A DNA stretch of 37,408 bases from a virus, in IMG/VR virus record IMGVR_UViG_3300042380_000358, positions 1 through 37,408 of that record, one strand, 5' to 3'. The position numbers were made by a program, and so were the translations under genes. Below, piece after piece: positions 1-37,408 of the stretch. Numbering within the stretch: the first letter of the stretch is position 1; each line of letters starts with the position of its first letter. The notes beneath the pieces were generated by a model that did no database searches, was not told the origin of the DNA, and saw nothing but the letters and a program-made list of their open reading frames with translations.

Positions 1-12
1 GTGCCTACATCA

Positions 13-49
13 GATCAGATCGGCTCCTGATCAAGAACGGAGTCGACCC
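13..49 (+). promoter_or_regulatory. Leader motif copy 1
   Basis: Bases 13-27 read GATCAGATCGGCTCC, matching 4342-4356 at 14 of 15 bases and 9040-9054 at 11 of 15. Here it is followed by an A-rich stretch and GGAG at 39-42, then the TTG start at 50. The GGAACTT element found upstream of the two other copies would lie before the window start. Its role (promoter downstream region, RNA leader or other) is unknown. Confidence 0.4.
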
Positions 50-241
50 TTGCCAGCAGAGATCACCCTCGCCGACGTCGTGCACAACACCGCCCTGAGG
101 GATCTGCCGTCCCTCGAGGCCTGGGGCGTGAAGTGCGTCGGCGCGCCGCCGGCGCTCTTCCTCGACCGCGGCAAGGCCGAGGCCTACGCTGCCCAGCACC
201 GCGGCCGCCTGGTCCGCCTTGTCGAGGAGGCTGCGCTGTGA
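50..241 (+). CDS. Small hypothetical phage protein
   Basis: A 63-aa soluble protein, starting at TTG (50-52) with GGAG seven bases upstream. The middle contains LEAWGVKCVGAPPALFLD followed by an alanine-rich helix; no transmembrane segment or known catalytic motif is visible. Its stop shares bases with the GTG of the next gene (GTGA), as is usual throughout this operon. I do not recognise a function. The TTG start is inferred from the ribosome site and the absence of an upstream ATG. Confidence 0.65.
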   Translation: MPAEITLADVVHNTALRDLPSLEAWGVKCVGAPPALFLDRGKAEAYAAQHRGRLVRLVEEAAL

Positions 242-561
242 AGCTGGCTCCTGGCGTGATGGTGATGGTGGTGAGGCCCGGCTCCCTGAACGCCGGCCGC
301 ACGGGCGTCATCAAGAGGTGGGCGGATGGCCGAGAGAAATTCCCGTCGGAGGGCTCGCCGCCCGTGTTTGCGTGGTCGCGTGAACCGGGGTGGGTCGTGG
401 AGGCGTCAGGCCTCTTCGATGCTCAGTGCGAGCAGCCCTTCGGGCACATGATCTTCCGCCGCTTCCGGGAGCTGCCCTGGCGGCCGGCTGATCTGGTCGC
501 CATCGCCGGTCCGTCGGTCGACACCGAGTCCACCGAGACGCGGGAGCTCGAGCATGCGTGA
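238..561 (+). CDS. Hypothetical phage protein, small beta-rich fold
   Basis: A 107-aa protein from the GTG at 238, which overlaps the preceding stop (GTGA). It begins VKLAPGVMVMVVRPGSLNAG, has alternating hydrophobic residues suggesting a beta-rich start (SH3-like would be a guess), and continues through WVVEASGLFD to an acidic tail. Longer in-frame starts exist from 133 but would lie almost entirely inside the upstream gene, so 238 is preferred. It overlaps the next start by eight bases. Function unknown. Confidence 0.65.
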   Translation: MKLAPGVMVMVVRPGSLNAGRTGVIKRWADGREKFPSEGSPPVFAWSREPGWVVEASGLFDAQCEQPFGHMIFRRFRELPWRPADLVAIAGPSVDTESTETRELEHA

Positions 562-1261
562 CGCGCATCGCATGTCCGGTGGGCCTGTGAGCGACAAGGG
601 CGCGCCGGGCCAGCTGCCGTGGGTCATCGTCAGCCCGCAGGGCGTGCAATGGCTTGGCCTGGCCGATGGCGAGGATGGCGCCTGGCAGATCGCGCTGGGA
701 TGGCCGAGCCAGGACGAGATCGCCTGGCACAAGGGCCAGGGCTGGTACGCGGCTCAGGGCACGCTGACCTGGCCCAGCCCGCACGACGGCCTGCGCGCAT
801 CGCCGGCGGCCGAGAAGGCCAAGGCGGACGCGATGCACGCGGCCGACCGCGCCGTGCTGCTGGCCGCCCTGCGCGCCACCCAGGAGGGCCTGGACCAGCT
901 GATCACCGCGACCCACGTGGCGGCCGCCGGCGGCGCTGCGGTGGGCAAGGCCATGGCCCGCGCCCGCGCGCTGCTGCCCGAGGGCTTCCACAACGCCTAC
1001 CGCGGCCCGGCCGACTTCCTGCTGCCACACCAGCGCCGCGCCTACGCCGAGCACCTGGTGCTCGAGGCCCGGCTCGAGGCCCTGCGCGGCTTCCTGGCCA
1101 GCCCCCAGTTCGAGGCCGCCGAACAGCGCGACCCGCTCCTGCAGCAGGCCACCCACATGGAGCGCTACGCCCTGGTGCTGCGCCAGCGGCTCGAGGCCTG
1201 GGGCATCAACCCGCAGCCCGGGCCGGATGGGGCGCCGGCGCTGAGGGAGGAGATCCGATGA
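554..1261 (+). CDS. Hypothetical protein with C-terminal crAss001_48-like helical domain
   Basis: A 235-aa protein. The first third is tryptophan-rich (PWVIVSPQGVQWLGL, WQIALGWPSQDEIAWHKGQ), suggesting a beta domain; the rest is helical. Residues about 170-225 follow the pattern EH..L...L..LR.F...P.F...L..QA..M..Y...LR.R, which I recall from the phage family called crAss001_48-related. The same pattern forms most of the protein at 5187-5429, so the two look paralogous. The stop overlaps the next ATG (ATGA). The family has no assigned function that I know of. Starts at 572 or 587 are possible alternatives. Confidence 0.7.
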   Translation: MRDAHRMSGGPVSDKGAPGQLPWVIVSPQGVQWLGLADGEDGAWQIALGWPSQDEIAWHKGQGWYAAQGTLTWPSPHDGLRASPAAEKAKADAMHAADRAVLLAALRATQEGLDQLITATHVAAAGGAAVGKAMARARALLPEGFHNAYRGPADFLLPHQRRAYAEHLVLEARLEALRGFLASPQFEAAEQRDPLLQQATHMERYALVLRQRLEAWGINPQPGPDGAPALREEIR

Positions 1262-1719
1262 AGCGCGTCACCGTCTACACCATCGGCCAGGAGCAGCGCG
1301 AGATCGCTGGCGACTGGCTCAGGATCCGCACAGAGCTGCGCGACCTTCACCCCGTGCTCCCGTGGAACGTCCCCGCCGGCGACAGCGTGCAAGCGCTGGC
1401 CCTCAAGGACGAGCACGCCCAGATCGTCAAGGTTCGGCACACGGAAGGCGGCAGCACCAGCGACCGCTACGTGGCCATCAGCCAGGACCTGGCCGAGCTC
1501 CTGATCCCTGCGCTGATGCCCGCCTACCAGAAGCGACTCGACAACGAGATCCGCAACCGCCGGGCGGCCGAGGCCAAGCTGACGGCAAAGCTGAGCGACG
1601 CGCAGGCCGACGCTTGGTACGCAATGGCCGCGCGCGACGTACAGGCCAACCGCAGGCTGGATTTTCTCTTTCTGCCTTGGTACAAGCGCCTGTGGCGCGC
1701 ATGGAAGGGCCAGCTGTGA
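1258..1719 (+). CDS. Hypothetical phage protein, basic C-terminus
   Basis: A 153-aa protein with a strong ribosome site (GGGAGGAGATCCG) directly before the ATG at 1258, which overlaps the previous stop as ATGA. The N-terminal half is mixed; residues about 95-130 form a charged alanine-rich helix (RRAAEAKLTAKLSDAQADAW). The end is aromatic and basic (FLFLPWYKRLWRAWKGQL), which could be an amphipathic membrane-binding helix. No family is recognised. It is coupled downstream to the Tat-signal gene through GTGA. Confidence 0.7.
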   Translation: MKRVTVYTIGQEQREIAGDWLRIRTELRDLHPVLPWNVPAGDSVQALALKDEHAQIVKVRHTEGGSTSDRYVAISQDLAELLIPALMPAYQKRLDNEIRNRRAAEAKLTAKLSDAQADAWYAMAARDVQANRRLDFLFLPWYKRLWRAWKGQL

Positions 1720-2192
1720 TCGCCCGCCGCAGCTTCCTTGCCGGCATCCTGGCCGCCGGCTCCGCCCCGGCGATCGCCCGCGCCGAGAGCCTGATGAGGG
1801 TGGTGCCGGTGCGCCACCAGGCGCCGTGGTTCGCGGCGATCGGCCCGGACGCCAGCAAGGTCTGGGAAGACGCCCTCCGTGGCGCCTGCGTGGATGGGCT
1901 GGGGTGGGTCCGCGTTGGTGTCGACCCGGTCCTTGATGACCGCTTGGGCCTCAGCCTGATCCGGGGCGAGATCGGCCGCATCGACGGCCAAGTGCGGATC
2001 GTGGTGTCGCAGATGCACAGCGACCTGGTCCGCGAGTGGCGCGACGAGCTCGAGCGCAGGCCCGTGGGCCGGTCCGACTTCCTGGGCGAGTTCCTGAACC
2101 GGGAGTTCGACCTGAGTCCAGTGGCTCGAGTCCCTAGCCCACCCCGAAACCCTAGCCCATCGCGCTGGCTCCGGCGCCCGGGGCGCTGGTAG
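1716..2192 (+). CDS. Tat-signal-like secreted protein, unknown function
   Basis: A 158-aa protein from the GTG at 1716, overlapping the previous stop. The start is MIARRSFLAGILAAGSAPAI: a twin-arginine motif (R4 R5, then S-F-L), a hydrophobic core and a possible A-R-A cleavage site near residue 23. This suggests export to the periplasm. The mature part includes WEDALRGACVDGLGWVRVGV and a helical segment; no cofactor or catalytic motif is visible. The last 25 residues are proline- and arginine-rich and lie on repeats and a GC hairpin, so the true end may have been extended by noncoding DNA. A shorter relative is at 4992-5135. Confidence 0.65.
   Translation: MIARRSFLAGILAAGSAPAIARAESLMRVVPVRHQAPWFAAIGPDASKVWEDALRGACVDGLGWVRVGVDPVLDDRLGLSLIRGEIGRIDGQVRIVVSQMHSDLVREWRDELERRPVGRSDFLGEFLNREFDLSPVARVPSPPRNPSPSRWLRRPGRW
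2132..2159. repeat. Direct repeat CCCTAGCCCA, G-quadruplex-prone on minus strand
   Basis: CCCTAGCCCA occurs at 2132-2141 and again at 2150-2159, with CCCC between. Read on the minus strand this gives five closely spaced G tracts with telomere-like CTA and TTTC loops, a classic quadruplex-forming pattern. It overlaps the 3' end of the Tat-signal gene and lies about 65-90 bases before the terminase-small-subunit-like gene. Role unknown; a packaging or regulatory site is possible. Confidence 0.5.
2171..2189 (+). terminator. GC-rich hairpin before the TerS-like gene
   Basis: CCGGCGCC (2171-2178), loop CGG, GGCGCTGG (2182-2189): an 8-bp stem with one G-U pair, ending at the stop codon of the upstream gene. 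There is no U tract, so it is not a textbook intrinsic terminator. It is one of the few places in the first 5 kb where genes do not overlap, so it may separate transcription units. Confidence 0.4.
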
Positions 2193-2223
2193 GCTCGGAG
2201 CATGACAGAAGAGAGAGCCCATC

Positions 2224-2841
2224 ATGGCCCGTAGATCCAAAGAGAACGCCATCGACTGGGACGCCATCGAGCGCAGATGGCGCCTGGGCAACGCCACGGC
2301 AACGCAACTGGCCGCCGAGTATTCGGTAGCCGTGTCGAGCATTACCCGCCGCGCGAAGGAGCGCGGCTGGGTGCAAGACAAGCGCGAAGAGGTTGGCGTA
2401 GTAGCGAATTCGCTGCTCATACAGAGTGCGTCTGGGAATTCAAACCCGAACGCAACGCCCAGTGCATTAGAGGTCAAGGCGGCGGCCCAGGCGGCGGCCG
2501 ACGTGGTCCTCGAGCACCGCCAGGGCCTCAGGCGCCTGAAGAAGATCCACGCCGACCTGCTAGCCCAGATGGAGGGCGTCGTCTCGAACATGACCGCGAT
2601 CGAGGAGATCGTGCTCATGGTGCGCAACCCCGACGAGCGCGGCGTTGACCGGGCGAACGATGCCCTGCGCCGGGCGATGGAGCGGCCGCAGCTGGTCGAG
2701 GACCTGAAGAAGCTGGCCGACATCGACGAGCGCATCCGCAAGGGCGAGCGCGAGGCCTTCGACCTGGACAAGGACGACAAGAAGAGCTCGGCGTACGAAG
2801 ACATGCTCGAGGCCCTTGGCCGCCAGGCGGCGCAGTCATGA
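2224..2841 (+). CDS. Terminase small subunit-like DNA-binding protein
   Basis: A 205-aa protein from the ATG at 2224. Residues about 12-50 (WDAIERRWRLGNATATQLAA, then SVSSITRRAKERGW-like text) form a helix-turn-helix typical of TerS and related phage packaging proteins. A long helical, alanine- and charge-rich region follows, suited to oligomer formation. The last 40 residues are acidic and basic helix (DIDERIRKGEREAFDLDKDD). The large terminase is 4 kb downstream, with unrelated small genes between, so this is probably the partner that recognises the packaging site. A transcription regulator cannot be excluded. Confidence 0.65.
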   Translation: MARRSKENAIDWDAIERRWRLGNATATQLAAEYSVAVSSITRRAKERGWVQDKREEVGVVANSLLIQSASGNSNPNATPSALEVKAAAQAAADVVLEHRQGLRRLKKIHADLLAQMEGVVSNMTAIEEIVLMVRNPDERGVDRANDALRRAMERPQLVEDLKKLADIDERIRKGEREAFDLDKDDKKSSAYEDMLEALGRQAAQS

Positions 2842-3149
2842 GGTGGGACCATGTCCAGGCCTTCCCCGAGGGCAATCTGCGCCCGCGCCCCGGCATGTGG
2901 CGCCCGGGCGTGGTCGAGCCCCCGCGGCCGCCTGACCGCTCGCTGACGCCGCGCGAGTCCGGGGTGGCTGCGCTGGTGCTCGAGGACCGCACGGCGGCCG
3001 AGATCGCCGCTGCCGTGGGCCTGGCCGGTGCCGGCGAGGTGGCGCTGGTGCTGGACTCGATCGCGCGGAAGGTCGGCGCGCGCACGAGGTGGGGGCTTGC
3101 CTTGCGGCTCAGGGAGCTGCTCGATCGCGACGCTGTCGAGGCGGCATGA
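2838..3149 (+). CDS. Small protein with LuxR/GerE-type HTH
   Basis: A 103-aa protein; its ATG overlaps the previous stop. Residues about 36-98 follow the LuxR C-terminal pattern: LTPRESGVAALVLEDRTAAE, then IAAAVGL, VALVLDSIARKVGARTR and LRLRELL, matching the usual LTpRE...EIA..L..s...V..H...I..KLga..R spacing. There is no receiver or ligand domain, only about 35 proline-rich N-terminal residues, so it may be a stand-alone DNA-binding domain. The usual T-V-K segment is changed to E-V-A-L. A role in phage or host transcription is an inference. Confidence 0.65.
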   Translation: MRWDHVQAFPEGNLRPRPGMWRPGVVEPPRPPDRSLTPRESGVAALVLEDRTAAEIAAAVGLAGAGEVALVLDSIARKVGARTRWGLALRLRELLDRDAVEAA

Positions 3150-3445
3150 GCCTCGCGCAAGATCCAAAGACCCAGGTTCTGGTCTTCGACTGCGCGCGAG
3201 CGATCCTCGAGGGCCAGGAGCGCGTCACGGTATCGTGGGACCGCGGGGCCAGGCCGCCCGGCTTCCCGACTGGCGAGCTGCTCAGCGTCGGCACCAACGG
3301 CTCGCGCAACCACAGCGTCAGCCCGGTGCGCGTGCTCGATTGGATCCACGGCAGGATCGTCTCCGAGAGGCTGGCCGCCGACGGGAATCTGTCTCCCGGG
3401 TCATTGGGCCGCCGCTCGACGGCCGTGGATGATGGAACTTCTTGA
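3146..3445 (+). CDS. Hypothetical phage protein
   Basis: A 99-aa protein from the ATG at 3146, overlapping the preceding stop (ATGA). It contains VLVFDCARAILEGQERVTVS and VSPVRVLDWIHGRIVSERLA, a mixed alpha/beta pattern without a family I recognise. The last codons (Gly-Thr-Ser-stop) lie on GGAACTT at 3434-3440, an element also seen at 4321, 5497 and 9019. A gap of about 20 bases before the next ATG follows. Confidence 0.6.
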   Translation: MSLAQDPKTQVLVFDCARAILEGQERVTVSWDRGARPPGFPTGELLSVGTNGSRNHSVSPVRVLDWIHGRIVSERLAADGNLSPGSLGRRSTAVDDGTS

Positions 3446-3466
3446 GGGCGGGGCTGTCGAAGGGGC

Positions 3467-3661
3467 ATGAGCAAGAAGACCGCCAACGACACCCCGGAAC
3501 TGCTGATGCGGCAGATGACGCGCGAGCATCTGCAAAGCCATCACCGCTGGCTCAAGATGCGCCGCCGCAGGGCGGTTTCCTATGGCATCAACGGCTCCGT
3601 CGTCTACATCAAGCGCCGCGAAGCCGTTGACCTTGCGGCCAGGCTTCTGGGGGCGCGATGA
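3467..3661 (+). CDS. Small basic hypothetical protein
   Basis: A 64-aa protein with an upstream GAAGGGG ribosome site. It is strongly basic in the centre (HHRWLKMRRRRAVSYGINGS), followed by a short beta segment (VVYIKRREAVDLAARLL). This suggests nucleic acid binding, but no known fold is certain. Its ATG is 33 bases after the start of the GGAACTT element. The stop overlaps the next ATG. Confidence 0.6.
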   Translation: MSKKTANDTPELLMRQMTREHLQSHHRWLKMRRRRAVSYGINGSVVYIKRREAVDLAARLLGAR

Positions 3662-3840
3662 GCAGGCTTCGACACCCGACAGCGCGCACGGCGCTGATCT
3701 GGCTGCTGGTGACGTGGTGGGCCGTGCCTGCTGCGTGGCTGGTGTTTGCGCCAATGTTTTGGCTTCTGGACGGCAACTGGCCCGAGGTGCGCGCGGACAT
3801 CGCTGCGTTTTCGCGATCGCTGGCCGGCTTGGCGAGGTGA
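3658..3840 (+). CDS. Small membrane protein
   Basis: A 60-aa protein. Residues about 10-38 are hydrophobic (TALIWLLVTWWAVPAAWLVF and on), giving one long or two short transmembrane segments after a basic N-terminus, so the start is probably cytoplasmic. The C-terminus is a soluble helix. Its ATG overlaps the previous stop (ATGA). It could be a holin-type or other small inner-membrane protein; nothing specific supports either. Confidence 0.55.
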   Translation: MSRLRHPTARTALIWLLVTWWAVPAAWLVFAPMFWLLDGNWPEVRADIAAFSRSLAGLAR

Positions 3841-3844
3841 GGCC

Positions 3845-4126
3845 ATGAGCGGCAAGATCATCACCAGGGTGCGTGAGCGCGCCAACCTCCCAGAGGCGCG
3901 CCGCCTGGATCGGCAGTGGCGCGAGATCATGGATCGCCACAGCCGCAGTGTGCAGTGGTCGATGCGCGGCAGCCTTCCGCCGCAGCAGCTGATGAAGGTC
4001 GACTCGGTGACTGGGCGCAAGTCGCTCTACGTCAACCGCGAGGTCAAGGCACCGAGCTGGCTGCAGCGCGTCTTGTCGCTGGTTGGCCTGCTTGATGCGC
4101 CGCGGGATGGAGGGGGCCCGGGATGA
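3845..4126 (+). CDS. Hypothetical phage protein
   Basis: A 93-aa basic protein starting at the ATG at 3845, four bases after the previous stop, with GGTGAGG upstream. The first half is a charged helix (RVRERANLPEARRLDRQWRE), the middle has SLPPQQLMKVDSVTGRKSLY, and the end is an amphipathic helix (SWLQRVLSLVGLL). No recognised domain. The stop overlaps the next ATG. Confidence 0.6.
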   Translation: MSGKIITRVRERANLPEARRLDRQWREIMDRHSRSVQWSMRGSLPPQQLMKVDSVTGRKSLYVNREVKAPSWLQRVLSLVGLLDAPRDGGGPG

Positions 4127-4332
4127 GTGCGGCATTTGGTGTGTGGCAGCCCATAGCCACGGCCCCGCGGGGACAGGAGAACGAGTTCCTGGGCTGGGAC
4201 GGCTTTCAGCAGGACAAGACCTGGGAGTGCTGGGAAGAAGACGGCAAGCCGGTCTACGTGCGAGCGGACTGGATGCGCTGGAAGCCAACGCACTGGATGC
4301 CGCTGCCGGATCCGCCGAGCGGAACTTCCTGA
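4123..4332 (+). CDS. DUF551-like small phage protein
   Basis: A 69-aa protein: WQPIATAPR at the N-terminus, a tryptophan- and acid-rich middle, and THWMPLPDPP near the C-terminus. The last motif is the hallmark of DUF551-type phage proteins, which usually end in THWMPLPEPP. That family is common in phage accessory operons and has no established role that I know of. The ATG overlaps the previous stop. The last three codons (Gly-Thr-Ser) lie on the GGAACTT element at 4321. Confidence 0.75.
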   Translation: MSAAFGVWQPIATAPRGQENEFLGWDGFQQDKTWECWEEDGKPVYVRADWMRWKPTHWMPLPDPPSGTS

Positions 4333-4373
4333 CGCGCCAGCGATCAGATGGGCTCCACCAACAAGGATCCAAC
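4321..4373 (+). promoter_or_regulatory. Leader motif copy 2 with GGAACTT
   Basis: GGAACTT at 4321-4327, GATCAGATGGGCTCC at 4342-4356, then ACCAACAAGGA and the ATG at 4374. The whole 53-base block aligns closely with 9019-9070 before the spanin gene, with the same order and spacing. The AAGGA doubles as the ribosome site. Whether the conserved part is a phage promoter, an RNA leader or a duplication trace cannot be told from sequence alone. Confidence 0.5.
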
Positions 4374-4529
4374 ATGCTCTTCGTCTCCATCTGCGTCGCC
4401 ATACTGGCCGTCTTCATCTTGCCGGATGAAGCCGTGGCCGGCGGCTACGTGCTGAGCCGCGCCGTTGTCGCGCTGCTCTTGTCCGCGACGGCCGGCTTTC
4501 TCTTCGGCGCCAGCCTGGCTTTCCGCTGA
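4374..4529 (+). CDS. Two-TM small membrane protein, paralogue A
   Basis: A 51-aa protein, almost entirely hydrophobic: MLFVSICVAILAVFILPDEA, a glycine-containing turn, then SRAVVALLLSATAGFLFGAS. This gives two transmembrane helices with a short acidic loop. It aligns along its length with the 52-aa protein at 4837 (shared CVA..AV...P.E pattern, L.R.V and AG.L). Size and topology fit a small holin, but no lysis test is possible here. The start is set by AAGGA 8 bases upstream. Confidence 0.6.
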   Translation: MLFVSICVAILAVFILPDEAVAGGYVLSRAVVALLLSATAGFLFGASLAFR

Positions 4530-4531
4530 CC

Positions 4532-4840
4532 ATGCTCCGCTGCACCATCGAGCTCGTCCCCTTCGGCGACGAGTCGCGCAAGCGCACGCTCGGCATCGTC
4601 GAGATCGCGAACGACGCCACGGGCACGCCTGAGCGCGGCAACTACCGCGTGGCACTCACGAAGACGGCCCCATTCCCCGGTGCCCTGCGCGCGGCCTGGA
4701 AGCGCGGCCTGCTCAAGGGCGAAGACGACGACGCCATCGCGGCGTACGTCGAAGGCCACCATCGCACGCAGCGCGGCGTGTACGACCTGCTGTACCGCGC
4801 GCTGCGTGCTTGCGGACTGGACAAGAGGAACCCAGCGTGA
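4532..4840 (+). CDS. Conserved hypothetical phage protein
   Basis: A 102-aa protein that starts two bases after the preceding stop. The first 55 residues look beta-rich (MLRCTIELVPFGDES, then LGIVEIANDATGT and YRVALTKTAPF). The remainder is helical (RAAWKRGLL, DLLYRALRACGL) and ends DKRNPA. I recall similar proteins in many phage accessory operons without a function. It overlaps the GTG of the next gene. Confidence 0.65.
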   Translation: MLRCTIELVPFGDESRKRTLGIVEIANDATGTPERGNYRVALTKTAPFPGALRAAWKRGLLKGEDDDAIAAYVEGHHRTQRGVYDLLYRALRACGLDKRNPA

Positions 4841-4995
4841 TCATCGCCGGATTCTGCGTTGCCGCCGCGGCCGTCCTGATGATGCCCAGAGAGCTCCTGG
4901 AGGTGCCGGAGATCCTCGGCCGCATCGTCATCTGCTTCGTGCTGGCCATGGTGGCCGGCGCACTGCTTGCCCTTGGGCTGGGGAGTCTGCCGTGA
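4837..4995 (+). CDS. Two-TM small membrane protein, paralogue B
   Basis: A 52-aa hydrophobic protein from the GTG at 4837 (GTGA overlap). It has two transmembrane segments, IIAGFCVAAAAVLMM and ILGRIVICFVLAMVAGALLA, joined by an acidic turn. It resembles the protein at 4374-4529. It is coupled upstream to the 4532 gene and downstream to the second Tat-signal gene. A holin-like or membrane-anchoring role is possible but not shown. Confidence 0.6.
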   Translation: MIIAGFCVAAAAVLMMPRELLEVPEILGRIVICFVLAMVAGALLALGLGSLP

Positions 4996-5135
4996 CCATT
5001 GCGCGACGCGGCTTCCTGGCCGCAATGCTCGCGGCATCCGCCGCACCCGCCATCGTCAGCGCCTCGTCGCTGATGCCGATCTACGTGCCGCGGCGGGAGA
5101 TCCTGACGCCGGACATGCTGCGGGCCGAGGAATGA
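4992..5135 (+). CDS. Tat-signal-like mini-protein
   Basis: A 47-aa protein from the GTG at 4992, overlapping the previous stop. It begins VTIARRGFLAAMLAASAAPA: twin arginines, a hydrophobic core and a likely cleavage site after V-S-A near residue 24. Only about 23 residues follow (SSLMPIYVPRREILTPDM and on), so the mature product would be a short peptide. It matches the first 35 residues of the 1716-2192 protein at many positions, including SLM and VP after the signal. It may be a truncated paralogue: the cassette-like element starts 4 bases after its stop and could have cut it short. Confidence 0.6.
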   Translation: MTIARRGFLAAMLAASAAPAIVSASSLMPIYVPRREILTPDMLRAEE

Positions 5136-5142
5136 TGGGTTA

Positions 5143-5166
5143 GGCGCGTGCCCCAATCTACGCGCC
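5143..5166. repeat. 7-bp inverted repeat at cassette start
   Basis: GGCGCGT (5143-5149) and ACGCGCC (5160-5166) are perfect inverse complements with a 10-base loop. The stem covers the in-frame GTG at 5148, which argues that translation starts at the later GTG (5187). It sits just inside the left boundary of the cassette-like unit. Confidence 0.45.
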
Positions 5167-5186
5167 GACGTTGCAGGACTACAGAC

Positions 5187-5429
5187 GTGAACTTTGCCCC
5201 GCACGAACAGCGCGTGATCGACGAGCACCGCGACCTGACAGAGAAGCTGAACAAGCTGCGCGAGTTCTTCGACACGCCAGTGTTCCGAGGCCTCACCGAA
5301 GCCGAGCAGATGCGCCTGCGAGCGCAGGCCGGATTCATGGACGGCTACCAAGACATGCTGCGCGAGCGCATCAGCGCCTTCATGCGCGCACACGCTGAAG
5401 CTGACGGGCCTTCAGTGGTGGCGGGCTGA
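5187..5429 (+). CDS. crAss001_48-like small protein in cassette
   Basis: An 80-aa helical protein. I chose the GTG at 5187 because AGGA lies about 10 bases upstream and homologous proteins I recall begin near this point; an in-frame GTG at 5148 is blocked by a hairpin. The sequence (HEQRVIDEHRDLTEKLNKLR, EFFDTPVFRGLTEAEQMRLR, AQAGFMDGYQDMLRERISAF) fits the family recalled as crAss001_48-related, found in many phages. It resembles residues 170-225 of the 554-1261 protein. It is the only gene in the cassette-like unit and its stop is five bases before the attC-like site. No function known. Confidence 0.7.
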   Translation: MNFAPHEQRVIDEHRDLTEKLNKLREFFDTPVFRGLTEAEQMRLRAQAGFMDGYQDMLRERISAFMRAHAEADGPSVVAG

Positions 5430-5433
5430 AAGC

Positions 5434-5493
5434 GCCCAACCCCAAGCTGAGCTGCGCGGCCACCGGCCGCGTCAGCTCGAGCGACGGTTAGGC
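5434..5493 (+). other. attC-like recombination site (60 bp)
   Basis: R'' box GCCCAAC (5434-5440, fits RYYYAAC) and R' box GTTAGGC (5487-5493, fits GTTRRRY) pair at six of seven positions. Inside are unpaired spacers (5441-5445 and 5483-5486), then a stem of 3, 6 and 7 bp: GCT/AGC, GAGCTG/CAGCTC, CGCGGCC/GGCCGCG. The stem has single-base bulges at G5479 and T5472 and a three-base ACC loop. Box consensus, 60-bp length, unpaired central spacers and extrahelical bases are the defining features of integron attC sites. The side on which the bulges lie should be checked against a structural model. A plain terminator is the alternative. Confidence 0.65.
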
Positions 5494-5529
5494 CGCGGAA
5501 CTTACTGGTCGTGGCGAGGTCGGAGGCGG

Positions 5530-5568
5530 ATGGACAAGCCATTCTTCCTCGCGAGATCCAAGACATGA
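5530..5568 (+). CDS. Possible 12-aa leader peptide
   Basis: ATG at 5530 preceded by GGAGG (5520-5524, good spacing) opens a 12-codon frame MDKPFFLARSKT whose stop overlaps the ATG at 5565 as ATGA. Its start is 33 bases after the start of the GGAACTT element at 5497, the same spacing as the gene at 3467. It could be a translational-coupling leader for the next gene, or the remnant of a longer gene. Confidence 0.3.
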   Translation: MDKPFFLARSKT

Positions 5569-5798
5569 CCACCGGCAACCCGAAAGAGGCGGTTCGGGCC
5601 GCCCCGCAGCCAGATGTGGCGCCGCAAGGGGCCGCTCCAGAAGCCGCCAACTTCTTCCGCCGAGCCCTCGAGGACTTGGTGGCCAGCGCCAAGGAGTGCG
5701 GCCTGGTGCTCACCGTGGAGCAGGTCAACCTGCAGCCGCCTCGGATGGGTCACTACGAGACTCTGGTGTCGGTTCGTCCTGCGCGCGGGAGGTACTGA
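5565..5798 (+). CDS. Conserved hypothetical phage protein
   Basis: A 77-aa protein from the ATG at 5565, whose overlap with the small frame before it suggests coupled translation. The N-terminal 25 residues are alanine- and proline-rich and disordered. Then comes a helix (NFFRRALEDLVASAKECGL) and a beta segment (LVLTVEQVNLQPPRMGHYET LVSVR, written here in two parts). I recall the LTVEQ.PLQP..MG.Y.T pattern from many phage accessory proteins without known function. The stop overlaps the next ATG by one base. Confidence 0.65.
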   Translation: MTTGNPKEAVRAAPQPDVAPQGAAPEAANFFRRALEDLVASAKECGLVLTVEQVNLQPPRMGHYETLVSVRPARGRY

Positions 5799-6097
5799 TG
5801 CGCGTGCTCGAGACTCGCAGGCTGAAGTCCGGCATCAAGCGCCGCACCTACAGCGACGGCAACCGCAAGGTCAGCACCTACGAGCTGCCTTCGAGCGTGC
5901 TCAAGTCCATCGGCATGCGGCGTGTCGAGGAGCTGCTCGCGACCTGGCGCCGCGGCGAGGATGCTCGCATCAAGGCCGCAACGCTGCGCAAGGAGGTGCT
6001 CGCGCGCCCGGACTGGAAGTCGACTGCGCTGGCCCACCATCTCAACATCACCGAGACGCGCGTGCGCCAGATCCGCCAGGAGGCCAAGAAGCCATGA
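5798..6097 (+). CDS. HTH protein, putative DNA-binding regulator
   Basis: A 99-aa basic protein. The first half has RLKSGIKRRTYSDGNRKVST followed by a helix (IGMRRVEELLATWRRG). The C-terminus (WKSTALAHHLNITETRVRQI, then RQEAKKP) is a helix-turn-helix resembling those of sigma factor region 4 and small repressors. Good GGGAGG ribosome site before the ATG at 5798. The stop overlaps the ATG of the next gene. It is a candidate regulator for this module; its targets are unknown. Confidence 0.6.
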   Translation: MRVLETRRLKSGIKRRTYSDGNRKVSTYELPSSVLKSIGMRRVEELLATWRRGEDARIKAATLRKEVLARPDWKSTALAHHLNITETRVRQIRQEAKKP

Positions 6098-6447
6098 AGA
6101 AGCCAGCCCTGCGCCACCAGGACGTGCTCGACGTCCTGCAGTCCATCGGTCCGATGACCTCCATCGAGGTGAAGGCCTTTTTCCCGCTGCACGAGCAGCG
6201 CCACGTCGCCGGGGCTCTTGGGCGCCTGCGATCGCGGTACAAGATCAAGAAGGTCCGCATCTGCGACTGGGTGCCAACATCGGCGCCGCAGGTCCTCGCC
6301 CCCGTGTACGAGGCCTCAAGCCTGCCGTGCAAGAAGCGCCCGCGCGCCGGCACCAACGCCGAGGCGTGCCGCGCGTACCGCCAGCGCCGCAAGCCGGTGC
6401 GCGGCGTCGCCAGTGTGTGGGACCTGGCTTCCGCGTTCTCGGAGTGA
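6094..6447 (+). CDS. Winged-helix-like hypothetical protein
   Basis: A 117-aa basic protein, ATGA overlap with the previous gene. Residues about 8-55 (QDVLDVLQSIGPMTSIEVKA, then HVAGALGRLRSRYKIKKVRI) follow the pattern of a winged helix: a first helix, a short turn, a recognition helix and a basic wing. The remainder is proline-, arginine- and lysine-rich. Probably a DNA-binding accessory protein; I cannot name the family. Confidence 0.6.
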   Translation: MKKPALRHQDVLDVLQSIGPMTSIEVKAFFPLHEQRHVAGALGRLRSRYKIKKVRICDWVPTSAPQVLAPVYEASSLPCKKRPRAGTNAEACRAYRQRRKPVRGVASVWDLASAFSE

Positions 6448-6483
6448 CTGGAACGCGCTGCGCCTGCGACCATCCAAGGTCGC

Positions 6484-6675
6484 ATGAGCACCAGCATCAA
6501 ACGCCGCCACCCAGCCGTCCAGGCCGCCATCGAGGCCTGGGCTGAGCACCAGCGCCGAGAGGCCGCGCGCAAGTCCCTCGTCGACGACGTCATGCGCCAG
6601 CTGCGAGCGAACGCCGACGCGCGCATGAAGCGAGATGCCGCGGCTGCGATCAAGAAGGCGAAGCGCGGGCGATGA
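6484..6675 (+). CDS. Small charged helical protein
   Basis: A 63-aa protein, nearly all helix and rich in Lys, Arg and Ala (AAIEAWAEHQRREAARKSLV; ADARMKRDAAAAIKKAKRGR). The stop overlaps the terminase ATG as ATGA, so it is probably translated together with TerL. Position directly before TerL would allow a packaging role, but the sequence shows none and the TerS-like protein at 2224 is the better partner. Confidence 0.55.
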   Translation: MSTSIKRRHPAVQAAIEAWAEHQRREAARKSLVDDVMRQLRANADARMKRDAAAAIKKAKRGR

Positions 6676-9017
6676 GCGAGAAGGACTACCGCCTCGCCGG
6701 GCTGCAGTTGCTGCGGGACAATCTGGAGGTCTTCTGCGCGCACTGCCTGAAGATCAAAGACCAGCAGGGCAAGATGGTCCCGTTCATCTGGAACCCGGGC
6801 CAGCACCACATACACGCCTCGCTTGAGAAGCAGCGCGAGGAGACTGGGATGGTCCGCGCCCTGATCCTCAAGGGCCGCCAGCTCGGGGCATGTTTTGCCC
6901 CGCACCACAAGGTTTTGATGGAGGATCTTGGCTGGCGCGATATCGGCGACATCAAAGTCGGTGACAAGGTAGTTGCAGTCGACGAGATGATCGGCGACTC
7001 CGGCCAGAGCAAGGCTGGGCGCTCCCTGTGCCGCCGCTACAAGACGGCGGTCGTCGAGTTTGTCGCTCGACACCTCAAGATGGCCCACAAGGTGCGGCTG
7101 GTGTCCGGGCGCGAGCTCGTCGTTACCGGCGACCATCGCATGCTGTCGAGGCAGCGCGGGGGCGTCAGCGCTGTCTGGCGCGAGGTCTGCAACATGCAGC
7201 CCGGCGACTTCATCAGGTCGGCCGTGCGGCCGCCGCCGGAAGCGCTGACGTACGAGGACGGCTGGTTCGCGGGCATCATCGACGGAGAGGGCTGCAGGTC
7301 AAGCCCGAGCGAGAGCTCCGTGTCTGTGTCGGTGAGCCAGGTTGAGGGCCCGGTCTTGGAGCGCATCAAGGCCTACCTCGGCTCTATTGATGTCCGCTAC
7401 TACGACACAGCCGACACCCGCGAGGCCGGGACATCATCGAAGCTCGGCACCAAGGTTGTGCATCGAATCGAGATCGGCCGCCTCGCAGACGTGGTGCACC
7501 TTATGAACCGATGCCGCACGTCGCGCATCCGCTTCAGCGCGGCCGACCTTGAGTGCCGAAAGATCGGCGGCAACCGCACCCCAGAGGGTGAAGGCAAGCA
7601 GTCTTCTTGGGATGAGATCGTGGGCATCGAGCCCGTCGGCGAGATCGAAGTGGTGGACCTGCAGACATCGGCGAAGACGTACATCGTCGAGGGCCTGGTC
7701 TCGCACAACTCGACTTACATCGCCGCGAGGTATTACCAAAAAACCACCACGCGGCCAGGTCAGTCGGCATTTATCCTGGCCCACGAGCAGAAGGCAACCG
7801 ACAACCTGTACCAGATGGTGCGGCGTTATCACGACCACAACCCGATGCCGGTCAGCACAGGCGCCACAAACGCCAAGGAACTGATCTTCGACAAACTCGA
7901 TGGCGGCTACAAGCTGGCGACCGCAGGCACCAAGGACGTCGGCCGATCAAACACTGCGCAGTTGATCCACGCCTCAGAGGCCGCGTTCTACGACAACGCC
8001 GAGATGCACATGGCCGGCATTGGCAACACAGTGGCCGAGTTGCCTGGCACAGAAATCATCATGGAGTCGACGGCCAATGGCGCCGGCGGCAACTACTTCC
8101 ACAAGATGTGGGAGGCGGCGGCCGCTGGCAAGAACAAGTACATCAACATCTTCGTGCCCTGGTATTGGATTGAGACCCTCAGATCCAAGCCGAGATCCAA
8201 CCTAAAGCTCTCGCCAGATGACGAGCTGCTGATGAAACTTTATGGCCTGAGCCTGGAGCAGATGCAGTGGTACATCGACAAGCGATCAAGCTATGGCGAA
8301 GGCTTTGATTGGTTGGCGCGGCAAGAGTTTCCGATGTGTGAAAGTGAGGCTTTTCAAAGCCCAACACGCAACCCGCTAGTCAGTCCGCACTACGTCCACG
8401 CCGCCTCCACAAGCGACTACTACGACGAGTCTGGCGCCCTGATCATCGGCTGCGACCCCGCGAGCGATGGCGCCGGCACCAAGGACCGCACCTGCATCGT
8501 CTTCCGCCGCGGCCGCGTCGTCTTCCGCGTGGAGTACCACGAGAAGCTGAACTCCATGCAGGTCGCCGGCAAGCTGGCCGACTACTACCGCGAGTTCCAC
8601 CCGGACGCGATGTTCGTCGACAAGGGCGGCATCGGCACCGGCATCGTCGACCGCCTACAGGAGCTGAACGTCCCCGTGGTGGGCGTGATGTTCGGCCAGG
8701 CCGCCAGCGACAGCGAGATCTACGCCAACAAGAAGGCCGAGATCTGGTGGCGCATGAAGGACTGGTTCGAGGAACAGCCTGTCCGCATCGTCAACAACCC
8801 CGCGTTCATCGCCGACATCTGCGCGCCGCAGCCCGACACGTCCAGCAACGGCCGCAAGCTGCTCGAGCCGAAGGAGAAGCTCGAGAGGCGAGGCATCCGC
8901 AGCCCGGACGGTGGCGACGCGCTGGCCTTGACGTTCGCCGAGTTCGTGCTGTCGAAGGCTGCGATGGCGGGCCGCGGCGGATCCAGCTACGAGGCGCCGT
9001 CGAAGGCGGGGTACTGA
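6672..9017 (+). CDS. terL: Terminase large subunit with intein
   Basis: A 781-aa precursor; removing the intein (residues 74-346) leaves a 508-aa ATPase-nuclease, a normal size for TerL. It packages DNA through the portal into the procapsid. The Walker A-type segment KGRQLGA...ST is split exactly by the intein. A Walker B-like segment IHASE is at residues 432-436. The RNase H-like nuclease has its three acidic motifs: GCDPASDG (D595), the MFVDKGGIG region, and SPDGGDAL (D749). The N-terminus (NPGQHHIHASLEKQREETGM) fits related podovirus terminases. Activity should depend on protein splicing because the P-loop is interrupted. Spanins follow 53 bases downstream. Confidence 0.92.
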   Translation: MSEKDYRLAGLQLLRDNLEVFCAHCLKIKDQQGKMVPFIWNPGQHHIHASLEKQREETGMVRALILKGRQLGACFAPHHKVLMEDLGWRDIGDIKVGDKVVAVDEMIGDSGQSKAGRSLCRRYKTAVVEFVARHLKMAHKVRLVSGRELVVTGDHRMLSRQRGGVSAVWREVCNMQPGDFIRSAVRPPPEALTYEDGWFAGIIDGEGCRSSPSESSVSVSVSQVEGPVLERIKAYLGSIDVRYYDTADTREAGTSSKLGTKVVHRIEIGRLADVVHLMNRCRTSRIRFSAADLECRKIGGNRTPEGEGKQSSWDEIVGIEPVGEIEVVDLQTSAKTYIVEGLVSHNSTYIAARYYQKTTTRPGQSAFILAHEQKATDNLYQMVRRYHDHNPMPVSTGATNAKELIFDKLDGGYKLATAGTKDVGRSNTAQLIHASEAAFYDNAEMHMAGIGNTVAELPGTEIIMESTANGAGGNYFHKMWEAAAAGKNKYINIFVPWYWIETLRSKPRSNLKLSPDDELLMKLYGLSLEQMQWYIDKRSSYGEGFDWLARQEFPMCESEAFQSPTRNPLVSPHYVHAASTSDYYDESGALIIGCDPASDGAGTKDRTCIVFRRGRVVFRVEYHEKLNSMQVAGKLADYYREFHPDAMFVDKGGIGTGIVDRLQELNVPVVGVMFGQAASDSEIYANKKAEIWWRMKDWFEEQPVRIVNNPAFIADICAPQPDTSSNGRKLLEPKEKLERRGIRSPDGGDALALTFAEFVLSKAAMAGRGGSSYEAPSKAGY
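6891..7709 (+). mobile_element. In-frame intein with LAGLIDADG-type endonuclease
   Basis: A 273-residue intein inside TerL. It starts with Cys74 (CFAPHHKVLMEDLGWRDIGD: block A), has a block B T-x-x-H motif (VTGDHRML), one clear LAGLIDADG-type motif (WFAGIIDGEG, residues about 198-207), and ends TYIVEGLVSHN followed by Ser347 as the +1 nucleophile. These are all the residues of a class 1 intein that can splice. A second LAGLIDADG motif is not obvious, so the endonuclease may be degenerate or act as a dimer. Insertion at the nucleotide-binding loop is a well known intein site. Confidence 0.92.
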
Positions 9018-9018
9018 T

Positions 9019-9070
9019 GGAACTTTCGGCGCGATGATGGATCCGACGGGCTCAACCACAAGGAGAACCA
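9019..9070 (+). promoter_or_regulatory. Leader motif copy 3 with GGAACTT
   Basis: GGAACTT at 9019-9025 begins two bases after the terminase stop; GATCCGACGGGCTCA at 9040-9054 and ACAAGGAG follow, then the spanin ATG at 9071. The block aligns with 4321-4373 over its whole length (52 versus 53 bases). The AAGGAG is the ribosome site. Conservation beyond the ribosome site suggests an additional function or a common origin. Confidence 0.5.
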
Positions 9071-9601
9071 ATGCTGACCAGGCTTTTCGTGGCAATCGGC
9101 CTTCGCGGCTGGATCATCGTCGCGCTGGTGATCGCCTGCTCCGCGCTGGTGCTTGCGAACTCGTGGGCCTTGAGTCGCGCCGATAAGGCCGAGCTTGAGG
9201 CTGCGGCCTGGAAGGCCGCGCACACCGCCATCGTCGCCAACGTCAAGGCCGCCCAGGAGGCCGCCGACACCAAACTGAAGGAGCGTGAAGATGCCATGCA
9301 AGCCCGCCTCGCCGAGGCAGTCCGGAAGGAGCGCGCTGCTGCCGCGCAGAACGAGGCCCGTCTGCGCGCTGCTGTCGCTGCTGAGCGCGCTGATGCTGTC
9401 AGCCTGCGAGACCAGCTCGCCGAGCGTCTCGGTTGCCCCGCAGCGCCCGCTGGAGATTCCGCGGCCGCCGGCGGTGACTCCGCCGCCGCCATCGGGGACG
9501 TACTGGCAGAGGCACTGCGACTTCAGGCAGAGCTTAGCGAAGCGGCTGAGCGTCACTCTTCCGACGTCCGAAAGCTGCTCGACGGATGGCCAGGCCCGTG
9601 A
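9071..9601 (+). CDS. Rz-like inner-membrane spanin (i-spanin)
   Basis: A 176-aa protein: an N-terminal transmembrane helix (residues about 13-31, GWIIVALVIACSALVLANS) and a long alanine-, glutamate- and arginine-rich coiled coil, ending in a motif I recall from DUF2514-type Rz proteins (EALRLQAELSEAAERHSSDV, then RKLLDGWP). Spanins link the inner and outer membranes in the last step of Gram-negative lysis. The matching lipoprotein is encoded inside this gene in another frame (9285-9623), the classic Rz/Rz1 arrangement, which strongly supports the call. Confidence 0.87.
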   Translation: MLTRLFVAIGLRGWIIVALVIACSALVLANSWALSRADKAELEAAAWKAAHTAIVANVKAAQEAADTKLKEREDAMQARLAEAVRKERAAAAQNEARLRAAVAAERADAVSLRDQLAERLGCPAAPAGDSAAAGGDSAAAIGDVLAEALRLQAELSEAAERHSSDVRKLLDGWPGP

Positions 9602-9623
9602 AGTGCCGAGGCCCGCGCCCTAA
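9285..9623 (+). CDS. Rz1-like outer-membrane lipoprotein spanin (o-spanin), embedded
   Basis: A 112-aa reading frame inside and slightly beyond the i-spanin gene. It has a basic N-terminus, a hydrophobic stretch (VCALLSLLSALMLSAC) with the lipobox L-S-A-C, and a proline-rich mature part (PLEIPRPPAVTPPPP), all hallmarks of Rz1. The start could be ATG 9285, 9291 or a later codon; the lipoprotein signal needs only the last 25 residues before the cysteine. At about 70 residues after the lipobox it is longer than the shortest Rz1 proteins. Confidence 0.85.
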   Translation: MKMPCKPASPRQSGRSALLPRRTRPVCALLSLLSALMLSACETSSPSVSVAPQRPLEIPRPPAVTPPPPSGTYWQRHCDFRQSLAKRLSVTLPTSESCSTDGQAREVPRPAP

Positions 9624-10170
9624 GGCGGCGTTCAGGCGGCCCCGCAGCATCAGCATCCGCGATCGTCAGCGCCCGCTGAAGCCGCCGCGCAAGCTGTCCA
9701 TCTCGGGCCATGCTCCGCGCGGCAGGCACTACGTGCTGCACCCCGGCGAGTGGAGCCCTCTCGACGGCGGCCACCCCTGGAGCCGCATCGAGGTGTGGCT
9801 CGCTCGAACGCGCGCCTTCATGCTGCGCGACTGCTGGGTCATCACTGGCGGCCGCCAGGGCCACGACACCGAGGGCTGTGTCGTCCAGCGCCTGCACAAC
9901 ATCGGCCGAGACCGCTTCCTCAAACGCGGCAGGCCCGGGCGCTGGCGCGGCGGCACAATCGCCCACGTCTTCTTGAACGAGCGCGACTGGCAGCAGCGGC
10001 CGAGCGAGATCGGGTCACATGAGATGGTGCATGCCGGCATGGCCTTCATGCGCTCGCGAAAAGTTGACCCATCGGACGGGCACGCAGAAGAAGAAGCACT
10101 TGCCTGGACTGTTGGTTCACTGGTCAAGCAACTCAACAACGTCTGGTACGCGCACAGCTTCCGCCTATGA
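9586..10170 (+). CDS. Putative HExxH zinc metallopeptidase
   Basis: A 194-aa protein counted from ATG 9586; a GTG at 9598 overlaps the spanin stop as GTGA and is an equally good start. The first 50 residues are very basic. The C-terminal half has H145-E-M-V-H149, the zincin HExxH motif, and after a short loop AEEEALAWTVGSLV, whose glutamates could supply the third zinc ligand. That pattern fits a small metallopeptidase. The adjacent spanins and lack of another endolysin make a lysis or murein role possible, but cleavage of protein substrates is equally open. The stop overlaps the next ATG. Confidence 0.6.
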   Translation: MARPVKCRGPRPKAAFRRPRSISIRDRQRPLKPPRKLSISGHAPRGRHYVLHPGEWSPLDGGHPWSRIEVWLARTRAFMLRDCWVITGGRQGHDTEGCVVQRLHNIGRDRFLKRGRPGRWRGGTIAHVFLNERDWQQRPSEIGSHEMVHAGMAFMRSRKVDPSDGHAEEEALAWTVGSLVKQLNNVWYAHSFRL

Positions 10171-10607
10171 CCACGATCGCCGCCGACGCCTCCCTTGGGA
10201 TCATGTGCAGCGACTCATGCTGGAGCGACGGCATCGAGAAGGCGCCGATCAGGAAGGTGTGGCGCATCAAGGGTCGGCTCTGCGGCTTCGCAGGCGACCT
10301 CGACGAGATCATGCTGGTGCGCTGGTGGATGACGAGGGGGATGAGGGGCGACAAGCCCCCCGTCGAGAACGTGCAGGTCCTGGCCATGGGGGACAAGAGC
10401 CTCTTCAGCTGGACGCCGGTCGACGGGTGGATCGAGGTGCCGCGGCGCTACGCCATCGGCAGCGGAGGCATGCCAGCAAGGGCCGCCATGGCCGCCGGGA
10501 AGAGCCCCGCGGAGGCGGTGGCCATCGCAAGGGAGATAGACGCCGGAACACACGGCAAGACGAGGACCTACAGGCTCCAGAAAGGCACCAGTGCCCAAGG
10601 CAGTTGA
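10167..10607 (+). CDS. HslV/proteasome-like Ntn-hydrolase
   Basis: A 146-aa protein from ATG 10167 (ATGA overlap). The start MTTIAADASLGIMCSDSCWS aligns with HslV/20S proteasome beta subunits: Thr2 would become the N-terminal nucleophile after Met removal, with an acidic residue near position 16-17. Lys30 (PIRKVWRI) is at the place of the catalytic lysine, followed by LCGFAGD. Near the end, AIGSGGMPARAAMAAGKSPA and IAREIDAGT match the HslV C-terminal region. HslV monomers are about 175 aa, so this is somewhat shorter. No HslU-type ATPase is in the window; substrate and assembly state are unknown. Confidence 0.7.
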   Translation: MTTIAADASLGIMCSDSCWSDGIEKAPIRKVWRIKGRLCGFAGDLDEIMLVRWWMTRGMRGDKPPVENVQVLAMGDKSLFSWTPVDGWIEVPRRYAIGSGGMPARAAMAAGKSPAEAVAIAREIDAGTHGKTRTYRLQKGTSAQGS

Positions 10608-11772
10608 CACCATAGACCCTGGCCTCCTGCAGTTCGCGACGCCGCGTCAGCTCGAGATCGCCGAGGCCATCGAGCGCGCGGGCAGCATGCGCAAGGCGTG
10701 CAAGGCGCTCGGGATGGAGCCGACGGCGGCCAAGAAATCGATCGCCCGCCTCAAGGCTCGAGCTGCCCTGGCCGGCTACTCGCCCGGGCACGACTGGACC
10801 AGGCCGGTGCCGCCGACGCACATCGCGAAGGGCGTGTCCACCCTATACGACGCCGAAGGCCAGGTGCGTGCACAGTGGGTCAAGGCGGACATCAAGAGGG
10901 ACGAGTACGAGCGCCTGATGCGCGCCGTCATCGACGACCTGGTTGCCGGGGTGCCACGAGAGCCCCCGGCCGCGGCGCCAAAGGACGTTCTGCGCGAGGA
11001 CCTCATGACGGTCTACACGCTCACCGACAGCCACGTCGGCATGCTGGCCTGGGGTCGAGAGACCGGCGCCGACTGGGACCTGGAGATCGCCGAGCGCGTC
11101 CTGACGGGGTGCTTCGAGCACATGATCTCCGCCTCCCCGGCGAGCCGATTCGCTGTCGTCAACCAGCTGGGCGACTTCCTCCACATGGACGGCCTGCAGC
11201 CGGTGACGCCAACAAGCGGGCACATCCTCGACGCCGATGGCCGCTTCGAGAAGGTGATCAAGGTGGCGGTGCGGGTGCTGCGTCGCGCGGTCGGGTCGGC
11301 GCTTTTGAAGCACGAGATCGTCTACGCCCTCATGGCCGAGGGCAACCACGACATAGCCAGCTCGGTGTGGCTCCGCGTTCTATTCAAGGCTCTATTCGAA
11401 GACGAGCCCAGGGTGCGTGTCATCGACTCGCCGCTGCCGTACTACGCCATCCAGCACGGCAGCACGATGCTGGCCTTTCACCACGGCCACCTGAAGAAGA
11501 ACGACCAGCTCCCGCTTCTATTCGCGGCTCAATTCAGCCAGATGTGGGGCCTGACCACGAAGCGCTACTGCCACACAGGCCACCGGCACCACGTCGAGGA
11601 AAAGGAGCACAGCGGGATGACCGTGATTCAGCACCCAACGCTGGCGGCGCGCGATGCCTACGCTGCGCGCGGCGGCTGGATCGCGGAGCGACAGGTCTCG
11701 AGCCTCACGTACCACAGGCAGTGGGGGCAGGTCAGCAAGATCACCGTCGTGCCGGAGATGCTGGAGTCCTAG
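10591..11772 (+). CDS. HTH-metallophosphoesterase fusion
   Basis: A 393-aa protein from GTG 10591, overlapping the preceding gene by 17 bases. Residues 15-60 (TPRQLEIAEAIERAGSMRKA, then KSIARLKARA) form a helix-turn-helix-like segment. From residue 140 it is a calcineurin-like phosphoesterase with all metal motifs: D146-x-H148, GD at 194-195, GNHD 251-254, HHGH 297-300 and GHRHH 330-334. It could be a DNA or nucleotide phosphatase/nuclease directed by its N-terminus. I recall such fusions in other phages of Proteobacteria near packaging genes; a role in replication or DNA end processing is inferred. Confidence 0.82.
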   Translation: MPKAVDTIDPGLLQFATPRQLEIAEAIERAGSMRKACKALGMEPTAAKKSIARLKARAALAGYSPGHDWTRPVPPTHIAKGVSTLYDAEGQVRAQWVKADIKRDEYERLMRAVIDDLVAGVPREPPAAAPKDVLREDLMTVYTLTDSHVGMLAWGRETGADWDLEIAERVLTGCFEHMISASPASRFAVVNQLGDFLHMDGLQPVTPTSGHILDADGRFEKVIKVAVRVLRRAVGSALLKHEIVYALMAEGNHDIASSVWLRVLFKALFEDEPRVRVIDSPLPYYAIQHGSTMLAFHHGHLKKNDQLPLLFAAQFSQMWGLTTKRYCHTGHRHHVEEKEHSGMTVIQHPTLAARDAYAARGGWIAERQVSSLTYHRQWGQVSKITVVPEMLES

Positions 11773-11846
11773 TTCCGCAAAGGCGGTGGCGCCCTGGCCC
11801 GCGCGCGGCTATGTTCCGCGCGCAACTCCAACCCGCCAGGACGCCC

Positions 11847-12020
11847 ATGCCCGCAACCAACTCCGCCCAGCTGGGCAAAGACGCCAAGGCGTACTCCAAA
11901 GCCTGGGGCGAGAAGCCCAAGGCCTTTGAGACCTGCAAGGGCTGCAAGACGCCAGGCTACTGCAAGGCCAACGGCTGCGCCGCCAATGAGGCCGAGAGGC
12001 TGAAGAAGCTCGGGGGCTGA
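11847..12020 (+). CDS. Small cysteine-rich protein
   Basis: A 57-aa protein; ATG 11847 has AGGA seven bases upstream. An in-frame ATG at 11811 would add 12 residues but has no clear ribosome site. The middle contains four cysteines (C-K-G-C, then C and C within 15 residues: TCKGCKTPGYCKANGCAANE), which might bind zinc or form a small knot. The segment AYSKAWGEKP resembles AYSRAWKAQP at the end of the next protein. Function unknown. It starts 74 bases after the phosphoesterase stop. Confidence 0.55.
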   Translation: MPATNSAQLGKDAKAYSKAWGEKPKAFETCKGCKTPGYCKANGCAANEAERLKKLGG

Positions 12021-12021
12021 A

Positions 12022-12609
12022 GTGGGCCTGCGGAGTCGGCTGCGCAAGGTCGTTGGCGGCTTGCCTGGCATGTCGGCCATCCAGAAGGTGGTCGGCAAGG
12101 ACCCCATCGCCCAGAAGGTCCTGAAGGTCGACCCGCTGGCGCGTGAGATCGCCATGGACCACGGCCTTGTGGCGCAGGGCCAGGCCCAGGCCGCCGCGCA
12201 GCCCCAGGCTCAGCCGCGCCCGGACATGCCGACCCGAAACGACGCAGGCTGGCAAACCCAGCGCGTCGCAGCCCTGCGGTCGCGGTTCGCCAAGCCTGGG
12301 TGGGCCTCTGCGATGCCGGCGGCGCAGCAGCCCGCTGCATCCACGACCGCGCAGCCCGTCACGCCCGCCCCGGCCGTCTCGGCCACGCCGCCGGCAGTGC
12401 CGCAAGCCCCGGCGCAGCAGGTCACGTCGTCCGGCACCAGCAAGGCCTGGCCCGAGCGGTTCATGCGGATGCGAGACCGCGCGCCGATGGGCGCCCGCCA
12501 GTCGATGCCCGCACCAGGCACCGCACGAATCGCCATCCGGTCGATGCCGGCCAACCCGGCTGCAGACGACGTCGCGGCCTACTCCCGGGCCTGGAAAGCA
12601 CAGCCATGA
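12022..12609 (+). CDS. Hypothetical, Ala/Gln/Pro-rich protein
   Basis: A 195-aa protein from GTG 12022, one base after the previous stop. The first 50 residues contain repeated K-V-[VL] segments (KVVGGLPGMSAIQKVVGKDP, VLKVDPLAREIA). The middle is low-complexity alanine, glutamine and proline, so probably disordered. The end is basic with AYSRAWKAQP. Such proteins near head genes are sometimes virion components, but no family is recognised. ATGA overlap with the next gene. Confidence 0.6.
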   Translation: MGLRSRLRKVVGGLPGMSAIQKVVGKDPIAQKVLKVDPLAREIAMDHGLVAQGQAQAAAQPQAQPRPDMPTRNDAGWQTQRVAALRSRFAKPGWASAMPAAQQPAASTTAQPVTPAPAVSATPPAVPQAPAQQVTSSGTSKAWPERFMRMRDRAPMGARQSMPAPGTARIAIRSMPANPAADDVAAYSRAWKAQP

Positions 12610-12983
12610 CCAAGATCGACCCCGCCGAGATCCGCAACCCGAAGCTGACGATGATGCGTCGCGAGAAGGAGGCCGGCCTCGACGGGCCTCCGGTCGGCGG
12701 CCTCGTGCCGCAGGGCGAGAAGGACAGCGGACAGCTGATGTTCACCCGCCCGCTGCCCGTCGACCCCGCGAAGAAGAAGCGCCAGGATCGCCAGTTCCAG
12801 GAGCTCATGCGCAAGCGCGAAGAGGAGCGCCGCAAGCGCGAGCGCGAGTTCGAGACCAGCTTTCGCGACGGCACCGACGACCCGCTGACGGACGCCGTCA
12901 TCGCGTCGCGCCAGGCCGTGCGCAAGCCCATGAATGACGAGGACGCCGCGTACCGCGCCGCCTACCAGAAGCAGGAAAGCTGA
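12606..12983 (+). CDS. Hypothetical, charged helical protein
   Basis: A 125-aa protein, ATGA overlap. The centre is a long, highly charged helix (KKKRQDRQFQELMRKREEER, then RKRERE), probably a coiled coil. The ends are flexible. A structural or assembly role is possible from its place before the fibre-like protein gene, one base upstream. No recognised domain. Confidence 0.6.
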   Translation: MTKIDPAEIRNPKLTMMRREKEAGLDGPPVGGLVPQGEKDSGQLMFTRPLPVDPAKKKRQDRQFQELMRKREEERRKREREFETSFRDGTDDPLTDAVIASRQAVRKPMNDEDAAYRAAYQKQES

Positions 12984-12984
12984 C

Positions 12985-15567
12985 ATGCAGAAGACCCTGA
13001 AAAACGGCCAGGTGGCCGAAGCGATTGCTCTGATTACTCAGTCGGGCGATTTCGGTCAGCCCGGCAACATCGTCACCAAATTTCGCGAGGCGTTCGAGAG
13101 CTACACGCCGGGCCAGAGGTGGGCCGAAGTCAAGGGGACCGGCGACCTGATCCTCGTGGACGGCAACGCAGCCGGCGCCAGCTACCTCGTCGTCTCCAAG
13201 GACCCGCACTCGGCCGGGACGGAGAGTGTGGTCGAGACGATCGCCGCCTTCTCGATGCCGGTCGACATCGCCATCGGCCTGTCGATGTCGCAGCGCACGC
13301 TGGGCCAGGAGTTCTCGGTTGAGCTGGTCGACACGGGCGCGTCGCTGCCGGACGTGCCGGACCTTGAGATCGCGTCGCTGACCCAGGCCGCGACCGCGCT
13401 GACGTTCAACACCGTCGCCAACCACGGGCTGTCCGTGGGCAAGAGCTTCGGCGTGCGCGGCGTGCTCGACTCAAGGGTCAACTACCCGGCCCTGGTCGTC
13501 GCCTCGGTGCTGTCTCCGACCCAGTTCACGGCCACCGCCGGCCCGGGCGGCACGATCGCCTCGCAGACCGCTTACGTCGGCCGCGTGCTGGCCGCAACGA
13601 CTGCGGCCCTGCCGGCGGCCACGTATGCCAACGGCACCTCGGGTGTTGGCGCGACGCTCACGGCCATTGCCAACGGCGCGTTCCCCGACCAAGACGGCAT
13701 CGCGATCCCGCTCAACGGCCGCGTCCTGGTCAAGAACCAGGCCTCCGGCCTGGAGAACGGCGTCTACGTCCTGACGACCGTTGGCAGCGCCGGCGCGCCC
13801 TGGGTCCTGACTCGCGCCACCGACTTCGATACCACCGCCGAGATGACCGTGGTGGCCGGCGCGCTGTTTGCGGTCTCGATCTACGTCTCCTCCGGCACGA
13901 CCCAGGCCCAGCGGAACTTCTACCTGTCGGCTACCGTCACCACCGTGGGCACCACGGCCGTGACCTTTGTGGACGCGGGCACGGTTGGGCCGGTCGGGTA
14001 CGTGTTCTTCCGCGAGCGCATGGGCCGGGCCAACAACGGTGTCAGCCAGATCTTCGAGAGCGCAGCGGCCACGAACTCGTCGCTCTACATCCGCAGCGAG
14101 TCCGGCGATGCCCTGCCGTCCGGCACGGTGGCCGGCAGCCACAGCGTCACGACTGGGACCACGGCGTCGGTGCAGATCGCCGGCTCGTTGCCGTACACCT
14201 ACAGCTTCACGCCGACCTCCGAGTACCGATTCGCGGTGCAGGCCGACCGCACCCAGTGGTCTGACGTGCCGGTCGACTCGACTGCGGCGCTTACGGGGCG
14301 CGGGCTTCGCACCCAGGTGTGCCCCGATCCGTCGGAGCAGTACAAGCTGCGTATTCGGGCGACCAACAACAAGTCGCTGACGGTCCCGAACGCGAAGGTC
14401 GTCTCGGTCACAAAGTCCGGCACGACGACCGGCACGTTCGTGACTGAAACGCCGCACGGGCTCGTGACCGGCGATCTGGTCGTGTACTACGGGTCGAGTG
14501 ACACGGCTGCCGCCAACTTCCCGAACCTCGCGACGGCCACGGCCATCACGGTGACGGGGCCGACCACGTTCACGGCGGTCATCGGCACCGGCACGACCGG
14601 CACCGCGTACGGTGGCTTCGTGGCGCGCGTGCAGGGCGGCAACCTGATGTCGTCCCTCGGCGCCAGCGCTCAGACGGCGATCAACGCCACCCTGACGACG
14701 CTATCCGACGGCACGCGGCAGCTCGTCCTGACCGGCAGCGGCAACTGGGCGGGTGTTGCGATCGGCGACCTCGTCAACACTGTCGGCGTCCACTCGGTGC
14801 CGGGCCTCGGCTCGTCGCTGGGCGTGGATGGTGTCTGGCGCGTTGCGAACTTCGCCACCACCGCCCTTACGCTCGTCTCCCTGGCGGGCCAGACGTGGCC
14901 GGCTGACTTTGCGCAGACCAGCTGTGGTGGCGCGATCATCAGGCGCACCTGCCTGCGGCTGTCCTTCGTGCGGGTGTTCGACTACGAGCGCCAGCGTGTC
15001 GAGCTGCTGCCCCGGCCGACTGCCGACGCGGCTGCGTCCGCCCCGGTCACGATCAACAACATCCCGGCCGTCTCCCAGTCCGGCTCTTGGACGGTTAGCG
15101 CGGCCGGCACTGTTGCGGTCGACGCCGCGATCGGCAACCCAGTGACCGCCGGCCTGCGCGCGAGCAACGCCAACATTGCCGCGATGTCGGCCGCTGGCGA
15201 CAACGTGGCGTGGCTCGGCACGATGATCGGTGCTGGCATCGTCAAGCCCTACGCCCTGCCCGAAGCTGAGTGGGCGACAACCCTCGCCCTGACCGCAGTC
15301 ACTGATGTTGCGGTGCAGACCGCCGCAGGCGCCGGCCTTAAGCGCCATGTCACGCTGATTCAGGCAACCAACACCGGCGCCGCCGCCGTTGACGTGCTGC
15401 TGCGCGACGGCACCACCACGCGCCTGCAAATCACCGTGCCGGCCGGGCAGTCTGTCTACATGCCGCTGCCGACTGGCATCCCGCTCACGGCCAACACGGC
15501 GCTGAACGTGGCCCTGTCCGCGGCCGGCACCGTCCGATTCAACGCTCTGGGCTACACCGCCCCGTAA
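12985..15567 (+). CDS. Large fibre/decoration-like structural protein
   Basis: An 860-aa protein starting one base after the previous stop. Residues about 1-120 are a distinct N-terminal domain, probably the virion attachment part. Residues about 200-330 contain a domain common in phage fibres: ATYANGTSGVGATLTAIANG, RVLVKNQASGLENGVYVL, WVLTRATDFDT. The rest is beta-rich, threonine- and glycine-rich, with a C-terminal domain ending VRFNALGYTAP. No enzyme motif. Its location before the portal rather than with the tail fibres suggests a head fibre or decoration, but this is inference. Confidence 0.65.
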   Translation: MQKTLKNGQVAEAIALITQSGDFGQPGNIVTKFREAFESYTPGQRWAEVKGTGDLILVDGNAAGASYLVVSKDPHSAGTESVVETIAAFSMPVDIAIGLSMSQRTLGQEFSVELVDTGASLPDVPDLEIASLTQAATALTFNTVANHGLSVGKSFGVRGVLDSRVNYPALVVASVLSPTQFTATAGPGGTIASQTAYVGRVLAATTAALPAATYANGTSGVGATLTAIANGAFPDQDGIAIPLNGRVLVKNQASGLENGVYVLTTVGSAGAPWVLTRATDFDTTAEMTVVAGALFAVSIYVSSGTTQAQRNFYLSATVTTVGTTAVTFVDAGTVGPVGYVFFRERMGRANNGVSQIFESAAATNSSLYIRSESGDALPSGTVAGSHSVTTGTTASVQIAGSLPYTYSFTPTSEYRFAVQADRTQWSDVPVDSTAALTGRGLRTQVCPDPSEQYKLRIRATNNKSLTVPNAKVVSVTKSGTTTGTFVTETPHGLVTGDLVVYYGSSDTAAANFPNLATATAITVTGPTTFTAVIGTGTTGTAYGGFVARVQGGNLMSSLGASAQTAINATLTTLSDGTRQLVLTGSGNWAGVAIGDLVNTVGVHSVPGLGSSLGVDGVWRVANFATTALTLVSLAGQTWPADFAQTSCGGAIIRRTCLRLSFVRVFDYERQRVELLPRPTADAAASAPVTINNIPAVSQSGSWTVSAAGTVAVDAAIGNPVTAGLRASNANIAAMSAAGDNVAWLGTMIGAGIVKPYALPEAEWATTLALTAVTDVAVQTAAGAGLKRHVTLIQATNTGAAAVDVLLRDGTTTRLQITVPAGQSVYMPLPTGIPLTANTALNVALSAAGTVRFNALGYTAP

Positions 15568-15580
15568 CACGGAGGGAGTC

Positions 15581-15910
15581 ATGACCACGAACTACGACAG
15601 CAGCGCGGTCGGCGTGCCCTACACCAGGGTGCGCGACCTTCGCATCACGTACCCGGCCCCGAACACGGCGCACGTCGTCTGCACCGAAGAGCAGGCCGTC
15701 AAGATGGCCGACGGAAGCGTGCGCAGTCTCGGGGACAAGGGCTACCTGGAGTTCGACGTGGCGCCGGCGGACATGGCGACGGCCGCGACCCTGGTGGACC
15801 CGACGACTGGGCAGCCGCTGCCCGGCGCGCCGACCACGACCTTCCAGCAAGTCATGCTGGGCATCCTGGCGGCGGTGCGGTCTCGGCAGCTCGCGCGCGA
15901 CCAGGCCTGA
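15581..15910 (+). CDS. Hypothetical protein linked to fibre-like gene
   Basis: A 109-aa protein, with GGAGGGAG before ATG 15581. It has short beta segments (DLRITYPAPNTAHVVCTEEQ, GYLEFDVAP) and a C-terminal helix (QQVMLGILAAVRSRQLARDQ). It may be a partner or chaperone of the fibre-like protein upstream; only position supports this. No family recognised. Confidence 0.6.
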   Translation: MTTNYDSSAVGVPYTRVRDLRITYPAPNTAHVVCTEEQAVKMADGSVRSLGDKGYLEFDVAPADMATAATLVDPTTGQPLPGAPTTTFQQVMLGILAAVRSRQLARDQA

Positions 15911-15912
15911 CC

Positions 15913-16401
15913 ATGCTCGTCGCGCACTACATCGGGGCCCACCGCGACGACACGCTGACAGCCCGCATCGGCTGGGCGGCCGTGCGCGCCGTGCAGCGAG
16001 GCCCGTGGCGCGACGTGACGCACGTCGAGGCCATCCACGAGGCGCACGAGGACGGCACCTTCACGATCGCCTCGAGCAGCCTGCGCGACGGCGGCGTGCG
16101 CGACAAGAGGGTGCGCCTGGCGCCCAGCCACTGGATCGTCGTCGACGTGCCGCAGTGGGACGTGCGCGAGAGCATCGAGCTCCTGGAGCACACCCGCGGC
16201 ATGCCGTACGACTGGCGCGGAGCCGGCGCCACGGTGCTTCCGCTGCGCCAGAGCAACGGCGGCTACTTCTGCACCGAGTGGGTCGCGGCGCCGTTCCTGT
16301 GGGCCAGCTACATCTTCGGCCCGGCGCAGCTATGCGCCATCACCATGAGCATCGGCCGCGACGTGACGGACGAATTTTTCGCGAGGATGTCCGCAAAGTG
16401 A
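15913..16401 (+). CDS. Permuted papain-fold (NlpC/P60-YiiX-like) enzyme
   Basis: A 162-aa protein. The order of motifs is that of permuted NlpC/P60 proteins: first H37 (VTHVEAIHEAHEDGTFTIAS), then a helix (MPYDWRGAGA), then C120 (GGYFCTEWVAAPFLW). In such enzymes Cys is the nucleophile and the upstream His the base. The family cleaves peptides, amide bonds or lipid esters, so a murein amidase or a lipid-modifying activity would both fit. No signal peptide. Its stop overlaps the portal GTG, so it may be a virion-associated or assembly-time enzyme. Confidence 0.65.
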   Translation: MLVAHYIGAHRDDTLTARIGWAAVRAVQRGPWRDVTHVEAIHEAHEDGTFTIASSSLRDGGVRDKRVRLAPSHWIVVDVPQWDVRESIELLEHTRGMPYDWRGAGATVLPLRQSNGGYFCTEWVAAPFLWASYIFGPAQLCAITMSIGRDVTDEFFARMSAK

Positions 16402-18872
16402 GCCAAACCGCCGATCGGGACGAATACGCTGTCGCAGCGGATCTGGTGTTCGAAGATCGCCCGCCGCCCGCGAGCCAGGACGAGCAACTCCAGACACTCG
16501 GCAACGAGCTGATGGACGAGTTCCGCCGGGCCGAGTCTGATCGCATGCTGACCGAGCAGCGCTGGCTGAAGGACCTCCGCCAGTACCGCGGCCAGTACGA
16601 CCCCGACGTCATCAGCAAGATCGGCGCCGCCCGCTCGAAGGCCTTCGTGCGCAAGACGCGGGTCAAGGTCAAGACGACCGACAGCCGCGTGGCCGATCTG
16701 CTGTTCCCGACCGGCACCAACAAGAACTGGGAGATCGACAGCACGCCGAAGCCTTCGCTAGAGCCCGAGCAGATGGCCGCGATCGAGCAGGCAATGCGGC
16801 AGCAGATGCTCCAGCAGGCGATGGCCCAGGCCCAGCAGGCCGCGGCCGAGGCTGAGCAAAACGGCCAGGACCCGGCCCAGGTGATGGCGGCCGCCGAGCA
16901 GCAGATCGCCGCGCTGCAGCAGCAGCCCATCCCGCCCGAAGCCATCGAAGCCGCTGCGCAGCAAGAGGCCAAGGAGCGCGCAAAGAAGATGAGCAAGGTC
17001 ATCGAAGACCAGCTCGTCGAGTCGCGCTACAAGCCGACCGCGCTGAAGGTGATCCACAGCGGCCACCTCTACGGCATCGGCATCCTGAAGGGCCCGCTGG
17101 TCGACCGCCGCATCCGCACGCGGTTCAAGATGGACGGCGGCAAGTGGAAGTCCGTCAGCGAGAGCTACATCGTGCCTTTCGTGGACTTCGTCCCGATCTG
17201 GCGGTGGTATCCCGACATGAGCGCTTCGGAGCTCGAGTCGTGCCGCTACGTCTACGAGCGCCACACCATGACGCGCCACGAGATGAGCGCGCTCGCCGAG
17301 CGGCCGAGCTTCCGCACCGGCAAGCAGAAGATCATCGACTGGATCAAGGCCAACCCGAAGGGCCACGCCACGCCGCGCTACTGGGACAACGAGCTGCGCA
17401 CGATCGGCGAGCGCCACGCGAACCAGGGCGACGTCGGCGGCACATACGAGGTGCTCGAGCGCTGGGGCTGGCTCACCGGTGAGCAGCTCAAGAACGCGGG
17501 CGTCAACGTGCCAGAAGATCAGTGCCACGAGGCCTTCTTCTCGAACGTCTGGATGCTGCCGAACGGCGCTGTGCTGAAGGCCGCACTGCAGCAGATCGAC
17601 GGCACGACCTGGCCGTACCACCTGTACTACTTCGACAAGGACGAGTCGAGCATCTTCCCAGAGGGCCTGGCGTCGATCATGCGCGACGACCAGGACATGC
17701 TGAACGCCAGCACGCGGATGATGATCGACAACGCGGCCATCACCAGCGGCCCACAGCTCGAGGTGTCTGCGCACCTGCTCGCGAAGGCTGAGAACCTCGA
17801 CGAGCACTACCCGTGGAAGGTCTGGCTGCGCAACAACCAGAACCCTGGTGAGCGCGCCGTCAAAGAGATCAACTTCAACCCGAACATCGGCATGCTCAAC
17901 CAGATGGTGGCGATGTTCGAGAACAACGCCGACGAGACGACCGCCATCCCGCGCTACATGAGTGGAGAGAACGCCACCAAGGGCGCGGCTGGCACGAGCT
18001 CTGGCCTGTCGATGCTGATGGGCGCCGTCAACATCGTGATCAAGGACCTGGTCACGAACTACGACGAAGGTGTGACCGTGTCCTTCATCAAGGGCACGTA
18101 CCACTGGAACATGCGGTTCAACCCGGACAACGACATCAAGGGTGACTACGATGTCCACGCCACCGGCAGCGCCAGCCTGGTCGCCAAGGAGGTCAGGGCG
18201 CGTCAGCTCAACGAGTTCGCCCAGCTCACAGCCAACCCGATCGACGACCCCTGGATCAAGCGCGGGCAGCTCAACAAGCTGCGCGCAGAAGCGAACGAGC
18301 TGGTCGACTGCGTCAAGACGCAGGAGGAGTTCGACGCCGAGCGCAACAGTCCGCAGGCCATGATGCAGGCGCAGCTCCAACAGCAGACGCTGATGCTGCA
18401 GATGCAGACCATGGCCGCGACACTGGAGAAGACGATGGCCGAGTCGCAGCGGATCATGGCCGAGACCAAGAAGAGCCTGGAGTCGGTGGCGCTGATCCGC
18501 GCCCAGACCGTCGAGACCAAGGTGTCCGCGGCCTACGCCGGACTTCAAGCCGGCGGCGTGGCCACCAGCAACCCGGTCATCGCTCCCGCGGGCGACGAGA
18601 TCCTTCGGTCGAGCGGGTGGCGGGACGCCACGCCAGAACCGAGCATGGCGCAGCTCAACACGCCGCCGGTTCAGGAGGAGCCCGGCACGCACCAGGTGCT
18701 CGGCAGCGGCCAGTCCTTCGCCGTCGAGCCGCGCGGCAACACGGACCCCGTGTCTCCGGACAACGCGGACACCGGCGCGCCGAGCGCGGAGCCCCCGGAC
18801 GCTGCCCCGCAGCCGGCTACCGGCATGGTCGGCCTGAACGAAGGGATCGAGACTCAAAGGATTGATGGATGA
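16398..18872 (+). CDS. Portal protein
   Basis: An 824-aa protein from GTG 16398 (GTGA overlap). The N-terminus (YRGQYDPDVISKIGAARSKA, FVRKTRVKVKTTDSRVADLL, FPTGTNKNWEI) is typical of large podovirus/N4-type portals, with a central segment DEDQDMLNASTRMMIDNA-like helix. Residues about 115-190 are a glutamine- and alanine-rich insertion, and the last 150 residues are a glutamine-rich helix followed by a proline-rich tail. The dodecameric portal forms the DNA channel at one capsid vertex, docks TerL and later the adaptors. Position before scaffold and capsid genes supports the call. Confidence 0.85.
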   Translation: MSQTADRDEYAVAADLVFEDRPPPASQDEQLQTLGNELMDEFRRAESDRMLTEQRWLKDLRQYRGQYDPDVISKIGAARSKAFVRKTRVKVKTTDSRVADLLFPTGTNKNWEIDSTPKPSLEPEQMAAIEQAMRQQMLQQAMAQAQQAAAEAEQNGQDPAQVMAAAEQQIAALQQQPIPPEAIEAAAQQEAKERAKKMSKVIEDQLVESRYKPTALKVIHSGHLYGIGILKGPLVDRRIRTRFKMDGGKWKSVSESYIVPFVDFVPIWRWYPDMSASELESCRYVYERHTMTRHEMSALAERPSFRTGKQKIIDWIKANPKGHATPRYWDNELRTIGERHANQGDVGGTYEVLERWGWLTGEQLKNAGVNVPEDQCHEAFFSNVWMLPNGAVLKAALQQIDGTTWPYHLYYFDKDESSIFPEGLASIMRDDQDMLNASTRMMIDNAAITSGPQLEVSAHLLAKAENLDEHYPWKVWLRNNQNPGERAVKEINFNPNIGMLNQMVAMFENNADETTAIPRYMSGENATKGAAGTSSGLSMLMGAVNIVIKDLVTNYDEGVTVSFIKGTYHWNMRFNPDNDIKGDYDVHATGSASLVAKEVRARQLNEFAQLTANPIDDPWIKRGQLNKLRAEANELVDCVKTQEEFDAERNSPQAMMQAQLQQQTLMLQMQTMAATLEKTMAESQRIMAETKKSLESVALIRAQTVETKVSAAYAGLQAGGVATSNPVIAPAGDEILRSSGWRDATPEPSMAQLNTPPVQEEPGTHQVLGSGQSFAVEPRGNTDPVSPDNADTGAPSAEPPDAAPQPATGMVGLNEGIETQRIDG

Positions 18873-19111
18873 GGCAAATGAGCCCTCATGAGCAGATGGT
18901 GGCCAAGGTCGCTGCGGTGCGCGAGTACCGCGAAGGCGACGCTCTTCTCCACGTTCTCGGGTTGCTGGAACTCATCGAGCTCTCCTATAAGGAGCGCCTA
19001 GTCGATGTGACTGCCGAAGAGCTGCCCCGCGTCCAGAGCGCTTTCAAGCAGGTGAACCTGCTGCGAAGGTCGATCGAAGGCGAACAAGGTGTGGTTCCTC
19101 TGCTGCCGTGA
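18869..19111 (+). CDS. Small helical protein between portal and scaffold
   Basis: An 80-aa helical protein, ATGA overlap with the portal. It has HEQMVAKVAAVREYREGDAL, LHVLGLLELIELSYKERL and a C-terminal leucine-rich helix. No known motif. Its place between portal and scaffold suggests a head-assembly role, which is inference only. Confidence 0.6.
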   Translation: MRQMSPHEQMVAKVAAVREYREGDALLHVLGLLELIELSYKERLVDVTAEELPRVQSAFKQVNLLRRSIEGEQGVVPLLP

Positions 19112-19141
19112 GGGCGGTGCGGCGTCGACGAATGAGGGCAC

Positions 19142-20110
19142 ATGGATCCTGAACTGCAGATGACCGACGAGGACCGAGAGTTCGCCGAGGCCTTCAACTC
19201 TGACGAGTTGCCAAGCGCCGGCGAAGGCGCCGGCCTCGACGCCGAAGAGGCGGCCGAAGTCACTGGCGACGAGTCTGGCGAGGAATCGCCCGATGGCGCC
19301 GATGACGCTGTCATGCCAGCAGAAGCCGCGCCGGCCGCTGCTGCGGCGGTTGCACCGCCTGCCGAAGACGACGAGATCGAGAAAGAGCGCCAGCGACTGC
19401 GGTCGTGGGAAGGGCGCCTGAGGGCCGAGGCCGCGCGCCTTGCCGCGAAGGGCGGCGAGGGTGAAGCAGAGGCCGCGAGCGACAAGCTGGAGAAGGTCTC
19501 CGACAAGGCCGCATCCGGCGGCTCTGAAGAGCTGGCCGCTGCAGCTGCTGCCGCCGCGGAGGCTGTCGAGTCCGGCGAGATGTCGCCCGAAGAGGCGATG
19601 CGCGTGCTCGAGGAGGACTTCGGCGCTGAGTTCACCGGCATGGTCAAGTCGATCGCTTCGGCGACCGCCAAGCAGGCCGTCTCCGAAGTGAGCAAGCAGT
19701 TCGAGAGCAAGTTCGAAGAGGTCGAGCTGCGCCGCCACTACGACACGATCGCGGCTGCGCACCCCGACTACAAAGAGCTGTCGGCCGATGAGAAGTTTTC
19801 GGCCTACATCAACTCCCTCCCGCCTGCCGATCGCGAGACCGCGATCAAGGTCGTGGAGGGAGGTAGCGCGCAGCAGGTCATCAGCCTGTTGAGCGGGTAC
19901 AAAAAGAAAGCCGCGGGGAGCACCGCCGCGGCGCCAGGCCAACAAGCCGCACCTGCGGCCGAGAAGGCGCCCGCGAAAGCGGACACGCCGAACCCGGCCG
20001 ACGAAGAGGCGGCCGAGAGCCTGGAGGGCGTCCGCTCTGGCGGCGTTCGTGTTCCGCAGAAGCCAGCGATGGCCGATGCAGGCTACGAGGAGGCCTGGGA
20101 GAAGTTCTGA
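19142..20110 (+). CDS. Scaffold-like acidic protein
   Basis: A 322-aa protein. The first 90 residues are very acidic and alanine-rich, followed by helical regions (ERQRLRSWEGRLRAEAARLA; FEEVELRRHYDTIAAAHPDY) and an alanine- and proline-rich tail ending YEEAWEKF. Acidic, helical, low-complexity proteins immediately before the major capsid gene are characteristic scaffolding proteins, which shape the procapsid and leave. No protease motif. Function inferred from composition and position. Confidence 0.75.
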   Translation: MDPELQMTDEDREFAEAFNSDELPSAGEGAGLDAEEAAEVTGDESGEESPDGADDAVMPAEAAPAAAAAVAPPAEDDEIEKERQRLRSWEGRLRAEAARLAAKGGEGEAEAASDKLEKVSDKAASGGSEELAAAAAAAAEAVESGEMSPEEAMRVLEEDFGAEFTGMVKSIASATAKQAVSEVSKQFESKFEEVELRRHYDTIAAAHPDYKELSADEKFSAYINSLPPADRETAIKVVEGGSAQQVISLLSGYKKKAAGSTAAAPGQQAAPAAEKAPAKADTPNPADEEAAESLEGVRSGGVRVPQKPAMADAGYEEAWEKF

Positions 20111-20367
20111 CTGCCTGAAGGGGCCAATTCTGCCCTCACAGCCCTGCAACCCGAGCGCAGGGATACGAATGCCAGGGCCGGTGTTGCGCGGTGCACCGGA
20201 TACAGCACACCGAGCACTTTGGAGTTCGACGCACATCGAGTGCGGCTGGACGCGGGATACGCGATGCGCCCCGACTGTTCACAGAGCCTGTTGCCGATCT
20301 AGGTCAGCTCCTTTCAAGTTGCCCCGCAAGGGGAATGTTTACATGCCAACTCTGAAAGGTATTCAAC
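20111..20367. other. Intergenic region before capsid gene
   Basis: 257 bases with no supported gene, the longest such gap in the window. It contains a hairpin CCCC-GCAA-GGGG at 20322-20333 with a GNRA-type loop and an AAAGG ribosome site before ATG 20368. A capsid promoter might be expected here, but I see no convincing -10/-35 or phage polymerase motif. Confidence 0.6.
20322..20333 (+). other. Tetraloop hairpin in capsid leader
   Basis: CCCC (20322-20325), GCAA loop, GGGG (20330-20333). A short but GC-only stem with a stable GNRA loop, 35 bases before the capsid start. It could stabilise the 5' end of the capsid transcript or be an RNase processing site. Confidence 0.35.
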
Positions 20368-21351
20368 ATGGCATCCACTGTCTACGGCGATATTTCTCCG
20401 CGCACGGCCGCCTACGCCGAAAAAGAGCTGCTCAAGCGCGGCATTCCGTTCATGGTGCTCGAGAAGTTCGGCCAAGCCAAGCCGCTGCCGAGCAACAGCA
20501 CCCGCATCATGAAGTTCCGGCGCTACAACGCGCTGCCCAACGCGGTCCAGACCCTGGCTGAAGGCGTGACCCCGCCCTCGACCAACCTGACGGTCACCGA
20601 CGTCACGGCCACACTGCAGCAGTACGGCGGCCGCACGGTCATCAGCGACGTCATCCTCGACACCCACGAGGACCCGACGCTGCAGGAAGCCGTGACGCTG
20701 CTCGGCGAGCAGGCCGCGCAGATGATCGAGAAGATGCGCTACGGCGTGCTGCGCGCTGGCACCAACGTGATCTTCGCCAACGGCGCGACCCGTGGCGCGG
20801 TGAACACCGCCATCTCGCTGACCCTGCAGCGCCGTGCCGTTCGTGCGCTGAAGCGCCAGAACGCTCGCTTCATCACCAGCGTCATCCGCTCGACCCCGAA
20901 CTGGGGCACCGAGAACGTGGCCCCGGGCTACGTCGCGCTGATCCACCCGGACTGCGAAGCCGACGTGCGCGGCCTGACCGGCTTCACCCCGGCTGAGCGC
21001 TACGGCTCGATGACGCCGTGGGAGAACGAGCTGGGCAAGGTCGAGGACGTGCGCTACGTGTCGTCCACGATCTTCGAGCCGTTCATCAACGCGGGCGGCG
21101 CGGCCGGCACGATGCTGTCGAGCAGCGGCACCAGCGCCGATGTGTACCCGGTGCTGTTCCTGGCCAAGGACGCGTTCGCGACGATCGCGCTGAAGGGCAT
21201 GTACGCCCTGACGCCGATGGTGGTGAACCCGAAGCCGAGCGACAGCGACCCGCTGGCCCAGCGTGGCCACGTCAGCTGGAAGGCCTACCAGACCTGCGTG
21301 ATCCTGAACGACGCGTTCATGATTCGCGGTGAAGTGGCTGCCACTGCCTGA
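20368..21351 (+). CDS. Major capsid protein, N4-gp56 family
   Basis: A 327-aa protein. The segment from residue 45 (RRYNALPNAVQTLAEGVTPP, STNLTVTDVTATLQQYGGRT) and the following DVILDTHEDPTLQEAV, LLGEQAAQMIEKMRY match the pattern of the N4-gp56 family of HK97-fold capsid proteins. The rest is a typical P and A domain with VNPKPSDSDPLAQRGHVSWK near the end. It forms the icosahedral shell. The gene stands alone between hairpins, as expected for a highly expressed protein. Confidence 0.9.
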   Translation: MASTVYGDISPRTAAYAEKELLKRGIPFMVLEKFGQAKPLPSNSTRIMKFRRYNALPNAVQTLAEGVTPPSTNLTVTDVTATLQQYGGRTVISDVILDTHEDPTLQEAVTLLGEQAAQMIEKMRYGVLRAGTNVIFANGATRGAVNTAISLTLQRRAVRALKRQNARFITSVIRSTPNWGTENVAPGYVALIHPDCEADVRGLTGFTPAERYGSMTPWENELGKVEDVRYVSSTIFEPFINAGGAAGTMLSSSGTSADVYPVLFLAKDAFATIALKGMYALTPMVVNPKPSDSDPLAQRGHVSWKAYQTCVILNDAFMIRGEVAATA

Positions 21352-21357
21352 TGACAA

Positions 21358-21379
21358 GAGGGGAGCTTAGCCTCCCCTC
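21358..21379 (+). terminator. Hairpin after capsid gene
   Basis: GAGGGGAG (21358-21365), six-base loop, CTCCCCTC (21372-21379): a perfect 8-bp stem starting six bases after the capsid stop. There is no U run after it, so it may be an attenuator or mRNA end stabiliser rather than an intrinsic terminator. Confidence 0.55.
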
Positions 21380-21411
21380 AGTCGCACCCAAAACACTGCA
21401 AAGGAAACACC

Positions 21412-21960
21412 ATGTCTCGTCTTGACGACATCTTCGACGGCGCCATCAAGGCTGCCTTCGCCGCCAAAACCGTCAGCGCGCACACGTTCGCTGCCACCGG
21501 CGGCGCCACTGCCACCGTGCAGACCACGGGCGCCATCGTCAGCCAAATCGGCGGCGTGACGCGCTCGCGCGCCGCCCTGTCGGCCCAGTCGCTGGCCCCC
21601 ACGCACGACATCTTCGGCAACGCCGGCGCTGCTGCCTACGTGCAGCCCAACGGCCAGACGGTCTACTACGTGGCTGGCGTCAACGCTGCCGGCACCATCG
21701 CCGTCGTGCAGGGCACGTTCCAGGGTCAGAACCTGGTTCCGCCGGTGACGCAGGGCGTTGGCGCCCTGGCCAACAGCGGCACCAGCTTCGTCGGCGACGG
21801 CAGCATCCCGAACCTGCCGGCCGGCTTCGCCCCGTTCGGCCTGCTGAAGGTCGTGACCGGTGGCGCGTCGACGTTCACCCCGGGCACCACGCTGCTGAAC
21901 GCAGCCGGCCTGGTGAACACGTTCTGGGACATCAACCTCATCCCCGAGGGTCGTCCCTGA
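21412..21960 (+). CDS. Putative head decoration/minor capsid protein
   Basis: A 182-aa protein, AAGGAAAC ribosome site. It begins with a helix (RLDDIFDGAIKAAFAAKTVS) and continues with glycine-, alanine- and threonine-rich beta segments (GQTVYYVAGVNAAGTIAVVQ; FAPFGLLKVVTGG), ending WDINLIPEGRP. Position directly after the capsid gene and its own hairpin-flanked unit suggest an abundant head protein, perhaps decoration. No recognised family. Confidence 0.6.
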   Translation: MSRLDDIFDGAIKAAFAAKTVSAHTFAATGGATATVQTTGAIVSQIGGVTRSRAALSAQSLAPTHDIFGNAGAAAYVQPNGQTVYYVAGVNAAGTIAVVQGTFQGQNLVPPVTQGVGALANSGTSFVGDGSIPNLPAGFAPFGLLKVVTGGASTFTPGTTLLNAAGLVNTFWDINLIPEGRP

Positions 21961-21968
21961 TGTGAGCT

Positions 21969-21988
21969 GAGGTGGCTTCGGCCACCTC
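21969..21988 (+). terminator. UUCG-tetraloop hairpin
   Basis: GAGGTGGC (21969-21976), TTCG, GCCACCTC (21981-21988): a perfect 8-bp stem closed by C-UUCG-G, one of the most stable RNA tetraloops. It lies eight bases after the stop of the decoration-like gene and is followed by TACCC, not a U run. Confidence 0.6.
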
Positions 21989-21993
21989 TACCC

Positions 21994-22007
21994 GCCCAGC
22001 AATGGGC
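21994..22007 (+). other. Second hairpin with GCAA loop
   Basis: GCCCA (21994-21998), GCAA, TGGGC (22003-22007). A 5-bp stem with a GNRA loop directly behind the UUCG hairpin and 18 bases before ATG 22025. Together the two stems form a compact RNA structure in a 64-base gap. Confidence 0.45.
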
Positions 22008-22024
22008 ACCTGTGAGGACACAGA

Positions 22025-22417
22025 ATGAGCAACAGTCAAGTCTCCACCCTCGAGGCTCCGCGCTCCAACGCGCAGCCCCAGGCTGGAAAGCCCGCCGCGC
22101 AAGCCGGCATCGCCCGCGGCGCCGTCAAGGCCAACGGCCACGATGTCATGCTGAGCGGCAAGAAGGCCCGCATCACGATCCACCCCTCGGACTCCGACGG
22201 CGGCCACGACGCGGTCTTCCTCGGCCTGAACGGCTATGCCTACCAGGTCCCCCGCGGCGAGCCCGTGGTGATCCCGGTCGAGCTGCTCGGCGTGCTCGAG
22301 AACGCCATCACCCAGAAGGTCGTGCAGAACGAGAAGATGGACACCTCGCTCACGCACGCCCCGCGGTTCGCCTACGCCGTGCACGACACGGACGTGAAGG
22401 AAGCCGCGACGGCCTGA
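22025..22417 (+). CDS. Conserved head-region hypothetical protein
   Basis: A 130-aa protein. The N-terminal 40 residues are flexible; then ARITIHPSDSDGGHDAVFLG, LNGYAYQVPRGEPVVIPVEL and LLGVLENAITQKVV. I recall proteins with the same GG.DAVF.GLNG..YQIPRG pattern between capsid and adaptor genes in podoviruses with N4-gp56-type capsids. No function is established. The order here agrees with that recollection. Confidence 0.7.
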   Translation: MSNSQVSTLEAPRSNAQPQAGKPAAQAGIARGAVKANGHDVMLSGKKARITIHPSDSDGGHDAVFLGLNGYAYQVPRGEPVVIPVELLGVLENAITQKVVQNEKMDTSLTHAPRFAYAVHDTDVKEAATA

Positions 22418-22421
22418 CGCC

Positions 22422-23213
22422 ATGGGGGCCACCCTCGTCCGAGAGTTCCTTGACCGCGTCAGCACGCTGCTGACCGACAAGACCCCTCAGTTCACTCGGT
22501 GGACTCAGAGGGAGCTCGTCGACGCCACCAACGATGGCCAGCGCGCCATCGCGAAGTACGTCACCTCATCGAGCGCGAGGGTGGATGCCATCCGGCTGTC
22601 GGCCGGCAGCAGGCAGTCGATCGAGCGGATCCTGGCGGCGAACGTCCTGCCGGGAGACGGCTCGACCCCGGCCGACGTCGCCGGGACCTACCTGCAGTCC
22701 CTGATCCGCAACATGGGCGCCAACGGCACAACGCCGGGGCTGCCCATCCGCGCGATGGATCGAGAGATCCTGGACGCCGCAACACCCACCTGGCACACCG
22801 CGGCCGTTGGCCAGTACACCGGCGTGCGTGGCGTCGTCTTCGACCCGAGGTTCCCGAAGGTCTTCTACGTGACGCCAGCGCTGCCCGCCGCCACCAACTG
22901 GTGGGTCGAGGCGGCCATCCTGGCTGACCCTGTGCTGATCCCGCACGCGGCCGACGGGACGTACGCTATCGGCGGCGCCTCAACGCTGACCATCTCGATC
23001 GACGACAAGTACGTCGACGACCTGATGAACTACGTGATGGCCCGAGCCTTCATGAAGGACGCCGAGTGGGCCGCAAACCCCGCGATGGCGCAGACCTACG
23101 CCGCCCTCTTCACCGGCAGCATCAACGCCCAGGTCGCCGCCCTCACCGGCGTGAACCCGAACCTGCAGTCTCTCCCGATGGCGCCGAACGTGCCAACCCG
23201 CGCAGGTAGATGA
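22422..23213 (+). CDS. Head-tail adaptor protein (DUF6682-like)
   Basis: A 263-aa protein. It begins REFLDRVSTLLTDKTPQFTR, then WTQRELVDATNDGQRAIAKY, a pattern I recall from podovirus adaptor proteins (DUF6682), followed by beta segments and a C-terminal helical region (KYVDDLMNYVMARAFMKDAE). Adaptors bind under the portal and join it to the nozzle. The next gene encodes a similar class of protein, overlapping as ATGA. Family assignment is from memory. Confidence 0.75.
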   Translation: MGATLVREFLDRVSTLLTDKTPQFTRWTQRELVDATNDGQRAIAKYVTSSSARVDAIRLSAGSRQSIERILAANVLPGDGSTPADVAGTYLQSLIRNMGANGTTPGLPIRAMDREILDAATPTWHTAAVGQYTGVRGVVFDPRFPKVFYVTPALPAATNWWVEAAILADPVLIPHAADGTYAIGGASTLTISIDDKYVDDLMNYVMARAFMKDAEWAANPAMAQTYAALFTGSINAQVAALTGVNPNLQSLPMAPNVPTRAGR

Positions 23214-23866
23214 TGACCCCAGCCGATCTGTACTCGCGCATCCTGCCGTTCGTCCCGGGCTGCCCGGAGGCGATGGTCGACCAGGTGGTGATCGACGCCG
23301 CGGTTGAGCTCGCAGAGTTCAGCCAGTCCATCTTCGAGGTGGCGACCTCCATCCCGCTCGTCAACGGCACGGCGACCTACAACGTCGCCGAGGCGACCGG
23401 CCTCGATCTGGACCTCGTGCGGTTCGTCCTGGGCCCAGGCAACCGCGAGCTGACGCCGCTGTCGAGCCCCGGCCAGCTGCAGGACGTGCTGCCCAACTGG
23501 CAGGGCGACGAATCGAACGAGCCGACGCACTACAGCGCCTGGTCGGCGCCCGAGTCGCTCACCATCTACCCGACGCCGGCCAACATCGCCGCCGGCGCCG
23601 CGCTGCGCGTGCATGGCACCTGGAAGCCCGGCATCTCGGCGACGTCCTTCCCTGAGGGCTTCGGCCGCAGCTACTACCAAACCATCGTCGAGGGCGCCAA
23701 GTCGAAGCTGATGCTGATGCCAGACAGGAAGTGGTCCAACCCGCAGCTCGCCATGATCAGCGACAAGAAGTTCCGCGATGGCATGGTCGACGCGAAGAAC
23801 GAAGCCCTGCATGGCAAGGTGGCCGGATCCATCCGCGTGAGGCCCGTCAGGTTCGGCGGGGTGTAA
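23210..23866 (+). CDS. Second head-tail adaptor/connector protein
   Basis: A 218-aa protein; two adjacent ATG codons (23210, 23213), the first overlapping the previous stop. It has an N-terminal helix pair (ADLYSRILPFVPGCPEAMVD; VIDAAVELAEFSQSIFEVAT), beta segments (ESLTIYPTP, RVHGTWKP) and C-terminal helices. This is the typical layout of podovirus connector proteins. It probably forms a ring below the first adaptor. Inferred from pattern and order. Confidence 0.7.
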   Translation: MMTPADLYSRILPFVPGCPEAMVDQVVIDAAVELAEFSQSIFEVATSIPLVNGTATYNVAEATGLDLDLVRFVLGPGNRELTPLSSPGQLQDVLPNWQGDESNEPTHYSAWSAPESLTIYPTPANIAAGAALRVHGTWKPGISATSFPEGFGRSYYQTIVEGAKSKLMLMPDRKWSNPQLAMISDKKFRDGMVDAKNEALHGKVAGSIRVRPVRFGGV

Positions 23867-23867
23867 T

Positions 23868-25493
23868 GTGCCGTCAATCGTCCTCAAGGCGTTCGGCAGC
23901 ATGCGCCCTCGGACGGCGCCGCACCTCCTCAATCCCGCGGAGGCCGTCCTCTCGCGCAACACGAGCCTGAGCCGCGGCTCGCTCGTCCCGCTGCGTGGCA
24001 CGACCGCGCTGCAGGCCCTGAACCGGGTCAACGCGCAGACCATCTTTCGCTACGGGAACTCCGCCACCGAGGCCAACTGGTGGTTCGAGTTCGACGCCGA
24101 CACCGACGTCATCGAGTCGCCCGTGCCGAACGACGCCTGGGGCCGGGCCTACTGGACCGACGGCTCGCAGCCGAAGTACGGCCCGAACAACCTGCTGATC
24201 AGCGGTGTCTCGGGCTACCCGGGCGGCAGCTACAACCTCGGCGTGCCGCAGCCACTCAGCGTGCCGACGACGACTTTCACGCCCGGCTCCGGCCCGACCG
24301 CCGAGACCCGCGCGTACGTCTACACCTACGTCTCGTTCTACGGCGAAGAGGGCCCGCCTTCCGAGCCGACGGCGCTGATCACGGTCGACCCCACGGCCTC
24401 GGTCACGCTCGCTGGCATGGCGACCGGCCCGGGCGGCTCGTACAACCTGACGCTCAAGCGGATCTACCGCACGTCGACCACCGACGCCGGCGCAGAGTTC
24501 CAGTTCGTCGCGGAGATCCCGATCGCCAACACGTCGTACGTCGACACGGTGGCGCAGGCCGCCCTCGGCGAGGTGCTGCCGACCATCGGATGGGATCCTC
24601 CGCCTCAAGGCCTGCGCGGCCTGAAGGTGCTGGCCAACGGCGCCTGCATCGGGTTCGTCGGCAACACGGTCCATCTGTCTGAGCCCAACCTGCCGCACGC
24701 CTGGCCGCACAAGGTGGCGATCGACGAGCAGATCGTCAGCATCGGCGTCTTCCGCCAAGGCGCGGCCATCCTGACCACGAGCTACCCCTTCATCCTGACG
24801 GGAGCCGACCCGCAGGCGATGACGCCGGAGCGGATCGAGACGCCGCTGCCCTGCGTGAGCAAGCGGTCTGTCGTGTCGGCCGGCGAGGGCACGCTGTACG
24901 CATCGACCGAGGGCGTGGTGAGCATCGGCCCGGGCGGCGGCGGCGTCATCACCGGCTCGCTCATGACGCGCGACCAGTGGCAGGCCTACAACCCGAGCTC
25001 GATGATCGGCGCCTTCCACAGCGGCAAGTACCACCTGGCGTACACGACGGTCGGCCTGGAGCGCGGCATCCTCATCTTCGACCTGAAGGAGGGTGGCGTC
25101 GAGATGACGACCTGCGACGTCAACTCCGCGGCCGCGATCAACGCCATGTACACCGAGGCCTCGACCGACACGCTGTACTTCGCGCAGTCCAGCAGCATCC
25201 GCCGGCATGACCGCGGCAGCGCGCTGACGATGCTTCGGCGAAGCGGCGTCTTCCGCTTAGCCGCGCCGGTCAACATGGCCTGCATCTCGATCTGGGCTGA
25301 GGCCTACCCCGTCACCGTTCGGGCCTACGGCGATGGCAACCTGCTGCGAGCGGTTGTCGCCACCGGCCGCGACGCCTACCGGCTGCCATCGGGTGCTGAG
25401 TATCGCGACTTCCAGATCGAGGTCGAAGGCGCGAACGAGGTGACGCAGGTCATCATGGCGACATCGATCGCCGAGCTCAGGGCCGCGCAGTGA
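23868..25493 (+). CDS. Tail nozzle-like protein
   Basis: A 541-aa protein from GTG 23868, one base after the previous stop. It begins VPSIVLKAFGSMRPRTAPHL and is rich in beta strands; segments such as TAETRAYVYTYVSFYGEEGP PSEP (in two parts), RGLKVLANGACIGFVGNTVH and LYASTEGVVSIGPGGGG look like repeated blades of a propeller. This is characteristic of nozzle proteins that close the podovirus tail. Overlaps the next gene as a GTGA/ATGA-type junction. Confidence 0.75.
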   Translation: MPSIVLKAFGSMRPRTAPHLLNPAEAVLSRNTSLSRGSLVPLRGTTALQALNRVNAQTIFRYGNSATEANWWFEFDADTDVIESPVPNDAWGRAYWTDGSQPKYGPNNLLISGVSGYPGGSYNLGVPQPLSVPTTTFTPGSGPTAETRAYVYTYVSFYGEEGPPSEPTALITVDPTASVTLAGMATGPGGSYNLTLKRIYRTSTTDAGAEFQFVAEIPIANTSYVDTVAQAALGEVLPTIGWDPPPQGLRGLKVLANGACIGFVGNTVHLSEPNLPHAWPHKVAIDEQIVSIGVFRQGAAILTTSYPFILTGADPQAMTPERIETPLPCVSKRSVVSAGEGTLYASTEGVVSIGPGGGGVITGSLMTRDQWQAYNPSSMIGAFHSGKYHLAYTTVGLERGILIFDLKEGGVEMTTCDVNSAAAINAMYTEASTDTLYFAQSSSIRRHDRGSALTMLRRSGVFRLAAPVNMACISIWAEAYPVTVRAYGDGNLLRAVVATGRDAYRLPSGAEYRDFQIEVEGANEVTQVIMATSIAELRAAQ

Positions 25494-28393
25494 GCAACCG
25501 GCCGACGAAGACGCCGGCCATCCCGGCCCCCACAGAAGAGAACCTCCTTGAAGTCGCCAAGGCGGTCAAGATCCTGCTTGATATTCGCGAGGGCAGGCTC
25601 GGAGACCCACGCGATGCCTTCCTGACTGTTCGCGATGCGTCGAGCGCTTCCGGCTTCCAGCTGAGTCTGCTGGGCGGCGGCGGGGGTGGTGGCGGCGGAG
25701 GAGGCAACCCAGGCGACACGACGCCCCCGCCCGCACCTGTTGGCCTGACCGCAACCGGCGCGTTCGCCCTGATCGTGCTGCAGTGGAACTCGCCGGCCAC
25801 GCCGAACAACATCGCGTACGCCGAGGTGTGGCGGTCTGACACCGATGTTCTCGGCTCGGCCGTCATGATCGGCACGAGCGCGAGCCGGTTCTACACCGAC
25901 AGCGTTGGCTCGAGCAGGAGCTACTTCTACTGGATCCGGTTCGTCACCCGGGCCAACATCGCGGGCCCGTACAACGCGACCTCCGGAACCGCAGGCTCGA
26001 CATCGACCGACCCGCAGACGGTGCTCGACGTGCTCAACAGCGCGCTGCGCGAGTCGCACCTGTACCGCGGGCTGTCCGAGCCGATCGCGGGGATCATCGC
26101 CAGCCAGGACGCCGCTGCCGAGGCCGCACTCTCAGCGACCCTCGAGTCCAGGGCCCGCGCGCGGAACTCGGCTAGGGCCATCCTGTCGCTGGTGGCGGTC
26201 AACAATGACACCTACGCAGCCCTTGAGCGCGAGGCCTTCGTTCGAGCCGAAGAGACTGGCAACCTCTTCGGTCAGTACACCGTCAAGGTCGACCTGAATG
26301 GCTACGTCACCGGCTACGGCCTGGCCAGCTCGGTCGTCGACGGCGTGCCGACCAGCGCGTTCGGTGTGGTGGCCGACAGGTTCTTCATCGCGCCGGTCGC
26401 GACGAACCCGGGCGCATCAGACGGCGCGCCGTTCTACGTCATCACGACGCCGACCACGATCGATGGCGTGGTGATTCAGCCCGGCACCTACATGAAGAGC
26501 GCCTTCATCGCAGATGCCACGATCGGCACCGCGAAGATCAGGTCCATCGCCGCAGACAAGATCACAGCCGGGTACACGGCGAGCGTCGACCTTGAGAGCG
26601 CGGTCTTCGCTGGGTCCGAGTTCTACATCGGCGGCACGGTCACCTACGAGTTCGGCGACCCCGCGCGCCCGACGCAGCGAACCGGCATCGCATCGGTCTC
26701 CAACCCGAACGTCTCGTTCAACAGCCTCGGCGCGTCGTTCAACGTCGACTACTTCCGCGTCTTCAACGGCGCGACCTTCGAGACCCCGTTCGAGATCTCT
26801 GGCGGCCTCGTTCGGGCCAAGCGCGCGCAGATCCAGGACCTGCAGGTCACCAGCGCCAAGATCGACGACATGATCCAGTCGAACAACTGGAACGGGTCGT
26901 ACGTTGCGCCGGCGCCCAGCACGGACCCGAGCTACAGCTCGGTCACCCTGCTGCTCAACTTCGACGGCTCGCTGACGGCCGACCAGTCGCTCAGCGCGGC
27001 CTCACCCGTCGCGGCAACCGGCTACTCGCTCACCTCGGCGTCCCCGCTGGCTGGCTCGCAGAGCGTGCTCTCCACGACCTCAAGCCAGCTGATCTACGCG
27101 GCCAGCACGGCGTTCAACCAGCGCTCCGCCTACACCCTGGAGTTCAGGATCCGCCGCAACAGCGGCGACGGAGACGGCTACTTCATGGCTCGCAGCGCGG
27201 TTCAGTACATAGCGCTGTTCGGCCTCAGCCTGTCGTTCACCAACTACGGCGGGGCGATGACGATCCCGCTCACGAGCGGGGCCAACCACCACATCGCGCT
27301 GTGCTCGGACGGCACGACGGTCCGCGTCTTCCGCGATGGCGTGCTGATCGAGTCGGCCGCAGCGCTTGCGCAGGACCTGTCGGCGCAGCCTTTTGCCTTG
27401 CTGGGCGTGCCGGACAGGCCAGACCTGCCGTGCCCCGTGGTGACCATCGACACCTTTCGCCTGACCCAAGGCGTGGCCCGTTACACGTCGAACTTCACAC
27501 CTCCGTCCGGCCCCCTGCCTGGCGCATCGACACCGGGGTTCTTCACGAACTTCGGCACGGCCGGGTGGGCCATCTCGAAGGCCGGCGACGTTGCGATCAA
27601 CAGCCTGTACTCGCGCGGCGCCATCGCGGGCGGCGGGTTCTCCCCGGTCGACTGGTCTTGGCCCACGTCGGGCGGCGGGTTCTTCGTCGGGCCGCAGGGC
27701 ATCCGCATCGGGCGAGAGGCGTCGGGCCAGTTCTTCGAGGTTGCCGCCGGCGGCGCCATCCGGGCGCCAGGCCTCAACATATCCGGCGGCGTTTTAACTC
27801 TCGGTGGATCCGCTGGATCGGCCGTGATTCAAAACACGTCCAGCTCCGCATTTATTGACCTTGACGCCTCCGCAGACGAGCCGTTCATTCAGGCGACAAG
27901 TGCAGGCGCGAGCACAATTATCTACGCCAACGGAAAGGCTTTCTTTACCAACGAAGAAACCTCTGGAACCTGGTTTGGGGCAGCAGAGCTCATTGGCTCT
28001 AGGTTCCTTGGCGGTGGCGACAAGGGCGGCGGAGCAACGCTTGAGTATTTCCCGCAAGAGGCTCTGGTGGAGTTCGACACCGGATTTAGGGCTGATCTTC
28101 TTGACATACGAAACAGGAGCTTTACTGCCCGCGTTGGGAATATCTCCGCCGCAAGAGTTGGCGGCCCGTCTGGTGATGGTGCGTTCCTTGAGGCTGTACA
28201 GGTTGAGGCGTCCACGTCTTCTTCAATTCCGTTCACAGTTGCCCCGTTCAACCCGGCTAACAACCCGTATGGCGGAACTAGCTGCGCCATATTCATCGTT
28301 GTTCGGCTGCGACTTAGGCCGTTGGCCAACTGGGCGCAATTCACTTCGTTCCAGATTACCAGCCTGAGCTGGGTTCTTGATAGGGTGGCTTAA
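25490..28393 (+). CDS. Tail tip/fibre protein with FN3 and LamG-like domains
   Basis: A 967-aa protein, ATGA overlap. Residues 1-60 are an N-terminal anchor; a run of 11 glycines (62-72) is a flexible hinge. A fibronectin type III-like domain follows (about 78-165), then helices and a segment like the lambda gpJ C-terminal region (FGQYTVKVDLNGYVTGYGLA; PTTIDGVVIQPGTYMKSAFI). Residues about 482-675 are a LamG/concanavalin-like lectin domain ending GVARYTSNFTPPSGPLPG. From base 27790 the sequence becomes visibly more AT-rich, so the tip may be acquired. It probably binds the host receptor. Confidence 0.82.
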   Translation: MSNRPTKTPAIPAPTEENLLEVAKAVKILLDIREGRLGDPRDAFLTVRDASSASGFQLSLLGGGGGGGGGGGNPGDTTPPPAPVGLTATGAFALIVLQWNSPATPNNIAYAEVWRSDTDVLGSAVMIGTSASRFYTDSVGSSRSYFYWIRFVTRANIAGPYNATSGTAGSTSTDPQTVLDVLNSALRESHLYRGLSEPIAGIIASQDAAAEAALSATLESRARARNSARAILSLVAVNNDTYAALEREAFVRAEETGNLFGQYTVKVDLNGYVTGYGLASSVVDGVPTSAFGVVADRFFIAPVATNPGASDGAPFYVITTPTTIDGVVIQPGTYMKSAFIADATIGTAKIRSIAADKITAGYTASVDLESAVFAGSEFYIGGTVTYEFGDPARPTQRTGIASVSNPNVSFNSLGASFNVDYFRVFNGATFETPFEISGGLVRAKRAQIQDLQVTSAKIDDMIQSNNWNGSYVAPAPSTDPSYSSVTLLLNFDGSLTADQSLSAASPVAATGYSLTSASPLAGSQSVLSTTSSQLIYAASTAFNQRSAYTLEFRIRRNSGDGDGYFMARSAVQYIALFGLSLSFTNYGGAMTIPLTSGANHHIALCSDGTTVRVFRDGVLIESAAALAQDLSAQPFALLGVPDRPDLPCPVVTIDTFRLTQGVARYTSNFTPPSGPLPGASTPGFFTNFGTAGWAISKAGDVAINSLYSRGAIAGGGFSPVDWSWPTSGGGFFVGPQGIRIGREASGQFFEVAAGGAIRAPGLNISGGVLTLGGSAGSAVIQNTSSSAFIDLDASADEPFIQATSAGASTIIYANGKAFFTNEETSGTWFGAAELIGSRFLGGGDKGGGATLEYFPQEALVEFDTGFRADLLDIRNRSFTARVGNISAARVGGPSGDGAFLEAVQVEASTSSSIPFTVAPFNPANNPYGGTSCAIFIVVRLRLRPLANWAQFTSFQITSLSWVLDRVA

Positions 28394-28710
28394 TGCTCTG
28401 GTTTATCAATAAGGAAGACGGCGCGCTGGTTTCATCGATCAGGCCAACTAGTCCAGGGGACTATGCGGGCAGTAGCCTGCATGTTTCGTCGCCGCCGCCA
28501 AGTTGCGCTACTGGCGAGTGGGCGGTGTGGTCTGGCGATGCGTGGAGCTGCGTTGTTGACATGAGGGGCACCACATGGCACCACCCTGACACGCTACAAA
28601 TGCTGACAATCTCCCTTGTCGGGGAGCGCCCGCCGGCTGGTTGGGTTGCGGGGCCGCCAGCATCGCCAGCCAACGGCCGGGCCATCATCTACAGCGTGGA
28701 GGGCCTATGA
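28393..28710 (+). CDS. Tail fibre assembly-like protein
   Basis: A 105-aa protein, start overlapping the previous stop by one base. Residues about 45-95 (WAVWSGDAWSCVVDMRGTTW, then LVGERPPAGWVAGPP) match the pattern of tail fibre assembly proteins: a tryptophan-rich beta repeat, D-[HM]-R-G and PP.GW. Such proteins help fold the adjacent fibre or are cut from it. Composition is AT-richer like the end of the fibre upstream, so they may have moved together. Confidence 0.65.
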   Translation: MLWFINKEDGALVSSIRPTSPGDYAGSSLHVSSPPPSCATGEWAVWSGDAWSCVVDMRGTTWHHPDTLQMLTISLVGERPPAGWVAGPPASPANGRAIIYSVEGL

Positions 28711-29237
28711 CGGTGCCGCGCCGCATGTGGAAGGGCCTGCCGACGGGCGATGCGCCGCGCGTCGAGCCTGTGCGCGCCTTCGGCTGGATCGTGCACAAGC
28801 ACACCCTGCCGCCGGGTGGCCGACTCATCCTGGTCTCGACGCAGGCCGTGTCGCGAGAGCGCGCGCCGAACCTGGCGATCTACACCGCAGGCCGTGGTGT
28901 CGTCACCAACGACACCGTCGGCCCGATGCCAGACCGCGAGCCCGGCATGTTCACCGGCGACCGACCCGATCACCCGGCCGGCACCACCACGATCGCGGCC
29001 CCCGACGGGCTTGAGTTCTGGTGCTTCAACTGGCACGCCAACCGAGGCGCTCTCCCGGCGGCCAGCCCGCTTCGCGCCGCGGACGCGGAATTGGTAGAGC
29101 TGCAGGCCGGGCAGCGAGTTCTACTGTGCACCGGCGCGCTTGGCGAGTTCGGTGTCGGGCCCTTCGTTGCGCCCGGCGGCCCGCTCGTTGCGCGCGGCGC
29201 CGTGTACGGCTTCTTGATCGAGGGCGATCGTGGGTAG
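28707..29237 (+). CDS. Hypothetical beta-rich protein, possible cupin
   Basis: A 176-aa protein from ATG 28707 (ATGA). Alternating beta segments (AFGWIVHKHTLPPGGRLILV; GLEFWCFNWHANRGAL; GQRVLLCTGALGEFGVGPFV) with conserved histidines and glycines suggest a jelly-roll fold, perhaps cupin-like. No firm family. It is fused by overlap to the desaturase gene, whose GTG lies inside its last three codons, so the two may be moved or expressed together. Confidence 0.55.
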   Translation: MTVPRRMWKGLPTGDAPRVEPVRAFGWIVHKHTLPPGGRLILVSTQAVSRERAPNLAIYTAGRGVVTNDTVGPMPDREPGMFTGDRPDHPAGTTTIAAPDGLEFWCFNWHANRGALPAASPLRAADAELVELQAGQRVLLCTGALGEFGVGPFVAPGGPLVARGAVYGFLIEGDRG

Positions 29238-29967
29238 ACAACCTCTGTGGATGATCTCTGTCGGGCACCTGGCCGGGCTTGCCGGCGTCGTGCTGGGTGT
29301 CTGGCTCATCGCGACAGGCGCCGCGAGCCAGTGGTGGCTGCTCGCCTGGGCGGCGTTTCACCTGCTCGGCTCGCTGATGCTGTCCGTCGGGCTGCACCGC
29401 TACTTCTCGCACGGCTCGTTCAAGACCACGCCTTTCTGGCACAACTTCATGGCGCTCTACAGCGTGCTACTGCTCAACGGCAGCCCTCACGGCTGGGCTG
29501 CAGCGCATAACGCGCACCACGCCTTCTCAGACACCGACCGCGACCCGCACATCGCCGACTGGACGTACCTTGTGTGGAAGCGATACCGCAGCACGCCGCT
29601 GGTGACGCGCGGCCTGCGCAGGCTGGCCGGCGACCCAGTGGTGGCCTTCGTGCACCGCACAGGCTTGTGGCTGTGGCTGGCGTTTACAGCCCTTTTGCTG
29701 TGGGCGTCGCCAGAGGCCTACCTGTTCGCCTACCTGATGCCGCTCGGCAGCGTTCACCTGATCGGCGCGCTGCACCAGGTCACAAGCCACAAGAACCTGG
29801 CGCCGCGCGACATCTGGTGGCTCGAGCTCGTCCTGCCCGCGTGCGGCGAGTGGCTCCACAAGACACACCACGACCACCCCGGGCGGAGCGACTTCCGCAC
29901 GAAGTGGTGGCACGTTGATCTCGGCGCTGCGCTCGTCCGGGCGATCAGCGTCAACACGAAGAGCTGA
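29230..29967 (+). CDS. Fatty acid desaturase
   Basis: A 245-aa membrane protein from GTG 29230; ATG 29251 is an alternative start. It carries the three histidine boxes of acyl-CoA/acyl-lipid desaturases: H56RYFSH61, H93NAHH97 and H210KTHH214, which bind the di-iron centre, plus hydrophobic segments (residues about 10-55, 146-182). In this family the enzyme introduces a double bond in an acyl chain, often at carbon 9, with ferredoxin or cytochrome b5 as donor; none is encoded here. At 245 aa it is a compact form. It lies between a beta-rich unknown gene and a fibre gene, so it is an auxiliary metabolic gene in the tail region. Confidence 0.9.
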   Translation: MGRQPLWMISVGHLAGLAGVVLGVWLIATGAASQWWLLAWAAFHLLGSLMLSVGLHRYFSHGSFKTTPFWHNFMALYSVLLLNGSPHGWAAAHNAHHAFSDTDRDPHIADWTYLVWKRYRSTPLVTRGLRRLAGDPVVAFVHRTGLWLWLAFTALLLWASPEAYLFAYLMPLGSVHLIGALHQVTSHKNLAPRDIWWLELVLPACGEWLHKTHHDHPGRSDFRTKWWHVDLGAALVRAISVNTKS

Positions 29968-29975
29968 GGTTTCCG

Positions 29976-30992
29976 ATGTCCTGGTACAAGATTGGCACCT
30001 CTAGCGTCACCAACGGCTCACCCGCTGTCGTTGGTGTCGGCACGGCCTGGCGCCAGCAGGTCAAGCAGGGCGACATCTTCCGCGGGCCAGACCGCGGCGT
30101 GTACGAGATCCTGAGCGTCAACTCCGACACCTCGATCACACTCGCCGAGAACTACCTCGGCACTACGCAGACAGGCCAGCCGTACAGCATCGCTCCGACG
30201 CAGGGCTTCGTGCGCGACCTCACGCAGCAGGTCCAGGAGCTGATCCAGGACTACGACCCTGCGCTCCTGCCGGCGGCCACGACGCCGATGCTCGACTCCG
30301 ACAAGGCGATCGTCGACCAGGGCGGCATCACCGCGGTGGCCACGCTCACCGCGCTGCGAGACCAACTGCTCAAGACCTCGCCACTGCCGGCTGCGGCGGC
30401 CACCATCGACGACGCGGACCAGTTCCTGCTCAACCAGTCCGGCCAGCCGAAGCGCGTGCCCGCCGCGCAGATGCGCGCCGCGTTCGGAGGTGTCGAGCCG
30501 CCTGCGACGAGCCTGCCCCAGGCCGATGTGCCGCTCAATGCCGGGGACCTGTTCGTCGTCACGCAAGGCGGCACCAAGAAGCGTGTTTCGAACAGCGAGC
30601 TGCTGGTGTCCATCCAGGCGCTGCTTGACGTGCTGGCCGACATCGCCGGCGGCAACGAGTTCTCCGGCGCGCAGACCGTCGCCTTCGTCGCGCTCACGGA
30701 TGCAGCGACCATCGCCACCAACGCCAGCCTGTCGAACCACTTCGCTGTCACTCTGGGTGGCAACCGCACCCTGGCCAACCCGACCAACATGCGCGACGGC
30801 GGCATCTACAACTGGCGCATCAGGCAAGACGGCACGGGCTCCAGGACGCTCGCCTATGGCAACAAGTTCAGGTGGCCTGGCGGAACTGCGCCAACCCTCT
30901 CGACAGCAGCCAACGCAGTCGACCGCATCACGGGCCAGTACATCGCCGCGCAAGACGTGATCGAGTGCGCCATGACGAAGGACTTCCGCTGA
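29976..30992 (+). CDS. Tail fibre protein
   Basis: A 338-aa protein, GAGG ribosome site. The N-terminus (MSWYKIGTSSVTNGSPAVVG, VGTAWRQQVKQGDIFRGPD) is typical of virion-attachment domains of phage fibres. Residues about 80-230 are helical and repeat-like (two segments with ADQFLLNQSGQPKRVP and AGDLFVVTQGGTKKRVS). The C-terminus (FAVTLGGNRTLANPTNMRDG, GTGSRTLAYGNKFRWPGG) is a common fibre tip domain. It overlaps the next lectin gene by one base. Confidence 0.78.
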   Translation: MSWYKIGTSSVTNGSPAVVGVGTAWRQQVKQGDIFRGPDRGVYEILSVNSDTSITLAENYLGTTQTGQPYSIAPTQGFVRDLTQQVQELIQDYDPALLPAATTPMLDSDKAIVDQGGITAVATLTALRDQLLKTSPLPAAAATIDDADQFLLNQSGQPKRVPAAQMRAAFGGVEPPATSLPQADVPLNAGDLFVVTQGGTKKRVSNSELLVSIQALLDVLADIAGGNEFSGAQTVAFVALTDAATIATNASLSNHFAVTLGGNRTLANPTNMRDGGIYNWRIRQDGTGSRTLAYGNKFRWPGGTAPTLSTAANAVDRITGQYIAAQDVIECAMTKDFR

Positions 30993-31735
30993 TGTTTACT
31001 TGGGGGCCGCAGCAGCTGGTGTCGGCGGTTGACCCGTTGTCGCCGTCCGTGGATCCGTTTTGGTCAGACGTCGCACTGTTGTTGAAGTTTGAGGGGCAGC
31101 CAAACGGATCAACAACGATTGTTGACTCAAGCAGTTTTGCCGACAATAAAGTAGCCGGCAGTGGTTTTGATATTAGCACCAGCCGATCTAGATTTGGCGG
31201 CGGATCGCTTAGGTGTTTTGTAATGTCGCCGTCTACTTTAGTTTGGAGAGGTGAGAGATTTGCACGACCAGACAATACCGCGATGACAATCGAAGGCTGG
31301 GGGAATGCGGTGACTAAAGTAAATAGCACTGCTAATCCGTGGATTTTTATTTACCGCCAAGGTTTATTTGACCCGCCATTTGGTGATTTCGTGTGTTCTT
31401 TAAGTCAATATTCACTTGGGCAAAATGTAGAATTCAAAGTTGGCGGTTTCTCAACTCAACAATTTGCATACACTGTTGACGCTAACGGATGGTTTTACTA
31501 CTGCGTTAGAATTAAAACGGATAACACAGTAGAGCTTTGGTTAAATACAACGCTTGTTAACACTCAAAGTTTCCCAAATGTAGTGGGGGCGGGAAGCGTG
31601 TTTCTAAATACAAGTACCACCTCAAACCCCGATCCAACCATTGAATTTTTCAATGACAATTTTAGGGTGACAAAAGCGGATAGATACCCGGCGGGGATTA
31701 CGGCGCTACCCGGGGATTTCCCGACTGGGGGCTAA
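30992..31735 (+). CDS. LamG/concanavalin-like lectin protein, AT-rich
   Basis: A 247-aa protein that is one lectin domain: DVALLLKFEGQPNGSTTIVD, SSSFADNK, RFGGGSLRCF, TIEGWGN, and WFYYCVRIKTDNTVELWLNT. It is the same kind of domain as in the tip protein (residues 482-675) and the protein at 31840. Its DNA is clearly AT-richer than the neighbours (31501-31560 has 21 G or C in 60). Probably a separate receptor-binding or accessory tip protein acquired from another source. Confidence 0.75.
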   Translation: MFTWGPQQLVSAVDPLSPSVDPFWSDVALLLKFEGQPNGSTTIVDSSSFADNKVAGSGFDISTSRSRFGGGSLRCFVMSPSTLVWRGERFARPDNTAMTIEGWGNAVTKVNSTANPWIFIYRQGLFDPPFGDFVCSLSQYSLGQNVEFKVGGFSTQQFAYTVDANGWFYYCVRIKTDNTVELWLNTTLVNTQSFPNVVGAGSVFLNTSTTSNPDPTIEFFNDNFRVTKADRYPAGITALPGDFPTGG

Positions 31736-31778
31736 TTGTGGCGCACCGACTGTTCTCGTTTCCTAACACGTAAGCACC

Positions 31779-31868
31779 ATGCCGGTACTTTCACCTACTG
31801 GAACCACCTCCAGCACCAGCAGCTTTAATCTCGACCTCAATGAGATCGTCGAGGAAGCCTTCGAGCGT
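31779..31868 (+). pseudogene. Adaptor-gene 5' fragment joined out of frame
   Basis: ATG 31779 opens with MPVLSPTGTTSSTSSFNLDL, then NEIVEEAFERC. I recall this NLDLNEIVEEAFER start from podovirus adaptor-type proteins, where it is followed by a GYDLRTARRSLN segment. Here the adaptor match stops at about 31868 and the DNA continues as the lectin gene in the +1 frame. The open frame runs on to 32126 but with atypical, arginine- and cysteine-rich sequence. It is a fragment from another phage, not the adaptor of this one (22422). Confidence 0.5.
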
Positions 31869-32448
31869 TGTCGACAGCAGCAGTTTCTCGCGTGCGCCCA
31901 GCAGCGTCGGGTCTTGCTTCGTCTCCACCGCTGTATCTCGATTTGGCGGTTCGTCTCTGCGCCTGCCGAAGGCTTCGCCTCTCGTGTATGCGAGCGACGC
32001 AGCATTCAACCTCAGCGACGGCGACTTCACCATCGAGCTTTGGGCTTACGAGTTGCCAACGACACTCGGAACTTTTGTGTGCCGCCGGCCCGGCGGAACG
32101 GCCACAGGGTGGGCCTGGACCCATAACGGCCTGCGCGCTCGAATCAATGGCGCGTGGAGCGACACGCAGATGACATGGTCTTTAGCGTCACTAAACGAGT
32201 GGCACCACTACGCACTATGCCGAAGCGGGTCGACGTTGCGCATGTTCATCGACGGCGCCTTGGCGGCCGCCCTTGCGGGTGTGACAACAATCGACGATCT
32301 GCCTGGAGTGAACGTGTTCTTTGGGCAAGCCGACAGCGCCGGCGAAAACCGATTCGACGGCTACATGGATGAAGTCCGGTGGACCAATGGTGTGGCCCTC
32401 TACACCTCCAACTTCATTCCCCTCAATGCCCCGTTCCCGGACTCCTGA
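31840..32448 (+). CDS. LamG-like lectin protein with replaced 5' end
   Basis: A 202-aa reading frame whose residues 10-202 are a LamG/concanavalin-like domain: VVDSSSFSRAPSS, SRFGGSSLRLP, FTIELWAYELPTTLG, WHHYALCRSGSTLRMFIDGA and MDEVRWTNGVALYTSNF. The first strand of the domain (the LLL.FDG part) is missing and there is no ribosome site before ATG 31840. Either the gene lost its start by recombination with the fragment before it, or a +1 frameshift joins them. It resembles the lectin at 30992 and the tip protein domain. Confidence 0.6.
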   Translation: MRSSRKPSSVVDSSSFSRAPSSVGSCFVSTAVSRFGGSSLRLPKASPLVYASDAAFNLSDGDFTIELWAYELPTTLGTFVCRRPGGTATGWAWTHNGLRARINGAWSDTQMTWSLASLNEWHHYALCRSGSTLRMFIDGALAAALAGVTTIDDLPGVNVFFGQADSAGENRFDGYMDEVRWTNGVALYTSNFIPLNAPFPDS

Positions 32449-32542
32449 CCGCAGCGCCTCCGCGCACCCAACCCCAAGTCCACGGAACACCCCAGACGCC
32501 AGCGCACCCGGCTCATAGAATCGGCGGCACTCACAGGCCGCC

Positions 32543-33166
32543 ATGAGCAATTTTCACCTGATCGCGCAGGGAATCGATGCTTCCGCTCAATCGGCGGGCG
32601 GATCTTTGCCGCCTGCGTTCTGGGTGGATGACTTCCTGGCTGACCCGGCGGCCACGCGGCTCGACGCGATCCGCACCGAGTTCATCGACTGGGCAGGCCC
32701 CGACGGCCAGGTTTACAAGCGCGTCTGCCTGAAGGAAGTGCCGGGCCTTCGCGCGGGCCTTGGGCGCATCTTCGGCGACGTCGAGATCCTCGCCAAAGGC
32801 TACCGCCTCAACTACGCCGGCGAGCCGCCGAACCAGTCCATCCACGCCGACATCGGCTGGGGCGACTGGGCTGCTGTCCTGTACCTGACGAACGGCCCCG
32901 GCGGCACCGCGCTATGGCGCCACCGCGAGACGGGCGCCGAATCCATCCACTCGGGTCAGCACGACCTCCTGGCGCGCCTCCAGCCCGACTTCGACAATGC
33001 CAACGCCTGGGAGTTGCGCAGCCTTTCGCCGATGGCCTTCAACCGATGCGCCATCTACGACAGCCGGCTCTTCCACAGCCGGTGGCCGTTCGAGGCCTTC
33101 GGCTCTACGCCGGAAGACGGGCGCCTGGTGGCCGTGGCGTTCTTCAACGCCAAGGGGCGCCCTTGA
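32543..33166 (+). CDS. 2-oxoglutarate/Fe(II)-dependent dioxygenase
   Basis: A 207-aa protein with a double-stranded beta-helix pattern: YRLNYAGEPPNQSIHADIGW with H101-x-D103, AAVLYLTNGPGGTALWRHRE, and a distal H178 (IYDSRLFHSRWPF) with R194 for 2-oxoglutarate (GRLVAVAFFN). These enzymes hydroxylate or demethylate proteins, nucleic acids or small molecules. The target is unknown. Its stop overlaps the TTG of a GNAT gene, suggesting joint action on one substrate. Similar pairs in other phages are not known to me in detail. Confidence 0.85.
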   Translation: MSNFHLIAQGIDASAQSAGGSLPPAFWVDDFLADPAATRLDAIRTEFIDWAGPDGQVYKRVCLKEVPGLRAGLGRIFGDVEILAKGYRLNYAGEPPNQSIHADIGWGDWAAVLYLTNGPGGTALWRHRETGAESIHSGQHDLLARLQPDFDNANAWELRSLSPMAFNRCAIYDSRLFHSRWPFEAFGSTPEDGRLVAVAFFNAKGRP

Positions 33167-33615
33167 TCAGGCGCGCCGGCCAGGCCGACATCGACGCCGT
33201 CGTCGACATGGGCGAGAGGTTCTACGCGACGACGAAGTACGCCGAGTGGGCGCCGTTCTGCCGCGACTCATCGCGCCAACTCGTGCAGCGCCTGGTCGAC
33301 AGCGGGGTCGTGCTCTTGTCTGAGCGCGATGGCTCTGCTGACGGCATGGTCGGCGTCTTCGTGGCGCCGTTCATGTTCTGCCACGACGTGCTGTGTGCAC
33401 ACGAGGTCTTCTGGTGGGTTGAGCCAAGCTCGCGCGGCGGCCTGACGGCCTGGAGGCTGCTCCAGCGCCTTGAGCAAGAGTGCGCCGCAGCCGGATGCTC
33501 GGCCATCCAGATGCTCTCTCTGGCCACCTCGCCGGGCCATGCCGACAAGCTGTACGAGCGCGCCGGTTACGACCGCACCGAGAAGGCGTTCACCAAGATT
33601 CTGAGGAGCAGGTAA
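33163..33615 (+). CDS. GNAT-family N-acetyltransferase
   Basis: A 150-aa protein. I chose TTG 33163 because it restores the usual GNAT start (IRRAGQADIDAVVDMGERFY), overlaps the previous stop and has GGGG upstream; the first ATG (33208) would remove the first helix. Motif A region: HEVFWWVEPSSRGGLTAWRL, with a slightly unusual R-G-G-L in place of R-G-x-G-x-G/A. The end, LYERAGYDRTEKAFTKIL, is typical. It transfers an acetyl group from acetyl-CoA to an amine; in T7-like phages such a gene often sits near the tail genes. Substrate unknown. Confidence 0.8.
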   Translation: MIRRAGQADIDAVVDMGERFYATTKYAEWAPFCRDSSRQLVQRLVDSGVVLLSERDGSADGMVGVFVAPFMFCHDVLCAHEVFWWVEPSSRGGLTAWRLLQRLEQECAAAGCSAIQMLSLATSPGHADKLYERAGYDRTEKAFTKILRSR

Positions 33616-34562
33616 TGGCTGCAATCACTGGAACCGCGCTTCTCGCTGGCGCCACCGTCTACGGCGCCAACAAGGCGAGCAAAGCATCGAAGGGTGCCAC
33701 CAACGCCATGCGCGACACCGCAGCGGAAACCAACGCCCTGAGCCGCGAGCAGTTCGACTGGAACAAGTGGGTCTACGAGAACGACATCGCCCCGGCCAAC
33801 AAGGCCAACCAGGAGCTTCAGATGCTCCTGTCGGAGGACTACCTCGACAGCTCGCGCCAGCAGAAGGAGTTCGCCCAGGAGCAGCGCGACGAGTACAAGA
33901 ACACCTTCCTGCCGAACGAGCGGAAGGTGGTTGCAGACGCTGCCGGGTACGACTCCGAGGCCAACATCAACCGCCGCTCAGGCCGCGCTGTGGCCAACGT
34001 CGACCAGCAGTTCAGCAAGGCGATCGGGCAGCGCTCGCGCGCGGCCGGCCGCTACGGGCTTGGTTCGAGCGCGTTCACCAACGGCATGGCTCGCGACTCG
34101 CTGGCGCAGGCGGCCACGGCAGCTGGCGCCGCCACGAACGAAGCCAACAACACCGAGGACAGGGCGATCGCCCTGCGGGCTGGCGCGTCCAACCTGGGGC
34201 GCGGCCTACCCAACACCTCGGCGCAGTTCTTTGCCGGCAGCGGCAACGCCAACGCCGGGGCGTCTGGCGCCTCGTCTGAGTCGGCGGCCGCCGCTGGCCG
34301 CGGCACGACCTTCATGAACCAGGCCTACAACAACCGCCTGGGCGGCATCAACAACTCCGGCGTCATGCTGGCCAACGCAAACGCCAACGAAGCCGCGCGG
34401 TGGGGTCAGATCACCCAAGGCCTGGGTGGACTGACCGGCGCCACCTTCAACGCCGGCGGCGGCTGGGGCGGCATCCAGGCCGGGCTTGGCAACCTGTTCA
34501 AGACGCCGAGCCAACCGCACACCACCAACACCTACGGACCTGGCGCCACCGGCGGCTGGTAA
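33615..34562 (+). CDS. Internal virion/ejection protein A
   Basis: A 315-aa protein, start overlapping the previous stop by one base. It starts with a short hydrophobic glycine-rich segment (GTALLAGATVYGANKASKAS), then a long helical region (LSREQFDWNKWVYENDIAPA; QQKEFAQEQRDEYKNTFLPN) and a glycine/alanine/asparagine-rich C-terminus. This matches the internal proteins of podoviruses that are ejected to form a channel across the cell envelope (T7 gp14-like role). Inferred from pattern and order with the next two genes. Confidence 0.75.
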   Translation: MAAITGTALLAGATVYGANKASKASKGATNAMRDTAAETNALSREQFDWNKWVYENDIAPANKANQELQMLLSEDYLDSSRQQKEFAQEQRDEYKNTFLPNERKVVADAAGYDSEANINRRSGRAVANVDQQFSKAIGQRSRAAGRYGLGSSAFTNGMARDSLAQAATAAGAATNEANNTEDRAIALRAGASNLGRGLPNTSAQFFAGSGNANAGASGASSESAAAAGRGTTFMNQAYNNRLGGINNSGVMLANANANEAARWGQITQGLGGLTGATFNAGGGWGGIQAGLGNLFKTPSQPHTTNTYGPGATGGW

Positions 34563-34571
34563 GGAGACTCC

Positions 34572-36185
34572 ATGTCTATCGGCGGACTTCTCGGCGCCGT
34601 CTCTGGCGCGTACACCGCGGTCCAGGGCGGCATCGACGACGACAACATCAGGCGAGATCGCGACGAAGAGCGCAGGGCGCGCCTGGAGCAGCGCGAGAAC
34701 GCCCGCGTGGACCGCGCGTTCGGCCTGCAGCAGCGCCAGCGCATGCTCGACGAGCAGGCTCGCGTGGACCGCATTCGCGCGGGCGAGCGGAGCATCCCTG
34801 CCACGCGCGAGGTCGACACCCGGAACGCGACCGTCAAGCAGATCACGGTCGACGACGAAGGCACTCCGTCTGCCGCCGCGCTGCCTGTGATGCAAACGCG
34901 CCAGTCCCCGAAGTGGCTGCAGATCAAGCAGCGAGCCGACATCTACCGCAAGGAGGGCGATCTCGACACCGCCCAGGCGCTCGATGACGCATCGGCCAAG
35001 GCTCAGTTCGCGGAGAGCGCGCAGCGCTTCGGCCAAGTTCGCGCCGGGGCTGAGGCGATGTCGATCACCGAGCTGGCCCAGCAGCTCCAGAGCATCTACA
35101 ACGACGACCCGCTCCCGGCCCAGGTTGTTGGCTTCCAGCCCAACGCATCGGGCGGCCTGAGCGTTCGCATTCGCAACGAAGACACCGGCCAAGAGCAGGT
35201 CATCGAAGCGAAAGACAAGAACGACCTGCTGCTGCGCGCTGAGCAGTATTTCAGCCCACAGACGTTCGACGCCTGGATGCAGTCCAAGGCCGCGTCGCAG
35301 CGCAAGATCGAGGAAGAGCTGTCAAAGCCCCGGACCCTGAAGCCCGGCGAGATCGACTACCAGCCGCTCACCGGCAAGGTGATCGGTCGCAACACAACCC
35401 CGACGGCGGCGCAGGTTAGGGCGGCGGGTGGCGCGGGCGGGGCTGGTGGCGCGTCGCGCGCCGGCGCCAAGCCGGTCGACCAGAACAAGGACATTGACGA
35501 CGCGGTCAAGTTCATCGTCGACAGCTCCAACTTCAAAGACCAGACCACGCCCGCCGACAGTTCTCGCTTGCGCCGCCTGGCGCGGCAGTTCTACGACCAG
35601 TCGAGAAACGCCGATGGTGTGCCTCAGCTAGATGCGACGCGCGCCGCGGAAGTGGCGGCCGTCGCTGTCACGCAGCCGGATCGGCTGCGCCTCAACTTCA
35701 ACCCGCGCACCGGCGAAATCGTTCGCGAGCTGCAGATGGAGGGCTCGTCCTTCATCGTGGAGCGCGTCGGCAAGCCCGGCGCCCCAGGCGGACTGAAGAA
35801 AGAGGAGCTCGAGCAAGTGGCGCGCGACCAGCTGTCTGCCGCCCCTGTCGAGCAGCGAGAGCTGTTCCTGCGAGCTGCGCGCTCGCCGGCGGAGCTCAAG
35901 GCCGTCATGTCTGAGATTGAGGCTGCCCAGCGCTCGCAGCAAGGCATGCAGAGCCTCACCCAGGCCCTGGGTCGCGCGCCGTCCGAGGACGAGATCAAGG
36001 CGGTCATCAAGATGACGCAGGACCGCGTCGCGGCCTACGGCGGCCTCTTCTCGTCGCACCTCCCGAAGAGCCTCGTCAATCCGCCGAAGCGGGAAAAGAA
36101 GACGCCAGGGGGCCTCGGCCTCGATTGGCAGGCAGAACCCGGAATCGGCAACACCGCCGCCGAGATGCTGAACCAAGGCTACTGA
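34572..36185 (+). CDS. Internal virion/ejection protein B
   Basis: A 537-aa protein, GGAG ribosome site. It begins MSIGGLLGAVSGAYTAVQGG, a weak membrane-active start, followed by very charged helices (RDRDEERRARLEQRENARVD), a mixed region and a C-terminal helical part. No catalytic motif. It lies between the two other internal virion proteins, so it probably belongs to the same inner core and is ejected into the host. An alternative is a scaffold for the core. Confidence 0.7.
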   Translation: MSIGGLLGAVSGAYTAVQGGIDDDNIRRDRDEERRARLEQRENARVDRAFGLQQRQRMLDEQARVDRIRAGERSIPATREVDTRNATVKQITVDDEGTPSAAALPVMQTRQSPKWLQIKQRADIYRKEGDLDTAQALDDASAKAQFAESAQRFGQVRAGAEAMSITELAQQLQSIYNDDPLPAQVVGFQPNASGGLSVRIRNEDTGQEQVIEAKDKNDLLLRAEQYFSPQTFDAWMQSKAASQRKIEEELSKPRTLKPGEIDYQPLTGKVIGRNTTPTAAQVRAAGGAGGAGGASRAGAKPVDQNKDIDDAVKFIVDSSNFKDQTTPADSSRLRRLARQFYDQSRNADGVPQLDATRAAEVAAVAVTQPDRLRLNFNPRTGEIVRELQMEGSSFIVERVGKPGAPGGLKKEELEQVARDQLSAAPVEQRELFLRAARSPAELKAVMSEIEAAQRSQQGMQSLTQALGRAPSEDEIKAVIKMTQDRVAAYGGLFSSHLPKSLVNPPKREKKTPGGLGLDWQAEPGIGNTAAEMLNQGY

Positions 36186-36191
36186 CCGCAC

Positions 36192-37408
36192 ATGCAAGAT
36201 CCCATCCTGAGCCTGATCGCCGAGTCCGCCAAAGAGCTTGGCGCATCGCAACCGCGCCCCGCCTCGCAAGCCGGCGGCGTCGATGGATTCGTGCAGCAGT
36301 ACGGCCCCTTGGCGCAGCGCGTCGGCGGCAAGATCGGCGTCGAGCCGGCGGTGCTGCTGGGGCAGTGGGGGCTTGAGACGGGCTGGGGGCGCAGCGTCAT
36401 CCCGGGCACGAACAACCTTGGCAACATCAAGGACTTCACCGGCGCCGGCCCGCAGGCCACCGACAACATGACCGGGTCGCGCGACTCGTACCGGGCCTAC
36501 GAGTCGCCGGACAGCTTCGGGGAGGACTTCGCGGGCCTGATCGCAAGGCGCTACCGCACGGCGGCCGGATCTGGCTCTGACGCTGGCCGGTACTTCGCCG
36601 AGCTCAAGAAGGGCGGCTACGCGGAAGACCCGGACTACGTCAACAAGGGCGTCGCGGCCGCCAGGATGGCCGCTAACGCGATGGGCGGCAGTCTTGCCGC
36701 AGCACCGCCGCAGCAGCCGACCAGCAGGTTCGGCGGCCCGCGCAGCGAGATGCTCGATCCGCGGCCGCCGGCGCCCACGCGAAGCCGCGGCGTATTCGAG
36801 GCCATCAACGACACGGTCATCGAGTTCGGCAACGCTGTGGCCGGTGCCGCCGGCGCGGTTGGCAGCTTCGTCTCGCCCGGCAATCAGTTCTCTCAGGCCG
36901 TTGAAGAGTTCATCCAGTCCGGCGTCGAGAAGCAGAGCGACGTCGTGCGCGCCGAGAAGGAGCGCCTGGCTGCCGACATGGAGGCCGCCCCGGACGCCAG
37001 CGCCGAGGTCACCACGATGCTCGGCTACATGGCGCGCAACCCGGCGCTGACAGCGGCCCAGGTTGCCGGCTCCTTTGTGCTGCCCGGCGCGGCCGTCAAG
37101 GGCGCGTCGAGCTTTGCGCAGGCGGTTGGTGTCGGCGCGCGCGGGGCTGCAAGAGCTGGCCTGGCGGGCGGCGCGGTGGCCGGCGCAACCATGGGCGGCG
37201 GCGACGCAGCCGGCACAGCCTACGAGCTGGTCATGAAGTCCCCGGACGACGTCATTCTGCAGAGCCCCGATGCTCAGCAGCTGATCCGCCAGGGGATCAC
37301 CGATCCGGCCCAGATCAAGGAGGCCATCGCCCAGAAGGCGGCCGCCCAGGCGCGCGTGCTGCCAGCGATCCTTGGCGCCGCCACCGGCGTCATCGGCGCC
37401 GAGCGCCT
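36192..37408 (+). CDS. Internal virion murein hydrolase, partial
   Basis: At least 405 residues; the gene runs off the right edge. Residues about 30-130 are a glucosaminidase-type (FlgJ-like) domain: LLGQWGLETGWGRSVIPGTN with E62 as likely catalytic acid, NNLGNIK, and a conserved RDSYRAY segment. A proline-rich linker follows, then hydrophobic, alanine- and glycine-rich segments (AAGAVGSFVSP; PALTAAQVAGSFVLPGAAVK) that could cross membranes. This is the layout of large ejection proteins such as T7 gp16, which open the cell wall at DNA entry. The start ATG lies six bases after the previous stop. Confidence 0.8.
   Translation, partial: MQDPILSLIAESAKELGASQPRPASQAGGVDGFVQQYGPLAQRVGGKIGVEPAVLLGQWGLETGWGRSVIPGTNNLGNIKDFTGAGPQATDNMTGSRDSYRAYESPDSFGEDFAGLIARRYRTAAGSGSDAGRYFAELKKGGYAEDPDYVNKGVAAARMAANAMGGSLAAAPPQQPTSRFGGPRSEMLDPRPPAPTRSRGVFEAINDTVIEFGNAVAGAAGAVGSFVSPGNQFSQAVEEFIQSGVEKQSDVVRAEKERLAADMEAAPDASAEVTTMLGYMARNPALTAAQVAGSFVLPGAAVKGASSFAQAVGVGARGAARAGLAGGAVAGATMGGGDAAGTAYELVMKSPDDVILQSPDAQQLIRQGITDPAQIKEAIAQKAAAQARVLPAILGAATGVIGAER

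Follow-up and report, generated by a model that had tools for sequence, protein, structure and literature searches.

An integron attC site of inverted polarity at a probable cassette locus of a phage genome

Introduction

What does a hairpin bounded by integron-like boxes do between the terminase genes of a phage, and to which of its neighbouring genes does it belong? Phage attCs without an IntI (CALINs) are known from Qi et al. 2023 (PMC9892861), who tested six phage attCs with IntI1 and saw five of them recombine; the same study describes the typical gene/attC direction in TJE1 and PH101 and divergent-direction attCs in P12002L. Here, we analysed an uncultivated-virus record of 37,408 bases, taken over its whole length and hereafter called the window, which encodes small and large terminase subunits, a head-tail connector/portal, a major head protein, an internal virion protein and a tail fibre. 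The locus in question is placed between the two terminase genes and has the following features (a slash marks the predicted cut; CM, covariance model; L007, L008, G001, related phage contigs).

2224-2841: small terminase gene
4532-4840, plus strand: conserved left flank gene of the variable locus, with 90% identical DNA in L008, followed there by a different attC
4992-5135, plus strand: short, probably truncated Tat-signal open reading frame with its stop inside the attC remnant
5129-5145, minus strand: remnant, ~17 bp, of the attC proper to the cargo gene and upstream of it; the left GTTAGGC lies within it (homology to a G001 attC end; weak CM match at 5101-5145, 15.2 bits)
5187-5429, plus strand: cargo gene of the crAss001_48 family, 80 aa
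5434-5493, minus strand: intact attC site, 60 bp, with canonical polarity on that strand
5434-5440, minus strand: R' box, GCCCAAC on plus and GTTGGGC on minus; predicted cut 5439/5440, where L007 homology starts
5472-5479, plus strand: extrahelical bases T5472 and G5479, spaced T-N6-G, on the folded plus strand (recombinogenic 'bottom' strand), located as bulges in a box-plus-hairpin search
5487-5493, minus strand: R'' box, GTTAGGC on plus and GCCTAAC on minus
5566-5798, plus strand: right-hand gene, inherited with the window attC as an attC + gene unit (common to L007 from the cut point on)
6672-9017: large terminase gene

Two further observations concern the phage itself. The large terminase gene appears to carry an in-frame intein-like insert that starts CFAPHHKV and ends VEGLVSHN/S (the slash here marking its end); the L007 terminase is ~0.8 kb shorter, apparently without this insert, and that of L008 is full-length. 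Among the tail-region genes, the open reading frame at 29230-29967 resembles a fatty-acid desaturase (histidine motifs HRYFSHGS and HNAHH) and is a possible auxiliary metabolic gene; its sole PHROG match, to an entry of unknown function, is weak. Neither an Rfam search of the window at the gathering threshold nor DNA searches of the window region and one array against deposited phages returned a match.

Results

Identity and fold of the hairpin

Our box-plus-hairpin search over the 37.4 kb revealed a single candidate, at 5434-5493, in which R'' and R' boxes of the forms RYYYAAC and GTTRRRY bound an imperfect hairpin with T-N6-G extrahelical bases. The predicted fold comprises a 16-bp stem (7 + 6 + 3 bp) with single-base bulges at T5472 and G5479, a 3-base ACC loop and unpaired central spacers, so that an earlier note made from the letters of this DNA had described the site correctly from boxes to loop. 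The plus strand, folded as DNA, reached a z-score of -4.8 and the minus strand of 5433-5493 a z-score of -4.9; for neither strand did any of 200 shuffles fold as well. In addition, a CM was built solely from ten aligned class 1 resistance-integron attCs taken from annotated plasmids, and this model gave the site 34.6 bits (E 8e-6) on the minus strand and 9.3 bits on the plus strand (filters off). The score, which comes from our own class 1 model and not from IntegronFinder or HattCI, lies above the 20-bit threshold of Qi et al. 2023 and bears out the attC-type architecture proposed in the earlier note, which had named a covariance model as a check. The boxes, the hairpin, the T-N6-G extrahelical bases and the CM score are likewise those of class 1 attCs of the aadA1, aadA2 and aadB type. 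Judged by these sequence features, the hairpin is a genuine integron attC site.

Polarity of the site and its predicted cut

The window attC lies on the minus strand and the cargo gene on the plus strand, opposite to each other. On the gene strand, both bulges fall in the right arm, which is the reverse of a normal cassette as represented by the class 1 controls, and the plus strand of the site reads like a class 1 bottom strand (T5472-N6-G5479). Such a T-N6-G arrangement on the folded bottom strand characterizes the class best excised by IntI1 (PMC3053210), and strand choice in integrons is set by the unpaired features, the bottom strand being preferred ~1000-fold (PMC8946536). An integrase, if it uses the site, should therefore fold the plus strand and cut the left box at 5439/5440, and by this prediction the attC belongs with the DNA to its right. 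The earlier note had instead phased the cassette as 5139-5487, with the attC at its 3' end. In a canonical cassette, the gene is followed by an attC in the same orientation; here, the attC is on minus, the gene is on plus, and the gene's unit has its attC upstream. That phasing, which is off because the attC is on the minus strand and the plus strand is class 1 bottom-like, is contradicted by the CM strand, by the bulge polarity, by the sibling L007 and by the shared acb2 units described below.

Sibling phages at the same locus

Using the pattern CTTACTGGTCGTGGCGAGGTC and the terminase protein, we recovered two relatives, L007 and L008, besides a 99.95% identical contig. L007 has the window attC and everything to its right in common with the window and a different gene to the left of the box, and the identity begins exactly at the predicted cut 5439/5440. 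L008 has the left gene (to ~4868) and the right gene (from ~5598) in common with the window, with another minus-strand attC between them. Together, these comparisons mark the locus as a hot spot for cassettes among these phages. The terminase relatives scanned among IMG/VR contigs had no attC, indicating that this terminase lineage does not have the trait as a rule, and the stretches read of two deposited Manatee Spring phages, whose terminase or crAss001_48 genes are related, held none. An exact empty site for the crAss001_48 gene, which had been expected to join G5139 to T5488, was not seen in either of the two relatives: L007 carries another gene to the left of the window attC, and the site is missing from L008.

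The cargo gene and its worn attC

The cargo protein matched PF21825 (E 6.7e-18), the crAss001_48 family, which is common in phages, in agreement with the phage-type family first assigned to it. Relatives were found in G001 (95% amino-acid identity), in G011 and in a Hydrogenophaga metagenome-assembled genome (MAG). In G001 (two copies) and G011, the gene is accompanied by an upstream attC, and in the Hydrogenophaga MAG by half of one, which falls below CM significance. In the latter, the phage-type cassette gene and its half-attC (L075, 3500-3835) sit in a bacterial contig without a full array. The GTTAGGC copies noted at both ends of the presumed cassette were indeed found, at 5139-5145 and 5487-5493, but the left one is the end of the decayed attC 5129-5145 and not an isolated box. 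The crAss001_48 gene of the window probably arrived as an attC + gene unit that has since lost most of its own attC, which leaves it fixed. The suspected truncation of the neighbouring Tat-signal gene is supported by a distant homologue in L049 that is much longer. As a separate observation, the leader after GTTAGGC (GGCGCGTGCCCC..CACGCGCC) is in itself a small, conserved inverted repeat ahead of the cargo gene, at 5140-5172 in the window and at 3622-3655 and 3955-3985 in L003, the contig of G001.

Phage cassette arrays and their polarity

In G001, whose contig encodes a portal, a terminase, a helicase and a phage integrase, the 95% identical cargo protein lies within a tandem array of five attCs. 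Using the attC end GAATGAGGGGTTAGGC as a query revealed further IMG/VR contigs with arrays of 2-14 sites. Portal genes are present on five array contigs (G001, G008, G010, G011 and G013), terminase in G001 and G010, and endolysin in G008. The phage array contigs that we searched contained no integron integrase, and the window record gave no match to TIGR02249 and hence holds no complete integron (intI + attI + Pc). With one full site and the 15.2-bit remnant, the window also falls short of a CALIN (at least two attCs within a few kb, no intI), a description that fits the related array phages. The cassette is therefore not the lone unit that it had first seemed: at least 24 phage contigs have such sites, most of them as arrays. 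The window by itself, with one full attC, would be called a single stray site; it is a worn, partly decayed member of a larger phage array group, and the interest lies in that group.

Three attC patterns served to collect the phage contigs, together with one cassette protein and, from the window, the proteins of the terminase, the cargo gene and the flanking genes; the array contigs are all metagenomic and unverified. Gene strands were called by a simple amino-acid composition score, which left 19 phage intervals ambiguous. In the first six array contigs, 36 genes were opposite to the attC and 1 was on the same strand, and eighteen further contigs added 53 opposite and 0 same, so that across the 24 IMG/VR contigs 88 of 89 callable genes run opposite to their attC. 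By comparison, the class 1 plasmid controls gave 9 same and 0 opposite, and in ten Comamonadaceae arrays 84 of 90 genes were on the attC strand (6 opposite). To avoid selection on attC sequence, we also chose 80 viral loci by the Acb2/Tad1 protein alone; 60 attCs were found in 14 of these loci, and each of the 60 runs opposite to the gene. The same inverted attCs occur in the deposited circular phage MW202573. Tetrasphaera phage TJE1 showed canonical polarity by the same test, and the inversion is thus not a rule for all phages.

The mobile unit

An Acb2/Tad1 gene (PF24729) is common to G009, L153 and L154, where the identity runs from the left box of its upstream attC to the left box of the next attC. 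As an attC-flanked unit, acb2 was found in at least six phage contigs (G009, 4498-4782; L160; L161; L164; L180; L237). Across six contigs, the 57-bp attC upstream of acb2 is, from AAC onward, essentially identical next to unrelated left neighbours, and identity rises from background to 100% at GCCN/AAC, the predicted cut. On the evidence of these alignments, the mobile unit is the attC plus the gene behind (right of) it. The possibility that some unusual event had joined an attC to new genes at R'' was considered and dropped, since inverted units are the simpler explanation. The shared cargo is a member of the Acb2/Tad1 family of anti-CBASS/anti-Thoeris sponge genes of phages and differs in the array phages in that it forms a mobile unit between flanking attCs.

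Start codons in attC loops

Among 55 long phage attCs (80-140 nt), 29 have a loop that contains, on the gene strand, a ribosome-binding site and a start codon open to the end of the attC, and 0 of the 55 have the same start signal on the opposite strand. For long bacterial attCs, a loop start was found in 5/37 on the gene strand and 0/37 on the other. The leaders that begin in these loops (e.g. ..PAVGPVEPTVR and ..SNEGLG) continue into the gene or end a short way ahead of it. Shine-Dalgarno sequences with a start codon in a long-attC loop were found in G008, G009, G010, G011, G012, L154, L160, L172, L173, L183, L184, L227 and L237; the 60-bp attC of the window has no loop start codon.

Discussion

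We favour, with a probability of roughly 0.85, the reading that the hairpin is a functional-type attC in a phage cassette locus, inverted with respect to phage transcription, and that attC + gene units are exchanged between phages by an integron integrase acting in trans. Such an integrase, presumably supplied by the host, would act on the folded gene strand of the attC, cut its left box (gene-strand GCCTAA/C; in the window, at 5439/5440) and so exchange units between phages, and the cassettes would be transcribed from phage promoters. The comparisons show the attC identity, the inverted polarity, the unit boundaries and the units common to different phages; the host IntI as catalyst and the phage promoters are inferred. 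Catalysis by a host IntI is plausible. Comamonadaceae genomes are rich in attCs (137/201), and the host link to this family rests mainly on one MAG (Hydrogenophaga). Their sedentary chromosomal integrons resemble the phage arrays in having attCs recognised by the same CM and long arrays of small genes, but differ in gene direction, and the two phage cargo families that we examined are nearly absent from the genomes of this family, occurring in 5 and 4 of 401 Comamonadaceae genomes. No attC was found at the scanned Comamonadaceae loci that match the cargo families. The rarity of these families and the lack of attCs at their loci fit a phage pool largely apart from the host arrays, and the flow of cassettes from phage to host pools, raised earlier as a real possibility, looks minor.

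How, then, could the same pattern arise otherwise? The hairpins might be real homologous repeats between which homologous recombination, ordinary or phage-coded, exchanges the cassettes: the phage contigs that we searched have no integrase, and phage attCs, often 70-100% alike, could provide the homology. However, homologous recombination would break anywhere within repeats of 57-120 bp, and the breakpoints instead fall at one spot, the predicted integrase cut, as seen in six left contexts, at the next left box on the right, and between the window and L007; nor does it offer a reason for the retained extrahelical bases and boxes. We consider it unlikely. Still less probable is the earlier note's proposal of a canonical host integron cassette, gene then attC at 5139-5487, inserted into the phage. 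The boxes at both ends and the leader in common with the array phage G001 would suit it, but the polarity is inverted, the cargo gene travels with an upstream attC (twice in G001, and in G011), and the window attC is present in L007 without the crAss001_48 gene.

Two other explanations seem to us very improbable, and about equally so. The strong GC stem would agree with a terminator of transcription, with a hairpin of regulatory function or with a palindrome arisen by chance in GC-rich DNA, and attCs may themselves act as weak terminators (PMC9892861); against this, the sequence after the stem, GACGGTTAGGCCGC, lacks the T run that together with a GC hairpin marks an intrinsic terminator, the hairpin is unique in the window, its CM match has an E-value of 8e-6, no shuffle folds as well, and the site is a unit boundary between sibling phages. 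Likewise, IMG/VR is metagenomic and uncurated, and some array contigs are short, so that the arrays might be bacterial integrons misfiled as viral and the window attC host contamination. Yet portal genes are carried by five of the array contigs, inverted attCs of this kind also occur in a deposited circular phage, the window site is enclosed by the two terminase genes, and polarity is the other way round in bacterial arrays of the likely host family.

The exchange of inverted attC + gene units thus remains the reading that we prefer, and its relation to known systems can be stated in terms of polarity. In class 1 integrons, the site comes after the gene on the same strand (9/9); in the phage group of the window, it comes before the gene on the opposite strand. 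The phage CALINs of Qi et al. 2023 (PMC9892861) are alike in being attCs in phage genomes without an IntI, and their list includes MW202573, here found inverted, but the main text of that study does not describe systematic inversion, units common to phages or attC-loop start codons. In the papers that we searched, which include few subscription papers and preprints, neither systematic inversion nor attC-first units common to phages nor start codons in attC loops are reported.

More broadly, we regard it as somewhat more probable than the contrary that a group of podovirus-like phages has a private cassette system, in which inverted attCs lie 5' of anti-defence and other small genes, often with a ribosome-binding site and start codon in the loop, and are moved by host integron integrases. 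If so, the inversion would separate host and phage cassettes, because a host cassette inserted here would be antisense. The inversion also makes the coding strand the recombinogenic one, and wherever replication and transcription are co-directional this would be the lagging-strand template. Placement on the lagging-strand template favours attC folding (PMC8946536), and under co-directional replication the inversion could raise cassette mobility.

Phage attCs have hitherto been known as scattered curiosities; there is now comparative evidence of whole-cassette exchange with breakpoints at the integrase cut, including an Acb2/Tad1 counter-defence gene, which suggests that phages have their own pool of cassettes and exchange genes by way of it. 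The reversed polarity offers a simple, testable rule for telling phage from host cassettes, and annotation that assumes a gene-then-attC order will mis-phase these arrays. The polarity also ties phage mosaicism to host integron integrases, and the phage arrays are where to look for new anti-defence genes.
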